DNA of 64,000 nucleotides from Phycisphaerales bacterium (lineage in GTDB: Bacteria > Planctomycetota > Phycisphaerae > Phycisphaerales > UBA1924), in NCBI GenBank assembly GCA_029260395.1, contig JAJDDJ010000018.1, forward strand, positions 310,001 to 374,000, given 5' to 3'. Positions 1-64,000 of this stretch are shown here, in pieces. The notes under the pieces are model-generated. The model ran no database searches and was not told the origin of the DNA. It saw only the letters and a program-made list of their open reading frames with translations. The translations under genes were made by a program, and so were the position numbers. Every line of letters starts with the position of its first letter. Position 1 is the first letter of the stretch.

Positions 1-1
1 G

Positions 2-1339
<1,338 letters not shown>

Positions 1340-1784
1340 GCCTGCCGCTTCACTCGATCGCAGGTTCATCACAACTTGGCCACAATCGATCGTTATCGAG
1401 GGTCAAACGATCGTCGTACCATCTGCTACGACGACCGTGCAAGGTGCTACGAGAGCCGAAGCACCTGCTGCGACAACCGTGCAAGGTGCTACGAAAGCCG
1501 TGCAACCTGCTCGGGCGGCTGTGCGCGGTGCCGGGAGCCGTTGATCGGAAACCTACAAGCGCGCGTGATCGGGCGGGTTCTTAGAAAAATCCGGAAAAAT
1601 TTTCTATTCGGAAAGCGTGTGTGCTATCGCTGGAGCACGGCCCGCCGCTCGCATGAGTCTCTCTTGAGCAAGAACGAGCTAGAAGCGCGGCAACTGCCGG
1701 TAGCATGGTGCGTGCGGCGTCGGCCCTGGCTCGGCGACGCACGGGCGTTCCGGACCGAGATCCCATTTGGGAAAGGACCAGATC
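1340..1784. other. Intergenic region between accC and the first dockerin gene
   Basis: No convincing gene lies here. It contains a 21-bp tandem repeat (1424-1549) and an A/T-rich patch around 1583-1615 unlike the surrounding high-G+C DNA, which is where a promoter for the downstream dockerin gene would be expected. No confident -35/-10 pair could be picked. A long frame running through it from 1376 past 2200 has unnatural Cys/Arg-rich composition and overlaps the real gene, so it was not called. Confidence 0.5.
1424..1549 (+). repeat. Six tandem 21-bp imperfect repeats (7-codon unit)
   Basis: Six consecutive 21-base units begin at 1424, 1445, 1466, 1487, 1508 and 1529. Units 1 to 4 are closely related, of the form TGCTACGA-n-n-CCGTGCAAGG, and the last two are decayed. 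There is a two-unit alternation: units 1 and 3 resemble each other (CYDDRAR and CCDNRAR if translated), as do 2 and 4 (CYESRST and CYESRAT). The period is a multiple of three, but the frame that reads through it does not look like a genuine protein. There is no spacer variation, so this is not CRISPR. Confidence 0.8.
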
Positions 1785-1985
1785 ATGCCAGCCAGCCAGC
1801 AGAATCTATCGCTCGCAAAGGTAGCGCTGCCCCTCGTGGGATCCGCGCGCTTTGTCCTTGCCGCGAGCGGCTTCCAGGAACTCGGATCACCGCCTCGCGT
1901 CGACGCCGCCCACGCGGTGAGCGGTTACGCATTCGCAGCGGCCGGGGGTGCGCACCCCCGGCGAAGCGGCAGAAAACGCGCATGA
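1785..1985 (+). CDS. Possible small leader ORF upstream of dockerin gene
   Basis: ATG at 1785 has a good ribosome site (GAAAGGA, seven bases upstream) and opens a 66-residue frame beginning MPASQQNLSLAK with a hydrophobic stretch around residues 12-33 and an Arg/Lys-rich end. It stops at TGA 1983-1985, only 12 bases before the ATG of the dockerin gene and in the same frame. The DNA before this ATG resembles that before the other dockerin gene at 5398 (GATCCC... then AGATCATGCC). It could be a decayed signal-peptide region, a leader peptide, or chance. No family recognised. Confidence 0.3.
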   Translation: MPASQQNLSLAKVALPLVGSARFVLAASGFQELGSPPRVDAAHAVSGYAFAAAGGAHPRRSGRKRA

Positions 1986-1997
1986 AGGAGACACAAT

Positions 1998-3500
1998 ATG
2001 ACTCGGCATTCACTGATAACAAGCGCGACGATCGCGGTCACCTCTCTCGCGGCGGCGGCGGATGTTGTCACGATCGACTTCGAGACACTCGCCAACAACG
2101 AGATTGTCGACGACCAGTTCGCGTCGCTCGGCGTGGACTTCAACGGCACGCTGCGGGTGCTGAACTCGTCGCTCGCCCGCTCGGGCGGGAAAGAAGCGTT
2201 CGGCCCTCCGTTCGCCCCAGCGCCGACACGGGTTGACGCGTTGGGCTCTCAGTTCACGTCGTTCGGAGCGTGGTTCCGTGGGGATGGCGACGGCGATGTA
2301 CTTTCGATCGTGGCGTTCGACACCTCCGGCACAACACTCGGTTCGGTCTCGTTCATGACACCGAGTTCAGGACTCACCCACGGTTTCCTCGAGATTGATC
2401 TCTCGGCCACCGGCGGCCAGCCGTTCGCATACGTCGAGATCACGATCACGAGCGTGGGCTACTCGATGGACGATGCCCAGTTCATGCTCGTTGCCGGGTC
2501 CGATTGGCGACCGACCTTTGCGCTCGGGCATGAAAACCCGACGATCCAAGCGAATCCGCAGCTCACGAACACGGACATCTTTGCTCCCGGACCGTTCGGG
2601 GGCCCGCCGGTGCTGGCGCTCGATGGAAGCTTCGTTGGGCTGCCCGATACCTGGCCGTTTGACGACGTAGCGCACAGCATGGGAGCCAGAGCCGAGCACT
2701 TTTACTTCTCAACGCACCGAGCGAGCCATGGGCTGGACAATACGGCGGTGCGGCGGCAGTCCGATCTCGGGCAGGTCGAAGGCGATGTCTTCCACTCATC
2801 GCGCGATGGCACGAACACCCTTGTCGTAAACCAGGCCGACTGGGGCATGCTGCCAGCGATCAGCGCTGCGGATTTCTGGATGGACGCGGGCGACAACATT
2901 GTCTCGCTTGATCTGAGGCCTGAGGGCACCGGCCTGCCGACGGTGGGCGGCGCGGACATCGTCTTCAATCTCGATTCGAACAACACGCTGGGTGTCAGCG
3001 GTGCCGACATCTTGGCGCCCGGCGTCGGGGTGATCGTTGGATACGCTGCCTTGGGTCTTCGCGTTGACGACGAGGTGAACGCGGTGCACGTTGACAACGG
3101 CGTTATCTACTTCTCGCTCAAGAGTGATTCGCCAACCTCGTTGCTCAACGGGACGAGCGGTGCCGACGTTTTCTTGTCCAGCGGTAACGGTAGTTACTCA
3201 CAGTGGGCGACGGCGGCCCAACTCGGACTCGAACATGCCGACGACATTGATGGCATGGCGTTCACCGCGACCGGCTCCTGCCCTGGCGACATTGCTGACG
3301 ACTTCGGCAACCTGGGTGCCGATGGCATGGTCAGCTTCGGCGACTTCCTCGCGCTGCTCGGCCTCCTCGGGCCGTGCCCCGGCGGCACTCCCGGCTGCAC
3401 GGGTGATATTGCCGACGACTTCGGCAACCTCGGTGGCGACGGCATGGTCAGCTTCGGCGACTTCCTCGCCCTGCTCGGCCTCCTCGGGCCCTGCCCGTGA
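1998..3500 (+). CDS. Secreted GC-type dockerin-anchored protein
   Basis: This 500-residue exported protein starts at ATG 1998 behind AAGGAGA. Residues 1-21 form a signal peptide ending in an Ala-rich cleavage region. Residues about 24-165 begin with TIDFETLANN, the opening seen in many bacterial surface beta-sandwich proteins. Residues about 170-425 carry repeated motifs such as ADIVFNLDSNN and SGADIL but match no enzyme I know. The C-terminus (428-500) is two dockerin-like units, each reading DIADDFGNLG then MVSFGDFLALLGLLGPCP and bounded by cysteines. This tail is characteristic of Phycisphaerae and presumably sorts or anchors the protein outside the cell; its receptor is not known to me. 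The passenger function is unknown. Confidence 0.85.
   Translation: MTRHSLITSATIAVTSLAAAADVVTIDFETLANNEIVDDQFASLGVDFNGTLRVLNSSLARSGGKEAFGPPFAPAPTRVDALGSQFTSFGAWFRGDGDGDVLSIVAFDTSGTTLGSVSFMTPSSGLTHGFLEIDLSATGGQPFAYVEITITSVGYSMDDAQFMLVAGSDWRPTFALGHENPTIQANPQLTNTDIFAPGPFGGPPVLALDGSFVGLPDTWPFDDVAHSMGARAEHFYFSTHRASHGLDNTAVRRQSDLGQVEGDVFHSSRDGTNTLVVNQADWGMLPAISAADFWMDAGDNIVSLDLRPEGTGLPTVGGADIVFNLDSNNTLGVSGADILAPGVGVIVGYAALGLRVDDEVNAVHVDNGVIYFSLKSDSPTSLLNGTSGADVFLSSGNGSYSQWATAAQLGLEHADDIDGMAFTATGSCPGDIADDFGNLGADGMVSFGDFLALLGLLGPCPGGTPGCTGDIADDFGNLGGDGMVSFGDFLALLGLLGPCP
3288..3500 (+). repeat. Dockerin-tail cassette, copy 1
   Basis: This 213-base segment encodes both dockerin units and the stop of the gene starting at 1998. 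It is almost identical to 6604-6816: by eye I find four base differences, three of them synonymous or in the stop codon (TGA here, TAA there), and one Thr/Ala change in the linker. Upstream of the cassette the two genes are unrelated. Confidence 0.9.
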
Positions 3501-3822
3501 GAGGGAGTGGGCGATGGGTGGCACTGGCAGCTTGCAGCCAGTGCGATGAAGCAACCTCTGCTGGGCAAGCCAGCGGTGCCACCCGGAGAAGCGGGGAGAG
3601 GCAGGAAGACAACCCCCACCGGCTCGCCTCTTGAATCGTGGGCTCCCCACCTCGCCCGTCGGCGACGCGGGAGGAGCAAAGAAAATCCTCACCCCGTACA
3701 CCGGCTATGCCGGCCCTCTCGCACGGGGTGCCGTAGAGAGAGTCGAGGGCAAGCGGCGAATCTGCTATCACAGCAACCAAGACGCGGGGTGCGAGGCGCT
3801 GTTCGGCTTTGGGCTTGGCGGC
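3501..3822. other. Structured convergent intergenic region with nested inverted repeats
   Basis: No gene is seen between the two convergent stops. Perfect inverted repeats are 3516-3524 with 3576-3584 (9 bp), 3521-3528 with 3537-3544 (8 bp, starting 20 bases after the stop codon), 3638-3642 with 3646-3650 (5 bp), and 3690-3697 with 3723-3730 (8 bp), the last enclosing a second hairpin 3701-3705 with 3709-3713. None is followed by a T-run, so classical intrinsic termination is not obvious. A bidirectional terminator, a structured RNA or a small palindromic element are all possible. Confidence 0.5.
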
Positions 3823-5070
3823 TCAGCTATCGCCCGGGGCGTCGGGCAGCTCAAACCACGCGGTAAGCGATACGAACGGAACCGGGTAGACAATCTCGCA
3901 GCGATAAACCCTGAAGTCCGCGGGATTGTGACCCGTTCTTTCGAACACGCGGGCCAGCATCGCATCGTACCCGGGCATCGCCGGGTTCTTTGCGACCGAA
4001 CGGTTGAGCCCCATCCCGATTGGCTTGACCGACACCGGCAGGTCTACCTCGTCGATCTGCACCTCGTCGTCGATCGGTGCGACATGGGAAGCGACCAGCG
4101 AGTGCAACTTCGCCCTGATGTCCGGGGTCCCGGGAAGCACATCGCGGTGAACAAAGTAGTCCTGCACTCTGATGCGTGTCGGGATGCGCACAAGCCCCGT
4201 GTGCCATTCGTGAGAACGGGATTCGCTCTTGTATCGCACCAGGCTCTTGCGGCTGACCCAGCCGCTCACCAGTGTCGCGGGCGTGTTCACCGGGAGCGAC
4301 GATGCCCGCAACACCAGGTGCGTCAGATCGGCGTCCTCTTGGACGACGAGATCGGGCAAGGGATGGTCACAGAACTCAGAGAGCAAGTACCGAAACGCAT
4401 CCCGCTGATCGCGTTCGCCGTCGATCGTCTCGATCCATGTCGGCAAATCCGGGCTCGTATCGAAACGGCGGATGCCAAACGCTACCGTCGGCGCCCGCCC
4501 GCGGAGCCTTCTGAGTTCGTGCAACCCCGAGACGTGGGTGAAATCGAGCGTTACGCCGTCCTCTGAAGGCGACAAGATCGAAGCCTGAAAGAGCCCCTTG
4601 GCCTGATACCCGATCAGGTACGACATCGATTTGTACGCCCCCTGGCGGGCCGCACGTTCGGCGCGTGCCTGCACCTCGGGCAGATGGTCCGAGATCGCGG
4701 CTTCGAGGGCGATGCGCCCATCCGGGAACGACTCAATCAACGACTCGAACCGAGCAATCGAACGCTCGGCTCGTTCTCGAAGCTCGATTTCCACGCCCGC
4801 CCTTGCTGCGGCTTCGATGAACAGGCGAAGCCCGTACGGCGCTGGGGCGTTGTGGACCACCTCGAACGGCTCGACCGCTTTGATCGATCGAAGCACCCGG
4901 CCGCTCAGCGTCTTGTCGATGCCCAGCGTTCTGGCCAGGCTCGCGGGCCGAAGCGATGCGCCGGAGACCTCGTCCACGATCGGTCCGACCGACTCCCGCA
5001 GCCCCACCGCCACTTCGATGATCTCATGGTCGAGACCGTGGACAGAATTGGGGCCAGATCGTGCAGACAT
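3823..5070 (-). CDS. Unrecognised protein with possible N-terminal helix-turn-helix
   Basis: This is a 415-residue cytoplasmic protein with no signal peptide or membrane segment. I chose ATG at 5070; an in-frame TTG lies three codons upstream. Residues about 35-60 (PASLARTLGIDKTLSGRVLRSI) look like the helix-turn-helix of a winged-helix regulator, followed by a hydrophobic helix. The remainder, with conserved-looking stretches such as YKSMSYLIGYQAKGLF and PTRIRVQDYFVHRD, matches no family I recognise. It stands alone, divergent from the FG-GAP dockerin gene and convergent with the first dockerin gene. A transcriptional regulator with a large sensor domain is the best guess, not a firm call. 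Confidence 0.6.
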   Translation of the reverse strand: MSARSGPNSVHGLDHEIIEVAVGLRESVGPIVDEVSGASLRPASLARTLGIDKTLSGRVLRSIKAVEPFEVVHNAPAPYGLRLFIEAAARAGVEIELRERAERSIARFESLIESFPDGRIALEAAISDHLPEVQARAERAARQGAYKSMSYLIGYQAKGLFQASILSPSEDGVTLDFTHVSGLHELRRLRGRAPTVAFGIRRFDTSPDLPTWIETIDGERDQRDAFRYLLSEFCDHPLPDLVVQEDADLTHLVLRASSLPVNTPATLVSGWVSRKSLVRYKSESRSHEWHTGLVRIPTRIRVQDYFVHRDVLPGTPDIRAKLHSLVASHVAPIDDEVQIDEVDLPVSVKPIGMGLNRSVAKNPAMPGYDAMLARVFERTGHNPADFRVYRCEIVYPVPFVSLTAWFELPDAPGDS

Positions 5071-5397
5071 ACCGTTCAAGATCCTAGTAAAACTGGAAGA
5101 TTCCTACCAAAGTCAACGCACAAGGGTGTTCACTGGCCGAGTATACACGCAACATCCGTACCCGTGAAACAAATCTGTGATCCTTCACGGATTCTTCCCA
5201 GACCCCTTGACAGACTCGTTTTCATTCTGGTACGCTCGCTCCAATTGGATCAGAGAACCGTCTCCGATCGTATCCGTGTGCTCGCTGAGATGCCCCTGAC
5301 CTCCGCGAAGAACGGTCCTCAAAGCGTCCTTATGAACTGGATTGGAACTGGTGTTCCAAACCGAATCCCGAGAGATCCCCAGAAGGAGCAGAAGATC
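5071..5397. other. Divergent intergenic region with a promoter
   Basis: The region separates the unrecognised minus-strand gene from the FG-GAP dockerin gene. It holds a good sigma-70-like promoter at 5207-5236 facing right. The leader from the predicted start site to the ATG at 5398 would be roughly 155 bases. A rightward frame running from 4684 through this region is the accidental upstream extension of the dockerin gene and also overlaps the minus-strand gene, so it was not called. Confidence 0.5.
5207..5236 (+). promoter_or_regulatory. Sigma-70-like promoter for FG-GAP dockerin gene
   Basis: A consensus -35 TTGACA (5207-5212) is followed, after 18 bases, by -10 TACGCT (5231-5236). A TG at 5228-5229 gives an extended -10. 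This is the clearest full promoter in the window. The gene downstream starts at 5398 with its own AAGGAG site. Confidence 0.6.
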
Positions 5398-6816
5398 ATG
5401 CCTCAGTCCTCCAGCCCGTTCTCCACACTCTCCCCTCGAGTTCTCGCTCAGGTCGCGGCAGCGGCGCTGGTCGCATCGGCCGGCACCGCTTACGGCCAGT
5501 GCGATCCGGTCACCAACTACGGCGGTCCAAACACCATGGCGGTGGGTTCGCTCCCCAACGGTGTCGGCGTCGGCGATGCCAACAACGACGGAAACCTCGA
5601 CCTCGCCACCGGTAACTTCTTCGGCGGCGACGGCTCGCTCATCATCGGCAACGGCGACGGCACCTTTGCTCCCGCTATCCAGATCCCCATGGTCGCCGTG
5701 GGTGACACCTCGGGTGTCGGCGTTCAGGACGCGGCCATCGGCGACTTCAACGGCGACGGCTGGGGCGACCTCGCATTCACCGTGAACTCCGGTGACTTGG
5801 GGAATCCTGGCTTGGCCATCGTGATGAATGACGGCGCTGGCAACTTCCCAGGCCTGCCCACGTTCATCTCCTTCGCCACGCAGCCACGCGGCCTTGCTCT
5901 CGTCGACATCGACCAGGACGGCACGCTGGACATCATCTACTCGGACCGCGATCTTCTTACCCTCTTTATCGCACGGGGTAACGGCGACGGCACCTTCACA
6001 GTGGATGACACCACCCTCGCCGCTGGCGGGCCCACCGGTGTCGCTGTCAGCGACTTCAACGGCGACGGCTGGCTCGATGTCGCCTGTTCGCTCGTGTTCG
6101 ACGGCGCGGTTGCTATTTTCCTCAATGATGGCGCTGGCAATCTCGCCGAGTCCTCACGGGTGGCAGCGGACGGCCCCGAAGGCATCGCCGCAGGCGACTT
6201 CAACAACGACGGCTTCGCCGATCTCGTCATCCCGCACCTCAACGGAGACGAAGCCCAGTTCTTCATGAACAACGGTAACGGTACTTTTGGCGCCAAGCAG
6301 GTCATCAACACCGGTGCGGGCTCGCTGCCCATCGCTGTCGGCTCCAGTGATGCCAACGGTGACGGCTTCGATGACATCTTCCTCAGCGAGTTCCTCAACG
6401 CCGCCGTCCAGGTGCACCTGAGCAACGGCGATGGCACCTTCGCCGCCCCCAACTCGTTCCCGGCTGGGCAGCGCACCCGAGACATTGCCTTTGGTGACTT
6501 CAACAACGACGGCGCCGACGACCTTGCCGCCGCCAACGGTGCCACAGCCGGTACCGCGACCGTGATCCTCAACAACTGCGGCGGGGCCGCCGCCTGCACG
6601 GGCGACATCGCTGACGACTTCGGCAACCTGGGTGCCGATGGCATGGTCAGCTTCGGCGACTTCCTCGCGCTGCTCGGCCTCCTCGGGCCGTGCCCCGGCG
6701 GCGCTCCCGGCTGCACGGGTGATATTGCCGACGACTTCGGCAATCTCGGTGGCGACGGCATGGTCAGCTTCGGCGACTTCCTCGCCCTGCTCGGCCTCCT
6801 CGGGCCCTGCCCGTAA
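5398..6816 (+). CDS. Secreted FG-GAP/VCBS repeat protein with dockerin tail
   Basis: ATG 5398 is chosen because AAGGAG sits 10 bases upstream and the product then begins with a clear signal peptide (residues 1-35, cleavage after GTAYG-Q). The 472-residue protein has seven FG-GAP/VCBS repeats with calcium-binding-like cores, for example DANNDGNLDL, DFNGDGWGDL, DIDQDGTLDI, DFNGDGWLDV, DFNNDGFADL, DANGDGFDDI and DFNNDGADDL, which should fold as a beta-propeller. Residues about 401-472 are two dockerin units with flanking cysteines, nearly identical to those of the gene ending at 3500. It is probably an extracellular calcium-stabilised binding protein; the ligand is unknown. Confidence 0.88.
   Translation: MPQSSSPFSTLSPRVLAQVAAAALVASAGTAYGQCDPVTNYGGPNTMAVGSLPNGVGVGDANNDGNLDLATGNFFGGDGSLIIGNGDGTFAPAIQIPMVAVGDTSGVGVQDAAIGDFNGDGWGDLAFTVNSGDLGNPGLAIVMNDGAGNFPGLPTFISFATQPRGLALVDIDQDGTLDIIYSDRDLLTLFIARGNGDGTFTVDDTTLAAGGPTGVAVSDFNGDGWLDVACSLVFDGAVAIFLNDGAGNLAESSRVAADGPEGIAAGDFNNDGFADLVIPHLNGDEAQFFMNNGNGTFGAKQVINTGAGSLPIAVGSSDANGDGFDDIFLSEFLNAAVQVHLSNGDGTFAAPNSFPAGQRTRDIAFGDFNNDGADDLAAANGATAGTATVILNNCGGAAACTGDIADDFGNLGADGMVSFGDFLALLGLLGPCPGGAPGCTGDIADDFGNLGGDGMVSFGDFLALLGLLGPCP
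6604..6816 (+). repeat. Dockerin-tail cassette, copy 2
   Basis: This is the second copy of the 213-base dockerin cassette described at 3288-3500, differing at about four positions. It again ends exactly at the stop codon. Identity stops abruptly at its 5' edge, where the FG-GAP coding region begins. Confidence 0.9.
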
Positions 6817-6882
6817 GTACCCGCAAGGAAGCGCATCCTTCGGCACCAGACGTGCTGACCAACGTGCTTCAATCTCTCTCGG

Positions 6883-6914
6883 CCGGCCTGCTCGCAAGAG
6901 TGGGCCGGTTGTTT
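6883..6914. terminator. Hairpin in convergent intergenic region
   Basis: CCGGCC (6883-6888) pairs perfectly with GGCCGG (6903-6908) across a 14-base loop, and TTGTTT follows on the plus strand. It lies between the convergent stops at 6816 and 6953. The long loop and interrupted T-run make it a weak terminator candidate for the dockerin gene. Confidence 0.35.
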
Positions 6915-6952
6915 GCGCGCGCCGCTCTGTCGGCACACCGCTGGCCGTGGCG

Positions 6953-8983
6953 TTAGCCGCCCGGCAGGTACTTATCGATCCAGTCGTCCTGACGGAGCAC
7001 GCCCTCGCGGTTGCGACGCGCCCGCGCCTCGGCGAGGGCCTGCGCCCTTCTGAACGCGCGTTTGGCGAGCGGGTGGCCGGTGATCTCGTGCTTGGTCGCG
7101 CCCGAGCCGAGCACCTTGACCATGCCCGGCGCGTGCTGCGTGATGAGTTCGTCCTCGAGGCTTACGAACGTCTGGCACGTGCCCGGGTCGCCTTGGCGAC
7201 CGGCGCGACCGATGAACTGGCGGTCGATGCGCTGGGCCGTGTGCATCTCGGTGAGAAGCACGTGCAGCCCGCCCGCATCAACGGCGGCCTTGTCGGGGAT
7301 GATGTCCGTGCCGCGGCCGGCCATATTGGTCGCCACCGTAATCGCCGCGCGGTGCGCACCGATCGGGCCCGTGCCCGCGTCAAGGATGAGGTCCGCTTCC
7401 TCGGCATCGTGCAGCGCGTTGAGCGTGGTGTGAGGCAGGTTGCGGTCTTCGAGCCGTTGCGACAGGTACTCGCTCGCCGCGATCGACCGCGTGCCCGCGA
7501 GCACGGGCTGGCCCGCGCCCGAGATCTGCTCGATGCTGTCAACAATCGCGTCCCACTTGGTGAGCTCGGTCGTGAACACCCGCATGGGCAGCGCCTTACG
7601 GATCAGCGGCCGGTTGGTCGGGATGACCACCACGGGCCTGCCGTAGACCTTCTCGATCTCACCGGTCGCGTCGGCCGCGGTGCCGGTCATTCCGCTGAGG
7701 AATGGGTAGCTTCGGAAGAACCGCTGAAAGCTCATCCGCGCGAGCGTCTCGCGGTCAGCGGTGATGTCCAAACCTTCTTTGGCCTCGACCGATTGGTGCA
7801 GGCCGTGCTCCCACGAGCGGTCGGCGAGGAATCGGCCGGTGTACTCATCAACGATGACGACCCGGCCATCGACGACGTGGTACTGCTGGCCGTGCTTGTA
7901 GCAGTGGCGCGCGACCAGCGCCTGTCGGACAAGTTCCTCGGCCCGTCGCGTGGCGCGCCAGATCGGGTCGCCCTGGGCTTCGAGCACTTGGTCGAACATC
8001 TGTTCGAGACGGACCTTGCCGCGTCGTTTAAGCTCGGCGGTGCGCTTGAGCCGGTCGATCGTGTAGTCGGGGCCTTCATCGAGCTTGGCTGCGAGCCTGG
8101 TGGACTCGCGGTAGACCTCGCTCAGCTCGTCCTCGGTTCGGCTGCGCGCGATGATCAACGGCACGACGCCCTCGTCGATCAGCACCGCGTCGGCCTCATC
8201 GACGATCGCGGCCTGCAAGCCCGGTATCAGCGGCCCCCCGCGACCGGTCGGGTCGAGCACCGCGCTCTGCCGGCCCGTCCACGCGTTGTTCATCTGCCCC
8301 ATTCGCAGTTGGTCGCGCAGGTAGTCGGCGGTGATCTGCTTGGGCGTGCCGTAGATGATGTGCCTGGCGTACACATCAGCGCGCGCTGTCGGGTCCATCT
8401 CCTGCTGGATGCATCCGACTTCGATCTTGCACCGCTTATAGATCGGCTCTCGGCTCTCGGCGTCACGCTTGGCGAGGTAGTCGTTCACCGTGAACACGTG
8501 CACGTGCCGTCGTCGCCACGCGATGAGCGGCCCGGCGATCGAGCCCGTAAGCGTCTTGCCCTCGCCCGTGACCATCTCGACGACCCGGCCGTAGTAGAGC
8601 CCGAGCGCGCCCATGAGCTGCACCGGGTAGGCCTCCTGGCCGGTCTCGCGCCGTGCGACCTCGCGCGTGGCGGCGAGTCCGCGCCGAACCAACGCTGCCT
8701 CCATCGCGTGCGCTCCGGGGCCTTTAGGCCTGCGGATGAAGCCCGAGCGGATCTCATCGACCGCTTCGTCGAGCGCGGACTCGTTCATGTTCCTGAACTC
8801 GTCGGCTCCTGCATCCGTGCGGTTGGCCTCGGCGAGCAGCCATGCGCGTCGCTCTCGCAGCTCGCCAGCCTTGACAATCGCGCGGTTGGCGATGGCATCA
8901 AGGCCCTTGCGCACCTCGGGTTTGCGACGGCGCGCACGAACCGCTTCGTAGAGCGCCTGGTAGCGTGTGATCGCCTGGTTCAT
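6953..8983 (-). CDS. SecA-like preprotein translocase ATPase, C-terminally short
   Basis: SecA drives proteins through SecYEG by ATP hydrolysis. Here GEGKT (Walker A) is at residues 140-144, DEAD at 262-265, a preprotein cross-linking region with IVDEYTGRFLADRSWEHGLHQ near 377-397, GMTGTA at 431, MAGRGTDI at 554 and GRAGRQGDPG at 592. The product is 676 residues against about 850-900 for housekeeping SecA: it ends only some 75 residues after the second nucleotide-binding domain, lacking most of the helical wing/scaffold region and the zinc-binding tail. ATG 8983 overlaps the stop of a tiny upstream ORF (ATGA). It is the last gene of a cluster of HlyD and M50 genes, suggesting a dedicated export motor rather than the general SecA. 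Confidence 0.88.
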   Translation of the reverse strand: MNQAITRYQALYEAVRARRRKPEVRKGLDAIANRAIVKAGELRERRAWLLAEANRTDAGADEFRNMNESALDEAVDEIRSGFIRRPKGPGAHAMEAALVRRGLAATREVARRETGQEAYPVQLMGALGLYYGRVVEMVTGEGKTLTGSIAGPLIAWRRRHVHVFTVNDYLAKRDAESREPIYKRCKIEVGCIQQEMDPTARADVYARHIIYGTPKQITADYLRDQLRMGQMNNAWTGRQSAVLDPTGRGGPLIPGLQAAIVDEADAVLIDEGVVPLIIARSRTEDELSEVYRESTRLAAKLDEGPDYTIDRLKRTAELKRRGKVRLEQMFDQVLEAQGDPIWRATRRAEELVRQALVARHCYKHGQQYHVVDGRVVIVDEYTGRFLADRSWEHGLHQSVEAKEGLDITADRETLARMSFQRFFRSYPFLSGMTGTAADATGEIEKVYGRPVVVIPTNRPLIRKALPMRVFTTELTKWDAIVDSIEQISGAGQPVLAGTRSIAASEYLSQRLEDRNLPHTTLNALHDAEEADLILDAGTGPIGAHRAAITVATNMAGRGTDIIPDKAAVDAGGLHVLLTEMHTAQRIDRQFIGRAGRQGDPGTCQTFVSLEDELITQHAPGMVKVLGSGATKHEITGHPLAKRAFRRAQALAEARARRNREGVLRQDDWIDKYLPGG

Positions 8984-9027
8984 GCGTGCTCGCCCAGTGC
9001 CATCATCAGTCTCATTATCGCGGCCAT
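8980..9027 (-). CDS. 15-codon coupling ORF between M50-HlyD and SecA-like genes
   Basis: ATG 9027-9025 overlaps the TGA of the M50-HlyD gene as ATGA, and the frame reads MAAIMRLMMALGEHA before TGA 8982-8980, which itself overlaps the ATG of the SecA-like gene as ATGA. Two consecutive stop-start overlaps would let one ribosome re-initiate through all three frames. The peptide is hydrophobic and Met-rich. It may be a coupling device or chance; I know of no homologue. Confidence 0.35.
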   Translation of the reverse strand: MAAIMRLMMALGEHA

Positions 9028-11207
9028 CAGATGTCCACCTTGCCCTGCACGAGCTTATGCAGCCGGTCCACCCATTGCACCAAATAGGGCTTGCTGGGCA
9101 GCGTGAACCGCAGGCGCACTCGCTCGCCCGGCAGACCCGGCCACGGCGTGCCGCCTTCATCGGGAGCCAGAGGCGTAACGTGCATGACAAACTGCGGGTC
9201 GCGTGCCATCAGGCCGCTCTGCTCAGACGGGTCCACCTCGATGGTTCCGCCGCCCGCGTAGCCGAACGAGGCATGAGGCAACTCGCGTTGGCCCGCTTCG
9301 ACCAGCTTGTCGACCCGGCCCACGAATACCTGATCCACCGCCGACACAAGCCGAAGCTCGACGCGGTAGTCATCCGTGCTCAGTTCATTGGGCCACGCGG
9401 CTTCCTGCTGTTCGAGCAGCGCCGTCACCCGCATGTCGCGGTCGTCGATAATCTGGCACACGGCCTCGCCCTCGCGGACGTACGCGCCGACGATGCGGGC
9501 CGGGTCCGCGCTGACCACTCGGCCAGCGATCGGCGCGCGCACGACGAGCGACTCGACCTTTGTGTGCAGGTACGCCGCCCGTGCGAGCTTGGTGGCGATC
9601 GACTGCTGAGCGATCTGCGCGCGGGCAAAGTCTTGCCGGCCGACGGCCTGCTGCTCCATCGCTTCAAGTTCTGCGATCTCCGCGCGGATCGTCGCGAGCT
9701 CGCTGGCCAGTCGCTCGTTCTCAAGCGTCAGGATCGGCTCGCCTTGGTCCACCCAATCGCCGATGCGTGCGTGCGAAGCAGTGACAAACCCGCCGGTCTC
9801 GAAGAACACTCCAGCCTCGGCCCGCGCCTCCATCACACCCGATGCCCGCCGGTTGTCGGGGGCGGGGATCATGCCAACAGCACCGATGCAGCCAGCGACC
9901 AGCAGGATGCTCGTCACGATCGAGCGGAAGCGGTGGTCCGCGTGCACGTGATGCGTAGCCAGCCAGTGGACCCACTTGCCCACAGGCATGATGAACCACA
10001 TGCCCGCGGTCCAGATCGCGAGAACCAGCCCAACCGCGAACAGCTTGCCCATCACATACAGCGTGATCGAGAAGAACAGGAAGATGCGGTAGGCCATCGC
10101 CAGTAGGCCGTACACGAACAAAATAGTGAGTTCGACCGGGTCGCTGCTCGGCGGTGTCTCGTTCTTGAGGCGGTAGAAGTAGACCTTGAACAGGTGCTTG
10201 AGCAGATTCTGCGAACGCTGCATCATGTTCGGAACTTCGAGCAGGTCCGCGAGGATGAAGTATCCGTCGAAGCGCATGAGCGGGTTGGCGTTGAACAGCA
10301 CCGTCGATACCGATGCGGTGAACAGCACGTTGTACGCAATCTGATGCGTGAGCGACCCGGGGTTGGTGTTGAGCCATACGAACGCCGCGATGGCCGCGAT
10401 GAACAGCTCGAACAGCATGCCGCCCGCGCCGACCGCGATGCGTTTCCACTTGTTCTCGAAGCCCCATGCCGCCGAGGCATCCACATACGGTGCCGGGAAC
10501 AGCACGAGCAGCATCACGCCGAACTCGGGCACCTGTCCGCCGTAGCGTTTGCAGATCACGCCGTGACCCGTCTCGTGGATCGCCTTTGTCACGATGAACG
10601 TCGCGATAAGCCAGGGCCACAGCGACGGGTTCGAGTAGACGTCCTCGGCGCTCGCAGCGAGTTGCTCCCACTCGGGCATCAGCTTGACGAGCGCAAAGAG
10701 CACCACGCCGAGCCACAGCGCGAAACCCCAGACGTTTAAGAGCGGCCTGAGCAGCGGCTCGATCCACGTCAGGTAAGCATCAGGATTGAACATCTTGACA
10801 CGGAAGTACATGATGCCGATCGCCTGCTGAACCGCCTTCTGCTTGAACCGGTCTCGTCCGCGCCGCAGAAGCTGGTCGGTCTCGGGGTTGGCGTCGGCCG
10901 ACAGCAGGTTCGAGTTGTAGAGCTGGCTCAGCAGCTGGATGGCCTCGTGCTGCGTCGGCGCGGTGTCGCCGTGCTTTTCGAGGCTGATCTTCCAGATGTC
11001 CTCGACCGTGCGTTTGCCGTCGAAGAGCCCGACGAACTGGTGGGCGATCGGGTTGAGCCTGTAGAACTGGTTGCTCGACGGATCTTTGACCACGTGCCAC
11101 CGCTTGCCGCGGTAGTGCTGGCGCGTGATCTGCACGTGCGGCCGCAGCCTTGGCTTCATCGCGCGAACGCGGTGCCAAAAGGGCGAGAAAGTTGGTCGCT
11201 CAGCCAC
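9027..11207 (-). CDS. PqqD-like / M50 site-2 protease / HlyD adaptor fusion
   Basis: This 726-residue inner-membrane protein starts at GTG 11207, placed by AAGGAG six bases upstream. Residues about 25-105 resemble PqqD-type peptide-binding domains (YRLNPIAHQFVGLFDGKRTVEDIW). The membrane part contains the zinc protease signature HETGH at 211-215 and the third-ligand motif NPLMRFDG at 308-315, with about seven hydrophobic segments between 158 and 465. The C-terminus (about 475-726) is a HlyD-type barrel-sandwich with a short coiled coil near 500-545. Such proteins are annotated as putative peptide zinc metalloproteases, some next to peptide-export systems. It sits between a GAF-HlyD gene and a SecA-like gene. 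Confidence 0.85.
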   Translation of the reverse strand: MAERPTFSPFWHRVRAMKPRLRPHVQITRQHYRGKRWHVVKDPSSNQFYRLNPIAHQFVGLFDGKRTVEDIWKISLEKHGDTAPTQHEAIQLLSQLYNSNLLSADANPETDQLLRRGRDRFKQKAVQQAIGIMYFRVKMFNPDAYLTWIEPLLRPLLNVWGFALWLGVVLFALVKLMPEWEQLAASAEDVYSNPSLWPWLIATFIVTKAIHETGHGVICKRYGGQVPEFGVMLLVLFPAPYVDASAAWGFENKWKRIAVGAGGMLFELFIAAIAAFVWLNTNPGSLTHQIAYNVLFTASVSTVLFNANPLMRFDGYFILADLLEVPNMMQRSQNLLKHLFKVYFYRLKNETPPSSDPVELTILFVYGLLAMAYRIFLFFSITLYVMGKLFAVGLVLAIWTAGMWFIMPVGKWVHWLATHHVHADHRFRSIVTSILLVAGCIGAVGMIPAPDNRRASGVMEARAEAGVFFETGGFVTASHARIGDWVDQGEPILTLENERLASELATIRAEIAELEAMEQQAVGRQDFARAQIAQQSIATKLARAAYLHTKVESLVVRAPIAGRVVSADPARIVGAYVREGEAVCQIIDDRDMRVTALLEQQEAAWPNELSTDDYRVELRLVSAVDQVFVGRVDKLVEAGQRELPHASFGYAGGGTIEVDPSEQSGLMARDPQFVMHVTPLAPDEGGTPWPGLPGERVRLRFTLPSKPYLVQWVDRLHKLVQGKVDI

Positions 11208-11249
11208 GCGCCGCTCCTTGAAGCAACAGTTCGGACACCCGCACGAAAC

Positions 11250-13223
11250 TCACCACCAGAGCCTCAGCCGCAGCGTGTCGCGGATGCGCCGGGTGCCGAT
11301 ATCGAGCAGCGTTCGCTTGCCCGTGTCGAACTTGGCGAGCCCCTCCATGCCCGGCCGCATCCACGCGGGCGGATCGTCGAGGGTGGCGCGCACCTCAAAC
11401 GCGTTCGTCCCGTCTTCGGGCGAGGCCAGCGGCACGACGCGGTCCACCGTCATCGGGCTGCGACGATCGGGGTACGCCTTGGTCGCCAGATCGCCCGTCA
11501 TGCCCTCGGTCACCAGCGAGATATCCCGGTCCTGCACGCGAGCCACAATCGTGAGCTGATCCAGCGGTGCGATCTCGTACAGCCCGTCGCCGAGCGTTAC
11601 GGATGAGCCCACCCGCTGCGAGAGATCGCCCGCGAGAATGCGCCCATCAATCGGCGACGTGATTACTGCCTTGGCGATCAGGTGGTCATACAGGTCGATC
11701 TGCGCTTGAGCCTGAGCGATCTGCTGCTCGACCTGCTTGAACGCAGCGGTGTCCCGTTCACTCAGCGCGCGGTCGGCGTCCTTCTCGGCCTCAGCCCGCT
11801 TGGCAATAGCCGAAAGACGCTGGAGTTCCATCTCCGACGTATCCAGCCGCGCGAGCACCTGGCCCGCGCTGACCTCGTCGCCCTCCTTCAGGTTCTCAGT
11901 CACGCTCGCGATGATGCCCTCGAACGGCGCTGAAACAAATCGGCGGTTCTGCGCTTCGAGGATCACCGGCGCTTCGACGCGGTAGGGAACCTGCACAAAC
12001 GTCACCCCGATCGCGACCGCCATGACCGCGAGCCCGCCGAGCTTCCACACCGTGTGCTTCGCGCCCACCAGCCAGCCCGCGGCCTTCACCGTGTCGTCGT
12101 ACGCCCGCAGCCCCGTGTGCCGGTCCGCGGTTCGGCGAAGCCTGAGCACCGGTGCAAGCAGGTCGCACGCGCTCTGCAGCAGTTCAACGCCCGCCAGATC
12201 GATCCCCTTGTCCGCCGCGGTCTCGATGGTCAGCACGCCGACCACGTCCTCGTCGACCCGCATCGGGATCGAAACGAGCTTGAGCCGCGCGTCGGCCGCG
12301 CCCAGCGCCTTGTGCGCGTGGGTGACCGCCTGGGCCAGCAGCACATCGCCCTCCGCGCCGTCCGCGCCTGAACGCTCCGGCGGCGGCGGGTACACGATCG
12401 GTTGCTCCTGATCCAGGCACTCGTCCATCGCGTCTTCGAGCTGCTTGACCATCGCGAGCCGGCGGTCGATGTTCTCGGTATCGCTGATCGCCACGGTCTT
12501 GACCGCGCCGCCCTCGCCGCCCGCGTCAAGCCCCTTGGTCCAGCCCAGCGCCACGCGGTCGGCACCCAGCTGCCGACTCAGGTCGTTGCACATCTGCATC
12601 GTCGCGCCCTTGAAGCTCGTCGATGTATTCACCGACCCGATGAGCTTGGTCGCCAGATCAAGCGCCTGCGCGGCCGCCTGCGTGCGCCTCAGCGTCTGCC
12701 GAGCGCCGTGCCCGTGCACATACCCGACGATCAGTTCGACCACCGCCAGCGTCGTCTGCATTGCTTGGGGGCTTCGGCCGTCGAGCAGCAGCGTGACGAC
12801 CTGCCGCGTCGCGCCGCCCGCCGCGCCGATGGGCGCCGCGATCAGAAAGCCCGTGCTCTGCGCGTCGTAAAACTGCGAATCGTTCTCGGTGCCGAAGACC
12901 TCGATCTTGCCGCGATGGCCAGCGGTGCGGGCCGCGGTCTTGGTGTCGAGTTCGAGCTCGATCTGTCCCTCAGCCGGAGCCGATGGCGGCTGCTCGGGGT
13001 TGGCGCTGGGCCACACCAGCAGCCCGCGCGGCTCGGCCGCCGCCTGCGCATCGTCGCCGTCTGCGGCGGGCACCGCCCACAGCACGCCCTGCTTGGCGCC
13101 GCTCGCCTGCGAGACCACAGCGAGCAGACGCATCAGAAACACCCGATCGTCGGGCGCGTCCGCGGTCAGTTCCGTTACGATTCGCTGCCAGCCCGGCGAC
13201 CGGAGCTTGCCCTGGTCGATCAT
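11250..13223 (-). CDS. GAF-like domain and HlyD-type membrane-fusion adaptor
   Basis: ATG 13223 is preceded by GGAGG and overlaps the upstream stop as ATGA, so translation is coupled. The 657-residue product has two GAF-like regions on the cytoplasmic side (about 20-170 and 190-365), one membrane helix (393-411), then a HlyD barrel-sandwich (412-462), a coiled-coil hairpin (465-520) and a beta-barrel. The adaptor part would reach into the periplasm. A sensory module fused to an export adaptor suggests that export responds to a cytoplasmic ligand; no ligand can be named. Neighbours are another HlyD-type adaptor and the M50-HlyD fusion. Confidence 0.82.
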   Translation of the reverse strand: MIDQGKLRSPGWQRIVTELTADAPDDRVFLMRLLAVVSQASGAKQGVLWAVPAADGDDAQAAAEPRGLLVWPSANPEQPPSAPAEGQIELELDTKTAARTAGHRGKIEVFGTENDSQFYDAQSTGFLIAAPIGAAGGATRQVVTLLLDGRSPQAMQTTLAVVELIVGYVHGHGARQTLRRTQAAAQALDLATKLIGSVNTSTSFKGATMQMCNDLSRQLGADRVALGWTKGLDAGGEGGAVKTVAISDTENIDRRLAMVKQLEDAMDECLDQEQPIVYPPPPERSGADGAEGDVLLAQAVTHAHKALGAADARLKLVSIPMRVDEDVVGVLTIETAADKGIDLAGVELLQSACDLLAPVLRLRRTADRHTGLRAYDDTVKAAGWLVGAKHTVWKLGGLAVMAVAIGVTFVQVPYRVEAPVILEAQNRRFVSAPFEGIIASVTENLKEGDEVSAGQVLARLDTSEMELQRLSAIAKRAEAEKDADRALSERDTAAFKQVEQQIAQAQAQIDLYDHLIAKAVITSPIDGRILAGDLSQRVGSSVTLGDGLYEIAPLDQLTIVARVQDRDISLVTEGMTGDLATKAYPDRRSPMTVDRVVPLASPEDGTNAFEVRATLDDPPAWMRPGMEGLAKFDTGKRTLLDIGTRRIRDTLRLRLWW

Positions 13224-14179
13224 TCCTCGCCTCCCCCGATGGCCGTCAGCCCGACCACGTCGCCGTCGTGCTCGCTCTGCCATGCCTCGCTCGGCTCGTT
13301 GAACCGCACCCAGCAGTTCAGGCCCGGCGGCAACTGCTCAGGGTTCGCGATCTCAACGCGCACTCGTCTCGCTCCGCCGCCCGCGTCGGCCGTCGGCGCG
13401 ACCTCTACCACCGTGCCCTCGAACACCATCGGCTTGTCGAGCACCGGCATCAGAACCCACGCCTTCTGCCCGCCCGCCGGATCAAGCGAGAGCGACTCCT
13501 GCGTCGGCACAGGCACATCGATCCACAGCACATCCACGTTGACCACGCGGATCACCGGGTCGCCCTGCTGCACGCTCTGGCCGACATCCACCGTGACCAC
13601 GTCAACCACCCCATCAAACGGTGCCGTCAGTCGGTAGCGATCAACACGGGCAAACGCGCGCGATGCCTGCAACGCCGCCAGCGTCTGGTTCAGCTCAGAA
13701 AGTTTGAGATCGATCAGCGTTGTGCGGTACCGCGACTCCGATCGCTGGTACTCCGCCGGCGACAGGCCTTCCTGCGCGAACGCCTCCTTCGCGCGGTCGA
13801 ACTCCAGCTTGGCGAGGTCAACATCCGCCTGCGCCCGCTCGACGGGCAGCTTGGTCGTCGCCCGCGCATCCTGGAACTTGGCCTCGGCAAGGTCTTCGGC
13901 GTCCTCGCCGCGGATCAGCAGGTCTCCCTGCTCTACCCGCTGGCCGCCCGTGACCGCGACTTCCATGACAGCCGTCGGGATCGAGAACCCGATCGCTGCA
14001 TCCCGGCTTGGCCGAGTGACGGCGCGATGCCCGTCAAAGAGGTTGATCCATTCAAGCTGGCGCTCGCGGGCATCGTCGATGGTCTTGGCCGAGTCTCGGC
14101 CTCGGGTCTGTCCGGCCGCCGGGGCTGCCAGCAAGCCCGCTATCGCCACGCTCAAGAGCACGCATTGCAACTGTCTCAT
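13220..14179 (-). CDS. HlyD/RND-type periplasmic adaptor protein
   Basis: ATG 14179 is chosen because GAGGA precedes it and the product then starts with a signal peptide (residues 1-23, MRQLQCVLLSVAIAGLLAAP then AAGQ). The mature part has a lipoyl/barrel-sandwich half-motif (VAVTGGQRVEQGDLL near 75), a coiled-coil hairpin (about 95-170), a second half-motif (APFDGVVDVVTVDVGQSVQQGDPV near 187) and a beta-barrel. At 319 residues it is a compact adaptor of the kind that bridges an inner-membrane exporter to an outer-membrane channel. It is the first gene of the minus-strand cluster and overlaps the next start by ATGA. No transporter permease or TolC gene is adjacent. Confidence 0.82.
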   Translation of the reverse strand: MRQLQCVLLSVAIAGLLAAPAAGQTRGRDSAKTIDDARERQLEWINLFDGHRAVTRPSRDAAIGFSIPTAVMEVAVTGGQRVEQGDLLIRGEDAEDLAEAKFQDARATTKLPVERAQADVDLAKLEFDRAKEAFAQEGLSPAEYQRSESRYRTTLIDLKLSELNQTLAALQASRAFARVDRYRLTAPFDGVVDVVTVDVGQSVQQGDPVIRVVNVDVLWIDVPVPTQESLSLDPAGGQKAWVLMPVLDKPMVFEGTVVEVAPTADAGGGARRVRVEIANPEQLPPGLNCWVRFNEPSEAWQSEHDGDVVGLTAIGGGEE

Positions 14180-14602
14180 GGAGGTTCCTCGTCTGCCCTT
14201 GGGCCTCGTCACGCCCTGACTTCGGGGCAGGTGCTTTGTTGGATCTGACCTTCTGGGCCCCGGTCCGCCTCGATCACCTTCGCCCGGGCCAAAGCCATGA
14301 CAACATCGGCACCACGTCGGCATCCTGTGGGTTTCTCACACATGGGCCGTTTCCGGGGGCCGGGTGGCCTGGGGGGGCGGGCCGCTGTCCGGTCCGCTTG
14401 GCGTCGCCTCAGCCCGAGAGGGGGTGGGTGGGATCGGGCTGTGTTCGGGCGGGTCGCCTTGGCTCCTGCGGGATACGCCCGCGAGCCGGGTGGTGTTCCA
14501 GTCCTATCCTAGCCAAAGCACCCCGCGAGCACCCCTAAGTTCTCGGTGCAATCCTCGCGAAGCCGAGCCCCTCAGAGGCCCCCGACCGGAGATTCAAGAG
14601 CC
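14180..14602. other. Divergent intergenic region between adaptor cluster and aminotransferase
   Basis: This 423-bp stretch must hold promoters for both directions. Facing right, TATCCT at 14505-14510 is a plausible -10 for the aminotransferase gene, but no convincing -35 is seen. Facing left, nothing stands out. The G-rich part around 14345-14430 has several runs of four or more G. No gene was supported. Confidence 0.4.
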
Positions 14603-15793
14603 ATGACCAGCCCAGCAGCCGAGCTTTCGACCCAACCCGACCGCGTCTCCTCCCTCGCCCTCCACGGCGGATCGCCCGTCTGCGCTCAGCCCGTCGCCTT
14701 CATGAAGCCGGGCCTCCACCGCGAAGACATCGACGCAGCCCACGCCGTGCTCGAATCCGGCATGCTCCGCGCTGCTGGCCAGTGCGACGCCCTCGAAAAA
14801 GAGTTCGCCGACAAGAGCGACGCCAAGATTGGCCTCACCTGCGCCAACGGCACCTGCGCCCTCCAACTCGCCTACGGCTCGCTGCTTGAACGAGGCGACG
14901 AGGTCATCGTCCCCGCGTGGACCTACATCGCCACCGCCTCCATGCTCGTCGCCCACGGCTGCAAGCCGATCTTCTGCGACTCGCGCGAGGACACCTTCCA
15001 GATCGATGTCGAGGATGCCCGCCAGCGCATCACGCCCAACACCAAGGCCATCGCCTGCACCCATCTCTACGGCACACCGGTTGACATCGACGCGGTCCAA
15101 GCACTCGCCAAGGAGTTCAACCTCAAGGTCATCTACGACGCGGCCCAAGCGCATCTTGCGACGTACAACGGCAAGGGCTTGGGCGCATTCGGCGATGCGG
15201 TTACCTACTCCTTCTACGCCACCAAGAACCTCGGCACCGGCGAGGGCGGCATGGTCACCGTCAACGACGACGACCTCGCTCGCACCATCGGCCTGCTCCG
15301 CAGCCACGGCGAGACCGACAAGTACCTCCACGGGCACATCGGCTTCAACTACCGCATGAACGACATCACCGGCGCCATCGGCCTCTCGCGTCTGGGCCGG
15401 CTTGAAGCCGAGACCAACGCCCGCCGAAAGGCCGCCGATGCCTACACCGCCAAGCTCGCCCAGATCCCCGGAATCGTACCCCCCACCGTCACGCCCGGTG
15501 CCGACGCCGCCTGGCATCTCTACACCATCAAGCTTGATCTCGACATTATCACATGCACCCGCGACCTGTTCGCCGATGCGCTCCGCGCCGAGGGCGTGCC
15601 GTGTGCTGTGCATTACCCGCGAAGCCTGACCGATCAGCCCGCGTTTGCCGATGTCGTCACCGACCACCCGCCGGTGGCCCGCAGCCTCGCCCGCCGGGTG
15701 CTCTGCCTGCCCATGCACCATGAACTGACCGATGGCGACGTCGACCGCGTCTGCGAAGCCGTGGCCAAGATCGCCTCCGCCTACTCGGCGTGA
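14603..15793 (+). CDS. DegT/DnrJ/EryC1-family PLP-dependent sugar aminotransferase
   Basis: Enzymes of this family transfer an amino group to keto sugars for surface polysaccharides or antibiotics. The 396-residue product shows NGTCALQLAYGSLL near residue 82, the aspartate block YDAAQAHLA near 187, and the PLP lysine in SFYATKNLGTGEGG near 207, followed by RMNDITGAIGLSRL. The C-terminal PRSLTDQPAF is also typical. ATG 14603 gives the usual family length; an ATG 19 codons upstream lacks a ribosome site. It stands alone, so the sugar substrate cannot be deduced. Confidence 0.9.
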   Translation: MTSPAAELSTQPDRVSSLALHGGSPVCAQPVAFMKPGLHREDIDAAHAVLESGMLRAAGQCDALEKEFADKSDAKIGLTCANGTCALQLAYGSLLERGDEVIVPAWTYIATASMLVAHGCKPIFCDSREDTFQIDVEDARQRITPNTKAIACTHLYGTPVDIDAVQALAKEFNLKVIYDAAQAHLATYNGKGLGAFGDAVTYSFYATKNLGTGEGGMVTVNDDDLARTIGLLRSHGETDKYLHGHIGFNYRMNDITGAIGLSRLGRLEAETNARRKAADAYTAKLAQIPGIVPPTVTPGADAAWHLYTIKLDLDIITCTRDLFADALRAEGVPCAVHYPRSLTDQPAFADVVTDHPPVARSLARRVLCLPMHHELTDGDVDRVCEAVAKIASAYSA

Positions 15794-15854
15794 GGTCGTC
15801 TCACAAAGCAACCCCGCGAGCCCGCCAGCCGTATCGACTGGTGGAGGTTTGCTC

Positions 15855-16274
15855 GTGCGCTGGCCGGACTATTCCTACGCGAGATCGGCGTGCATCGGGT
15901 TCAGCCTGTTTGTGATTGGGCTGTGCATCCTCAACGCCGACGCCATGGCCCAGCGGGCGAAACCGACATGGGACGCGCTCGCGAAGATGGTGCACAATTA
16001 CGACGGCTGCATGTGTGAAGACTGCGCCCCTCGGTTTGCAGGAGTCGCGGGCAACCGGGTTGGATTCGTGTGCGGCACGGGCCGAAGGCAGAGCTACAAC
16101 CCTATTCGTGTCCTCTTCGGAACCAGCTTCGCAACGGCAGGAAGTATCCTGATGCTGGGTTTCACTCGGAGTCGGAAACCGATCGTCGGCCGCTGCGCGC
16201 ACTGCGACTACGACCTCGCCGGCCTTCCCGCCGGCCGATGCCCCGAGTGCGGCTCGCTCCATGAGCCCAGCTAG
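15855..16274 (+). CDS. Small membrane protein with C-terminal zinc ribbon
   Basis: This 139-residue protein starts at GTG 15855, preceded eight bases earlier by GGAGG. Residues about 8-25 form one hydrophobic segment (SACIGFSLFVIGLCIL) and a second weaker one lies near 78-92. The end is a four-cysteine zinc ribbon, CAHCDYDLAGLPAGRCPECG. The same ribbon type heads the larger proteins at 59901 and 60837. Zinc-ribbon membrane proteins like this are frequent in Phycisphaerae, but their function is unknown to me. Confidence 0.7.
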   Translation: MRWPDYSYARSACIGFSLFVIGLCILNADAMAQRAKPTWDALAKMVHNYDGCMCEDCAPRFAGVAGNRVGFVCGTGRRQSYNPIRVLFGTSFATAGSILMLGFTRSRKPIVGRCAHCDYDLAGLPAGRCPECGSLHEPS

Positions 16275-16351
16275 ACCACCCGATACAATCGCGTTCAAGC
16301 TGGCACGCAGCGCTTGCCGATGCCAAGCCCATGCCAGTCCAAGAGGCGATC

Positions 16352-16837
16352 ATGCTTGATCCAATCCAACCGGCTCAACGCGCTGCTCGCTGGCCGCCCC
16401 CGACCATCCGCAGCATCGGGCCGCGCACCCGCCAAGCCGGCGTGATTGCGTACACCCACGAGGAGCAGCGGGGCCTTGTGGTCTGCCTGGTCAGCGCCAA
16501 GAGCGGCGGATGGACGCTGCCCAAGGGCCACGTCGACCGGGGCTACAAGCCGCACGAGGCCGCCGCCATCGAGGCCTATGAAGAAGCCGGCCTGCTGGGC
16601 GAGGTCACGACAGACGCGGTCGGCCATTACGACTACGAGAAGAATTCCGGCAAGCGGTGCCGCGTTCGCCTTTTCCCGATGCGGGTCTCCACCATCCTCA
16701 CGCGGTGGGACGAGCAGTACGCCCGCGAGCGGATCTGGATCGAGCCGACCGAGGCTGAGCACTGGCTTGAGATGCCCGATCCGATCCGCCTGATCGAGGC
16801 GTTCTCGGCCCTTCGCGTGGCGCCGCGAGACCGCTGA
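16352..16837 (+). CDS. Nudix hydrolase, DIPP-like
   Basis: Nudix enzymes cleave nucleoside diphosphates linked to another moiety. The box here reads GHVDRGYKPHEAAAIEAYEEAGLL near residues 56-79: the metal-binding E-x-x-EE core is kept, but the usual first Glu and the Arg of REUxEE are replaced (Tyr and Ile), a pattern I associate with the diphosphoinositol-polyphosphate-hydrolase-like branch (PKG...PHEAAA-x-EA-x-EEAG). Start ATG 16352 has AAGAGG five bases upstream; the ATG 21 bases earlier has none. The 161-residue length is normal. Substrate unknown. Confidence 0.85.
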   Translation: MLDPIQPAQRAARWPPPTIRSIGPRTRQAGVIAYTHEEQRGLVVCLVSAKSGGWTLPKGHVDRGYKPHEAAAIEAYEEAGLLGEVTTDAVGHYDYEKNSGKRCRVRLFPMRVSTILTRWDEQYARERIWIEPTEAEHWLEMPDPIRLIEAFSALRVAPRDR

Positions 16838-16993
16838 AACCCCGCACCATCGCCAAACCCGCCTCGCTGGTAACCACGCCCGTTGGACCGATTGCGCCAT
16901 CCGTGCCGGTTATGGCGTTCGCACCGAGCCCGCCCCACGTCCGCGCGATCGCAAGCCCTCGTTTGGCAGGGCTTTACTTCCGATTCTCTAGGC

Positions 16994-17503
16994 ATGAACC
17001 CGAATGCCGATCACCGCGCCCCTCTCATGCGCACGATCCCCCGAGCCCCCCAAGCCCGCCGAGCTTTCACGCTCGTCGAGGTGCTTGTCGTGGTCGTGTT
17101 GCTGGGCATCATGGCCGCGATCGTCACGCCCCAATTCTCAAACGCCACGAACCAGACAAAGCAGACCGCCTTCGTCCGCAGCCTCACCACCTACGCCAGC
17201 AGCGCGCAGTACTTCATGCACCGCACCGGCCAGCCGATCGGCGACACCTCCTCGGGCGTGCTCCCCACCAACGGCTTTGAGGACTACATCGACCGCCATA
17301 TGTGGATCAAACCCACACCCATCGGCGGTGCGTGGGACACCGAGGACAACTTGATCGGGGTCCACTTCGACGGCACGGGCGACACCCGCGACGCGGCCTT
17401 TATGGCCCAGGTCGACCTCATCATGGACGACGGCGACCTCACCACTGGCAGCTTCCGACAGACCGCAGCCGATCGATTCTACTACCTGCTCACGAATCCC
17501 TGA
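16994..17503 (+). CDS. Prepilin-type protein with N-terminal methylation motif
   Basis: This is a 169-residue pseudopilin-like protein. After a basic leader comes the prepilin peptidase site and helix RRAFTLVEVLVVVVLLGIMA, with the +5 Glu present, at residues about 22-42. The rest contains FVRSLTTYASSAQYFMHRTG and an Asp-rich C-terminus. Processed proteins of this kind assemble on a type II secretion or type IV pilus machine; gspE and gspD homologues lie at 37-41 kb. ATG 16994 is used; ATG 17027 is a possible alternative. GATTCT lies exactly six bases before ATG 16994, weakly resembling the leaderless pattern seen elsewhere. Confidence 0.82.
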   Translation: MNPNADHRAPLMRTIPRAPQARRAFTLVEVLVVVVLLGIMAAIVTPQFSNATNQTKQTAFVRSLTTYASSAQYFMHRTGQPIGDTSSGVLPTNGFEDYIDRHMWIKPTPIGGAWDTEDNLIGVHFDGTGDTRDAAFMAQVDLIMDDGDLTTGSFRQTAADRFYYLLTNP

Positions 17504-17557
17504 GCGTGGCTCGCGCTGATTGCGTTACTACCTATAGAGCAAGCTTTGGAGCGAGAC

Positions 17558-17573
17558 CTCGCCCTCTGGCGAG
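17558..17573. terminator. Hairpin between convergent genes
   Basis: CTCGCC (17558-17563) pairs with GGCGAG (17568-17573) around a four-base loop, in the 200-bp gap between the prepilin-like gene and clpP. No T-run follows on either strand, so its role as a terminator is uncertain. Confidence 0.3.
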
Positions 17574-17703
17574 CCGCGGCCGGGAGAGAGCGTTCTTCGT
17601 GCGCTCAATGGCACTGAGAAAGCTCCCGAGCGATTCAGGCTCGTTGATCCTTCAAGCTGTCCTGGTTGCAACGCGGTCCAGTTAGACGAGCCAAACTGAG
17701 CGA

Positions 17704-18336
17704 TCAGCGCTTCTCGGGCATTGAATCAAGCACGCTATCGATCAGCCCGTACTTGAGCATCTCCGCATCGTCGAGCCACTTGTTGCGGTCGCAGTCGCGG
17801 GCGATCTCTTCGATCGGTCGACCGGTCGCATCGGAATAGATCTTGTAAAGCCGGTCGCGCAGACGCATCATCTCGCGGGCTTCGATCTCGATGTCCGTCG
17901 CCTGACCCTCCATCACGCCGCTCAGCAGCGGCTGGTGCATCAGGTTCCGGGAGTTGTGCAGCGCGAACCGCTTGCCCTTGGTCCCGGCGCACGCCAGCAG
18001 CGAACCCATCGATGCCGCCTGGCCGATGATCGACGTGCGGATGTCCGGGCGGATGAACTTCATCGTGTCCAGAATCCCAAGCCCTGCGGTCACCGAACCG
18101 CCCGGCGAGTTGATGTACATGTCGATGTCGCTCTTGGGGTCTTCGTTCGCCAAGAACAGCAGCTGCGCCACGATCACGTTCGCGCTGTCGTCCGTCACCG
18201 GACCGCCCATGAAAATGATGCGGTCCTTGAGAAGCCGGCTGTAGATGTCGTACGAACGCTCGCCCCGAGCGGTCTGCTCGATGACGATCGGTATCAGGTA
18301 CGAGCTCTCGGCTCCACGGCTCATCGAAGTACTCAC
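17704..18336 (-). CDS. clpP: ATP-dependent Clp protease proteolytic subunit (first paralogue)
   Basis: ClpP forms the proteolytic barrel fed by ClpX or ClpA/C. The catalytic Ser is in [10 protein letters not shown] (near residue 104), the His in [13 protein letters not shown] (near 128) and the Asp in RDCDRNKW (near 178). Start GTG 18336 has GGAGG seven bases upstream and gives 210 residues, the normal size; a GTG seven codons earlier lacks a site. A second, divergent clpP lies 92 bp upstream on the same strand, so mixed ClpP1P2 barrels are plausible. No clpX is present in the window. Confidence 0.95.
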
Positions 18337-18428
18337 GCGCAATCCTCCGTCAGGCACGCACCCGTTTTCCGGTGCGGCTTGGCTCGTCCATTACAGGCCG
18401 CTGGGGGCCATCGCATCTACCTACCGCG

Positions 18429-19022
18429 TTAGCTCGAGGCCGAGCCTTCCTTGGGCGGGTGGGTCAGAATCTCGTCGACCAGGCCGTAGTCCACCGCCTC
18501 TTGGGCGTTGAAGAACTTGTCTCGCTCGCCGTCTTTGTGGATCTGCTCAACGCTCAGGCCGGTGTGCTTGGCCAGAATCTCGTTGAGCTGCTTCTTGGCC
18601 TTGATGATCTGCTCGGCCTGGATACGGATGTCCTCCGTCTGGCCCGTCACGCCCCCGTGGGGCTGGTGGATCATCACCGTGCCGTGGGGCAGGATGTACC
18701 GCTTGCCCTCGGCGCCCGCAGCGAGAAGCACCGCGGCGCCCGAGTACGCGTACCCGATGCAGTACGTCTCGACCGGGCTGCTCAGCAGCTTCATGGTGTC
18801 GTAGATCGCCAGCGTGTCGTCCACCGCCCCGCCGGGGCTCTTGATGTACAGGTTGATCGGCTGGCCACGCTTCTGGTGCTCCAGATAGTGCAGCTGCATC
18901 ATCACGCGTGTCGCGCTCGCGTGGTTGATGTCTGTCGTTAGGAACACGATCCGGTGCTCGAGGAGCAGTTCCTCGATCGTCATCTCGCGCGTCCGCTGGT
19001 AGTTCACATTCGCCGCCGGCAT
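18429..19022 (-). CDS. clpP: ATP-dependent Clp protease proteolytic subunit (second paralogue)
   Basis: This is the upstream gene of the pair, 197 residues from ATG 19022, which has a near-perfect AGGAGG five bases before it. The catalytic residues are present: Ser in GYAYSGAAVLLA (near 96), His in HGTVMIHQPHGG (near 120), and Asp in KDGERDKFFNA (near 169). The Ser motif (YSGA rather than ASMG) differs from its neighbour, so the two are old paralogues, not a fresh duplication. A candidate -10 TAGTAT and an inverted repeat lie upstream (19085-19114). Confidence 0.94.
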   Translation of the reverse strand: MPAANVNYQRTREMTIEELLLEHRIVFLTTDINHASATRVMMQLHYLEHQKRGQPINLYIKSPGGAVDDTLAIYDTMKLLSSPVETYCIGYAYSGAAVLLAAGAEGKRYILPHGTVMIHQPHGGVTGQTEDIRIQAEQIIKAKKQLNEILAKHTGLSVEQIHKDGERDKFFNAQEAVDYGLVDEILTHPPKEGSASS

Positions 19023-19084
19023 CCAGACCTCCTGCTCCCGCCAAACACACGCCTTCTTCAGGCCCGTGTGCCCGAACGCATCGC

Positions 19085-19114
19085 ATACTAGCCAGCCCTC
19101 TCCCGACGGCTGGC
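19085..19114 (-). promoter_or_regulatory. Candidate clpP promoter with operator-like inverted repeat
   Basis: On the minus strand TAGTAT (19090-19085) is a good -10. Directly upstream is a perfect 7-bp inverted repeat, GCCAGCC (19091-19097) and GGCTGGC (19108-19114) with a 10-base spacer, covering the spacer and -35 region. No -35 consensus is visible, which fits a regulated promoter. It is not a CIRCE element. Confidence 0.35.
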
Positions 19115-19285
19115 GGTCCTGTTCTATCGGCTGTTGCCCCCCGCAGCCGCACGCTTCCTCGCGCCTTTGCGCGCTTCTTGCTAGGCCCAATCGCTCACCA
19201 CGAGCCGCCAGCATTCCCTCGCCATCGAGCGCATCACCCTGTCTCGAAAAGAGTTCCGCGCCTTTCCCAACCCCCCATGGCCGCG

Positions 19286-19314
19286 TTGCTCATCCGCTCG
19301 CAGCCTTCTACTAT
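19286..19314 (+). promoter_or_regulatory. Sigma-70-like promoter for phosphoesterase gene
   Basis: TTGCTC (19286-19291), a 17-base spacer, then TACTAT (19309-19314). The predicted transcript start is about 48 bases before GTG 19369. Confidence 0.5.
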
Positions 19315-19368
19315 CGCCTCCTGTTCCCATTTTTGACCGCTCGTTCCCACCCACCCGAGGCCTCCAAC

Positions 19369-20148
19369 GTGCCCACCGCCGTTATCAGCGACACCCACGG
19401 CAACGCCGAGGCCCTCCGTTCCGTCCTCACAGACATCAAGGACAAGGGCTGCGACCGCATCATCTGCCTGGGCGACATCATCGGCTACGGCCCCGAGCCG
19501 CTCGCGTGCATCGACCTCGTCCGCGAACGCTGCACTTGGGCCCTGATGGGCAACCACGACTTCGCCGCCCTCTACGAGCCCACCAATTTCAACCAGAGCG
19601 CCGAGCAGTCCGCCTTCTGGACCCGCGCCCAGCTCGATGCCGAGCCCGACCTCGACCTCAAGAAGCAACGCTACGACTTTCTCAACAAGCTCCGCGTCCG
19701 AGTCGTCGAAAAGACCCCGGGCGAAACGCACGACCTGCTCGCGGTCCACGGCTCGCCCCGCAGGCCGATCAACGAATACATCTTTCCAGACGACGCCCTC
19801 ACCAGCCCCGACAAGCTCGAATCCATCTTCAAGCGTGTCCAGAGCCTGTGTGTTGTGGGCCATACCCATGTGCCCGGCGTGTTCACCGACGAGAACGAGT
19901 TCTACCCGCCCTCAGAGCTCTCCGGCGACCAGACCTACGCGTTTGATCCCGAAGAAAAAGCCATCATCAACGTCGGCTCCGTCGGTCAGCCCCGAGACCT
20001 CGACCCCCGAGCCAGCTACGCCATACTCCATGAAGACCGCGTGCAATTTGTCCGCGTCGAGTACGACAAACAGAAGACCGCCGACATGATTTTCGCTATC
20101 CCTGAACTCAACGACTGGCTCGGCGAGCGCCTCATCGAAGGCCGCTAG
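19369..20148 (+). CDS. Calcineurin-like metallophosphoesterase, YfcE/ApaH-like
   Basis: This 259-residue cytoplasmic enzyme has the full two-metal signature: DTHGN at residues 8-12, GDIIGYGPEP near 38, GNHD near 63, the third-His block VHGSP near 126 and GHTHVPG near 164. Start GTG 19369 is chosen because PTAVISDTHGN is the usual N-terminus and the longer frame adds a low-complexity leader. The GxGPEP motif is typical of predicted phosphodiesterases related to diadenosine tetraphosphatase; substrate unknown. It precedes yidC by 68 bp. Confidence 0.88.
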   Translation: MPTAVISDTHGNAEALRSVLTDIKDKGCDRIICLGDIIGYGPEPLACIDLVRERCTWALMGNHDFAALYEPTNFNQSAEQSAFWTRAQLDAEPDLDLKKQRYDFLNKLRVRVVEKTPGETHDLLAVHGSPRRPINEYIFPDDALTSPDKLESIFKRVQSLCVVGHTHVPGVFTDENEFYPPSELSGDQTYAFDPEEKAIINVGSVGQPRDLDPRASYAILHEDRVQFVRVEYDKQKTADMIFAIPELNDWLGERLIEGR

Positions 20149-20216
20149 CCCGTTCCGGCCTCCGCTCTTCCTCCGTCTCAAAATCCACAAGCGATCACGC
20201 GAGCACCCCTCCCTCC

Positions 20217-22613
20217 ATGCCGCCCATCCAACGCAAGAAATCCGCCCTGCGCATCATCATCCCGTTCGCGCTGGCGGTCGGGGCCGTCGCGCTGGCCATA
20301 GCCGTCGGCCTCAACACGACCAAGGGCCGCAACACCAACCAGCCCACCGCCCCGCTCGCCCAAGATGCCTCCCCCCAGGCCGAGCCGGTGAACCAGCCGC
20401 AAGCCGGGCCAGAGCAAGCACCCCAACAAGGCGCCAGCCAAGCTGGCAACCAGAACGCCGAGCCCAACCCCGAACCTGTCTCGGCTAGGCCCGCCAGCCA
20501 GCCACAAGCCGCCGACCCGCTCTCCGAGCCGACTGCCAACCCCGCGCTCGTCGGGCTCAAGGCTCGCACGTTCGAGGCACCCGCGGATAGCCCCGCGTCG
20601 CTCGGCTCGCTCGACCCTGGCGGCTCCATCAAGCTCCGCGCCGAGTTCAGCATCCGCGATGCGGGCGTTACGTCCCTCCGCCTCGCCGACGGGTTCACCA
20701 CCGCCGATGCCGAGCACGCCGCCGCCGCTGGCGATCCTGTCACCACCGAGGACCACGTCGAGGTGCAGTCCGTCCTCCGGCACGGCGATCTCTACCTCAC
20801 CCCGCTGGCGGCTTCGTCCATCACGCTCGACAACCAGACCGTCTACCTCGACTTCGCGCCCCTCGGCAGCACTGTCTGGAAGGAGACCGCTCCCGGCACG
20901 TTCGAGGCGCGCATCGCCAACGACCAGGACCAAGACGTCGCCCGCGTCATCCGCGCCTACACCCTCGACCCCGACAGCCACAACCTCTACCTCTCCCAGC
21001 GCGTCGAGAACCTGACCCCGGCCCCCTTCACCGCCCAGCTCGTCACCATCGGCCCCACCGACCAGCCCAAAGACACCCTCGGGTACGGCGGAGATAAACG
21101 CCGGGTCCGCTTTGGCTACCTCGCTAGCCCAGCCATCGACCCCCATCGCAACGTCGTCTCAGCCGACGACTACCTCCTGCCGCGCAAGAGCACCTTCGGG
21201 GCCATCAACAAGGCCACCGGCATCTACCCGCCCGTCGAGACGGTCTGGCCCAACGCTGCGAGCACTGAAAAGCAACGCGAACTCGTCTGGCTCGGCGTAA
21301 CGAGCCGCTACTTCGCGGCCATCCTCCACAAGGACCTCCCGAACGCGGTTGATCTCTCGAACCCCAAAGCGCCCGCTATCAACCGGGTCTTCGATGATGT
21401 TGTCCGCGTCGAGCGTGTGCTCATCAACAAGCCCGAGGCCAAGGCCGGCATGTTCGGCGGCACCAAGCAGGTCAACGACCCGCTCATGGCACTCTCCGTC
21501 ACCGCTGCCCCCATGACCGTGCCGGCGAACGGCGCCAACAGCCAGAACTGGGGCCTCTACGTCGGCCCGCTGCTGCCCCGCGCCATCAAGGCCGAGCCCG
21601 AGTCCGCAGCACTGGGCCTCGATGAAATCGTCGTCTACAACTTCGGCGGGCCCTGCTCGTTCTGCACGTTCACCTGGCTCACCGGCCCGCTGCGCAACCT
21701 GCTCAAGTTCCTCCACTCCATCACCTTCGACTGGGCGCTCTCCATCATCTTGCTGGTCGTCTGCGTGCGCACGCTGCTGCACCCGATCACGCGGTGGAGC
21801 CAGATCAAGATGCAGCGGTTCGGCAAGCAAATGCAGGGCATGGCGCCAAAGCAAAAGAAGATCCAAGAACGCTACAAGGATGACGCCGTTAAAATGCGCG
21901 AAGAGATGGGCAAGCTCTGGCGCGAAGAGGGCGTGAGCCCCGCCGGGTTCCTGGGATGTTTGCCCATGTTCCTCCAGAGCCCCGTCTGGATCGCGCTCTA
22001 CGCCACCCTCTACTTCACCTACGACCTCCGCCACGAGCCCGCGTTCTTTGGCATCTTCCAGACGCTCACCAACAACGCGTGGCATTTCATGGGCGACCTC
22101 TCCGAGCCCGACCGCGCCATCAGCTTCGGCGCCACCGGCTTCGCCCTACCGCTCATGGGCACCATCAAGTCGCTGAACATCATGCCGCTCGCGCTGGGCG
22201 CGGTCTTCTACGTTCACCAAAAATACCTCACGCCCCCCACCGGCGCTGCGATGACGCCCGAGCAGGAGAGCCAGCAGAAGATGATGCGCCTCATCAGCGT
22301 CTTCATGTTCCCCGTGCTGATGTATAACGCGCCCTGCGGCCTCTCCCTCTACTTCATCACCAACTCCACGCTCGCCATCTTCGAGACCCGCTGGATCCGT
22401 GCGCACATGGACAAGCACAACATGCTCGACCCCGAGCACCTCAAGCGCAACACCAAAGCCGCGCCCAAGCCCGGCTCGTGGCGGCACCGACTTGCCGTCA
22501 AACTCGAAGAACAACAGCGGGCACGCGCTCAGCAGGATCACCGCTCGCCCAAGCGCGAGCCCAAGGCCGCCAAGCCCGAGGCCCCCGAGCGCCGGTATAA
22601 GAAGAAGAAGTAG
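20217..22613 (+). CDS. yidC: Membrane protein insertase YidC
   Basis: YidC inserts inner-membrane proteins, alone or with SecYEG. The 798-residue product has an N-terminal membrane helix (about 10-30), a long Pro/Gln/Ala-rich linker (35-115), a periplasmic beta domain (about 115-480), then the conserved five-helix core from about 500: helix with LLVVCVRTLLHPITR carrying the essential positive Arg, a charged cytoplasmic hairpin (KQKKIQERYKDD), LPMFLQSPVWIALY near 582, a further helix near 645, and the last near 700. The tail is strongly basic, ending KKKK, suited to ribosome binding. It is larger than E. coli YidC (548) through the linker and P1 domain. mnmE follows 9 bp later, as in many bacteria. 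Confidence 0.95.
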   Translation: MPPIQRKKSALRIIIPFALAVGAVALAIAVGLNTTKGRNTNQPTAPLAQDASPQAEPVNQPQAGPEQAPQQGASQAGNQNAEPNPEPVSARPASQPQAADPLSEPTANPALVGLKARTFEAPADSPASLGSLDPGGSIKLRAEFSIRDAGVTSLRLADGFTTADAEHAAAAGDPVTTEDHVEVQSVLRHGDLYLTPLAASSITLDNQTVYLDFAPLGSTVWKETAPGTFEARIANDQDQDVARVIRAYTLDPDSHNLYLSQRVENLTPAPFTAQLVTIGPTDQPKDTLGYGGDKRRVRFGYLASPAIDPHRNVVSADDYLLPRKSTFGAINKATGIYPPVETVWPNAASTEKQRELVWLGVTSRYFAAILHKDLPNAVDLSNPKAPAINRVFDDVVRVERVLINKPEAKAGMFGGTKQVNDPLMALSVTAAPMTVPANGANSQNWGLYVGPLLPRAIKAEPESAALGLDEIVVYNFGGPCSFCTFTWLTGPLRNLLKFLHSITFDWALSIILLVVCVRTLLHPITRWSQIKMQRFGKQMQGMAPKQKKIQERYKDDAVKMREEMGKLWREEGVSPAGFLGCLPMFLQSPVWIALYATLYFTYDLRHEPAFFGIFQTLTNNAWHFMGDLSEPDRAISFGATGFALPLMGTIKSLNIMPLALGAVFYVHQKYLTPPTGAAMTPEQESQQKMMRLISVFMFPVLMYNAPCGLSLYFITNSTLAIFETRWIRAHMDKHNMLDPEHLKRNTKAAPKPGSWRHRLAVKLEEQQRARAQQDHRSPKREPKAAKPEAPERRYKKKK

Positions 22614-22622
22614 GCCCTCGCC

Positions 22623-23951
22623 GTGCATCCCGGCGACACCATCGCAGCCATCGCCACCGGCTCTTCGCCCAGCGGCGCTACCCACGCCCTGCTCCGTCTC
22701 AGCGGACCCGATGCGATCGCCGCTCTCTCCACGCTGCTGACCGATCCGCCAGCCAGCACCCGCCACAGCGAGCACGTCGTGTTGAAGCTGGGAAACGCCA
22801 CGCTTCCCGCCACGCTGATGGTGTTCCCCGGCCCGCGCAGCTTCACGGGCGAGCACTGCGCCGAGCTGATCGTTCCCGCCAACGCCTGGTTGCTCGATCG
22901 GCTCATGCACGCCCTGTGCGCGCACGCGGGGGTCCGCCCCGCTGAGCCCGGCGAGTTCAGCGCCCGCGCCTATCTCGCGGGTAGGCTCTCGCTCAGCGAG
23001 GCCGAGGGGCTCGCGGCCCTCATCGCAGCAGACAACCAGAGCCAGCTCGCGGCTGCCGAGGAACTGGCACAGGGCCGAGCGGGCGAACAGCATCAGGTGT
23101 GGGCGCATGAGCTTACCGAACTGCTCGCGCTGACCGAGGCCGGCATCGACTTCACCGACCAAGAAGATGTCGTCGCCATTGCTCCAGCCGATCTCTCGCA
23201 ACGGCTCGGCGCGCTCCGCGACGCCATCGTTGCTGTAGCGCCCTCGGCTGTGCGCACGGGCGCGGTGCGTGTCGCGCTGGTCGGCCCGCCCAACGCGGGC
23301 AAGAGCACGCTCTTTAACGCCCTGCTCGGCAAGAACCGGGCGATCACCTCCGACCGATCGGGCACCACGCGCGACGCGATTGTTGAGCCTCTCGATCTTC
23401 GGCCCATTTGCTTTGAAGCGGTCGAACTCGTTGATTTGCCTGGCCTCGATGCCAGCGCCGATGGCGCTATCGCCGAGCAAGCCCAGCTCAGAGCCCATCA
23501 GGCGCTCGACCGCGCCGATGTGCTGCTGGTGTGTACGCCAGCCAAATCGCTCGATGCCGGTGGCAACGACCCGCGCGCCATCCACGTGCGCACGAAGGCC
23601 GACCGGCCTAGCAGCACATCCTCTACTGGCTTAGCAGTCTGCGCCATCGACGGGTTCGGGCTTGCTGACTTGCGAACGGCCATCACACAAAGGGTCAACT
23701 CGCTCTCGACTGTCGCTGCGTCCGGTGCCGTGGCCCTCGCGCCGCGCCACGCTTCGGCGTTGCGCGAAGCCGCTGCGTGCCTCGTGCGCACGCTCGATTC
23801 CATCGACGCGAGCGCTTTGCGCCTCGATGACAGCGAGCTCGTCGCGGGCGACCTGCGCGCCGCCCTTGATGCCATGGCCCCGCTCGTGGGCCGAGTCGAA
23901 CCAGACGAGGTGCTCGGGCTGGTGTTCGGCGCGTTCTGCATCGGAAAGTAG
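22623..23951 (+). CDS. mnmE: tRNA uridine-5-carboxymethylaminomethyl GTPase MnmE, divergent
   Basis: MnmE with MnmG modifies the wobble uridine of certain tRNAs. The 442-residue protein has the N-terminal folate-binding fold, helical domain and inserted G domain: G1 GPPNAGKST near 219, G2 GTTRD near 245, and the diagnostic C-terminus FCIGK. Departures: the usual HGG after TGE is absent (SFTGEHCAELIVPANAW), the G3 DTAG is replaced by DLPG, and G4 is TKAD rather than NKxD. Start is GTG 22623 in the yidC-mnmE pair. Function is probably retained, but the divergence leaves some doubt. Confidence 0.87.
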   Translation: MHPGDTIAAIATGSSPSGATHALLRLSGPDAIAALSTLLTDPPASTRHSEHVVLKLGNATLPATLMVFPGPRSFTGEHCAELIVPANAWLLDRLMHALCAHAGVRPAEPGEFSARAYLAGRLSLSEAEGLAALIAADNQSQLAAAEELAQGRAGEQHQVWAHELTELLALTEAGIDFTDQEDVVAIAPADLSQRLGALRDAIVAVAPSAVRTGAVRVALVGPPNAGKSTLFNALLGKNRAITSDRSGTTRDAIVEPLDLRPICFEAVELVDLPGLDASADGAIAEQAQLRAHQALDRADVLLVCTPAKSLDAGGNDPRAIHVRTKADRPSSTSSTGLAVCAIDGFGLADLRTAITQRVNSLSTVAASGAVALAPRHASALREAAACLVRTLDSIDASALRLDDSELVAGDLRAALDAMAPLVGRVEPDEVLGLVFGAFCIGK

Positions 23952-24117
23952 CAAGGCCCGCTCCCGGGTCCGAGAACGCCCGGCCCACGGCTTGTCGGAC
24001 TCGGCCCGCCAGCCCATCCCCCCCGGCCCGCCTTGCTGCGCGCGCGCATCGGCATTGCCGTGCGACCTTGGCAACCCGCGTGCGGGCTGGCGGCGCAACA
24101 GCCGATGCCGTGTGGCC

Positions 24118-24136
24118 AGCCGCCTCAATAGCGGCT
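24118..24136. other. Hairpin just upstream of a gene start
   Basis: AGCCGC (24118-24123) and GCGGCT (24131-24136) form a 6-bp stem with a seven-base loop, ending 16 bases before ATG 24153 and next to its ribosome site. It could affect translation or terminate transcription coming from mnmE. Confidence 0.3.
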
Positions 24137-24152
24137 GCACACGGAGCCAAGC

Positions 24153-24647
24153 ATGATCCCACGACTGGGCAACCTGATGGTCGAAGCCGGCATCCTGACT
24201 CCCCAGCAGCGCGACCAGATTCTCTGGGTGCAGCGCGAGCACCCGAGGCCGTTCGGCGCGATCGCCGAGGAGCTCTTCGGCGTCAAGCCCATCGATGTCG
24301 AACGCGCGTGGGCGGACCAGCTCATCGACATCGCCGATCGCGTCGATCCCGCGATCATGGTCGCCGACCACGATTGCATCACGCTGATCGACCGCCGGCA
24401 GGCCTGGCAGTTCGGAGTGCTCCCCCTCAGCCGGACCGATGCCGAACTGCGCCTTTGTACGTGCCCGACGATGCTCGTCAAGGCGGTTCGCTTTGCGGGC
24501 TGGCGACTTCCCGGCTGCTGCTCGTTCGAACTGGCCCAGCCCGACCGGCTGGCCATCGCCCTCCAGCGGCACTACCCGATGCACGGGCTCGATGAGTCCG
24601 CGTTTGCAGCCCGTCCACGCCAGGGCGGTGCGAGCCAGACGGCCTGA
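24153..24647 (+). CDS. Stand-alone GspE/PilB N-terminal-domain protein
   Basis: This 164-residue protein resembles the N-terminal MshEN/T2SS-E domain of secretion ATPases: GNLMVEAGILTPQQRDQILWVQ at the start, then FGAIAEELFGVKPIDVERAWADQ near residue 39. There is no ATPase domain. A good site, GGAG, lies six bases before ATG 24153. Such free-standing domains are seen in Planctomycetes and may regulate secretion or bind c-di-GMP as MshEN does; the Arg/Leu-rich MshEN signature is not obvious here, so ligand binding is uncertain. Confidence 0.7.
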   Translation: MIPRLGNLMVEAGILTPQQRDQILWVQREHPRPFGAIAEELFGVKPIDVERAWADQLIDIADRVDPAIMVADHDCITLIDRRQAWQFGVLPLSRTDAELRLCTCPTMLVKAVRFAGWRLPGCCSFELAQPDRLAIALQRHYPMHGLDESAFAARPRQGGASQTA

Positions 24648-24706
24648 GCCCTACCAGTCCCATCGGGCCCCGCCGGACCATCCGAGGGCGTACCGTTGCG
24701 GTGCGC

Positions 24707-26344
24707 ATGCCACTTGCCGATTCCATCTCGACTGTCTCGTTCGTGAGCCTGGGGTGCCCCAAGAACCTTGTGGACTCCGAGAAAATGCTCGGCCTCCTCG
24801 CTGAGGACGGCATGCTGCCCGTTTCCGCGGGTGAACCCTCGCCCGCCCACGACGACTCGACCAACACCGACCTTGGCGCGGGCAGCACAACCGAGCACAC
24901 CATCGACGACGCCGACGCGATTGTCATCAACACCTGCGGCTTTCTCGAAAGCTCCAAGGAAGAATCGCTCGGCGTGATCCGCGCTGCGGTGCGGGCAAAG
25001 CAAGAGGGTCGCGTCAAGCGTGTCATCGTCGCGGGCTGTCTTGTTCAGCGGCACCGGTCCAAGCTCAACGAATGGGTGCCGGGCATCGACTCGATGGTCG
25101 GCGTGTTCGACCGCGACCACATCATCGAGGCCGTGCGCGGCCCGGGTTCGACCGAGCTTGCGACCGACGACACCCCGCCTTACTGGATCCACGCCAACGC
25201 CATCACCAAGGCCAAGGACGTGGGGCGCAACACGGTGGGCCTGACCGTCAACGGCAAGGACGGTAAGGGCGTGGGCTACTTTGAGTCGGATGCGGGTCGG
25301 CTGCGGCTGACCGCGCGGCACTTCGCGTACCTGCGCATCAGCGAGGGCTGCAATCAGGCGTGCGCGTTCTGCACGATTCCCTCGATCCGGGGCAAGATGC
25401 GGTCCAAGCCGCTGGAAGCAATTAAGGCCGAGGCCCGCGAGCTGTGCGCTGATGGCGCACGCGAGCTGTGCCTGATCGGCCAGGACACAACCAGCTACGG
25501 CGACGACATCGGCCAGGGGTGGAACGATGAAACCAAGTCCGGCGGCCTGCCAGAACTGCTGCGGGCGGTCTGCGAGGCGGCCGACGAGGCGACCAAGGCC
25601 GATGGACTGTCCCGCTGGGTCCGCCTGATGTACGCCTACCCGAGCAACTTCCGCGGAGAGTTCATCGAGGCCTTTAGCCAGCTGTGCCAGACCTCGTGCC
25701 TGGTGCCGTACATCGATATCCCGCTCCAGCACGCCTCTGACAACATGCTCACCGCCATGCGCCGACACGTCAGCGCGGGCCACCAGAGCCAGCTCATCCA
25801 CGATCTCCGCGAACGCATACCGGGTCTTGCCGTGCGCACGACCTTCATCAGCGGCTTTCCCGGCGAGACCGATCAGGACCATCAGGACCTGCTCGCGTTC
25901 ATCGAGGAGCACGCCTTTGAAGCAGTCGGCGTGTTCGAGTACTCGCAAGAAGACGGCACCCCCGCGGGTACGATGGAGCAGGACCCCGCCCTCGCGGTGC
26001 CCGCCGAGACCAAACGCGAGCGCAAGAGCGAGATCATGGCCCTTCAGCAATCGCTCGCTTTCGAGCAGGCCGAGTTCTTGGCTGAGCAGTTCGACCCCGA
26101 TGCACCGGGCGACTCGGGCCTCCGGCTTGACGTCCTTATCGAATCCAGCGCGGGCGTGAGCGAGGACGGCACCCCGGTCTACAAGGGCCGGGCGTACTTC
26201 CAGGCCCCGCAGATCGATGCGGTCACGCTTGTCCATTCGCTGAAGGAGCTGCCCATCGGCGACTTCACCCGGTGTGCTGTGGTGGACAGCGAGGGCTACG
26301 ACCTGATCGCGGTGCCCGAGGCGGACCTTCTGGCCGCTGACTAA
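24707..26344 (+). CDS. rimO: Ribosomal protein uS12 methylthiotransferase RimO
   Basis: RimO adds a methylthio group to an aspartate of ribosomal protein S12 using two iron-sulfur clusters. The MTTase cysteines are in SLGCPKNLVDSE (near 17), INTCGFLES and VAGCLVQRH; the radical-SAM triad is CNQACAFC near 217. The middle has IDIPLQHASDNML and the C-terminus a TRAM-like domain. At 545 residues it is about 100 longer than E. coli RimO: an Asp/Thr-rich insert near 42-65 and another near 150-200 account for this. ATG 24707 is used; GTG 24701 two codons earlier is equally possible. Confidence 0.92.
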   Translation: MPLADSISTVSFVSLGCPKNLVDSEKMLGLLAEDGMLPVSAGEPSPAHDDSTNTDLGAGSTTEHTIDDADAIVINTCGFLESSKEESLGVIRAAVRAKQEGRVKRVIVAGCLVQRHRSKLNEWVPGIDSMVGVFDRDHIIEAVRGPGSTELATDDTPPYWIHANAITKAKDVGRNTVGLTVNGKDGKGVGYFESDAGRLRLTARHFAYLRISEGCNQACAFCTIPSIRGKMRSKPLEAIKAEARELCADGARELCLIGQDTTSYGDDIGQGWNDETKSGGLPELLRAVCEAADEATKADGLSRWVRLMYAYPSNFRGEFIEAFSQLCQTSCLVPYIDIPLQHASDNMLTAMRRHVSAGHQSQLIHDLRERIPGLAVRTTFISGFPGETDQDHQDLLAFIEEHAFEAVGVFEYSQEDGTPAGTMEQDPALAVPAETKRERKSEIMALQQSLAFEQAEFLAEQFDPDAPGDSGLRLDVLIESSAGVSEDGTPVYKGRAYFQAPQIDAVTLVHSLKELPIGDFTRCAVVDSEGYDLIAVPEADLLAAD

Positions 26345-26355
26345 GCCCCGCCTTC

Positions 26356-26404
26356 GGTCTTGGTCTCAGGGTCTTGGTCTTGGGGCCTTAGTTTCAGGTC
26401 TTGG
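26356..26404 (+). repeat. GGTCTTGG short repeats
   Basis: GGTCTTGG occurs at 26356, with related copies through 26383 and another at 26397-26404, in the 94-bp gap between rimO and ftsW. It is a simple low-complexity array of roughly 6-base GGTCTT units with interruptions. Confidence 0.55.
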
Positions 26405-26438
26405 ACCGTTAGAGCCCGCTGAGCCGATACCCCCGTTG

Positions 26439-27698
26439 ATGCTCCGACCGGGTCACGTCATCGCGTTAGCTGTGCTTGCCTTGCTCGCCTTGGGCACGGT
26501 CATGGTCGCCAGTGCGGGCATGAGGGTGGCACCGCTGGGCGTTGACGGCTACTCCACGGAGGGTGTGACGCTCAACTCGATCGTCCTCTCCCGCAACTCC
26601 GCGTACACCGCAGCGGCTCTGGTGCTGCTGCTGATCGCAAGCCGGTTGCCCGTACGAGCCCTGGCCACGCTGGCTTGTCCAGCCGAGACCACCACCGGCC
26701 AGGGGGAGACCCGCTCGTGGTTCCACCCGGCGAGCGGACTCGCCCTCTGGGCGGGCATCGTGATCGCTCTGGCGGTCCTGCTGGCGATGGTCTACGCCCC
26801 GGTCGTTGGCAAGACCGTCAACGGCTCGTCGCGCTGGGTCGGCGTGGGTTCATTCTCGTTCCAGCCGTCCGAGGTCGCCAAGTGGGCGCTGGTCGCCGCG
26901 ATCGCGTGGTACGGCGTGGTCCGTGGACCGGTGCTACGGCATTTCTTCGCGGGGCTCCTGCCCGTGGCCATTGGCGCGGGCCTGCTCGTTGGGCTCGTAG
27001 CGATTGAAGACCTGGGCACGGGCGTCCTGATGGGCGCGGTGGTCGGGGTCATGCTGCTGGCAGCGGGTGCGAAGCTCTGGCACCTGGCGCTGTTCGTGCC
27101 CCCGGCGGCAGCGGCGGTGTTTTTGCTGATCGCCACCAGCGCGTACCGGGCCCGGCGCATCCTCGCCTTCCTCGACCCGTTTGCATACCCCGAGACCCAC
27201 GGCTACCACATGATCCAGTCCATGATCGCCATCGCCAACGGGCACGGCACAGGTCGCGGGCTGGGCAACGGGCTCCAGAAATTCGGCTATCTGCCAGAGG
27301 ACCGCACGGACTTCCTGTTCGCGGTCATCTGCGAAGAGATCGGCCTGCTCGGCGCGCTCATCGTGGCCTCGCTCTACGCGGCCATCTTGCTGGCGGCGGT
27401 GCGGATCGTCAGCCGGGAGCGAAGCGCGATGCTCCAGCTCTTCGGCGTGGGCGTTGCAGCGACCATCGGTCTGCAAGCGCTCATCAACATGGTCGTGGTC
27501 ACGGGCCTCGGGCCAACCAAGGGGATCGCGTTGCCGCTGCTCAGCGCGGGCGGCACGGGCTGGATGCTCACCGCTGCGTGCCTCGGCGTGCTCATCGCGA
27601 TGGACCGTGCGCAGGCGCATGAGTCTTCGCCCGAGCCTTCGCCAGACCTATGCGACGAAGAGGACACGCTCTGGGGCCAGCAGGCCTCGGTGGCATGA
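26439..27698 (+). CDS. ftsW: Septal/elongation peptidoglycan polymerase, SEDS family (FtsW-like)
   Basis: SEDS proteins polymerise glycan strands from lipid II during division (FtsW) or elongation (RodA). The 419-residue product has about ten membrane segments and the family hallmarks GSSRWVGVGSFSFQPSEVAK near residue 128, ATSAYRARRILAFLDPF near 230, GYHMIQSMIAIANG near 252, the conserved EEIG near 303 and the late TKGIALPLLSAGG near 361. It overlaps murG by ATGA, and that pairing favours FtsW over RodA. ATG 26439 is used; the TTG just before is possible. Confidence 0.87.
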   Translation: MLRPGHVIALAVLALLALGTVMVASAGMRVAPLGVDGYSTEGVTLNSIVLSRNSAYTAAALVLLLIASRLPVRALATLACPAETTTGQGETRSWFHPASGLALWAGIVIALAVLLAMVYAPVVGKTVNGSSRWVGVGSFSFQPSEVAKWALVAAIAWYGVVRGPVLRHFFAGLLPVAIGAGLLVGLVAIEDLGTGVLMGAVVGVMLLAAGAKLWHLALFVPPAAAAVFLLIATSAYRARRILAFLDPFAYPETHGYHMIQSMIAIANGHGTGRGLGNGLQKFGYLPEDRTDFLFAVICEEIGLLGALIVASLYAAILLAAVRIVSRERSAMLQLFGVGVAATIGLQALINMVVVTGLGPTKGIALPLLSAGGTGWMLTAACLGVLIAMDRAQAHESSPEPSPDLCDEEDTLWGQQASVA

Positions 27699-28876
27699 GC
27701 CGGGGGCCAAAGGGAAGTTGGGCGTTGATCGTCGCCGGCGGCGGCACGGGCGGGCACTTGTTCCCGGCGCTGGCGGTCACCGAGGCCCTCGCAAGTTCGG
27801 CATGCCCACCCGCCGAGACGCTCTGGCTCTGCTCCGATCGAGCGGTCGATGCCCGCATTCTTGGTGACCGCCATTTGGAATTTGAGCCACTCGCCGCCAA
27901 GCCCTTCTCGCTCAGCCCCGGCTCGCTGGCACGGTTCGTGGGCGGCTGGGGGCCTTCCTTGCGCGCCGGCCGGAGTACGCTGCGCGGGCTCAAGTCCAAA
28001 CACAAGACCGTGCTCGTGCTCTCGACCGGCGGCTTCGCGGCGGCCCCGGTCGTGCGGGCCGCGAGGCTCGAACGCTGCCCCGTGCATGTGCTCGTGCTCG
28101 ACGACCCACCGGGCAAAGCCACCCGCCTGAGTCTGCGCACCGCACACACCATCCACGATGCCACGCTCATGGGGCTGACCGATCTCTCGCGCCAGGCTCA
28201 CCGGGTCGGGCCGATCGTGCGTGCCGAGGCCATCGCTCCTGAAGACCACGGATCGTGCAAGCAGCACTGGGGGTTCGACCCTTCGCGCCCCGTGCTGCTG
28301 ATTTCTGGCGGCAGCCTTGGCGCACGCACGCTCAACGAATTCGTCGCGGCCTTCACGGCTCAGCACGCCGAGGCGCTGAGCGCAGGCCAATGGCAGGTGC
28401 TCCACCAGGCGGGCGGCGAGCAGGGCGACGAGCTGGCCGAGGTGTATGAACGCGCCGGCATCGATGCCCGTGTCGAGCCGATGCTCAGCCCGATGGGGCT
28501 CGCGTGGGGCGCAGCGGATCTGGCGCTGTGCCGGGCGGGCGCGGGCACGGTGGCTGAGGTGGCAGCCAGCGCGGTGCCCGCAGCGTTCTTGCCGTACCCG
28601 TTCCACCGCGACCATCACCAGACCCGCAACGCCCGACCGCTGGCCGATACGGGCGGCTCAGTGATCTGGGAAGATCACAAAAACGCAAAGTCCAACCTGC
28701 TCTCCCACGGCCCCGCCCTGCTTGAGTTGCTCGGCTCGGCTGCGCGACGGGGCGAACTCAAGCAGGCGATTGAACGCTTTCGAAGCCAGCAGCCAGCGGG
28801 CGGTGCACGGGCGGTCGCTGACAGCCTGATCGGGCACGCCAGCGGCTCTGTGACCGTCTGTAGGACCGGCGGATGA
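27695..28876 (+). CDS. murG: UDP-N-acetylglucosamine-lipid I transferase MurG
   Basis: MurG adds GlcNAc to lipid I to make lipid II at the inner face of the cytoplasmic membrane. The 393-residue protein shows GGGTGGHLFPALAV near residue 14, STGGFAAAP near 111, ISGGSLGARTLNEFV near 207 and the sugar-binding stretch CRAGAGTVAEVAASAVPA near 284. Start ATG 27695 overlaps the ftsW stop. The Asp/Arg-rich HRDHHQTRNA loop is typical. It is the last gene of the small ftsW-murG operon; two short hairpins follow. Confidence 0.93.
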   Translation: MSRGPKGSWALIVAGGGTGGHLFPALAVTEALASSACPPAETLWLCSDRAVDARILGDRHLEFEPLAAKPFSLSPGSLARFVGGWGPSLRAGRSTLRGLKSKHKTVLVLSTGGFAAAPVVRAARLERCPVHVLVLDDPPGKATRLSLRTAHTIHDATLMGLTDLSRQAHRVGPIVRAEAIAPEDHGSCKQHWGFDPSRPVLLISGGSLGARTLNEFVAAFTAQHAEALSAGQWQVLHQAGGEQGDELAEVYERAGIDARVEPMLSPMGLAWGAADLALCRAGAGTVAEVAASAVPAAFLPYPFHRDHHQTRNARPLADTGGSVIWEDHKNAKSNLLSHGPALLELLGSAARRGELKQAIERFRSQQPAGGARAVADSLIGHASGSVTVCRTGG

Positions 28877-28898
28877 ACCGGACTTGGACGACCAGCGT

Positions 28899-28932
28899 AT
28901 TCCAACCGGAATCCGCAAGCCCCCTCAGGGGG
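28899..28932 (+). terminator. Tandem short hairpins after murG
   Basis: ATTCC/GGAAT (28899-28903 and 28908-28912) and CCCCC/GGGGG (28920-28924 and 28928-28932) form two adjacent small hairpins about 22 and 43 bases after the murG stop. No T-run follows, so termination is only suggested. Confidence 0.35.
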
Positions 28933-29028
28933 TGTGATAACGCGGCTGGGGTTTAGATAGAGGGGCGTTCGTTGCCGCGCAGCCACCGTCCGAGAGCGCG
29001 GGTTGCGGGTCATCGCCAGCCCTTGGGG

Positions 29029-29034
29029 TACACT
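29029..29034 (+). promoter_or_regulatory. -10 TACACT of a predicted leaderless promoter
   Basis: TACACT lies exactly six bases before GTG 29041, which would put the transcript start at or next to the start codon. No ribosome site is present. Confidence 0.5.
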
Positions 29035-29040
29035 CTGAGC

Positions 29041-29643
29041 GTGACCGGTCTCAACACCAAAACCCAGCCAGTGGACGCGAGCCAGACCAAAGCCCGATGC
29101 GTGGTGTGGCATGCAGCCAACCTCAAGGCCCCCAGGGGCTTGCTTGCGGCGCTGGAGTCCAAAGGCCTTGAGCTGGCGCGCGCGGGCGACCCGTACTCGG
29201 CGTTGGCGCAGGTGCTCAGCGCCAGCCGGGCGAGACAGGTCGTGGTGCTGGTGATTGTCGAGCCCTCGGCGCACGCGCGCTGTGATGAGGTACTGGCGGC
29301 GCTCGACCGGTTTGCTCCGCGAGCGGCGCGGTGGACGTACGACCCCAGCCAGCAGCCGCCGTTGCAGCTTGCCAAGCCTCGCGCCAAGGCGGCGCCGACG
29401 GCTGAATCCCGGCCCACCACTGACCCGATCGCAGAACCCAAGCCCCAACGCCAGGCATTCGCGCACAGCGGGCCGATGCTCAGGCTGACCGGCCTTGGCG
29501 TGCTGGGCATGTCGAGCTTTGAGTCCGACGCTGAGCCTGCGAACGGATCGGCGGCAGATTCCGTGCTCACGAGCGAGGAGATGGCGGCCCTCTTAAGCGA
29601 TGACTCCTACGAGCACGACCCCGGTGGGGGCAACCAGCCATGA
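29041..29643 (+). CDS. Unrecognised protein, upstream partner of GGDEF gene
   Basis: This 200-residue cytoplasmic protein starts at GTG 29041, predicted leaderless. Residues about 15-105 alternate helices and strands (ARCVVWHAANLKAPRGLLAALESKG; RQVVVLVIVEPS) like a Rossmann or receiver-type fold; 110-150 is Ala/Pro/Lys-rich; the end has LTSEEMAALLSDD, a short acidic motif also found in some regulatory proteins. It overlaps the next gene, a diguanylate cyclase, by ATGA, so the two are co-translated and probably work in one signalling pathway. No family name can be given. Confidence 0.6.
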   Translation: MTGLNTKTQPVDASQTKARCVVWHAANLKAPRGLLAALESKGLELARAGDPYSALAQVLSASRARQVVVLVIVEPSAHARCDEVLAALDRFAPRAARWTYDPSQQPPLQLAKPRAKAAPTAESRPTTDPIAEPKPQRQAFAHSGPMLRLTGLGVLGMSSFESDAEPANGSAADSVLTSEEMAALLSDDSYEHDPGGGNQP

Positions 29644-30917
29644 CCGAACCCCGGCCGCTGAGGGTGATCGCGGTAGGCCCCACGGGCCTTGAGGCATCGC
29701 TACGCCGGGATGCGTCGGTGGAGCTGATCCGGGCGCGCACACCGATGGATGCGCTGGGCGAGCTGGCTGACCCGATCGACGATGCCACGCCAACCGATAC
29801 CGTCGTCGTGGTCAGTGCGCACGCCGACGCGGACGAAACCGCTGAAGAACGGGCCGCGTTTATTGCTGCGTTGCGGTCCGTCGATCCTTCAGTGCGAGTG
29901 GTGCGCGCGGGCGATGGCCCCGTCGAGGGCTTCGACGCGGTGGTGACGCCCGAGCACGACGCCGAGGCGCTTCGCGCGATCACTCTTAACGGTGTTTCCC
30001 ATCATCCTGCGCCTTCCGCGGCTCCGGTCGCGCCGTCGGTGCACCTGGCGGACGAACGCATTGCAGCGGCGATGGTGCGGGGGCAGGACGTGCTGCCCGA
30101 GGCGCTCGAGCTGATCCGTGCGCGCACAGACGATCCATCGGTCGAGTTCATCACCGCGGGCGCAGCGAGCCAGCGAGCATCGAGCGGCATCCCGGTGGCG
30201 GGCTCGGACGGCCGGGTGCTGGGCACGCTGATCGGGTTGCGTCCCGAGCAGCTGCGCGAGCACGCGGGGTGGCTCGCTGGGTGGCTCCGCGCGGGCTCGT
30301 TGCAGCGCGAGCTGCGCGACGCGGCTTTCCGAGACCACCTGACGGGCGCGTGGAACCGGCGGTACTTCGATCGGTTCCTGCCGGCGTGCCTTGAGCGTGC
30401 CCGCGACAAGCGGCTGCCCGTAACGCTGATGCTGTTTGATGTGGATAATTTCAAGCAGTACAACGACCGCTGGGGGCACGCTGCGGGCGACGAGATTCTG
30501 ATTGAGACCGTTCGATTGATGGACAGCGTGATCCGGCCGCACGACCGCGTGTGCCGAATCGGAGGCGACGAGTTCGCGGTGATTTTCTTCGAGCCCACCG
30601 GGCCGCGTGATCCGGGGTCGAAACCGCCTGCGAGCGTGTTCACATTGGCTGAGCGGTTCCAGCAGCAGATCTGCCAGCACCACTTCCCCAAGCTGGGGCG
30701 CGATGCCCCGGGCACGCTGACAATCTCTGGCGGGCTTGCGACGTTTCCCTGGGACGGCGCAACTCCGACGGAGTTGATCGAGCACGCCGACCAGCTCGCG
30801 ATGCGTTCCAAGCAAGTCGGCAAAAACGCGTTGACGCTCGGCCCGGGTGCTGAGCGGTACCGCGCGGGCGGGTGCCAGACCGGGACCGACGATACGGGAC
30901 CGATCGAGCCCAGTTGA
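29640..30917 (+). CDS. GGDEF-domain diguanylate cyclase
   Basis: Diguanylate cyclases make c-di-GMP from two GTP. The 425-residue protein has a receiver-like N-terminal region (about 8-115, VIAVGPTGLEASL), a middle part that may be GAF-like (about 135-215), and a GGDEF domain (about 225-405) with DHLTGAWNRRYFDRFL, FDVDNFKQYND and the intact catalytic GGDEF in RIGGDEFAVIFFE. The product-inhibition I-site RPHD lies five residues before GGDEF, so feedback control is expected. No EAL domain. The overlap with the upstream gene suggests joint regulation. Confidence 0.92.
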   Translation: MTEPRPLRVIAVGPTGLEASLRRDASVELIRARTPMDALGELADPIDDATPTDTVVVVSAHADADETAEERAAFIAALRSVDPSVRVVRAGDGPVEGFDAVVTPEHDAEALRAITLNGVSHHPAPSAAPVAPSVHLADERIAAAMVRGQDVLPEALELIRARTDDPSVEFITAGAASQRASSGIPVAGSDGRVLGTLIGLRPEQLREHAGWLAGWLRAGSLQRELRDAAFRDHLTGAWNRRYFDRFLPACLERARDKRLPVTLMLFDVDNFKQYNDRWGHAAGDEILIETVRLMDSVIRPHDRVCRIGGDEFAVIFFEPTGPRDPGSKPPASVFTLAERFQQQICQHHFPKLGRDAPGTLTISGGLATFPWDGATPTELIEHADQLAMRSKQVGKNALTLGPGAERYRAGGCQTGTDDTGPIEPS

Positions 30918-30926
30918 GCCCAAAGC

Positions 30927-31760
30927 TTGCAGTCACTCACCGAGATCAAAGCGCTGCTCGCCCAGGCCGGCCAGAGCCCCAAAAAGGCGCTCGGCCAGAA
31001 TTTCTTGATTGATGCCAACCTGGTGCGCAAGCTCATCGATGCCTCGGGCGTAGGCGAGGGCGACGTGGTGCTCGAGGTAGGCCCCGGCACTGGCACGCTA
31101 ACCGAGGGGCTGCTTGCGCGCGGCTGCGAGGTGGTCGCGAGCGAGCTTGACGACGGGCTGTGTGATCTGCTCACTGAACGCCTCGAAGGGCATCGCTGCA
31201 CAATCGTGCGTGGCGACTGTTTGGCCAGCAAGCGGGCGATCTCGAACGATGTCTTGCGCGCGCTCGCGGGGCGGCCGTTCACACTCGTGGCCAACCTGCC
31301 CTACCACGCGGCGACGCCTCTGATGCTCAGGCTGATGACCGCGCACGCCGAATGCAAAGCGCAGTTCGTGACGGTGCAACGGGAAGTGGCTGAGCGGCTG
31401 TGCGCCGGGCCAGGGATTCGAGCGTACGGGTCGGTGAGCGTGGTCGCGGGGGCGGTGTGCGAGGCGCGGATGCTGGGGGTGCTCGCGCCGAGTTGTTTTT
31501 GGCCCAGGCCGGAAGTGACCAGCGCGATGATGAGCCTGGTTCGAAGGAGCACATCGCTCACGGCAGATGCGGAAGACTTGGCCGAGTTCTGCCAGCGGCT
31601 GTTCAGTTCGCGGCGCAAGCAGCTCGGCTCGGTGCTCGGCCGAGATGCGAACTGGCCGCAAGGGGTGTCGCCGACCGACCGCGTTGAAGTGCTGACACCT
31701 GTTCAGATCGAGCAGCTGCGTTGCAACGTCCGGGAACAACGGGCCGCCGAAGATTGTTGA
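30927..31760 (+). CDS. rsmA: 16S rRNA dimethyladenosine transferase RsmA (KsgA)
   Basis: RsmA dimethylates A1518 and A1519 of 16S rRNA late in 30S assembly. The 277-residue product has KALGQNFLIDANLVRKL near 20, the SAM-binding EVGPGTGTLTEGLL near 50, the catalytic NLPYHAATPLML near 122, and the C-terminal helix region FSSRRKQLGSVL near 228. TTG 30927 is the only start that keeps the conserved N-terminus; no strong ribosome site precedes it, and it lies 9 bp after the GGDEF gene. Confidence 0.93.
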   Translation: MQSLTEIKALLAQAGQSPKKALGQNFLIDANLVRKLIDASGVGEGDVVLEVGPGTGTLTEGLLARGCEVVASELDDGLCDLLTERLEGHRCTIVRGDCLASKRAISNDVLRALAGRPFTLVANLPYHAATPLMLRLMTAHAECKAQFVTVQREVAERLCAGPGIRAYGSVSVVAGAVCEARMLGVLAPSCFWPRPEVTSAMMSLVRRSTSLTADAEDLAEFCQRLFSSRRKQLGSVLGRDANWPQGVSPTDRVEVLTPVQIEQLRCNVREQRAAEDC

Positions 31761-31928
31761 GCGTTGTGAGCGTGCCCGAAGGGTTGAGCGGGCGGGGCGC
31801 GCAAATGACAGGCCGAGTTTGTGCGGACGGCGCAGACGAACAGCGACATTTGCTGTAAGCTGGGCGTGTCGCAGAATCGCGTGGTCAGCATGACGCTGAC
31901 CCCTTGGCACCAAGGAGGTGCGCCCCTT

Positions 31929-32939
31929 ATGGGCGAAGCCACCCAGCCGAACGCGCCGTCGGACCTTACGGGCTCTGGCGGCGATCTTGCCTCGTCACTC
32001 GAGTCGCACGTGCAGCGCGCGACCAACGGAAAGCTCGGCCCGATCGAGTGGTTCCGCGCTTCCTGGCAGCGATCCGGGGCTTCCACCGGGTATTCCACGT
32101 ACACGCTCGATGACGGCGAGCCGTTGCGGGTGATGGTCAAGCTGCCGGTGGGTCCGCGCGAGTACCGCTGGAGCAGCAGGCTCGGTCGGGCCACTAGTCC
32201 CGACTGGAGCCACCGCGAAACCGACCAGTGCCCGGTGCCGCGGATGGTAGATGGAGGCGACGCGATCAACGGATACGACCTGTGCTGGCTCGTGGAGGAA
32301 CGGCTCGACCGCGAGGCCTCCGACAGCCCGCTGACCAAGGCGGATGTGCAAGGCGTGATCGAGGCGGCGGCGCGGTTTCAGGCTGCAGCACACCAAGCGA
32401 GCGAGGTCAACGAGGCGGCGCCGGTTCGCGACTGGGAGGCGATGGTCCATAAGTCCCGCGAGGCGCTGGACTCGGTGCTGATTCCCCAGCCCCAGCAGTG
32501 GAATGCGGCGCTCAAGAAGTTTCAGAAGATCGTGCCCGCGGTGGCGCGGGCGTGGCTCGCAAGGCCCACCGATTGCTGGTGCCACGGCGACTTGCACACG
32601 GGTAACGCGATGCAGCGGACCCCGGGAGGGCACTGGGTGCTGCTCGATCTGGCGATGACGCACGCGGGCCACTGGGTCGAGGACGCGGTGTACTTCGAGC
32701 GGCAGTACTGGCACCGCAAGAATGATCTTTGCGGCGTCAAGCCGGTGTCGGCGATGGCGAGGGCTCGCAAGGCCCTGGGCATGGAGATGCCGGGCAACCA
32801 CGCGGAGCTGGCCAACCTGCGGCGGGTCCTGATGGCGGCGTGCGTGCCGGCGGTGGCGGGCCACGAGGGTTCGGCCGCGTACTGCGACGCGGCCCTTGAG
32901 CTGTTCGAGCAGTTGATGCCATTGGTCCCCCACAGCTGA
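31929..32939 (+). CDS. Aminoglycoside phosphotransferase (APH)-family kinase-like protein
   Basis: This 336-residue cytoplasmic protein has the APH/choline-kinase catalytic loop CHGDLHTGNAM near residue 219 and the metal-binding DLAMT near 237, plus a nucleotide-binding lobe (VMVKLPVG near 68). The family phosphorylates small molecules such as aminoglycosides, choline or sugars; the substrate here is unknown and resistance should not be assumed. ATG 31929 is chosen because AAGGAGGT precedes it by nine bases; the open frame extends 36 codons upstream without a better start. Confidence 0.83.
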   Translation: MGEATQPNAPSDLTGSGGDLASSLESHVQRATNGKLGPIEWFRASWQRSGASTGYSTYTLDDGEPLRVMVKLPVGPREYRWSSRLGRATSPDWSHRETDQCPVPRMVDGGDAINGYDLCWLVEERLDREASDSPLTKADVQGVIEAAARFQAAAHQASEVNEAAPVRDWEAMVHKSREALDSVLIPQPQQWNAALKKFQKIVPAVARAWLARPTDCWCHGDLHTGNAMQRTPGGHWVLLDLAMTHAGHWVEDAVYFERQYWHRKNDLCGVKPVSAMARARKALGMEMPGNHAELANLRRVLMAACVPAVAGHEGSAAYCDAALELFEQLMPLVPHS

Positions 32940-33209
32940 GGGGGCTCGCTCCGATGGACCGGGCGAATTACCGAACACATTGCGATCTTTTGTTCGATTT
33001 TCACCCCCATAGCCCTCTGATCGGCGATTGTCGGCACCGCACCTGGACGTGCGGGAGTATGCTGATAGACCTGTGATCGGGGCCGGCGCGGACCAGAGAC
33101 CAAGCCGAGCCCCGCAACCTGTTCCACTGCTTCGGGCCGGCTGGTTCGCCCCGATGCCGACACTCAGGCGGTGCGATTACGGCGCCGCCGATGATTCGAG
33201 GTATGACCG

Positions 33210-33383
33210 ATGGAAGCCTTCCACAAGCTGCAGCAGCTGATCAAGGACGTCGAGGACGACATGGCCAAGGCTCAGGGCGGCAACAAGGCCGCGGGCACGC
33301 GCGTCCGCAAGACGATGCAGGAGATCAAGGACGCAGCGCAGGAAGTCCGCAAGGCTGTGCTTGAGATGCGAGTGGAGCCCTGA
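33210..33383 (+). CDS. Histone H1-like small DNA-binding protein (Hc1 type)
   Basis: This is a 57-residue, Lys/Arg-rich, all-helical protein from ATG 33210: MEAFHKLQQLIKDVEDDMA, then GGNKAAGTRVRKTMQEIKDA and a short tail. The core GNKAAGTRxRKxMQEIKxxAQxxR is the signature of the small bacterial proteins related to chlamydial histone Hc1, found in Bacteroidetes and Planctomycetes, thought to bind and compact DNA. The long Lys-rich tail of Chlamydia Hc1 is absent. Its 3' end overlaps the start of the FabZ-like gene. A TATGCT at 33058-33063 may be its -10. Confidence 0.82.
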   Translation: MEAFHKLQQLIKDVEDDMAKAQGGNKAAGTRVRKTMQEIKDAAQEVRKAVLEMRVEP

Positions 33384-33918
33384 ACTGAGCGAGACAGCGT
33401 CACAGCCTGGTGCGACGCGCGAGGTCGGCGAAGCCAACCGGTCGCTGTTCGATCTGTCTCAGATCGATCTTCGCTCGACCTTCGCCGACGGCGACGCCGT
33501 CGAGCGGGTCATCCCGCATCGTGGCGCTATGCGCCTGCTCGATCGCGTGATCTGGCTGGCGGATGACTACCGCCACGCGGTGGGTATCCGCGAGGTACGC
33601 GAAGGTGAGTTCTGGATTCCGGGCCACTTCCCGCAGAAGCCGCTGTTTCCGGGCGTGCTGATGGTCGAGAGCGGCGCGCAGCTGGCGGCGTACGTCTGGA
33701 ACAAACAGAAGCCCGAACCGACGGTCGCCGCGTTCTTGCGGATCGACCGGTGCGTGTTTAGGCGGAGCGTGGTGCCGGGCGAGGACCTCTTGCTGCTTTG
33801 CCGAGAGATCAAGCAGGGCAAGCGGCGGTTCATCACAGAGCTTCAGGGCATGGTGGGCGACGAGGTCGCGTTCGAGGCCGAGATCACCGGGATGGCGCTG
33901 GGGCCGATGCAAGCGTGA
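33361..33918 (+). CDS. FabZ/FabA-like (3R)-hydroxyacyl-ACP dehydratase
   Basis: This hot-dog-fold protein has 185 residues from TTG 33361; the start is uncertain because no ATG or GTG precedes the conserved region. IPHRGAMRLLDRV near residue 51 matches the FabZ opening IPHRYPxLLVDRV, and GHFPQKPLFPGVLMVESGAQLAAY near 80 holds the catalytic His, with Glu in MVES. The C-terminal FEAEITGMA is also typical. The family dehydrates hydroxyacyl-ACP in fatty acid synthesis. The start overlaps the histone gene by 23 bp and the stop overlaps manA by GTGA. A specialised paralogue rather than the main FabZ is possible. Confidence 0.8.
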   Translation: MRCEWSPELSETASQPGATREVGEANRSLFDLSQIDLRSTFADGDAVERVIPHRGAMRLLDRVIWLADDYRHAVGIREVREGEFWIPGHFPQKPLFPGVLMVESGAQLAAYVWNKQKPEPTVAAFLRIDRCVFRRSVVPGEDLLLLCREIKQGKRRFITELQGMVGDEVAFEAEITGMALGPMQA

Positions 33919-34922
33919 GCGTGCCGATTCCCCCGTACCCGATGCTGCTTACGCCTGTGCTGGTGCCCAAGGTATGGGGCGGGCGATCGCTCGCATCGCT
34001 AGGCAAGGCCTTGCCAGCCGCAACGCTGATCGGTGAGTCGTGGGAACTGAGCGACCTTGATGAATCCATCGCGGGCGCTGCTTCGCGTTCGGTAGTGGCC
34101 AACGGACCGCTGGCAGGCAAAACAGTGCGTGACGCGTGCCAGGCATGGGGCAAGGCCCTGCTGGGCGAAGCAAGGACCGCTGTGGGCGGCGGGTTCCCGC
34201 TGCTGACCAAGTTTCTCGATGCAAGAGAGCATCTGTCGGTGCAGGTCCATCCATCGCCGGCCTACGCCAGCGCGCACCCGGAGTCGCACCTCAAGACGGA
34301 GAGCTGGACGGTGGTCGCCGCCGAGGCTCGCACGGAGTTGTTCATCGGGATCAAGCCCGGAACAAGCCGGGACGATCTTGCCAGGTGCATCGCTGAAGGC
34401 ACCGTGCCCGATGCGATGGTCCGGCTGCCCGCGGTGGTTGGCGAGACACACCTGCTGCCCAGCGGCACGTGCCACGCACTGGGCGCGGGCATTGTGGTCG
34501 CCGAGATTCAGACACCCAGCGACACCACTTTCCGCGTGTACGACTGGACGCGCGAGTACAACCGTGCGAAGCGCGAGCTGCACATAGACCAGGCCCTCGA
34601 GTGCATCGACTTTGATGCCAGACCCACTCCCGTCAGGCTCGACGACGGTGCCAAGCAGGGGCGGGTCGTGACGACGGACATGTTCACGGTCGATGAGCTG
34701 CGTCTGAGCTGCGAAGAGCTGCCGATCGCTGGCTCGGCGGCCAACCGGCCGATCGTCATTACGGTGCTCGCGACAATGGGCGGGAGCGTTCGCGACGACC
34801 TAACTGGAACCGAGGTCGAGTTTCGTGCTGGATCGACGGTGCTGGTACCCGCATCGATTGCCGACCGTTGCGTGATTGCCTCCGGGCCGGGCACACGGCT
34901 GCTTCGAACCACCGTGCTTTAA
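33915..34922 (+). CDS. manA: Mannose-6-phosphate isomerase, class I
   Basis: Phosphomannose isomerase interconverts fructose-6-phosphate and mannose-6-phosphate for GDP-mannose and surface sugars. The 335-residue product begins LTPVLVPKVWGGRSLA, with GESWELSD near residue 39, the zinc site QVHPSPAYA near 111, and the later zinc/substrate part HLLPSGTCHALGAGIVVAEIQTPSD near 178, followed by TFRVYDW. GTG 33915 overlaps the upstream stop (GTGA), giving coupled translation. Confidence 0.92.
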   Translation: MSVPIPPYPMLLTPVLVPKVWGGRSLASLGKALPAATLIGESWELSDLDESIAGAASRSVVANGPLAGKTVRDACQAWGKALLGEARTAVGGGFPLLTKFLDAREHLSVQVHPSPAYASAHPESHLKTESWTVVAAEARTELFIGIKPGTSRDDLARCIAEGTVPDAMVRLPAVVGETHLLPSGTCHALGAGIVVAEIQTPSDTTFRVYDWTREYNRAKRELHIDQALECIDFDARPTPVRLDDGAKQGRVVTTDMFTVDELRLSCEELPIAGSAANRPIVITVLATMGGSVRDDLTGTEVEFRAGSTVLVPASIADRCVIASGPGTRLLRTTVL

Positions 34923-34989
34923 CACCGGCTTCAGTCATCATGCAAGCATCGCAGCAGACGCTGCCGATTTATTGGATGTGAGGGTTGGC

Positions 34990-35160
34990 TCAAGTGCTCT
35001 TGCCGATCACGAAGTAGAGGATCATGCCGATGACCGGCAGCAACAGCACGACCAGAGCCCACAGGAGCTTCCAAGTCACGGGCTTGCCCGCCCCAAGGAT
35101 GCTGACCAGCGCGATGATGTCGAGTACGAGTATGACGAGTCCGATGAGTCCATATTCCAC
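34990..35160 (-). CDS. PLDc_N-like two-helix membrane protein
   Basis: This 56-residue protein starts at GTG 35160, with AAAGGGA five bases upstream. It has two hydrophobic helices (about 4-22 and 30-52) separated by a short polar turn, the pattern of the phospholipase D N-terminal (PLDc_N) family of tiny membrane proteins: WxLxWALVVLLLPVIGMILYFVIGK. It is the last gene of a three-gene minus-strand set with a holin-like and a YqjD-like protein, resembling envelope-stress operons. No enzymatic role expected. Confidence 0.72.
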   Translation of the reverse strand: MEYGLIGLVILVLDIIALVSILGAGKPVTWKLLWALVVLLLPVIGMILYFVIGKST

Positions 35161-35197
35161 GGGATTCCCTTTCAATAAGTAGATGCGCTTACGGATA

Positions 35198-35887
35198 TCA
35201 AGTCGTGCGTGACGGAGTTGCCTTACCGGTAATCGGCGCCCTCGTCGGGCCACCGCCGCTGGTTTGCTCCCCTTGATCGTCGGTTGTCTGTTTGATGACC
35301 GACGCAGCAAGGCTTGCGAGCATCATGCCACGGCCGAGCATTTTGACAGATCGGCCAGGTCCCAGCAGAGCGAGCAGGGCAAAGGCGCCGCTCGCCGCAG
35401 CCATCGGGTTCTTGGTGACAGCTTCTGCGATGCGTTCTTGCCAGTGGTCTGTCAGTGAGTTCGCCTCCTCGGGGGGGCGATGCTGGGGGTTGGTTCGTTG
35501 TTGTTCGTTTGACATGGAATCCTCTTCACTCCGCTGCCCACTGATCTGCGATTTGGCTTCGGCGGCCCGAAGCCGTTGAGTGACAGGCATCGCCTCGCGC
35601 GCGGTTGCTGACTTGAGCTTGCCTAGCGCCCAATAGACCATCGCCGCTCCACCGAGTAGTCCGACACCCGCCACGATGGCGAGTGCAGCGATCCAACCGG
35701 TCTGCTGGGCGAGCATCGCCGCGCCTGCGATGAGCAAGCTCACCAGCGCCAAGAGGAGCGCAAGGCCGCCAAAGACGGCGACCACTCCCCAAAAGACCGA
35801 GCGGCGGAGTTGCACGAGCAGCATGGTGCATTCCGCCCGCACGAACTCACCACCGCCGGTCATCATGTCTTCGAGACGATCAAACAT
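35198..35887 (-). CDS. Holin-X/YqjE-like membrane protein
   Basis: This 229-residue protein has two strong membrane helices in its first 100 residues (about 30-58 and 64-86), the arrangement of the Phage_holin_3_6/YqjE family: an amphipathic N-terminus (FVRAECTMLLVQLRRSVFWG) then two helices. The part after residue 100 is polar with another hydrophobic patch near 160-195 (AAASGAFALLALLG), perhaps a fused YqjD-type tail. It lies 3 bp after the YqjD-like gene. Despite the family name, such chromosomal proteins are stress-related and not phage lysis proteins. Confidence 0.72.
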   Translation of the reverse strand: MFDRLEDMMTGGGEFVRAECTMLLVQLRRSVFWGVVAVFGGLALLLALVSLLIAGAAMLAQQTGWIAALAIVAGVGLLGGAAMVYWALGKLKSATAREAMPVTQRLRAAEAKSQISGQRSEEDSMSNEQQRTNPQHRPPEEANSLTDHWQERIAEAVTKNPMAAASGAFALLALLGPGRSVKMLGRGMMLASLAASVIKQTTDDQGEQTSGGGPTRAPITGKATPSRTT

Positions 35888-35890
35888 GCT

Positions 35891-36220
35891 TTACCGTCCC
35901 GAGAACACGCGTCCGAGCATGATGCCGACACCCAGCGTGGTAAGCACAGCAGCAGTCGGATGGCGCTTGACGTTGTCGCAGACCATATTGTGCATCTGCT
36001 GGGCCTTCTCACCGCCGGTCTTAGCGATAGCGGCCACCTGCTCCGCCTCGTTCTGCAAGCACTCCTTAGCCGTGTGGGCCGCGGCCACGGCATCGTCCTT
36101 AAGAGTCTTGACGTCGTCCTTAAGAACGGAACTGTGCTTGCGGAGCGAATCGCTTGAGCCGCTCGAATCGCAGCAATCGGTGGTCATGGAGGTCTTCTTG
36201 TCATTCGCGAAAGTCGTCAT
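35891..36220 (-). CDS. YqjD/ElaB-like (DUF883) tail-anchored protein
   Basis: This 109-residue protein has a polar helical body (LRKHSSVLKDDVKTLKDDAV) and ends KRHPTAAVLTTLGVGIMLGR then VFSGR, matching the C-terminal membrane anchor of the DUF883 family that includes YqjD and ElaB, proteins that tether ribosomes to the membrane in stationary phase in E. coli. ATG 36220 has GGGAG six bases upstream. It heads a three-gene operon with holin-like and PLDc_N-like genes, matching the E. coli yqjD-yqjE arrangement. Confidence 0.78.
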   Translation of the reverse strand: MTTFANDKKTSMTTDCCDSSGSSDSLRKHSSVLKDDVKTLKDDAVAAAHTAKECLQNEAEQVAAIAKTGGEKAQQMHNMVCDNVKRHPTAAVLTTLGVGIMLGRVFSGR

Positions 36221-36434
36221 AGCAGTCTCCCTTGCGTGGGTTCGTGTTGCATTTGCAGCGACGCTTGCTGCATCTGTAAGAAGTATGCGGCTAGCGTGTG
36301 ACCGCCCCGTGAAGGCGGCCTAAAAAATGGCTCATAGTGAGCGCCGATCTGTACGCGTGCATAAACGCCGTTGATAAATGGCTTTAGCGGCTAGGACCCG
36401 TGCTCGCCATGGACCCGCCAACGCTCGAAGCGCG

Positions 36435-37058
36435 TTAGGCCGGACGCTCGTCGATTCGCGTTTCGAGGCGCGCTCTTATGTCGGGCCACTCGACTGCGAG
36501 GATCGAGTGCATCGCCGAGTTGCGAAGATGCCCATCGGGCATGATGACGTGGTGCCGAAGCAATCCCTCGAAGCTCGCGCCGAGTTTGAGGATCGCGGCC
36601 CGGCTTGCAGCATTTCGCTCATCCGTCTTCAGTTCGACGCGGTTCGCCGAGCCGGTCTGGCTATCTCCGGTTGAGAACAGGTCTGTCTCGAACGCGCGGG
36701 TCAGCAGCAGCAATTTGCACTCGGGGTTAACGGCTGTCCCGCGAGCGCTCGGCGCGTACCACGTCCAGCCGATCTCGACACCCCGGTGCGGCGGGCGGAT
36801 CGAGCAATAGGTCGTCGAGCCGACGACCTTGCCCGCGGCATCTCGCACGACGTGCGGCAAGATCGTCGGGTCATCGATGAGCCTCGCGCAGTACGCTCGC
36901 ATGCCGTCGTGGTTCCACGGGTTGGGCGGGAACGTGAAGTAGCGAAAAGTGGCGATCGACTCGGCTGCGGTAAGCAGCTCGGGCGCATCGTCGAGCGTCA
37001 TGGGCGTGAGCGTGACGTGCTGGCCCTTGAGCACCTCGGGCTCGATGGGGGTGTCCAT
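36435..37058 (-). CDS. GNAT N-acetyltransferase, RimJ/RimL type
   Basis: This 207-residue cytoplasmic acetyltransferase starts VLKGQHVTLTPMTLDDAPEL, the usual opening of the RimL-like group, then VVGSTTYCSIRPPHRGVEIGWTW and the acetyl-CoA region around 100-125, with RVELKTDERNAASRAAILKLGA near 138. The family acetylates protein N-termini, amino acids or small molecules; target unknown. It lies 14 bp before the gspE stop on the same strand, so it may be the last gene of the gspD-gspE operon. Confidence 0.86.
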   Translation of the reverse strand: MDTPIEPEVLKGQHVTLTPMTLDDAPELLTAAESIATFRYFTFPPNPWNHDGMRAYCARLIDDPTILPHVVRDAAGKVVGSTTYCSIRPPHRGVEIGWTWYAPSARGTAVNPECKLLLLTRAFETDLFSTGDSQTGSANRVELKTDERNAASRAAILKLGASFEGLLRHHVIMPDGHLRNSAMHSILAVEWPDIRARLETRIDERPA

Positions 37059-37072
37059 GTTGGCGTCGCCCC

Positions 37073-38812
37073 TCAGTGCAGCACGCGGTAGGCCTCGGCC
37101 TGCGTCGTAAGGCCCTTGGCAATCTTGGCCTCAGCGTCGTGCTTCATGGGTTTGAAGCCCGCATCGAGCGCGGCCTCCATGAGCGTCACCCCGTCGGCGT
37201 GCTCACCGGTGAGCCGGCGCAGCGTGTCGTTCATAGGCATGATCTCGTGGATCGCCACCCGGCCCTTGTAGCCAGCGCCCGAGCAGGTCTCGCATCGGCC
37301 GCTTGCGCCGCTCTCGCTCGCCTCGTGCCCGGAGCCCTCGCACGCGGGACAGATCCGGCGAACCAGCCGTTGGGCGAGCACCGCGAGCAGGCTTGAGGTC
37401 ACCAGATAGGGCTCGACCCCGATATCGATGAGCCGGGGAATGGCACTGGGCGCGTCGTTAGTGTGCAGCGTGGCGAGCACGAGGTGGCCCGTTAGCGATG
37501 CCTGGATGGCGAGCTGAGCGGTCTCGGAATCGCGGATCTCGCCGACGAGGATCACGTCCGGGTCTTGACGAAGCAGCGAGCGCAAGCCTGCGGCGAATGT
37601 GACGCCACGCTTGGGATTGACCTGCATCTGGCTGATGCCATCAAGGTGGTACTCAACGGGGTCCTCGATGGTCATGACGTTGCGTGTTCCACGGTCGACC
37701 TGTCCGAGCGCGGCGTAGAGCGTGGTAGTCTTGCCCGAGCCGGTTGGGCCGGTGACAAGGATCATGCCGTTGGGCCGGTCGAGCAGGTCGAGCAGGCCCG
37801 CCTGGATGGGCTTACTCATGCCCACGGCATCAAGGCTCAGTTCGGTCTGCGTCTGGTCGAGCAGACGCAGAACGATGCGCTCGCCGAAGATCGTGGGGAT
37901 CACGCTCAGGCGGATGTCGACTTTCTTGGAGCCGACGCGAACCGAGGTCTGGCCGTCTTGCGGGCTATGGCGATTGGCGATGTCGAGCTCGGTCATGACC
38001 TTGAGACGTGAGCTGATCGCCGAGGCGAGCGAGAGCGGCGGGCTGAAGGCATCGACGAGCATGCCGTCGACGCGGTAGCGCACCGCCAAGCGGTTCTCCA
38101 TCGGGTGGATGTGGACATCGCTCGCGCCGCGGCGGAGCGCCTCGAACAAAATCACGTTGACCAGCCGAATGACCGGCGTTTGCCGGGCGAGCGCGAGCAG
38201 GTCGTTCGAGCCGGCTAGCCCCGCAGCAGCGGTCGCGATCGCTGAGGCATCGAGCGGTGAATCGTCGATGATCTCCGCGACCAGATCGCCCCGCTGCTCG
38301 TACCCACGGTTGATCAGGTTGGCGACCGACGCGCGCGGCGCGAGCACAACCTCGATGGGCATCGCGAGCAGGTCTTCGAGCAACGCGAACACCGCGGGCT
38401 GCAACGGCTGGCTGGTCGCGACCGCCATGCGCTGCGAATTGGCCTCGAGCCCGGCGACCTGATGTTGGCGGGCGATGTCCGGGCCGACCTTCTCGTAGAA
38501 CTCGCCCGACGAGTCATCGAGCCTGGGCTCGGAGATGAAACGCAGGCCCGTGCGCTCGGCGAGTGCGGCCAGCCCGGCCTGCTCGTCCATGGCCATCATG
38601 CTGAGCATGACGTCCCAGGGTTCGGCATCGGAGCCGGGCGCGACGCGGTACGCCTCGATCTGATCGGCATTCATACGCAGCGGCCCCATCGAGGCGGCGA
38701 GCCTGCGCACGTCCTCGCTTGGGCCAGCGGTTACGAGAGCCGTGGGCCGAGCGTTCCGGGCGTTCTTGGGTTTGTCTCGTCCGTTGCGTGGCATCGGGTT
38801 GGGTCGGCTCAC
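37073..38812 (-). CDS. gspE: Type II secretion / type IV pilus assembly ATPase GspE/PilB
   Basis: This traffic ATPase powers pseudopilus or pilus assembly at the inner membrane. The 579-residue product has an N-terminal domain (about 35-190), then DVHIHPMENRLAVRYRVDGM near 237, Walker A GPTGSGKTTTLYAAL near 352, the Asp box TIEDPVEY, Walker B ILVGEIRDSETA near 412, the His box LATLHTNDA near 436, and a tetracysteine zinc site (CPAC and CETC) near 482-505. GTG 38812 overlaps the secretin stop as GTGA; ATG 38794 is an alternative. It is paired with gspD and followed by a GNAT gene. Confidence 0.93.
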   Translation of the reverse strand: MSRPNPMPRNGRDKPKNARNARPTALVTAGPSEDVRRLAASMGPLRMNADQIEAYRVAPGSDAEPWDVMLSMMAMDEQAGLAALAERTGLRFISEPRLDDSSGEFYEKVGPDIARQHQVAGLEANSQRMAVATSQPLQPAVFALLEDLLAMPIEVVLAPRASVANLINRGYEQRGDLVAEIIDDSPLDASAIATAAAGLAGSNDLLALARQTPVIRLVNVILFEALRRGASDVHIHPMENRLAVRYRVDGMLVDAFSPPLSLASAISSRLKVMTELDIANRHSPQDGQTSVRVGSKKVDIRLSVIPTIFGERIVLRLLDQTQTELSLDAVGMSKPIQAGLLDLLDRPNGMILVTGPTGSGKTTTLYAALGQVDRGTRNVMTIEDPVEYHLDGISQMQVNPKRGVTFAAGLRSLLRQDPDVILVGEIRDSETAQLAIQASLTGHLVLATLHTNDAPSAIPRLIDIGVEPYLVTSSLLAVLAQRLVRRICPACEGSGHEASESGASGRCETCSGAGYKGRVAIHEIMPMNDTLRRLTGEHADGVTLMEAALDAGFKPMKHDAEAKIAKGLTTQAEAYRVLH

Positions 38813-41268
38813 TGTGGTTCGGTGACGGGCGTCATCATCGCGGGCTGCTGCTCGGGCCACTCGACCGGAACCTGCGCGTCGACCGGTGGCGTTTCATCAA
38901 GATCTGTTCGGCGTTCGCGCAGCGGGGCCGAGGGCGAAAGCCCGATCGACTCCATGAACACCGGCGCAGAACTCGGGGTGTCGCTGTCGACCTCCATCTC
39001 GTTCTGTGGGCCGGAAGTGAGCAGCCGCAGATCGCGGAAGTTGTCGTCGCGCATTATCCGGGGCGTGATAAAGATGTAGAGAAGCGACTCGGAGTTGATG
39101 TCCCGTGTGTCGCTCACCAAAGCGCCCAAGAGCGGGATGTCCATCAGGAAGGGCAGCCCGGTCTTAGTCTTGCGGATGTCCGAGACATTGATGCCGCCGA
39201 CGACGATGGTCGAATCGCCCGGCACGGTGATGGCCTCGGACGTGACGTTGCGGACGTTCTTGGGCGCGGGGATGCCGTTGCCGCCCGTGCCGATGAAGTT
39301 ACTCAGCTCGATCTCGTACTCAAGCCTGACGTAGCCGCCGGACGAGATCACCGGGCGAACCCGAAGCTGCGTGCCCGCGCTCTCAAAGCCCTGGAAGCTG
39401 GTGACGGTCGAGCCGTCGCCCTGGCTGGTCGAGGTCGTAGGCTGCTGCTCTTCGGAAACGATCGAGGCCTCCGCGTTGTCGTTGACAAGCAGTTGCGGAC
39501 GGCTGATGACCTTGCCGTCTGTCTGTGTCTCGATCGCGTTGATGACGAACGGCATCGCCTCGCTGCGGATGAGTGCGGTGGTCAGGCCCGAGAGGTTGGT
39601 CTCGGGCGAACGGCGATCGAGGAAATCGTCACCCGCCGTGCTGAGACCGAAGTTGGTCTGCAGGCCGTACTGCCCTGCGATGATCTGGCTCTCAACGGCG
39701 AAGCGGAAGTCGTCGGAGTTGGTCACGCTGACGATCTGTACATCCAGGAACACCTGCGGCGACCGCTGATCGAGGCGCTCGATCAGCTCGGCGAACTGGC
39801 TCTGCACCTCGGCGGGTGCCTTGACAAGCACCATATTCTGCGGCTCGAAGAATCCGACGTACACGTCCTCGGCCTGCGCGGTGAACGAGCCATCGCCGCC
39901 AGCGAGCTGGCCGGGCTGGGCGCGGTTGGGCTGGTTGGGACGCGACACACCCGGCAGCAGTGTGCCGTCGGACTGGTCGCTGGCGCCGTCAACGAGTGCC
40001 TGCAGCAGGTCGGCGATGGTCTCGGCGGTGGCGTTTTCGAGCTTGTACTCGCGGATGACGATGCGTTCACCGTCGGCTTTGAGTTCGAGCACGAGGCTTT
40101 CAAGCTGCACCTGCTGCTCGGGCGTGCCGTAATGGATGATCTTGCCACGCCGGGCATCGACGATCATCAGCGAGCCGCCGGTCATCTCGGTCGTGCCGGC
40201 GCCCGCGATCTGGTTCTGCAACGCGCGCGCCCGGTTGAGGTTGTTCGCGTTCTGAGGGTCGGTGTCTTCATCGATCTCGATGACTTCACCGAGCCCGAGC
40301 CCGCTGGCGATGCGAGCGACCTGCGCTGCCAAGCTGCCCGCGAAAAACTCCCTTGGAACCAGATTCGTCGGCTGGTCGATCAGCTCGATCAACGCACGCA
40401 CACGCGCGGCCTCCTCCGGCAAGCCCCGAAGGATCAGCGCGTTGGAGTGCGGCTCGACGATCAAGCGGTCGGCGAGGTTGTCGAACGAGTTGGAGTTGGC
40501 CGTGGTCGAGGCGTTGTTGTCGTTGCGACCGGGAATGCTGACGGTCCGCCCGCCGCTGCCCGTGGCCAGCGCGATGGCGCGTTCGCGGGCCGACGTCGCC
40601 GACAGGTGCGTGAGCGGGATGCGGATGTATTGGATCTTCTGCGCCTGCGTAACGAGCGAGCCGATGTACGCTTCGAGCTCGCGTGCGCGGATAGGCGGGC
40701 CCGTGACCACGACCACGCCAAGGTCGTCGAGGTAGCTCACTTGGCCCACGCCGCCCACGCCCGTGCTGTAAGCGGTGATCGCCTCGGTCAGCGAGCTTGG
40801 CCTGATGTTGGGCGTGGTGATGATGCGCGTGGTTGAGAACTCGTCGCCCGCCCCGCCGCCCGAGACCGAAGCCCCGGGGCGCACGAGGTAACGATCGAGC
40901 ACGCTGTCGTACATCAGCGCGAAGTTGTGCTGATCGAGCAGCCGCTCGAGCAACGGAAGCAGATCATCGCGGTGGATTGAGCGAGGCGCGACGAACGAGA
41001 CCTGCCCGGTCAGTTCGCCCTGCACCGTGATATCGATACCCAGCGTGTCGGCCACGAACTCGACGAGCAGCGCCAGCTCCAGCGGCTCGGTCATGTCCGA
41101 GATCTCGATCATGTCGGGGTCGCCCGCCGGGGCAGCGAGCGTCGGCGAGTCCGAGGCCTCGTCCTCCTGAGCCAGCACCGGCGAGGCAAGCCCCGCGCAG
41201 GCGATAAGAGCGAGGGTCAGGCCTTTAGCTGTGTGAGAGGCGATCATCGTGGCTTTGTCCCGTGGCAC
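38809..41268 (-). CDS. gspD: Secretin, GspD/PilQ family outer-membrane channel
   Basis: This 819-residue exported protein starts at GTG 41268, with AAGGAG six bases upstream and a TATACC -10 further up; a signal peptide ends at about residue 34 (SPVLAQ). N0-N3 type domains follow (MIEISDMTEPLELALLVEFVA near 54; repeated RALIELIDQPT and LIERLDQRSPQVFLDVQI). The secretin core near 560-760 has PFVINAIETQTDGKVISRPQLLV, QLRVRPVIS, TVPGDSTIVVGGI and the closing PLLGALV. It forms the outer-membrane ring for type II secretion or type IV pili. Only gspE is beside it; other components are not adjacent. Confidence 0.92.
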   Translation of the reverse strand: MPRDKATMIASHTAKGLTLALIACAGLASPVLAQEDEASDSPTLAAPAGDPDMIEISDMTEPLELALLVEFVADTLGIDITVQGELTGQVSFVAPRSIHRDDLLPLLERLLDQHNFALMYDSVLDRYLVRPGASVSGGGAGDEFSTTRIITTPNIRPSSLTEAITAYSTGVGGVGQVSYLDDLGVVVVTGPPIRARELEAYIGSLVTQAQKIQYIRIPLTHLSATSARERAIALATGSGGRTVSIPGRNDNNASTTANSNSFDNLADRLIVEPHSNALILRGLPEEAARVRALIELIDQPTNLVPREFFAGSLAAQVARIASGLGLGEVIEIDEDTDPQNANNLNRARALQNQIAGAGTTEMTGGSLMIVDARRGKIIHYGTPEQQVQLESLVLELKADGERIVIREYKLENATAETIADLLQALVDGASDQSDGTLLPGVSRPNQPNRAQPGQLAGGDGSFTAQAEDVYVGFFEPQNMVLVKAPAEVQSQFAELIERLDQRSPQVFLDVQIVSVTNSDDFRFAVESQIIAGQYGLQTNFGLSTAGDDFLDRRSPETNLSGLTTALIRSEAMPFVINAIETQTDGKVISRPQLLVNDNAEASIVSEEQQPTTSTSQGDGSTVTSFQGFESAGTQLRVRPVISSGGYVRLEYEIELSNFIGTGGNGIPAPKNVRNVTSEAITVPGDSTIVVGGINVSDIRKTKTGLPFLMDIPLLGALVSDTRDINSESLLYIFITPRIMRDDNFRDLRLLTSGPQNEMEVDSDTPSSAPVFMESIGLSPSAPLRERRTDLDETPPVDAQVPVEWPEQQPAMMTPVTEPQ

Positions 41269-41388
41269 GCCGGGCTCCTTTCAGCGGTTCGCGTACGGTA
41301 TACCACCGCGCCCATCCGAGGGCCTGCCAGCGGCCCGAGCGGGCCATCGGCGAGCCGACCGGAGGGTCGGGCCGTACAGGGGTCTTGC

Positions 41389-42366
41389 ATGCGAGTCGTC
41401 AGTCTGCTGCCTTCAGCAACAGAGATTCTTCACGCCGTCGGCGGGATCGGGCATCTGGTGGGCCGATCCCACGAGTGCGACTACCCGGTTCATCCCGCCT
41501 CCATCGCCCATCTGCCGGTTCTCACCAGCCAGCGGACCGCCTTCACCACCAGCCCCGACACCCATCAGCAGGTCTCGGCCCTCGCCCAGTCGGACCAGGC
41601 CGCCAGTCTCTACCACCTCGATGTGGCGACGCTGCATGAACTCAGGCCCGATGTCATCCTCACGCAGGATCTGTGCGAGGTCTGTTCGATCGATCTCAAC
41701 ACCGTCGAGCGCGCCATCGCCGATATCTCGCCCAAGCCCACCATCGTCAGCCTGAACCCCACCACCATCGACCAGGTGCTCGACGACCACCTCCGCGTGG
41801 GGGCCGCCCTCGGGCTCGAACGCCGGGCGGGCGAGGCGGTCATCCGCCTCCGCGGGCGGATGGCCCGGGCCGAGGAGTTCGTCAACCCCTACACCGAGCC
41901 GCCCGTGGTCGGCTTCATGGAGTGGACCGACCCGGTGTTCATCGCCGGTCACTGGACGGTGCAGCTCATCGAGCGCGCCGGCGGAGCCCACCCGCTCAAC
42001 CCGACCGTGCCCATCCCCGGCTCGGGCGCCGCCGTCGGCCCCCAGCAGGCCTCGCGCCACGCGGGCAAGTCGATCGCCGTCGAGCCAGCGGTGTTCGCCG
42101 CCACCCGTCCCGAGTGGCTCGTCATCGCGCCCTGCGGCTTGTCGCTCGAGCAAACTCGCACCGAGGTGCAAGCCCTGCGCGCGCAGAGCTGGTTCAATGA
42201 CCTGCCCGCTGTGCGCGCCGGCCGGGTCGCGCTCGTCGACGGCAGCCAGTTCTTCAACCGCCCCGGGCCGAGGCTGGTGGACGCGTTCGAGTGGCTCGTC
42301 GGCTGGCTGCAAGACCGGCCGGAGCTGGTGCCGGAGGGGTTCGCGTGGGAGAGGCTGCGTGAATAG
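41389..42366 (+). CDS. BtuF-like cobalamin-type substrate-binding protein
   Basis: This 325-residue protein of the ABC-transporter periplasmic-binding family begins MRVVSLLPSATEILHAVGG, then GRSHECDYP near 27 and RPDVILTQDLCEVCSI near 85, which are typical of BtuF-like cobalamin/corrinoid-binding proteins. No signal peptide is visible, as in many soluble members annotated as cobalamin-binding. No permease is adjacent; an ABC ATPase of the same transporter class lies 4 kb away at 46520. ATG 41389 gives the family N-terminus. Ligand identity is inferred from similarity only. Confidence 0.83.
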   Translation: MRVVSLLPSATEILHAVGGIGHLVGRSHECDYPVHPASIAHLPVLTSQRTAFTTSPDTHQQVSALAQSDQAASLYHLDVATLHELRPDVILTQDLCEVCSIDLNTVERAIADISPKPTIVSLNPTTIDQVLDDHLRVGAALGLERRAGEAVIRLRGRMARAEEFVNPYTEPPVVGFMEWTDPVFIAGHWTVQLIERAGGAHPLNPTVPIPGSGAAVGPQQASRHAGKSIAVEPAVFAATRPEWLVIAPCGLSLEQTRTEVQALRAQSWFNDLPAVRAGRVALVDGSQFFNRPGPRLVDAFEWLVGWLQDRPELVPEGFAWERLRE

Positions 42367-42371
42367 CCAGA

Positions 42372-42818
42372 TCATCTCGATCGCAACACGATGCCAGCCA
42401 GCCACTCGACGTCAAACTGGACAGTCAACATGGCTGCCGGCGACTGCTTGAACACGGTCCTTGAGCAACGCACGGCGCCCAGGGTGGTCGTGCTCCCCTC
42501 GAAATCGATCCCCGATGTTTCAACGTCAGCATGTTCAATAGCGCCGACGCACTCGTACCAGAGTTCTGCCATGAACCACTGATCGCCTTCACGACAGCAC
42601 ACGAACTCATTAGGTTTGAGTGGATTCACGCCGATCGATCTCATGAACTCAGCGAGTCCAAGAACAATGAGTTCGGGCAGCAACGGCTCTATGAATTGGC
42701 AGTCACCGCAGTCGCAACCGACTCCGAATTCACACTGCTCGTACGCCGCCCGCGTTGCCTCGACATCGACTGTGACGGCCACGCCGTCGATGACGCGCGA
42801 CCAGACCTCGCCGTTCAC
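42372..42818 (-). CDS. Unrecognised small protein coupled to RNase R gene
   Basis: This 148-residue protein has GTG 42818 overlapping the rnr stop (GTGA), so translation is coupled. It has a cysteine cluster, CEFGVGCDCGDC near residues 29-40 and CC near 74, that could bind metal, and an acidic overall composition. No membrane segment or signal peptide is present. It converges with the BtuF-like gene, with 5 bp between stops. I recognise no family; the overlap argues that it is real. Confidence 0.6.
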   Translation of the reverse strand: MNGEVWSRVIDGVAVTVDVEATRAAYEQCEFGVGCDCGDCQFIEPLLPELIVLGLAEFMRSIGVNPLKPNEFVCCREGDQWFMAELWYECVGAIEHADVETSGIDFEGSTTTLGAVRCSRTVFKQSPAAMLTVQFDVEWLAGIVLRSR

Positions 42819-45316
42819 TTCTTCTTGCCCTTTTTCTTCGGCTTGCGGTCGTCGCGGTGCTCGGTCTTGCCCTTGTCGCGCCGCTTGCTCTTGGCGCTTC
42901 GGCGCTGGGCGCCGGTTCTGCCGGGCTTACCCAGTTCTTTGAACCCCGCGCCGCCCGCGGGCGCAGCGCCGCCAGCAACGAGGCCGTCCTCGCCCAGCTT
43001 GAGCCCCGGCACCGCCCTCGCCTTGCCCTTGGCGCGCGCAGCATCATCGGCGATGACCAGGTCCATCGTCCGCTTCTGCAGATCGATCGACCCGATGCGC
43101 ACGCGGAGCATGTGCCCGGTGTTGAACGAGCGCCCGCTGTTGACGTCGACCAGACCGCCGGTGCGTTTATCGATCTGCCACTTGGGCATCTTGTCCGAGC
43201 GGGTTGTATCGCCCGGAAGATCCGCGACCTTGATCATGCCCTCTGCGAGGTAGGTGCTGAGCTGCACATAGATGCCGCGCGGCGTGACGCCGGTGATGAC
43301 GCCGTCAAACTCGTCTTCCAGATGCCGTTCGGCGATGACCTGCAGCACGAGGAACCCGCGGAGCTGGCGCTCGGCATCGGTCGCGTTCTGCTCGGTCGCG
43401 GTGCAGTGGCGGGCGGTCTCGACCAGTTCATCCCTGGGCGGGATGAGGTCGTGCTCGCGGAGGTGCAGGCCGAGCTTTGATTTCTCGCCGTCGGTTTTGG
43501 GCCGGTTGCGGGCGTTGTCCGTGGCCTCGATGTACGCCGCCAGCGAGCGGTGCACGGTCAAATCCGGGTACCGGCGGATGGGGCTGGTGAAGTGCGCATA
43601 CGCCTCGCTGGCCAGCGCGAAGTGGCCCACCAGCGTCGGCGCGTACTCGGCCTTGGTCAGCGTGCGCAGCACGGCCATGTGCACCGCGCGGGCTGCGGGC
43701 GTGCCCTTGGTCGCTTCGAGCAGGCCTTGCAGCTCCTCGCGCGTCGGGTGCTCGGGCACGCGGAAGCCCGCGACCATCGCGGTGCGCTGCAGATTGGCCG
43801 AGTCGCCCGGCGTGGGCTCGGGGTGCACGCGCCGAATCAGCGGCACATCCAGATCCTCGAACAGCCTCGCCGCGACCTCGTTGGCCTCGACCATGAACAT
43901 CTCGATCAGCGTGTGCGTGAACGCGTCGTCCTCGGGCACGGCGTCGATGACGTGGCCGTCTTCGTCAAACACCAGCTCGACCTCGGGCAGATCGAGCGAG
44001 ATCATGCCCTGGCGCTTGCGCCGGCCGTGGATGGCTTTGGATAGGTCGTCCATGTCGCGCAGCGCCGCGATGATCTCATCGGAATACTTCGCCTCGGCCC
44101 GCGCGTGCTTCTCGGCCTCGGCCTGGTCGCCCTCGATCAAGGCCTGCGCTTCGAGGTACGTCAGCCGCTTTCGGCTCTTGATGAGCGCCTGGCCCACGCC
44201 CTCAGCGATACGGTTGCCCTGCCGGTCGTACCGCATGTACGCGGCCTTGACGAACCTCGGCACGCCCTCCTGCAACGAGCAGATGCCGTTGGAAAGCACC
44301 TCGGGCAGCATCGGGATCACGAGTCTGGGCAGGTACACCGAGTTGCCGCGCTTGGCCGCCTCGACATCGAGCGCCGAGCCAGGCTCGATGAAGTGCGCGA
44401 CGTCCGCGATGTAGACACCAAGCTCCCACCCGCCGTTGTCGAGCCTCTTGATGCCGATCGCGTCGTCGAAGTCCTTCGCGTCCGGCGGGTCGATGGTCAG
44501 GATCAGCTCGCCGGTTTTGTCGTCGCGGTTGGTGAGCGTGGACGGGCCGCTTTTCTCCCAGTTCTCGACCTGCTCATCGAAGGCGGCGCTGGCTTCGCGG
44601 GCCTGCTGCAGGCACGCCTCGGGGAACTCGCCCGGCAGGCTGTACCCGGCGATGACGGCCTCGGTCTCGACGTCTGGCCGGCCGGCCTCGCCCAGCACGC
44701 GGGTGATCACGCCCTCGGCCAACTCATTGCCCTTTGGATACTCCACGATCTCGACGACTACCTTGTCGCCCGCCTTGACGTTCTTAGCGTCGGCATCTCG
44801 CACGACGATGAGCCCGGTGAGTTCCGAGCCGTCGGGCTGCACGAGCCACTGGCTGCCCTGCTTGAAGATCTCGCCGCTGAACGCGCCGCGTTTGCGCTCG
44901 AGCACCTCGATCACCCACCCGCTGAACGACGGCTTGCCGTCCTGCACACGGCGCTCGCGGTACTTATCACGCTCGAAGCCGATGCGCACCACGTCGCCCG
45001 ACAAGGCATCGGCCGTCGCATCCGGCGGGATGAAGATGTCGCCCTCGCGGAAGATGCCCTCGGGACGCACGAATCCGAACCCCCGGCTGGTGCCCTTGAA
45101 CACACCCGTGAGTTCGCCATCGAGCACGGCCACCGACGGCAGCACGAGGTGGCCCTTGGGCGTGATCTCGATCGCGCCCTCGGCGCGCATCGATTGCACT
45201 TCGGCGCGGAACCGGTCGGGGTCGTCGATCCGCAGCTCTTCGATCACCGCGTCGATGCCCTTGGGCTCGGAGCGCTCGTCCTTGAGGTGGCTGAGCAGCC
45301 TGGCCTGGTACTTCAC
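42815..45316 (-). CDS. rnr: Ribonuclease R
   Basis: RNase R is a 3'-5' processive exoribonuclease that degrades structured RNA and takes part in rRNA quality control. The 833-residue product has an N-terminal helix-turn-helix-like region, cold-shock domains (GTSRGFGFVRPEG near 76), the RNB catalytic domain from about 275 with TIDPPDAKDFDDAIG carrying the metal-binding Asp residues, HFTSPIRRYPDL near 575, an S1 domain (FDGVITGVTPRGIYVQL near 665) and a Lys-rich tail. Size and order match the family. ATG 45316 is preceded by GGA. It overlaps the small gene downstream. Confidence 0.95.
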   Translation of the reverse strand: MKYQARLLSHLKDERSEPKGIDAVIEELRIDDPDRFRAEVQSMRAEGAIEITPKGHLVLPSVAVLDGELTGVFKGTSRGFGFVRPEGIFREGDIFIPPDATADALSGDVVRIGFERDKYRERRVQDGKPSFSGWVIEVLERKRGAFSGEIFKQGSQWLVQPDGSELTGLIVVRDADAKNVKAGDKVVVEIVEYPKGNELAEGVITRVLGEAGRPDVETEAVIAGYSLPGEFPEACLQQAREASAAFDEQVENWEKSGPSTLTNRDDKTGELILTIDPPDAKDFDDAIGIKRLDNGGWELGVYIADVAHFIEPGSALDVEAAKRGNSVYLPRLVIPMLPEVLSNGICSLQEGVPRFVKAAYMRYDRQGNRIAEGVGQALIKSRKRLTYLEAQALIEGDQAEAEKHARAEAKYSDEIIAALRDMDDLSKAIHGRRKRQGMISLDLPEVELVFDEDGHVIDAVPEDDAFTHTLIEMFMVEANEVAARLFEDLDVPLIRRVHPEPTPGDSANLQRTAMVAGFRVPEHPTREELQGLLEATKGTPAARAVHMAVLRTLTKAEYAPTLVGHFALASEAYAHFTSPIRRYPDLTVHRSLAAYIEATDNARNRPKTDGEKSKLGLHLREHDLIPPRDELVETARHCTATEQNATDAERQLRGFLVLQVIAERHLEDEFDGVITGVTPRGIYVQLSTYLAEGMIKVADLPGDTTRSDKMPKWQIDKRTGGLVDVNSGRSFNTGHMLRVRIGSIDLQKRTMDLVIADDAARAKGKARAVPGLKLGEDGLVAGGAAPAGGAGFKELGKPGRTGAQRRSAKSKRRDKGKTEHRDDRKPKKKGKKK

Positions 45317-45359
45317 TCGAATGTCCTTCCGGGTCGCGCTAACGCGCGATGGCAGCTCA

Positions 45360-46382
45360 TCACATCACGTCCGCGTAGTCGGCCATGGTCTCGCGGAACG
45401 GCGCGAACTCAAGGCCCAGTTGGCGGCTCGCCTTGGCGCTCGAACCCACCGAGTCCACCTGCCCCATCACCGCCATGCCCGCATCAAACGGCAAGAGCGC
45501 GCCGAGCCCCACCATGCTCGCGGCCTTGGCCTTGAACATCGCAAGCGCCCCCGGCACGGGCACCACGGGCAGCTTTTTGGCGTTGGGAATGTGCTCAGCA
45601 GCGAACTTCATCAGTTCGGGCCAGCTCAGCTCTTCACTGCCGAACAGCGGATAGATCTCGTGGACCGCCTCCGGCTGGCTGAGCGAGAGCGCGAACGCAC
45701 GCGCCACATCGCCCACGAACACGGGTTCCAGCACCGGCGATTCAAGCTCCGGCGGCACGCCGGGGATGCCCTCGCCCGTGGGCGAGACACCCTTGATGCG
45801 CGCAAAGTACGGCACCATCACGTACGGCACGCTGCGCCCGCGCACCCAGTCCGCGACCATGCTCATGAATTCGCCGTCGGGGCCGTGGATCATGCCCGGT
45901 CGGAAGATGGTCCAGTCGAGCCCGCTCTGCCGCACAAGCCGCTCGGCCCGGCCCTTGGTGCGCCAGTACTCGGTGGAACCGTCGGGATCAGCGCCGTACG
46001 CGGACATCTGAACGTACCGTTTCAGGCCCGCGCGATCCATCGCGGCCAGCACCGCAGCGGTCGCTTCGACGTGAATCCGTTCGAATGTCTGCCCGCCGCC
46101 CGCTTCGCGGATGAGGCCCACGAGGTTGATGCACGCATCGGCACCGTCCATCAAGTAGGCCAGTGACTCGCGGGAGTTGACCGCGCCCTCGATCAGCGAC
46201 AGGCCCGGCGCTTCGGTGGGCAGCACGCGATTGGCCTTCTCACGCGAGCGGACCAGGGCGCGGACCTGCCAGCCGCCGCCAGTGGTGCCGACGGTGCCCT
46301 CGCGTGTGCCCAGCAGCTCGTGCACGAGCCATCGGCCCACAAACCCGCTCGCACCCGTGATCGCTACGACTCGCTCGGCCAT
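45360..46382 (-). CDS. NAD(P)-binding epimerase-like protein, NDUFA9 type
   Basis: This 340-residue atypical short-chain dehydrogenase has the Rossmann motif AITGASGFVGRWLVHELL at residues 7-24, then KRYVQMSAYGADPDGSTEYWRTKGRAE near 125 (the Tyr-x3-Lys equivalent is Y-x3-K in YWRTK), WTIFRPGMIHGP near 158 and PVFVGDVARAFA near 208. This pattern fits the complex-I NDUFA9-like/NAD-dependent epimerase group. ATG 46382 is chosen because AAAGGG lies nine bases upstream; ATGs at 46391 and 46403 are alternatives. It is upstream of rnr on the same strand, 43 bp apart. Substrate unknown. Confidence 0.8.
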   Translation of the reverse strand: MAERVVAITGASGFVGRWLVHELLGTREGTVGTTGGGWQVRALVRSREKANRVLPTEAPGLSLIEGAVNSRESLAYLMDGADACINLVGLIREAGGGQTFERIHVEATAAVLAAMDRAGLKRYVQMSAYGADPDGSTEYWRTKGRAERLVRQSGLDWTIFRPGMIHGPDGEFMSMVADWVRGRSVPYVMVPYFARIKGVSPTGEGIPGVPPELESPVLEPVFVGDVARAFALSLSQPEAVHEIYPLFGSEELSWPELMKFAAEHIPNAKKLPVVPVPGALAMFKAKAASMVGLGALLPFDAGMAVMGQVDSVGSSAKASRQLGLEFAPFRETMADYADVM

Positions 46383-46519
46383 GCCAGACATCCCTTTCGC
46401 CATCGGCTGCCCCCAGAATCGGCCAAGGGCTGCATCGCGGGCAGTCTAGGGGCGTCCCGGCGTGCGCACCCGGACGGGTGGCCCGTGGCATACCAGCGGG
46501 TGCGTACGCTCGTGGTGCC

Positions 46520-47347
46520 ATGCCATTGCGAGCCGACAACGCGAGCTATTGCTACTCCAAGCCTGCCAAAGGCACCCGCCCAGCCGTCGACGGCGTGACC
46601 TGCGAGCCCGCGCCGGGCCGGGTCACCGCGCTGGTCGGGCCCAACGGCTCGGGCAAGTCCACGCTGCTTCGGCTCATGCTCGGATCGATCCGCCCCTCCG
46701 CTGGCAGCGTGACGATCGCGGGCAAGCCTACCTGCCGTCTGCCCAGCCGACAGCGGGCGAGATCCATCGCGTACATCGCCCAGCGGCCAGACTCGGCGTT
46801 TGCCTACTGCGTGCGAGAGGTGGTCGCGCTGGGCAGGCTCGCGCTGGGAACAGGCCCGGCCGCTGACCGCCGGGCTGTCGACGCCGCCCTTGAGGCGATG
46901 GAATTGTCTGAACTGGCCGACAGACCGCTGCCGGCTTTGAGCGTGGGTCAGCAGCAGCGGGTCGCCATCGCTCGGGCCATCGCTCAGCTTGATAGCAGCC
47001 CATCCCCCACCGCCGACCACCCGCGCGTCTTGCTCGCCGATGAACCCATCGCAGCCCTCGACCCGCGTCACGCCGAACAGACCCTGGCGGCTCTCTCCCA
47101 GCTGGCCCGTACAGGCAGAGACTCGCCCTCGCCGCTGGCGGTGGTGGTGGTGCTGCACGATCTGCAGGCCGCCTCCCGCTGGGCGGACGATGCCCTGCTC
47201 ATGGACGGTGGCCGCTTGGCCGCTAACGGCCCCGCGAGCGAGGTTCTCACGCCGAATGTGCTCGGCCCGGCGTTCGCCGTACGATTCAACTCGCCCGCAC
47301 CGGGCGTTCTCATCCCTCAGCCCGAACCTTCAGCGGTTCAGAACTGA
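46520..47347 (+). CDS. ABC transporter ATP-binding protein, FecE/BtuD-like
   Basis: This 275-residue ATPase has Walker A GPNGSGKSTLLRL near residue 36, the Q-loop, the signature SVGQQQRVAIARAIAQ near 137, Walker B VLLADEPIAALDPR near 170 and the H-loop VVVVLHDLQAA near 206. The sequence style (LRLMLGSIRPSAGSVTIAG) matches the siderophore/cobalamin importer class. No permease is adjacent; the BtuF-like protein at 41389 could be its partner. Start ATG 46520 fits the family; the frame extends 14 codons upstream. Confidence 0.86.
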   Translation: MPLRADNASYCYSKPAKGTRPAVDGVTCEPAPGRVTALVGPNGSGKSTLLRLMLGSIRPSAGSVTIAGKPTCRLPSRQRARSIAYIAQRPDSAFAYCVREVVALGRLALGTGPAADRRAVDAALEAMELSELADRPLPALSVGQQQRVAIARAIAQLDSSPSPTADHPRVLLADEPIAALDPRHAEQTLAALSQLARTGRDSPSPLAVVVVLHDLQAASRWADDALLMDGGRLAANGPASEVLTPNVLGPAFAVRFNSPAPGVLIPQPEPSAVQN

Positions 47348-47376
47348 GCAGGGCCGCAGAACCAGAAAGCCGAGTT

Positions 47377-48093
47377 ATGGGCAACAACAACTGGATGCAG
47401 ATTCTGTTCATCGTGCTCGTCTTTGGAGGCGGCGCGATCCAGTGGGTGTGGCGCAAGCTCGGCGAACAGCGGGCCATCCGACAGGCCAAGGCCGAGGTCG
47501 AACGCTCTCAGACGGAGCGCCTCCGCACCGGTCGGACAACCGCAGCGCCCCAGGCCCAAGCCAAGACGGCCTCAGTCGATCTGGAATCGATCGCGGCCCG
47601 CCGTCAGCGCCAGCTTGAGGAACTCCGCAGGCGCCAACAGGCTGCCAAGCGGCCCACCGGCGCAGCGCCCCCCCGACCCCAACCAAGGCCAACCCAAGCG
47701 AGCCCCTCCCAGGCCCGGCCCCAAAGCAGGCCGGGGATTCAAGCGCCCAAGGTCCCGGTCCAGCGCCCCCACCCGGGCCAGCAACAAGCCGAGGCCGTGC
47801 GCACGAAGGCCAAGAGCTCCATCGATGTCTCGGACATCGACGGCCTGCCCGAAAAGCAGTTCAAAGAACTCGCGACCACGCTCGAACGCCACCAGGGCGA
47901 ACACGAGCTGTCCGAGTTTGCCGAGCGATTCCATAAGGAACGCCGTGAAGACACCGCAGAGGCGGGGCGCGTGGCCAGTGCCCGCGCGCTGGCGTTCAAG
48001 AGCGATGTGCCCCTCACCCGCGCCGAGTGGCGGCGAGCCATCATCGCCAGCGAGATTCTCGCTAAGCCCGTGAGCCTGCGACCGCCCGAATAG
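47377..48093 (+). CDS. Unrecognised membrane-anchored Pro/Gln/Arg-rich protein
   Basis: This 238-residue protein has one N-terminal membrane helix (residues about 6-24, WMQILFIVLVFGGGAIQWVW), a basic Gln/Arg-rich helical stretch (25-95), a Pro/Gln/Arg-rich disordered region (about 96-140) and an acidic C-terminal helical part (about 150-238). It lies 29 bp after the ABC ATPase gene on the same strand. The arrangement suggests an inner-membrane protein with a cytoplasmic tail; function unknown. Confidence 0.68.
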   Translation: MGNNNWMQILFIVLVFGGGAIQWVWRKLGEQRAIRQAKAEVERSQTERLRTGRTTAAPQAQAKTASVDLESIAARRQRQLEELRRRQQAAKRPTGAAPPRPQPRPTQASPSQARPQSRPGIQAPKVPVQRPHPGQQQAEAVRTKAKSSIDVSDIDGLPEKQFKELATTLERHQGEHELSEFAERFHKERREDTAEAGRVASARALAFKSDVPLTRAEWRRAIIASEILAKPVSLRPPE

Positions 48094-48115
48094 CGCTCAC
48101 CCGAACCAGCGCGGA

Positions 48116-48970
48116 TCAGGGCATCCGCTGCATGATGCCAGACGGCGGCGTGGGCGGTTGATCAATCGGGCCGGTGCGATCGATCAACGGCTCGATGATC
48201 GGGTCGCCCACCGCCTGCGACGGCTCAACCCACGCCGAGGGAACCTCAGCGAGCAGGCTCAATTTCGAGCTGAACTTGACCGGTACTCCGAACGCGCGGA
48301 CTTGCAGCTTGGAATCTTCCGCGACGATCCCGATCTCGTCGTCGATCCAAAGATGGTCGGTCTGCGTGACGTTCGCCGAGGTCAGCTCCATGAGCAGCAC
48401 CGATCGCACGTGGGCCGCCTGGAACACGCCCGCAGGGGTGCGGATGGGCTCTCGTGTGAGGAACTCGATGTCCCGCGTCGCTGTCCCGTGCTGCTTGATG
48501 GTCTGCCTCTCGCCTAGGTCATAAATCTCGACGGTGACGGTGTTGCCGTAGAGCCCCTCGGGCGTAGCGGTGGTGGGCATGACCATGAGCCCACCGCCCC
48601 TGAAGAAGGTCTCGGTGGCGCTGTCGAAATCGACGGCTTCGAGCAGCGCAACGCCTTTGGCCGTGCGCGCGTACCGGTTGGTGCCCTTGCGGACGCCGTC
48701 TTCTTCGGTGTGGACGAGCCACGAGCCGTCGTTCTGCGGCACGTAGGTCTGGATCACGCTGACCGACTCAGTTTGGCCCCAGCTCGATCGGTCGTAGGTG
48801 AAACGCTTGGAGCCGGTGACTCGCGGGTAGGCGGCATCGCCCCGGACCATGCCAGAAGCGGGAGTGCCCGGGCCGACGACCTCGCTTCGGCGAGAAGCCG
48901 ACGAGTTGCAGCCTGCGAGAACCGGCCCGAGCCCGACAAGAACGATCAGAAACAGGTGCTTGGTGCGCAT
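48116..48970 (-). CDS. Predicted lipoprotein of unknown function
   Basis: This 284-residue protein has a lipoprotein signal (MRTKHLFLIVLVGLGPVLAGC) with lipobox LAGC at 18-21. The mature part is beta-rich (YPRVTGSKRFTYDRSSWGQTESVSVIQTYV, then VEIYDLGERQTIKQHG and QTDHLWIDDEIGIVAEDSKLQVRA), suggesting a membrane-attached beta-sandwich. It converges with the gene ending at 48093 and diverges from another lipoprotein gene. A TATCGT -10 lies six bases before ATG 48970, so the mRNA may be leaderless. Confidence 0.72.
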   Translation of the reverse strand: MRTKHLFLIVLVGLGPVLAGCNSSASRRSEVVGPGTPASGMVRGDAAYPRVTGSKRFTYDRSSWGQTESVSVIQTYVPQNDGSWLVHTEEDGVRKGTNRYARTAKGVALLEAVDFDSATETFFRGGGLMVMPTTATPEGLYGNTVTVEIYDLGERQTIKQHGTATRDIEFLTREPIRTPAGVFQAAHVRSVLLMELTSANVTQTDHLWIDDEIGIVAEDSKLQVRAFGVPVKFSSKLSLLAEVPSAWVEPSQAVGDPIIEPLIDRTGPIDQPPTPPSGIMQRMP

Positions 48971-48976
48971 ACCAGC

Positions 48977-48982
48977 ACGATA
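48977..48982 (-). promoter_or_regulatory. -10 TATCGT of a predicted leaderless promoter
   Basis: On the minus strand TATCGT ends six bases before ATG 48970. It faces away from the TACACT at 49005, so two leaderless promoters would share 46 bp between divergent start codons. Confidence 0.45.
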
Positions 48983-49004
48983 CCCACGCCGAGGGCGTGT
49001 TGCT

Positions 49005-49010
49005 TACACT
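49005..49010 (+). promoter_or_regulatory. -10 TACACT of a predicted leaderless promoter
   Basis: TACACT lies exactly six bases (CGGGCC) before ATG 49017, the same spacing and hexamer as at 29029 and 56815. No ribosome site precedes the start. Confidence 0.5.
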
Positions 49011-49016
49011 CGGGCC

Positions 49017-49898
49017 ATGGTTGGTTCTCTCAATGCGTTGGTCTGGCGGGCGATCGGCCTGACGGGTGTGCTCGTGTCCGTGGGCCTGCTGGCTGGCTGC
49101 GAAGCCCTGAGCGGCAACCGCGGCGCGACCTCGATCCTTGAAATCGGGTCACCCGAATCGCCCGAAGAGGCCGCCCTGATGGCCATTGATAAGTACAACG
49201 CCGACAAGCGGGCCCGGGGCACGCTGCTGCTGGCCAACAGCTACTTCGGCGGCGAGAGCATCTATCTCGAACTTTACGAGGACAACGTGGACGACCGCGA
49301 CGCGAGCGTACGGGCCGCCGCGGTGCGCGCCTTGGGCAACCACGGTCTGCCCGAGCACGCCCCGCTGATCATCGCGAGGCTCGACGACGATGATGAGCGG
49401 GTGCGGATCGAAGCCGCTCGCGCCCTGCAACGTGTGCACAGCGAAGACGCTGTCGGCCCGCTGCTCGACCACATCACAGAGCCAGCGATCGCGGTAGTCG
49501 GCGATCTGCCGGGCGAGGCGGACCCGCAGATCCGCACCGAGGCTGCGAGTGCGCTTGGGCAGTACGCCCAGCCACGGGTGGTCGAGGGCCTGTTCCGGGC
49601 TCTCGATGATCGACACCTCGCGGTGAACATCTCGGCCAGGCAGTCGCTCCGCACACTCACCGGCCAAGACTTTGGCCAGGACAGCGCCGAATGGCTGGCT
49701 TGGTATGAGAAGGCCGAGGACCCGTTCCGGGGCCGAACCGCGTACGTCTACCCGGTGTTCGTGCGCGGCAAGCGTTTGGTCGAGTTCTTCCCGTTTGCGC
49801 CGCCGCCGCCCAACGAGGCCGCGTCGACGCCCGTGGGCATGTCGCCAATCCGCCGGGGCGGCTCGCCCACCCCACCGCCGCCTGCACCCGATAACTAG
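49017..49898 (+). CDS. HEAT-repeat lipoprotein
   Basis: This 293-residue protein has a lipoprotein signal ending LLAGC near residues 24-28. The body (about 75-235) contains HEAT-like helical repeats: DASVRAAAVRALGNHG, DERVRIEAARALQRVHSEDA, DPQIRTEAASALGQY and HLAVNISARQSLRTLTG. The C-terminal 50 residues are Pro-rich. HEAT lipoproteins act as scaffolds; partners are unknown. ATG 49017 is supported by the lipobox spacing and by the TACACT six bases before it. Confidence 0.8.
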   Translation: MVGSLNALVWRAIGLTGVLVSVGLLAGCEALSGNRGATSILEIGSPESPEEAALMAIDKYNADKRARGTLLLANSYFGGESIYLELYEDNVDDRDASVRAAAVRALGNHGLPEHAPLIIARLDDDDERVRIEAARALQRVHSEDAVGPLLDHITEPAIAVVGDLPGEADPQIRTEAASALGQYAQPRVVEGLFRALDDRHLAVNISARQSLRTLTGQDFGQDSAEWLAWYEKAEDPFRGRTAYVYPVFVRGKRLVEFFPFAPPPPNEAASTPVGMSPIRRGGSPTPPPPAPDN

Positions 49899-49991
49899 AA
49901 CCATTCGACCAACTCCCGCCAAGCGGGCGCGCCCATCAGCCGATGGAGCCAATGTGCGCCCCAGCCTCGCGGGCGCACGCGGGAGCTTCCT

Positions 49992-50942
49992 TTGCGCGCA
50001 TGGCGACTATCAGCATCCGGCATCGCCCTTGAAGAAGTGGCTAATCCGATCGCCAAGGCAGGCTGGGCGATCGTTCGGCCAGCTCTCAGCGGCATCGGCG
50101 CCTCGGACGTGCGCACGGTGCAGGCCGGCGGCTTTGTCGGCACGCTCGGGCATGAGTTTGTCGGAACCATCGAATCTATCGAGGGAGAAGCGCACGGCTT
50201 CAAGCCGGGCCAGCGGGTGACCGCGTGGGCGACGGCTGCGTGCGAGACTTGCGACCTCTGCAAGGGCGGGCTGAGCGAGCACTGCCGGTCGCTTGCTGTC
50301 CTCGGCCAGCGGGCTCTTGACGGCTGCCTGGCTGAACTGGTCACGATCCCGACCTCGCGGTTGCTCGCGGTGCCCGATTCGCTCGATGACGAGCAGGCCA
50401 TATTCGCCCAGCCTCTTGGCGCTGCGATCCACGCAGCTAGGCTCGTCGCGCTCGAAGCACAGGCGTATGTGACGGTGCTCGGTGATAGCGTGCTCGGGCT
50501 GCTCTCGGCGCAGGTGATGGCGAGGCGCAACGCGACGGTGCGCATGCTCACCGAGCAGCCGCAGATGCTCGAGTTGTGCGCCAAATGGGGCCTCAGGCAC
50601 CGCGAGACCAACCTCAGCGGGCTGCGCGGCGATCAGGACGTGGTGGTCGAGTGCAGCGGCACGGCCGATGCCTCCGCGTTCGGCATGGTCAGGCCCAGGG
50701 GCAGCGTCATCCAGGCGTGTCCGCCGGCGGGCGCGATCGATTTGGGGGATGCGTGGAGTTCTGAGGTGCAGTTGTTGTGCGCACGCGGGTGCGCGATGGC
50801 CGAGGCGCTTGGCGAACTCGCTAGTGGCTCGATCCAGACAGCTGGCATGATCGGCCGGACGCTGGGCTTCGAGCACGCAGCCGATGGGCTGGCACTAGCG
50901 GCAAAGCCCGGTTCCCTGAAGATCGCCATTAGCCACGACTGA
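49992..50942 (+). CDS. Zinc-type alcohol dehydrogenase-like (MDR) protein lacking the catalytic Cys
   Basis: This 316-residue medium-chain dehydrogenase/reductase-like protein starts at TTG 49992, with GGGAG five bases before it. The GroES-like half has GHEFVGTIE near 53 and the four structural-zinc cysteines in CETCDLCKGGLSEHC near 83. The usual catalytic GICGSD motif is GIGASD here (residues near 35), with Ala replacing the zinc-binding Cys. The nucleotide-binding half is short: VTVLGDSVLGLLSAQVM has no strict GxGxxG (GDSVLG). It may be a non-zinc or inactive oxidoreductase. Confidence 0.78.
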   Translation: MRAWRLSASGIALEEVANPIAKAGWAIVRPALSGIGASDVRTVQAGGFVGTLGHEFVGTIESIEGEAHGFKPGQRVTAWATAACETCDLCKGGLSEHCRSLAVLGQRALDGCLAELVTIPTSRLLAVPDSLDDEQAIFAQPLGAAIHAARLVALEAQAYVTVLGDSVLGLLSAQVMARRNATVRMLTEQPQMLELCAKWGLRHRETNLSGLRGDQDVVVECSGTADASAFGMVRPRGSVIQACPPAGAIDLGDAWSSEVQLLCARGCAMAEALGELASGSIQTAGMIGRTLGFEHAADGLALAAKPGSLKIAISHD

Positions 50943-50989
50943 TCGGGCCTGATCGGGACTGATCTTCGACTGATCGGCGCTGGTTGGTG
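50939..50989 (+). repeat. Five ~10-bp CTGATCGG direct repeats
   Basis: Units CTGATCGGGC, CTGATCGGGA, CTGATCTTCGA, CTGATCGGCG and CTGGTTGGTG follow one another from 50939, starting inside the stop codon of the dehydrogenase-like gene. They fill most of the gap before the promoter (TAGACT, 51000-51005) of the next gene. Confidence 0.65.
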
Positions 50990-50999
50990 CTGGGGGCCT

Positions 51000-51005
51000 T
51001 AGACT
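51000..51005 (+). promoter_or_regulatory. -10 TAGACT for pseudopilin-tail gene
   Basis: TAGACT lies 27 bases before ATG 51033, so a leader of about 20 bases with GGAG (51021-51024) would be made. No clear -35; the upstream DNA is the CTGATCGG repeat array. Confidence 0.35.
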
Positions 51006-51032
51006 CCGGCTCGCTGCACCGGAGCCGATCGC

Positions 51033-51599
51033 ATGAGCCGCAAGAACCCGTACGAAACGCCGAGCTACAACCAGCCCTTCGAGCCAGGGCCGCGCGACCC
51101 GTTCGCGGCGAGCACGCCATCGAGTGCGCGCACTCAGGGCAATCCGACGGGTTTGGCTGGGTTCGTGCTGTCGCTTGTAGGTCTGACCTGCTGCGGGCCG
51201 CTGTCGCTCGTGAGCCTGATTGTTTCGCTAGTGGCCTTGCGTCGAGAACCCAAAGGGCTGGCGATTGCAGGCGTGGCGATCTCGCTGGTGTCGCTGGTCA
51301 TGAATCTGGTGTTCGCTGTGATTGGGTACTTCACGCTCGCGATGATGGGCCACGGCAGCGCGGGCGCCGGGCTCGAACTGATCGTCGATTACGCGATCAT
51401 TGATGTCGAGATTCAAGAAAACGGCTCGATGCCTGCTTCGCTCGATGAACTGAGCCTGCCCGCTGATCGTGCGACCGACCCGTGGGGCAACCCGTACGAA
51501 TACTCGGTGTTCCCCGACGGCGGCGACTACAAGCTGATCTCGCTCGGGCCAGACGGCACGCTCGGCACGAGCGACGATGTGCAGCTCAACCCGCAGTAA
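51033..51599 (+). CDS. DUF4190-like membrane protein with GspG-type C-terminal domain
   Basis: This 188-residue protein starts with a disordered Pro-rich tail (1-35), then two membrane helices (about 40-65 and 78-105; LAGFVLSLVGLTCCGPLSL and GLAIAGVAISLVSLVMNLVF) typical of DUF4190. The C-terminus (about 150-188) is the calcium-loop region of major pseudopilins, TDPWGNPYEYSVFPDGGDYK then SLGPDG and GTSDDV. It lacks a prepilin cleavage motif. It looks like a fusion of a membrane anchor to a pseudopilin tail; function unknown. Confidence 0.75.
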   Translation: MSRKNPYETPSYNQPFEPGPRDPFAASTPSSARTQGNPTGLAGFVLSLVGLTCCGPLSLVSLIVSLVALRREPKGLAIAGVAISLVSLVMNLVFAVIGYFTLAMMGHGSAGAGLELIVDYAIIDVEIQENGSMPASLDELSLPADRATDPWGNPYEYSVFPDGGDYKLISLGPDGTLGTSDDVQLNPQ

Positions 51600-51611
51600 G
51601 CGACTGTCGCT

Positions 51612-52859
51612 CTACCAGAGCACGCGCGAGCGGATGGTCTCGGGGACAGCTTCGAGGCTCTGCAACGCCGCTTCTGAATCGGGCGCATCCACATCGAGCA
51701 CGACGTAGCCGACCTCGTTGTGGGTTTCGAGTCTCTGCGCGCGCACGTTGATGCCCGCTTCCGCAAGTGAAGTATTGATGCGGCCCAGCACGCCGGGCAC
51801 GTTGCGGTGAAAATGCAACACGCGGTGCAGGCCCGCCTGGGGCGGGGCATCGATCCTGGGCACGTTGACCGCGGTGCCGGTGGAGCCTGAGTTGACGAAC
51901 GAAACCAAACGCTCGGCGACGCTCTTACCGATGTCGGCCTGGGCCTCCATGGTGGAGCCGCCGATGTGGGGCGTGAGAATGACGTTGCGCATGCCGCGCA
52001 TCTCGGAGCGGAACGGGTCGTCGCGGCCCGAGGGCTCATCGGGGAAGACGTCGAGGGCCGCGCCGGCGATGCGACCGGACTCGATGGCCCTGCGGAGTGC
52101 GGGGATATCGACCACCTTGCCGCGCGCGTTGTTGATGAGCAGGGCCCCGGGCTTCATCTTCGCGATGGCGTTCGCGTCGATGAGGGTGTCGGTCTGTGCG
52201 CACGCGGGGACGTGCAGCGTGACGATGTCGCTGACGGCGAGCAGCTCATCGAGCGAATCGGTGGGCGAGGCGTTACCGAGCGGCAGCTTGGAGGCGACAT
52301 CAAAGAACCGCACGCGCATGCCCATGGATTCGGCGAGCACGGAGACCTGCGCGCCGATGTGGCCGTAGCCCACGATGCCGAGCGTTCGGCCCCGCACCTC
52401 GTGCGAGCCGTCGGCGGACTTGTCCCACGATCCGCGGTGCATCTGCTCGCTCTTCTCGAACACGCGCCGGGTGAGCATGATGGCTTCAGCGATGGTGAGT
52501 TCGGCGACCGAGCGGGTGTTGGAGAACGGGGCGTTGAAGATGGGGATGCCGTGGGCGGCGGCGGCGGAGGAATCGACCTGATCGGTCCCGATGCAGAAGC
52601 ACCCGATGGCCAGTAGCCGGCGGGCGCTGCTGAGCATGTCGAAGTTGAGCCTGGTCTTCGAGCGGATGCCCAGCACGTGCGCATCGGCGATGATGGCCGC
52701 CAGGGCCTTTCGATCGGGCGAGGCGGCGTGCCGCTCAACGGTGATGCCGTCCGCCTCGAAGACGCTGATGGCGGTATCGTGGATGTTCTCGAGCAGCACG
52801 ACGCGGAGCTTGTCTTTGGGGAACGAGGTGGGCATGGGCTGCGCCTTGAGGGAGGTCAT
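51612..52859 (-). CDS. serA: D-3-phosphoglycerate dehydrogenase
   Basis: SerA oxidises 3-phosphoglycerate to start serine synthesis in the cytoplasm. The 415-residue product aligns well by eye with E. coli SerA: AIGCFCIGTDQVD near residue 91, GIPIFNAPFSNTRSVAELTI near 110, the NAD site LGIVGYGHIGAQV near 161, FDVASKLPLGNA near 183, the catalytic His in LTPHIGGSTMEAQ near 302 and a C-terminal ACT domain (VLHFHRNVPGVLGRIN then VLDVDA) for serine feedback. glyA, which uses the serine made, lies at 61.7 kb. ATG 52859 is used; ATG 52835 is an alternative. Confidence 0.95.
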   Translation of the reverse strand: MTSLKAQPMPTSFPKDKLRVVLLENIHDTAISVFEADGITVERHAASPDRKALAAIIADAHVLGIRSKTRLNFDMLSSARRLLAIGCFCIGTDQVDSSAAAAHGIPIFNAPFSNTRSVAELTIAEAIMLTRRVFEKSEQMHRGSWDKSADGSHEVRGRTLGIVGYGHIGAQVSVLAESMGMRVRFFDVASKLPLGNASPTDSLDELLAVSDIVTLHVPACAQTDTLIDANAIAKMKPGALLINNARGKVVDIPALRRAIESGRIAGAALDVFPDEPSGRDDPFRSEMRGMRNVILTPHIGGSTMEAQADIGKSVAERLVSFVNSGSTGTAVNVPRIDAPPQAGLHRVLHFHRNVPGVLGRINTSLAEAGINVRAQRLETHNEVGYVVLDVDAPDSEAALQSLEAVPETIRSRVLW

Positions 52860-52871
52860 GGGTAGGGTACC

Positions 52872-53810
52872 TTATGGCCCGAGTTGCACGGCCCCGGTGA
52901 AGATGGCGATACCGAGCACGGCGCACAGCAGCAGGCGGTAGTAGCCGAAGGGCGCGAGCCCGTGCTTGTTGAGAAAACCAACGAGCCAGGCGATGGCGAC
53001 GGCGGCGCTGAGGGTGGCGGCCACGAGCCCCACCACAATCGGCCCCCAGCCGATGACCTCGAAGATGGTGGGCTCGCCGGACGTGACGTTCTTGTAGAGC
53101 TTGAAGACGCACGCCCCGCCGAGGGTCGGCAGACCGAGCAGGAAGCTGAACTCGGCGGCCCGCTTGGGGCGGAGGCCCACGAGCACACCGGCGGTGATGG
53201 TCATCATGCTCCGGCTTGTGCCGGGCCACATGGCGAAACACTGCATGAACCCGATGAACAGCGCGGCTCGGAAGCTGAGGTTGAGCAGGTCGTCGTCATG
53301 ATCGGGATGGGAGTCGGCATCGCTCGCCTCATCTTGTGCGCGCATCGAGCGCACTTTCCAGCGGTCGAGGGCGATCATGTACACGCCGCCGAGTGCGAGG
53401 GCGGTGAGGACGGGACCGGCGAAGAAGAGCTTGGACTCGATCCAGGCGTCGAGCAGCACGCCGAGGATGGCTGCGGGCATGAACGCGATGATGATGCACA
53501 GCGCGAGCCGAAGGCCCGCGGGGTCTTGGCCCAGCAGGCCCTTGATCATCTGCAAAACGCGGGCCCGGTACAGCCCGAGCACGGCGAGGATCGCCCCGCC
53601 TTGGATGACGATGTTGAAGGTGTCGATCGCGGCCTTGGTCTGCGGATCGCCATCGAGGCCCATGAGCGACGATGCGAGGATCAGATGCCCGGTGGAACTG
53701 ACGGGCAGGTACTCGGTGATGCCCTCGACGATGCCGAGCACCGCGGCGTGCCACATCTGGACGCTCTGGGCGGCGGCGGCCGGATCAATAAGAGGTGCCA
53801 GTGGCAGCAT
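52872..53810 (-). CDS. uppP: Undecaprenyl-diphosphatase UppP (BacA)
   Basis: UppP dephosphorylates undecaprenyl diphosphate to recycle the lipid carrier for peptidoglycan and surface glycans. The 312-residue membrane protein has both signatures, EGITEYLPVSSTGHLILAS near residue 29 and MWPGTSRSMMTITAGVLVG near 188, with about eight hydrophobic helices. An Asp/His-rich loop (QDEASDADSHPDHDDD) near 155 is an insertion. ATG 53810 gives the usual family start; the frame is open much further upstream without similarity. It is divergent from an RNA methyltransferase gene. Confidence 0.94.
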   Translation of the reverse strand: MLPLAPLIDPAAAAQSVQMWHAAVLGIVEGITEYLPVSSTGHLILASSLMGLDGDPQTKAAIDTFNIVIQGGAILAVLGLYRARVLQMIKGLLGQDPAGLRLALCIIIAFMPAAILGVLLDAWIESKLFFAGPVLTALALGGVYMIALDRWKVRSMRAQDEASDADSHPDHDDDLLNLSFRAALFIGFMQCFAMWPGTSRSMMTITAGVLVGLRPKRAAEFSFLLGLPTLGGACVFKLYKNVTSGEPTIFEVIGWGPIVVGLVAATLSAAVAIAWLVGFLNKHGLAPFGYYRLLLCAVLGIAIFTGAVQLGP

Positions 53811-53864
53811 GAACGGTGGGAATCCTGCAAAAAGCGTCTTTGGGAGCGAACCGAGCGCCGAGTG

Positions 53865-53870
53865 TAGCCT
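53865..53870 (+). promoter_or_regulatory. -10 TAGCCT of a predicted leaderless promoter
   Basis: TAGCCT lies six bases before GTG 53877 and no ribosome site is seen. Weaker than the TACACT cases because the hexamer is farther from consensus. Confidence 0.4.
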
Positions 53871-53876
53871 TCGGGC

Positions 53877-54710
53877 GTGCCAGCTCTGGACTTGATCGAG
53901 ATTGACGATCCCGCGGATGAGCGGCTGGTGGTGTATCGCAATCAGAAAGATGCGTGGCTTGCGGTGCAGCGGGGTGATGCGCCGGCGGCTCGGTCGGCTG
54001 GGCTGTTCATGGCCGAGGGAGAGTTGGTCGTGCGCACGCTGATCGATTCGCCGAGGCAGGTTCACAGCGTGCTCGTGGCGGAGAACCGCGTAGACACGAT
54101 GCGTGACGTGCTGGCGGGGGCGGGAGCGCCGGTGTACGTGGTGCCCAGGCCGGTGCTGGCTGAGGTTGTGGGCTTTGACATGCACCGGGGGGTGCTGGCG
54201 GCGGGGTACCGGGGCGAATTGCCGCCGCTTGAAGAGGTGCTCGGCCAGAGCCGAACGCTGGTGGTGCTGGAGGGGATCGCCAACCACGACAACGTGGGCG
54301 GGATTTTTCGGTCCGCGGCGGCGCTGGCTGGGGCCGATTCGGTGGGCGTGGTGCTGTGCCCGCGCTGCTGCGATCCGCTGTACCGCAAGGCGGTGCGGGT
54401 CTCCATGGGGACGGCCCTGCGGGTGCGATGGACGGTGGCCGAGGAGTGGCCCGGATGCCTGGATGTGATGCGAGAGCGGGGCTTTGAGACGCTGGCGATG
54501 ACGCCGAGCGAGGGCTCGGTCGATTTGAACGAGTTTGAGCCCGTCGGCAAACGGGCGGTGGTGCTGGGCGCTGAGGGGCCTGGGCTGAGTGACGCAGCGA
54601 TGGAGCGATGTACGCAGCGTGTTCGGATATCGATCGATGGCTCGGTGGATTCACTGAACGTGGCGGTGGCTGGGGCTATTGCCCTGGCGCGGGTGTGCAG
54701 GCCTGACTAG
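53877..54710 (+). CDS. SpoU/TrmH-family RNA 2'-O-methyltransferase
   Basis: This 277-residue protein has a substrate-binding N-terminal domain (about 20-110, LFMAEGELVVRTLIDSPRQV then VLAGYRG) and the knotted SPOUT domain: motif 1 GIANHDNVGGIFRSAAAL near 136, motif 2 VVLGAEGPGLSD near 228 and motif 3 ISIDGSVDSLNVAVAGAIAL near 250. It methylates a ribose in tRNA or rRNA; the exact target cannot be read from sequence. GTG 53877 is supported by the TAGCCT six bases upstream. Confidence 0.9.
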   Translation: MPALDLIEIDDPADERLVVYRNQKDAWLAVQRGDAPAARSAGLFMAEGELVVRTLIDSPRQVHSVLVAENRVDTMRDVLAGAGAPVYVVPRPVLAEVVGFDMHRGVLAAGYRGELPPLEEVLGQSRTLVVLEGIANHDNVGGIFRSAAALAGADSVGVVLCPRCCDPLYRKAVRVSMGTALRVRWTVAEEWPGCLDVMRERGFETLAMTPSEGSVDLNEFEPVGKRAVVLGAEGPGLSDAAMERCTQRVRISIDGSVDSLNVAVAGAIALARVCRPD

Positions 54711-54782
54711 CAGGACGTGGCCGGGGTCGGCCGGAACCTGGTTGGGACTGTGAGCGTCTGAACCTTTGGTGGCGGCAGCCCA

Positions 54783-54788
54783 TAGAAT
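54783..54788 (+). promoter_or_regulatory. -10 TAGAAT for thioredoxin-fold gene
   Basis: TAGAAT (five of six bases match TATAAT) stands 63 bases before ATG 54852, giving a leader of about 57 bases with GGAAGGA near the start. The -35 is not clear. Confidence 0.4.
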
Positions 54789-54851
54789 TGGTCGGCAGCG
54801 ATGATGCGCCCATAACTGACGATTTGCAGACCAGCAGCGGAAGGAACCCGG

Positions 54852-56264
54852 ATGACCCTCAGCACGTGCAAGCGATGGACCGCAGCGATCACGACCGGCG
54901 CGGCGCTCACGGCCACGATGGCGGCCCACGGCCAGATCGGCAGCTCAGTAAGCGGCGCTGTGGACGACGGGATCGCGCGCGAAGCGATCGGCGCGCGCGC
55001 GGATCGCCTCAAGGCGATGGAGCTCGAACCGTTCGATGCGGAGTTGTGGGGCAAGCTCACCGAGTGGTCTGGCGAGCCGGTGACGGCGGCGAGCACGGAT
55101 GGCAAGGTTGTGCTGATCGGAACGTGGGCCTCTTGGAACCCAACCTCGACTCGATCGCTGGCGGCGCTGGACCGGCTTGCCAAACAGCACGCGGACGACG
55201 GCTTGGTCGTGCTCGGGCTGCACCATCCAACTGGCTGGGAGAGCGCGGGCGCGAGTGCAGCGCGGATGAGCTTTGCAAGTGCGCACGATGCAGACGGGGC
55301 GTGGCGCACGGGACTGGACATCGACCAGGACCCGGATTTCTACTTGATCGACCGGGCGGGTCAGCTGCGGTTTGCGGACATTCATACCTCAGCGTTAAGC
55401 AAGGCTGTGGACACGCTGCTGGCCGAGACGATCAGCGACGCAGCGGGCACAAGGGCCGGGCTCGAAAGTGCTGCTGCGCAGCGAGAACAAGACTTCCGCA
55501 GAACGCGGGCGCTGACTCGCACTGTTGAAATGGTGAACATCCCGTCTGTGTCGTTCACTGCCCCGAGTGCCGAGGCGTACAACGACGTGAAGTGGCCCGA
55601 ATCGCCCGAGATGAAGGGCGATGAGAACAGCAACCGCCGGGGCCAGGAGGATTGGGTGCCTCAGGCGTTCGCGCTGCCGGATGCGGGCATGTACCCCCCG
55701 GGCAAGCCTGATACCAACGGCAAGTTGATGGTGGTGTACTTCTGGAACCACGAGATGAAGGGCCGGGCGCGCGAGTTCATGCGCACGTTCGTGCCGCAGG
55801 TCGACCTGCTGGGCAGGCAGTACGGGCGTGATGTTGAGTTCGTGGGCTTGCTTACGGAGTTCGAGAACGACAACAACAACCGACGCAACGGCGATGACAA
55901 CGAGGACTGGGACCCGGCCAAGCTGAGGACCGTCGTCGAGCAGACGCACCGGACGCACAACCTCAAGCACCCGCTGATCATCGATGACCCGGGGTTCTCG
56001 CTTCAGACCGTCCTTCGGAGCCCCGCCACTCGCGGCCAGCGCAACTCTCGCGACGAGTACGCCTGGCCCTACGCAGCCATCGTGACCTCCGACGGGCTTG
56101 TGCGTTGGGGCGGGTACGTTGGGCCCGAGTTCCGCCAGTCCGACGAGGTCGCGGGCTACGACGATTTCATCCTGGCGTTGCAGCGGATGATCGACCGCGA
56201 CCCGGGTGTGAAGGCCCGGCGCAAGGCCGAGGCGGCATACATCCGCGAGCACGGTGGCGGCTGA
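54852..56264 (+). CDS. Exported double thioredoxin-fold protein without redox cysteines
   Basis: This 470-residue exported protein (signal peptide residues 1-27, ending AAHG-Q) starts at ATG 54852 behind GGAAGGA. Residues about 60-195 look like a TlpA/thioredoxin domain: KVVLIGTWASWNPTSTRSLAALDRLA stands where WCxxC would be, then FYLIDRAGQLRF. A second thioredoxin-like domain (about 285-450) has LMVVYFWNHEMKGRAREFM in the same position and ends with GLVRWGGYVG. Both CxxC pairs are missing and the mature protein appears to have no Cys at these sites. A structural or binding role is more likely than disulfide exchange. Confidence 0.72.
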   Translation: MTLSTCKRWTAAITTGAALTATMAAHGQIGSSVSGAVDDGIAREAIGARADRLKAMELEPFDAELWGKLTEWSGEPVTAASTDGKVVLIGTWASWNPTSTRSLAALDRLAKQHADDGLVVLGLHHPTGWESAGASAARMSFASAHDADGAWRTGLDIDQDPDFYLIDRAGQLRFADIHTSALSKAVDTLLAETISDAAGTRAGLESAAAQREQDFRRTRALTRTVEMVNIPSVSFTAPSAEAYNDVKWPESPEMKGDENSNRRGQEDWVPQAFALPDAGMYPPGKPDTNGKLMVVYFWNHEMKGRAREFMRTFVPQVDLLGRQYGRDVEFVGLLTEFENDNNNRRNGDDNEDWDPAKLRTVVEQTHRTHNLKHPLIIDDPGFSLQTVLRSPATRGQRNSRDEYAWPYAAIVTSDGLVRWGGYVGPEFRQSDEVAGYDDFILALQRMIDRDPGVKARRKAEAAYIREHGGG

Positions 56265-56269
56265 TAGCG

Positions 56270-56797
56270 TTGATTCCTGAAGGGCTGTTGCTCCCGATCC
56301 ATGTGGTGCTCGTCGAGCCGGAGATCCCGAACAACACGGGTTCGATCGGTCGGACATGCGTTGCGGTGGGCGCACGGTTGCACTTGGTTCATCCCCTGGC
56401 CTTCGACATTGATGAGAAGGCGTGCAGGCGGGCCGGGCTCGACTACTGGCCAAGGCTGAGCTTGGCCGAGCACGACACCTGGGAGGCGTACAAAGCGAGC
56501 ACGGATGCGGCGGGCGCCCGTCGGTGGTCGCTGACGACCCGTGCCGAGCGGTCGGTGCATGACGCGGCGTTCGAGCCGGGCGACCATTTGGTGTTCGGGC
56601 GGGAGTCAAGCGGGCTGGCCGAGCACCAACTCGAACCCGAACGCCGGTTGGCGCTGCCCATGGCCCCGGGCGAGCGGTCGTTGAACCTGTCGAACGCGGC
56701 GTCGGCCGTGCTGTACGAGGTCGTTCGGCAGTTCGCAGCTCGGCGGATCGTGCGGGTCGAGGGCACGCGGCTTGGCCCGGTGGCGAGAGGCGAGTGA
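56270..56797 (+). CDS. trmL: tRNA (cytidine/uridine-2'-O)-methyltransferase, TrmL-like
   Basis: This SPOUT methyltransferase modifies the wobble ribose of tRNA-Leu in characterised homologues. PIHVVLVEPEIPNNTGSIGRTC matches the TrmL N-terminus, followed by LHLVHPLAFDIDEKACRRAGLDYW, VFGRESSGL near 112 and ERSLNLSNAASAVLYEV near 140. The start is uncertain: TTG 56270 gives 175 residues, TTG 56288 sits closer to the conserved start but has poor spacing to GAAGGG. It follows the thioredoxin-fold gene by 5 bp. Confidence 0.86.
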   Translation: MIPEGLLLPIHVVLVEPEIPNNTGSIGRTCVAVGARLHLVHPLAFDIDEKACRRAGLDYWPRLSLAEHDTWEAYKASTDAAGARRWSLTTRAERSVHDAAFEPGDHLVFGRESSGLAEHQLEPERRLALPMAPGERSLNLSNAASAVLYEVVRQFAARRIVRVEGTRLGPVARGE

Positions 56798-56814
56798 ACG
56801 TCGGACAGAGCCGG

Positions 56815-56820
56815 TACACT
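56815..56820 (+). promoter_or_regulatory. -10 TACACT of a predicted leaderless promoter
   Basis: GGTACACT then TGGGCC precede ATG 56827, so the hexamer is six bases from the start; the same GGTACACT occurs before GTG 29041. It lies 15 bases after the trmL-like stop. Confidence 0.5.
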
Positions 56821-56826
56821 TGGGCC

Positions 56827-57075
56827 ATGAAGCTTCGGAGTGAACAAGGTCGGCAAGGTGTGCGCAGGGCGGCGCTGGCAGCGGTGCTGGTCGCGAGCGC
56901 AGCGAGCTGCGGTGTTCTGAGCGGGTGCGCTAAGCCGTTGCTTTCGCCGAGAGAACCTCGGAGCCAGTACAGCCGCTACGACTTGGTGCGGAACCAGTAC
57001 TCGCCCCAATATCTTGAAGACGAGTTCGGTCGGCGCATCCCGAATCTGCGGGGCCGACTGCTCGAACAGCAGTAG
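56827..57075 (+). CDS. Small predicted lipoprotein
   Basis: This 82-residue protein has a basic start, a hydrophobic segment (about 14-27) and a lipobox LSGC at about 32-35. The short mature part (SQYSRYDLVRNQYSPQYLED then EFGRRIPNLRGRLL) is Tyr/Arg-rich with no recognised domain. A predicted leaderless promoter immediately precedes ATG 56827. Function unknown; probably a small envelope component. Confidence 0.68.
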   Translation: MKLRSEQGRQGVRRAALAAVLVASAASCGVLSGCAKPLLSPREPRSQYSRYDLVRNQYSPQYLEDEFGRRIPNLRGRLLEQQ

Positions 57076-57200
57076 CTGGTCCGAGTGCGCATCGGTGGAA
57101 CGTCCGAAAGTGCGCGCGAAGAGTACGAAATTCAATCGCTGTGACCCGCGAGCGCCGATACGACGCTAAGTTTCATAGAGCGTTGCGCGGAGTTCGATTC

Positions 57201-57872
57201 ATGTCCCAGCCGAGTACCCCGATCACAACCCAATCATCCAACACGCCGATGTCGATCCGCACGAAAGCTGTTTGGGCTTCGCTAGCGAGCGGCATGGTTG
57301 TGGTGACGGGGGTTCTGGCACTCATGGACCCTGGGGGCTCGTTCGGACCTCGCGGGGTAAACCTTCCCGCGCTGGCGGCGGCAGCAGGAACTACGTCGCT
57401 TGAGACGATCTTTCAGACACGCGAGCCCGAGGCGGCGTGGAAAGCGATTGTGATCCACCACGCGGCAGCGCCGTATGCGACGGCCGAGTCGCTCGACGAG
57501 AGCCACCGTCGGCAAGGGCTGACTGGCCTTGGGCACCACTTCATCGTGGGCAACAACAACGGGCTGGGCGACGGCGAGATCCACGCGGGCTACCGCTGGC
57601 TCGACCAACTGCCCGGCGCGCACGCGGCCGGCGAGCACGGCGACTGGTACAACCGCAACGCGATCGGCATCGTGCTGGTGGGCAGCGGGGACCGCCGCGC
57701 GTTCACGGACCAGCAGATGGCCCGTCTGGTGGACCTTGTTTCAGCCCTGAGCCGGCGTTACGGGATTCCCCCGGAATCCGTCGTGCTGCACAGCGATATC
57801 GCACCGACGACCAGCCCGGGGCGTTTTTTCCCGGCTGCGGCGTTCCGCGAGGCGCTGGATTCCCAACGATAG
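57201..57872 (+). CDS. Amidase_2/PGRP-fold peptidoglycan-binding protein with Ser at third zinc position
   Basis: This 223-residue protein starts at ATG 57201, with GGAG eight bases upstream. One membrane helix (about 20-42) anchors a periplasmic N-acetylmuramoyl-L-alanine amidase (type 2) fold: KAIVIHHAAAPYATA near residue 77 provides the first zinc His, LTGLGHHFIVGNNNGLGDGE the central part, and VVLHSDIAPTTSPGRFFP near 196 the second His. The third ligand, normally Cys or Asp before PG, is Ser here, as in non-catalytic animal PGRPs. It may bind peptidoglycan without cutting it. Activity is therefore uncertain. Confidence 0.82.
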   Translation: MSQPSTPITTQSSNTPMSIRTKAVWASLASGMVVVTGVLALMDPGGSFGPRGVNLPALAAAAGTTSLETIFQTREPEAAWKAIVIHHAAAPYATAESLDESHRRQGLTGLGHHFIVGNNNGLGDGEIHAGYRWLDQLPGAHAAGEHGDWYNRNAIGIVLVGSGDRRAFTDQQMARLVDLVSALSRRYGIPPESVVLHSDIAPTTSPGRFFPAAAFREALDSQR

Positions 57873-58075
57873 AGCCTGATGGCGAAGGCTGGTTTCAGGC
57901 AGCGCCTGTGCCCCCGGCGGGCCGGGATCGCGTAGTATCGCCATCGCCCTGTGAGCGGCCCACTGGCTGATTGCGGGGCGAACGGTCCCGCGTCCGGATG
58001 GCGAGGGAGTTGAGCTTCTGGACGGGTGGGGTTGGCCTGCGAGAAAGCCGGGCCGCGTGACGAGGGGTTGCATCG

Positions 58076-58954
58076 GTGCCACCGCTGAAGAAGGGTGACG
58101 TTATCGACGGGTACCGGGTGCTGTCCGAGATCGGGCGGGGCGCGGCGTCGGTCATCTACTTGGCGCAGGAGCAGAAGACCAAGCAGGTGTGGGCCCTCAA
58201 GCAGGTCGAGAAGAACACGGACAAAGACCAGCGGTTCTTGGACCAAGCCGAGGCGGAGTACAAGGTCGCCCAGGCGATCAACCACCCGGGCATTCGGCGG
58301 ATCAACCGCCTGTTCAAGAAGGGCTCGTTCCTTTCGGTGCGCGAGCTGTATTTGGTAATGGAGTTCGTGGACGGGATCAGCCTGGACTCGTCTCCGCCCA
58401 AGACGTTTGAGTCGGCGTGCGCCATCTTCTTTCAGGTGGCCGATGCGATGACCGCGATGCACGACGCGGGCTTTGTGCACGCGGACATGAAGCCGAACAA
58501 CGTGGTCGTGGATCCCAATGGCAAGGCGCGGATCATCGACCTTGGCCAGTCGTGCAGGATCGGGACGGTCAAGCCACGGATTCAGGGCACGCCGGACTAC
58601 ATCGCACCCGAGCAGGTACATCGCCGACCGATCACGCCCGCAACGGATGTGTACAACCTTGGCGCGACGATGTATTGGGTGCTGACGCGCCAGCACATTC
58701 CGACAGCGCTGGGCAAGGGCGACTCGCTCGTGGGTTCGTTGGACGATGCACTGATCGAAAAGCCCAAGCCCGCAAGCGAGTTGAACGCACGGATCCATCC
58801 AAGGCTCAGCGACCTCATCATGCAGTGCGTAGAGGTGGAGCCGGCCAAGCGGCCGCCCTCGATGCGGCACGTGGCGGCGGGCCTGAACCTTGTGCAGGGC
58901 ATTCTGGCGGCCAAGGGCAGCGGCGCCGCGGCGCTGGCCGATGAGCTGGACTAG
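58076..58954 (+). CDS. Serine/threonine protein kinase, Hanks type
   Basis: This 292-residue soluble kinase domain starts at GTG 58076. It has the glycine loop EIGRGAASVIYLA near 18, the ATP lysine in WALKQVEK near 42, catalytic loop HADMKPNNVVV near 135 (Asp and Asn kept, but the Arg of HRD is Ala), DLG in place of DFG near 155, GTPDYIAPEQ near 170 and DVYNLGATMYWVLT near 190. No membrane or sensor domain follows, unlike many PknB-type kinases. The non-RD loop implies no activation-loop control through that Arg. The next gene, a phosphatase-like protein, is in the same frame after a single TAG. Confidence 0.9.
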   Translation: MPPLKKGDVIDGYRVLSEIGRGAASVIYLAQEQKTKQVWALKQVEKNTDKDQRFLDQAEAEYKVAQAINHPGIRRINRLFKKGSFLSVRELYLVMEFVDGISLDSSPPKTFESACAIFFQVADAMTAMHDAGFVHADMKPNNVVVDPNGKARIIDLGQSCRIGTVKPRIQGTPDYIAPEQVHRRPITPATDVYNLGATMYWVLTRQHIPTALGKGDSLVGSLDDALIEKPKPASELNARIHPRLSDLIMQCVEVEPAKRPPSMRHVAAGLNLVQGILAAKGSGAAALADELD

Positions 58955-59014
58955 CGCCGGAGAGCCCGCATCGAACCACCCGAGACCAAGTTTGACCTGA
59001 ACGATCCCGACGCC

Positions 59015-59878
59015 GTGGTCGGAGTGTTCGAGCGCGCCGCGGAAGCGTGCCGGGACGCCGCGTGCAGGCGGGGCTCGATCGATCTTGTGATCGAGCCGGC
59101 CAAGCTGATCGCCACGGGCGACCTGCACGACAACCCGGTGCACCTGGCGCTGGTCGCCCAAGCAGCGGGCGTGCTCCCGCGTGAGGACGGAACGCTCGCG
59201 GAGCCCGCGCACCTAACGCTGCACGAGTTGATCCACTCCGACCGGCTCATCGCGGGCTGCGACATGAGCTACCGGGCGCTGGCCAAGGCTGCGGCGTTCA
59301 AGGTTTCGGCTCCCGAGAGGGTGCATGTGCTGCTGGCGAACCACGAGCTGGCACAGATCGTCGGCGCGGGCGTGGTGAAGAACGGCGTGCGGTGTGTGGA
59401 TGCGTTCAACGACGGGCTGGACTACGTCTTCCGTGACGATGCCGAGCGGGTGAACGAGGCCATCAATGCGTTCATCCGGTCGCTTCCGATCGCGGTACGG
59501 TTCGAGGGTGCCCGTGGCGACGTGCTCTGCAGCCACAGCTTGCCCAGCCCGGCGCAGATGGGCCGGTTCGACATGAGCATCCTCGAACGCGAGCTGACCG
59601 AGGAGGACTACCAGCCGCGCACCGGCAGTGCGCACATGATGGTCTGGGGCCGGGGCTACGACGACGAGCAGCTTGAAGACCTTGTGGAGCGCTGGGGCGT
59701 TCGGCTGTTCTTGGTCGGCCATGAGCACGCGGAGAACGGCGTGCAGGTCGTCCCACCGTGCGCGGTGATCCTCAACAGCGATCACGAGCGGGGCGTGTAC
59801 CTGCCGATCGATACGGGTGCGCCGATCACAGCGAGCGAGGCCCCGTTCCAGGCGGTGAGCCTTTCGCAGCGGGGATGA
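59015..59878 (+). CDS. Calcineurin-like metallophosphoesterase
   Basis: This 287-residue protein starts at GTG 59015, though the frame upstream back to the kinase stop (RRARIEPPETKFDLNDPDAV) reads like coding sequence, so the true start may be a rare codon earlier. Metal motifs are TGDLHDN near 34, ANHELAQ near 110, CSHSLPS near 169 and GHEHAENG near 233. The first is GDLHDN rather than GDxHG, an unusual subgroup. Next to a Ser/Thr kinase it could act as an opposing phosphatase, though calcineurin-like folds also cleave nucleotides. Substrate unknown. Confidence 0.8.
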   Translation: MVGVFERAAEACRDAACRRGSIDLVIEPAKLIATGDLHDNPVHLALVAQAAGVLPREDGTLAEPAHLTLHELIHSDRLIAGCDMSYRALAKAAAFKVSAPERVHVLLANHELAQIVGAGVVKNGVRCVDAFNDGLDYVFRDDAERVNEAINAFIRSLPIAVRFEGARGDVLCSHSLPSPAQMGRFDMSILERELTEEDYQPRTGSAHMMVWGRGYDDEQLEDLVERWGVRLFLVGHEHAENGVQVVPPCAVILNSDHERGVYLPIDTGAPITASEAPFQAVSLSQRG

Positions 59879-59888
59879 GTGCTGGCGG

Positions 59889-59894
59889 TAGACT
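59889..59894 (+). promoter_or_regulatory. -10 TAGACT of a predicted leaderless promoter
   Basis: GGTAGACT then GGCGCT precede GTG 59901, six bases after the hexamer. No ribosome site is present. Confidence 0.45.
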
Positions 59895-59900
59895 GGCGCT

Positions 59901-60776
59901 GTGAGACCGCCCGAATGCCCACGCTGCGGCTACGACCTCTCCGGCGAGATTGCCTCGTGGAAGGACGACTCGCCCGTGCGCGGCATCTGCAGCGAGTGCG
60001 GGCTTGGGTTCGAGTGGGGCGAGGTGCTGCACCCCACGCGGAGCGTGCCCAAGTGGGCGGTGGAGCACTCGCAGGGGTTCACGCTTGGGCGTGGGGCGTC
60101 GTGCTTTGTTCGCTCGCTCCAGCCTTGGAATTTCTGGAAGCGGATTCGTATCGAGCAGCCGATCCGCTTGCGCGCGCTGGCGTGGTTCGTCGGGCTGGAC
60201 CTGCTGGTGATGCACCTGTGCGTCGGGCTGGCGGTGAGCGTGGTGACGTTCATCGAACTCGGCCGGTGGGGACCGTCTTCGCTCCCGCAGTGGTTGTGGG
60301 AGGCCTCGCACTCTCTGCTCTGGCCTTACTCCTCTCTGCCGGGAGGTTGGTACTGGGGTGCGAGCGAGGTCGGCGTGCAGTGCCTGGCATTGTTGAGCGC
60401 CGCGGTCGCGATGCCGATAGCGTTCATGGTGCTTGGTGATACGCTCGCGAAGGCGAAGGTACGCAAGGTGCATCTGCTTCGGGCGTTTGCGTTGACGCTG
60501 CCCGCGCCGGTGGTTGGGAGCGTTGCGGGCGTGCTGGTCAACGCGCGCTTTAGTTTCTGGGGTGGCGGGCTTGAGTTTTTCAGGCCGTTACTCGGCCTCG
60601 GTGTTGAAGTCTGGATCACTTGGGCTGCGCTCTTGCTGTTTTTCTGGTCATGGTGGATGATCGTGAGCCGTTACCTGCGGCTTGAACAACCACGGTCTGT
60701 GATGCTTGCCATGACCACGATCGCCTTGCTCACCAGCTTCGCATCGGTGACCTGGGTCAGCTTGGCTGCGTGGTAG
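59901..60776 (+). CDS. Zinc-ribbon polytopic membrane protein (paralogue 1)
   Basis: This 291-residue protein begins with a zinc ribbon, CPRCGYDLSGEI then CSECGLGFEWGEVL (residues 6-43), followed by four or five membrane helices (about 92-115, 150-178, 194-215, 235-258 and 268-290). It shares architecture and sequence with the next gene: both have SVP-W near 49, LRALAWF/LGVLAWF near 94, LAKAKV near 186 and RYLRL/QYLRL near 255. A predicted leaderless promoter precedes GTG 59901. Common in Phycisphaerae; function unknown. Confidence 0.75.
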   Translation: MRPPECPRCGYDLSGEIASWKDDSPVRGICSECGLGFEWGEVLHPTRSVPKWAVEHSQGFTLGRGASCFVRSLQPWNFWKRIRIEQPIRLRALAWFVGLDLLVMHLCVGLAVSVVTFIELGRWGPSSLPQWLWEASHSLLWPYSSLPGGWYWGASEVGVQCLALLSAAVAMPIAFMVLGDTLAKAKVRKVHLLRAFALTLPAPVVGSVAGVLVNARFSFWGGGLEFFRPLLGLGVEVWITWAALLLFFWSWWMIVSRYLRLEQPRSVMLAMTTIALLTSFASVTWVSLAAW

Positions 60777-60824
60777 GCTTGCGAATCCGAACGGATCGAT
60801 GCAGCCAAGACCCGCGATTGTTCG

Positions 60825-60830
60825 TACAGC
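60825..60830 (+). promoter_or_regulatory. -10 TACAGC of a predicted leaderless promoter
   Basis: TACAGC then CTGTAC precede GTG 60837 with six-base spacing. The hexamer lacks the final T of the others and so is weaker. Confidence 0.35.
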
Positions 60831-60836
60831 CTGTAC

Positions 60837-61655
60837 GTGAACACACGCGAATGCCCACGATGCGGCTATGACCTGACCGGCGAGATCGAGTCCTGGAAAG
60901 ACTCATCGCCGATGCGGGGCGTGTGCAGCGAGTGCGGGCTTGGCTTCGAGTGGGGCGAGGTGCTCAACCCGGCGCGGAGCGTGCCAGGCTGGCTCATCGA
61001 GCACCCGCGCGGAGTGACGGTGGATCGGATCATGCAGACGTACCTTCGGGCGTTCTGGCCATGGCGGTGCTGGCGATCGATTCGGCTGGAGCATGAAGTT
61101 CGGCTGGGCGTGCTCGCGTGGTTCGCGGCGCTGACGCTGGCGGTCACGCACCTGGGCACGGGCCTGGTAGCAGCGGGCGTGTATTACGTCACGACGCTCG
61201 GCTTTGTGCGGAGCGGGTTCAGCATGTCGACCGCGATCGACTCGCTGCGCTACCTGCTGTGGCCTTACGACTCGGACGGGCTCGGGCTGGTGCTGACCAT
61301 GCTGACGATCGCGGTGATGATCCCCGCGGTGTTCGTCGCGTTCCGCGCCCCGCTCGCCAAAGCGAAGGTTCACAGCATCCACTTGGTGCGAGGCTTCGTC
61401 CTGACGCTTCCGATCGTGGCGACGGGGTCGATGGTGTCGCAGTGCCTGCTGCGGACGTCGATGGTGGGCTGGGTGCCGTGGCCCATGGCGTTTATCGCGG
61501 TGCTCGCGACTGGGATCATCCACACGGCGGCGTGGTGGGTGATCGTTCGGCAGTACCTGCGGCTCGCGAGGCCGCTGGCGGTGACCATCGCGGCGACGGG
61601 CGCGGCGTGGCTCGCGGGGATGGTGCTCTTCTTTGCGGCGGGTCTGGCGGGCTAG
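60837..61655 (+). CDS. Zinc-ribbon polytopic membrane protein (paralogue 2)
   Basis: This 272-residue tandem paralogue of the previous gene has ribbon CPRCGYDLTGEI then CSECGLGFEWGEVL, and membrane helices at about 90-115, 140-165, 182-204, 212-232 and 248-270. Shared blocks with paralogue 1 show an old duplication: the ribbon is nearly identical while the membrane part has diverged. GTG 60837 has the same leaderless-type promoter arrangement. Function unknown. Confidence 0.75.
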   Translation: MNTRECPRCGYDLTGEIESWKDSSPMRGVCSECGLGFEWGEVLNPARSVPGWLIEHPRGVTVDRIMQTYLRAFWPWRCWRSIRLEHEVRLGVLAWFAALTLAVTHLGTGLVAAGVYYVTTLGFVRSGFSMSTAIDSLRYLLWPYDSDGLGLVLTMLTIAVMIPAVFVAFRAPLAKAKVHSIHLVRGFVLTLPIVATGSMVSQCLLRTSMVGWVPWPMAFIAVLATGIIHTAAWWVIVRQYLRLARPLAVTIAATGAAWLAGMVLFFAAGLAG

Positions 61656-61698
61656 AGGTGCATAACGGGTAGCGGAGGGCCGCTGGGATAAGAGGCCC

Positions 61699-61704
61699 TA
61701 TCCT
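61699..61704 (+). promoter_or_regulatory. -10 TATCCT of a predicted leaderless promoter for glyA
   Basis: TATCCT then GCGGGC precede ATG 61711, six bases after the hexamer; no ribosome site is visible. No glycine-riboswitch-like structure fits in the 55-bp gap. Confidence 0.5.
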
Positions 61705-61710
61705 GCGGGC

Positions 61711-63021
61711 ATGGCCAACGACCCCATCACCGCGAGCGTGCACGACCTGATCAACTCCACCGACCCCGAGGCGGCCAAGCTGCTGACGCTTGAAGGCGAT
61801 CGACAGGAAACCACGCTGGAACTGATCGCCAGCGAGAACCACGCGAGCCCCACCGTGATGCACGCGATGGGCACGTGCTTTACGAACAAGTACGCCGAGG
61901 GCTACCCCGGCGCGCGGTACTACGGCGGGTGCGAGCACCACGACGAGGTCGAGCGGCTCGCCCAGGACCGGGCCAAGGAGCTGTTCGGATGTGCGCACGC
62001 CAACGTGCAGCCGCACTCGGGCGCGCAGGCTAACGCGGCGCTGTTTCTGGCGCTGCTCAAGCCGGGCGAGACGTTCGCCAGCCTTGAGCTGAGCGATGGC
62101 GGGCACCTGAGCCACGGGCTGAAGGTGAACATGAGCGGCAAGTGGTTCAGCCCGGTGCACTACCCGCTGATCCGCGATGAGGCCAGTTCGGGGTTTGAGA
62201 CCATCGACTACGACGAGGCCGAGCGGGTGTGCATGGAGCACAAGCCCAAGCTCATCATGTGCGGCTATTCGGCGTACCCGCGTGTGATCGACTTCGCACG
62301 GTTCAGGGCGATCGCCGACAAGTGCGGGGCGCTGCTGCACGCGGACATCGCGCACATCGCGGGTCTGGTGGCAACGGGCGTGCATCCTTCGCCCTTCCCC
62401 CACTGCGATGTGGTGACGACGACGACGCACAAGACGCTGCGCGGGCCCAGAGGCGGGCTGTTCCTGACCAACGACGACGAGATGGCAAAGAAGTTCAACC
62501 GCGCGCTGTTCCCGGGCATGCAGGGCGGGCCGCTCATGCACGTGATTTTCGCCAAAGCCATCGCCTTCGGCGAGGCGCTCAAGCCGGAGTTCAAGAGCTA
62601 CCAGCAGCAGGTCGTCGCCAACGCCCGGGCGCTGGCCGAGGCGATGATCGGCTGCGGGTACCGCATCACCAGCGGGGGCACGGACAACCACCTGATGCTG
62701 GTGGACCTGCAGACGCGCGATGCCGACCTGACCGGGGCCGACGCGGAGAAGTGGCTCGAACAGGCGGGCATCATCACCAACAAGAACGGCATCCCCAACG
62801 ACCCGCGCCCACCCAAGCTCACGAGTGGGCTGCGGCTGGGCACGCCGGCGCTCACGACGCGGGGCATGGGCGAAACCGAGATGGCTGAGGTCGCGGGGCT
62901 GATTGATCGCGTTATGGACGCTCGCGGCGACGACGCGAAGCTGGCGGCGGTGCGCGAAGACGTGCGGGCGCTGTGCGCACGCTTCCCATTGCCGAGTGTG
63001 GGCAGCACGGTCGGGGCATAG
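61711..63021 (+). CDS. glyA: Serine hydroxymethyltransferase
   Basis: GlyA converts serine and tetrahydrofolate to glycine and methylene-THF, using PLP. The 436-residue product has [20 protein letters not shown] near residue 34, [17 protein letters not shown] near 55, [14 protein letters not shown] near 98, [12 protein letters not shown] near 210 and the PLP lysine in [18 protein letters not shown] near 238. The C-terminal [14 protein letters not shown] is standard. It is slightly longer than E. coli GlyA (417). serA, the serine supplier, is 9 kb away. Confidence 0.96.
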
Positions 63022-63066
63022 TGCTCGCCGGAACGCGGGCTCGTGATGAACCTGGAGATTGCAGCG

Positions 63067-63948
63067 ATGCGATGGAAAGATCGACGCCAGAGCCGCAACG
63101 TTGAAGACCGTCGCAGCCGGGGCGGTTCGAGGGGGCCGATGCGTCCGGGAATCCGAGTTGGCGGCGGCAAGGCCGCGCTGAGCGGTGGCGGGCTTGTCAC
63201 GCTGCTGGTCATCATGGGTGTGGTGTGGGCGCTGGGCGGCAACCCGCTCGCGCTGCTCGGCACGGCGACCGGCCCTAGCGGCAGCGCCCCGATCAGCGCG
63301 CAGGACAACACCCGGGCCGAGTTCATCGCGACCGTCCTCGCCGACACCGAGGAGGTTTGGGCCGACGTGTTCGCGGCATCGGGCAAGACCTATCGACCGG
63401 CCACGCTTGTGCTGTTCCGGGGCCAGACCTCCTCGGGGTGCGGGTTCGCCAGTGCTGCGGTGGGTCCGTTCTATTGCCCGGCTGATCAGAGAATCTATAT
63501 TGATCTTGGGTTCTTTGACCAACTCTCCGGGCAACTCGGGGCGCCGGGCGACTTCGCGCAGGCGTACGTCCTCGCCCACGAGGTGGGCCACCACGTGCAG
63601 CACCTGCTCGGCGCAACCGACCGCGTGCATACCGCCAGAGGTCGCGTGCCGGAACGCGAATACAACGACCTGTCGGTGCGTCTTGAGCTGCAGGCGGATT
63701 TCTACGCGGGCGTGTGGGCGCACCATGCCCAGCGTCGGTGGGACATCCTGGAACCCGGCGACGTGGAAGAAGCGATCGGTGCGGCCGGAGCGGTCGGCGA
63801 TGACCGCCTCCAGAAGCAGTCGCAGGGGCATGTGGTGCCCGACTCGTTCACGCACGGCACATCAGCGCAGCGGGTTCGCTGGTTCCGTCTCGGGCTTGAG
63901 ACGGGGGACGTCAGCAAGGGCGACACGTTCACCGTTCCCAATCCTTAA
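63067..63948 (+). CDS. YpfJ-type neutral zinc metallopeptidase
   Basis: This 293-residue membrane-anchored protein starts at ATG 63067: MRWKDRRQSRNVEDRRS is the family opening. One helix at about 43-65 follows, then a periplasmic domain with FIATVLADTEEVWADVF, SGCGFASAAVGPFYCPADQRIY (two Cys), the zinc motif AYVLAHEVGHHVQHLL near 177 (HExxH), and the RLELQADFYAGVWAHH block near 208 with the third ligand Glu. Length matches E. coli YpfJ (287). GGAG precedes the start by nine bases; the frame begins eight codons earlier at GTG 63043. Substrate unknown. Confidence 0.9.
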   Translation: MRWKDRRQSRNVEDRRSRGGSRGPMRPGIRVGGGKAALSGGGLVTLLVIMGVVWALGGNPLALLGTATGPSGSAPISAQDNTRAEFIATVLADTEEVWADVFAASGKTYRPATLVLFRGQTSSGCGFASAAVGPFYCPADQRIYIDLGFFDQLSGQLGAPGDFAQAYVLAHEVGHHVQHLLGATDRVHTARGRVPEREYNDLSVRLELQADFYAGVWAHHAQRRWDILEPGDVEEAIGAAGAVGDDRLQKQSQGHVVPDSFTHGTSAQRVRWFRLGLETGDVSKGDTFTVPNP

Positions 63949-63955
63949 GACCGCG

Positions 63956-64000
63956 TTACTTGTTCGCTACCGCGAAGATCTGCAGCCGGTGGCCCTCGGC
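63956..64000 (-). CDS. 3' end of a minus-strand gene (partial)
   Basis: Read on the minus strand, the last bases give AEGHRLQIFAVANK followed by TAA at 63958-63956, an open frame to the window edge. Placing a stop 7 bp after the convergent metalloprotease stop is typical of this tightly packed genome. Only 14 codons are visible, so no family can be assigned. Confidence 0.4.
   Translation of the reverse strand, partial: AEGHRLQIFAVANK

Follow-up and report, generated by a model that had tools for sequence, protein, structure and literature searches.

We describe a conserved four-gene locus that we consider, at a probability of roughly 60%, to be a dedicated secretion route for proteins with an N-terminal LEPR-XLL leader. 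LEPR-XLL proteins, often giant repetitive surface proteins, are tied to this module both statistically and by position; this tie, the conservation of the unit, its domains and the truncation of its SecA-like protein were all established directly. The export of proteins of 8,000–14,000 residues by bacteria is poorly understood, and no cargo has been assigned to the module since its description in 2015. Should the LEPR link hold, giant proteins across many phyla would gain a motor, a processing protease and a leader that can be tested.

The original prediction made from this DNA presented the system as undescribed. This has to be withdrawn since the same module, with the same inference, was published in 2015, when Kamneva, Poudel & Ward described "secondary SecA_DEAD" loci and noted that SecA_SW was absent (PMC4452313). 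Those authors proposed the SecA core as a substitute for an ABC ATPase and the M50 protein as a possible pore; they named no cargo and did not mention PqqD, DUF3467 or LEPR (PMC4452313). What appears to be new here is the putative assignment of LEPR proteins as cargo, which is statistical and positional; no earlier cargo assignment for the module was found in the journal papers searched. LEPR-XLL itself appears in two of these papers, and a passage of one, on a Vibrio genome, describes it in passing.

Organization of the locus

The window (the whole stretch of 64,000 nucleotides that was analysed) corresponds to C18:310001-374000 of a 3.2 Mb draft genome. Profile searches resolved a minus-strand run from 14179 to 6953 into four genes, whose strand, coordinates and domains all agreed with those first predicted. 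These genes, together with a mini-ORF, are as follows:

13220 to 14179, minus strand: adaptor 1, a periplasmic HlyD/RND-type protein with Sec signal peptide MRQLQCVLLSVAIAGLLAAPAAG (319 aa; HlyD_3, E = 5.5e-16)
11250 to 13223, minus strand: GAF-HlyD fusion (GAF, E = 1.9e-6; HlyD_D23, E = 4.9e-18)
9027 to 11207, minus strand: PqqD-M50-HlyD fusion (PqqD 26.9, M50 28.1 and HlyD_3 39.9 bits, each above its Pfam cut-off)
8982 to 9027, minus strand: 15-codon mini-ORF MAAIMRLMMALGEHA, spanning the gap between the M50 and SecA-like genes (direct reading of the sequence)
6953 to 8983, minus strand: SecA-like (secondary SecA_DEAD) protein (SecA_DEAD 4.8e-78, SecA_PP_bind 2.4e-23, P-loop_SecA 8.1e-45)

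Adaptor 1 also matched RND_mfp over the cut-off (104 bits). The GAF-HlyD protein is laid out as a cytoplasmic GAF-like part, a single membrane helix and a periplasmic HlyD part. The third gene joins a leader-binding-type domain, a site-2-type membrane metalloprotease and an HlyD adaptor; its HETGH and NPLMRFDG motifs are intact, as had been claimed, and the catalytic residues H211, E212, H215 and D314 are invariant across 17 relatives. An AlphaFold2 model of this protein reached a pLDDT of 86, and its HlyD part matched MexA/AcrA at 1e-12 (Foldseek).

Of the two ATGA couplings read earlier, the one at 13220 is real and joins adaptor 1 to GAF-HlyD. The one placed at 9027/8983 is not, because 43 bases separate the M50 stop codon from the start of the SecA-like gene; the mini-ORF bridges this gap, beginning in TGATG over the former and finishing in ATGA over the latter. 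The scan of neighbouring ORFs detected no permease domain of ABC or RND type, which is in line with the original claim that the locus has neither.

Conservation of the neighbourhood

Scanning 84,980 species with a set of SecA-linked M50 queries yielded the best 80 loci, ranked by similarity. GAF-HlyD was present in 77/80 of these loci, the small adaptor family in 65/80, TolC in 17/80 and the SecA-like gene in 71/80, a share that is not unbiased because the loci were ranked by their likeness to SecA-linked M50 proteins. Besides Planctomycetota, the 80 loci come from seven or more further bacterial groups (including alpha-, beta- and gamma-proteobacteria, Verrucomicrobiota, Nitrospirota, Desulfobacterota, Omnitrophota, and others), and a full set occurs in Methylosinus, with a giant gene, DUF3467, GAF-HlyD, PqqD-M50, SecA-like, adaptor and TolC.

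Within Planctomycetota, relatives of the M50 gene were found in 67/294 genomes, and 40 sampled loci had GAF-HlyD adjoining M50 in 35 cases and the SecA-like gene in 26. Planctomycete SecA-like genes, called by frame length and model coverage, occurred in at least 39/294 genomes, 38 of which also encoded M50 among the matches listed (p = 3e-28, not phylogeny-corrected); about 29 genomes had M50 with no SecA-like gene detected among the matches listed. The distances of M50, SecA-like and GAF-HlyD are correlated (r = 0.89–0.94, 62 loci), and the three therefore travel together. The four-gene grouping is far beyond chance and is a conserved unit, co-occurring across Planctomycetota, where the original prediction proposed to look, and outside the phylum as well. 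Genes that fail to co-occur, or a SecA-like gene kept apart from the adaptors, are not what the genome comparison showed, and so the idea of a single system stands.

Variants and additional neighbours were also observed. Plasmids of Niveispirillum and Citrobacter (L090, L091) carry TolC, adaptor, HlyD and M50-HlyD genes behind a giant gene, without SecA-like or DUF3467. DUF3467, a small protein, recurs in the neighbourhood (14/40 and 17/80 loci; L039, L049, L085, L114 and others), and in the present genome its gene is on contig 2 (C2:90761-91039), unlinked to the locus. A role for DUF3467 as a SecB-like chaperone was considered and rejected as unsupported: its AlphaFold2 fold is beta-beta-beta-alpha (pLDDT 74), no PDB match was significant (the best was PC4 at E = 0.4), and no sequence relative was found in the PDB.

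PilZ-like proteins, called by eye from a sequence motif, lie near L060:3220-3678, L068:5345-5776, L070:2480-2902 and L071:13174-13668, and suggest possible cyclic-di-GMP control at some loci. This hint of signalling, together with the GAF-HlyD fusion, would suit regulated proteolysis, where M50 and the GAF part sense a signal and release membrane-held LEPR proteins that are transported by another system. Such an explanation does not account for three HlyD adaptors, TolC and the SecA core, and we consider it very unlikely.

LEPR-XLL proteins as candidate cargo

The prediction of a route for a specific cargo gained support from the co-occurrence and adjacency of LEPR-XLL proteins (N-terminal motif NCBIfam NF012209; LEPR-8K matches were counted). 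Specifically, LEPR was detected in 27/294 Planctomycetota genomes, and 26 of these 27 were among the 67 genomes with M50 (p = 5e-18, not phylogeny-corrected). Among M50 genomes, it was found in 20/38 with a SecA-like gene versus 6/29 without (p = 0.007, with SecA-like genes counted among the matches listed). LEPR proteins were also present in 43/50 M50-bearing genomes outside Planctomycetota. In a comparison set of 289 Alphaproteobacteria, LEPR occurred in two genomes, both with M50, and 11 of the 13 M50 genomes of the set had no LEPR match. These co-occurrence tests carry no correction for phylogeny beyond the span of several phyla.

With regard to position, a LEPR frame directly adjoins the module in 21 loci by coordinate match (six further coincidences were discarded by eye), reaching 14,390 codons. 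Frames tied to the module include those of Sulfuritalea (14,390 codons), Rhodoferax (13,995) and Aquabacter (8,687). On alphaproteobacterial plasmids, the module genes stand behind a giant gene annotated as LEPR-XLL, Ig-like or LamG. Five plasmid giants adjoining the module start with the NCBIfam LEPR-8K motif, and a sixth, beside the SecA-less relative L090, has the related start LEPRMMFDAA and a DUF4347 domain. In two planctomycetes where the SecA-like gene lies away from M50 (L197, L199), it adjoins a LEDR-type protein of ~1,560–1,590 aa. The longest LEPR frame seen measured 18,012 codons (L156 genome, G327:C10:53906), and its link to the module is putative.

LEPR N-termini consist of a basic stretch followed by an L-E-x-(L/M/I)-E-x-R-x-L-L-S-A-D-like sequence. 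In the sampled loci, the motif was observed at 17 ORF starts versus 0.7 in shuffles, and at an internal control position it was found in 0/1038. Their hydrophobic peak is lower than that of Sec signal peptides (1.34 vs 2.21; p = 1e-11). A common C-terminal motif among the giants was looked for, and no clear consensus emerged. The genome studied here has one LEPR protein, of ~1,340 aa on contig 22, with the N-terminus VNLRTTLLRRAGQPLPTKLVENLEPRVLLAADP; its motif (C22:12776-12823) scored 27 bits against a cut-off of 17. The convergent FG-GAP gene next to the locus (window 5399-6816) was not adopted as cargo, since it lacks a LEPR motif and its signal peptide is of the ordinary Sec type.

Leader peptides are bound by PqqD-type domains. 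An alternative is that the PqqD-M50 protein cleaves small ribosomal peptides, in the manner of daptide and YydH/LiaK clusters, and that HlyD exports the products. The proteases of those clusters likewise pair an M50 metalloprotease with a PqqD-type domain, fused or otherwise linked, and the top NCBIfam match of our M50 protein was indeed the daptide intramembrane protease (NF041824). However, that match, at 170 bits, is far under the curated cut-off of 300 (for YydH/LiaK, 39 vs 225 bits), the protein has an added HlyD domain, and the genes that recur beside it encode giant LEPR proteins rather than short precursors. We therefore regard peptide maturation as highly improbable.

The truncated SecA-like protein

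The SecA-like protein (676 aa) retains NBD1, PPXD and NBD2 with intact ATPase motifs. In sequence comparison, the protein and its relatives end near residue 660 of E. coli SecA, so that the scaffold helix is largely lost, as are the wing, the two-helix finger and the tail; a Pfam profile search gave no match to SecA_SW. The protein scored 491 bits with the canonical SecA equivalog model (cut-off 800) and 340–428 bits with SecA2 models (cut-offs 725–1100), below the threshold in every case. A tree grouped the SecA-like copies with a node support of 0.29, and was set aside as evidence of monophyly; the shared truncation point is the better evidence.

Most SecA-like copies retain intact ATPase motifs. 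Three copies in the operon place are degenerate (L047:11157-13109, L158:12127-13848 and L164:11901-14078), having lost Walker A, the DE-D motif, motif V and motif VI. Loss of all four motifs on whole-length genes was confined to these three, and some failures of single motifs stem from contig edges or from the strictness of the patterns.

When SecA is active in complex with SecY, its finger enters the channel and acts together with the clamp (PMC6599042). A similarly cut E. coli protein, SecA-N68, still shows high affinity for SecYEG, constitutive ATPase activity and signal-peptide binding, but is unable to translocate (PMC5603524). The original prediction had the protein act as a motor that pushes cargo through SecYEG. 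This simple motor reading is unproven because the finger, wing and tail are missing, SecA-N68 does not translocate and three lineages have copies with degenerate ATPase motifs.

These same observations bear on a two-step route, in which canonical SecA would take the cargo through SecYEG, the SecA-like core would dock or regulate, and M50, HlyD and TolC would carry out processing and outer-membrane passage. The behaviour of SecA-N68 (PMC5603524), the single SecY of this genome and the retention of motif-less copies in L047, L158 and L164 are all consistent with it. Nonetheless, LEPR N-termini are unlike Sec signal peptides and the ATPase motifs are intact in most copies, and we judge a two-step route to be unlikely, at perhaps one chance in a handful.

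Proposed mechanism and relation to known systems

For a dedicated LEPR secretion route, we infer the following steps, from binding and cutting of the leader to the pore, the transport direction and regulation by GAF. The PqqD-type domain of the M50 protein would bind the LEPR leader in the cytoplasm, and the SecA-like core would grip the unfolded chain and, at the cost of ATP, feed or hold it. The inner membrane may be crossed either at SecYEG or at the membrane domain of the M50 protein, whose protease site would cut off the leader. Across the periplasm, the three HlyD-type proteins would form a duct leading to a TolC-type outer-membrane channel, the gene for which lies elsewhere in the genome. 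Regulation may involve the GAF part, whose suggested role in gating is a guess. Several observations count against this route: the LEPR, DUF3467 and TolC genes of this genome are all away from the locus, the SecA-like family is truncated and in three lineages degenerate, about 29 planctomycete M50 genomes yielded no SecA-like gene among the matches listed, and most alphaproteobacterial M50 genomes gave no LEPR match. Should the LEPR link hold, a SecA core could work, or scaffold, without the finger and wing thought necessary for translocation.

The locus shares with the module of Kamneva 2015 a SecA_DEAD protein without SecA_SW, M50-HlyD, GAF-HlyD and HlyD neighbours, sometimes OEP, and overlapping phyla; here too, no ABC transporter was seen among the scanned neighbours. 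Methylobacterium extorquens AM1 is one strain with the operon (META1p2402-2399; PMC4452313). To the 2015 description the present analysis adds the cargo link, the PqqD domain and the precise point of truncation. Type I secretion (HlyB-HlyD-TolC; LapBCE type) offers a further likeness in its HlyD-type adaptors and in large repetitive surface proteins, the likely cargo here. A TolC-type channel is encoded in the loci of 17/80 relatives, and in this genome all TolC genes are away from the locus. In contrast to type I secretion, the locus encodes a SecA core along with a site-2-type protease in place of an ABC exporter, and the LEPR motif is N-terminal whereas the type I secretion motif is C-terminal. 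We tentatively suggest, at slightly less than even odds, that the system forms a separate secretion class, defined by a PqqD-read LEPR leader, a site-2-type protease gate, a SecA-core motor stripped of its SecY-inserting parts and cargo that includes some of the largest bacterial proteins (LEPR frames of up to 18,012 codons).

Accessory SecA2 systems also place a second SecA next to the housekeeping SecA in the genome's complement. The present protein differs from SecA2 in the absence of the wing domain, two-helix finger and tail, in scores far under the SecA2 cut-offs and in the lack of a second (private) SecY, which was not found in this genome. The housekeeping SecA (C2:209596-211227) is located in a 1,403-codon open frame, which is longer than usual, and its SecA_DEAD match falls in two pieces.
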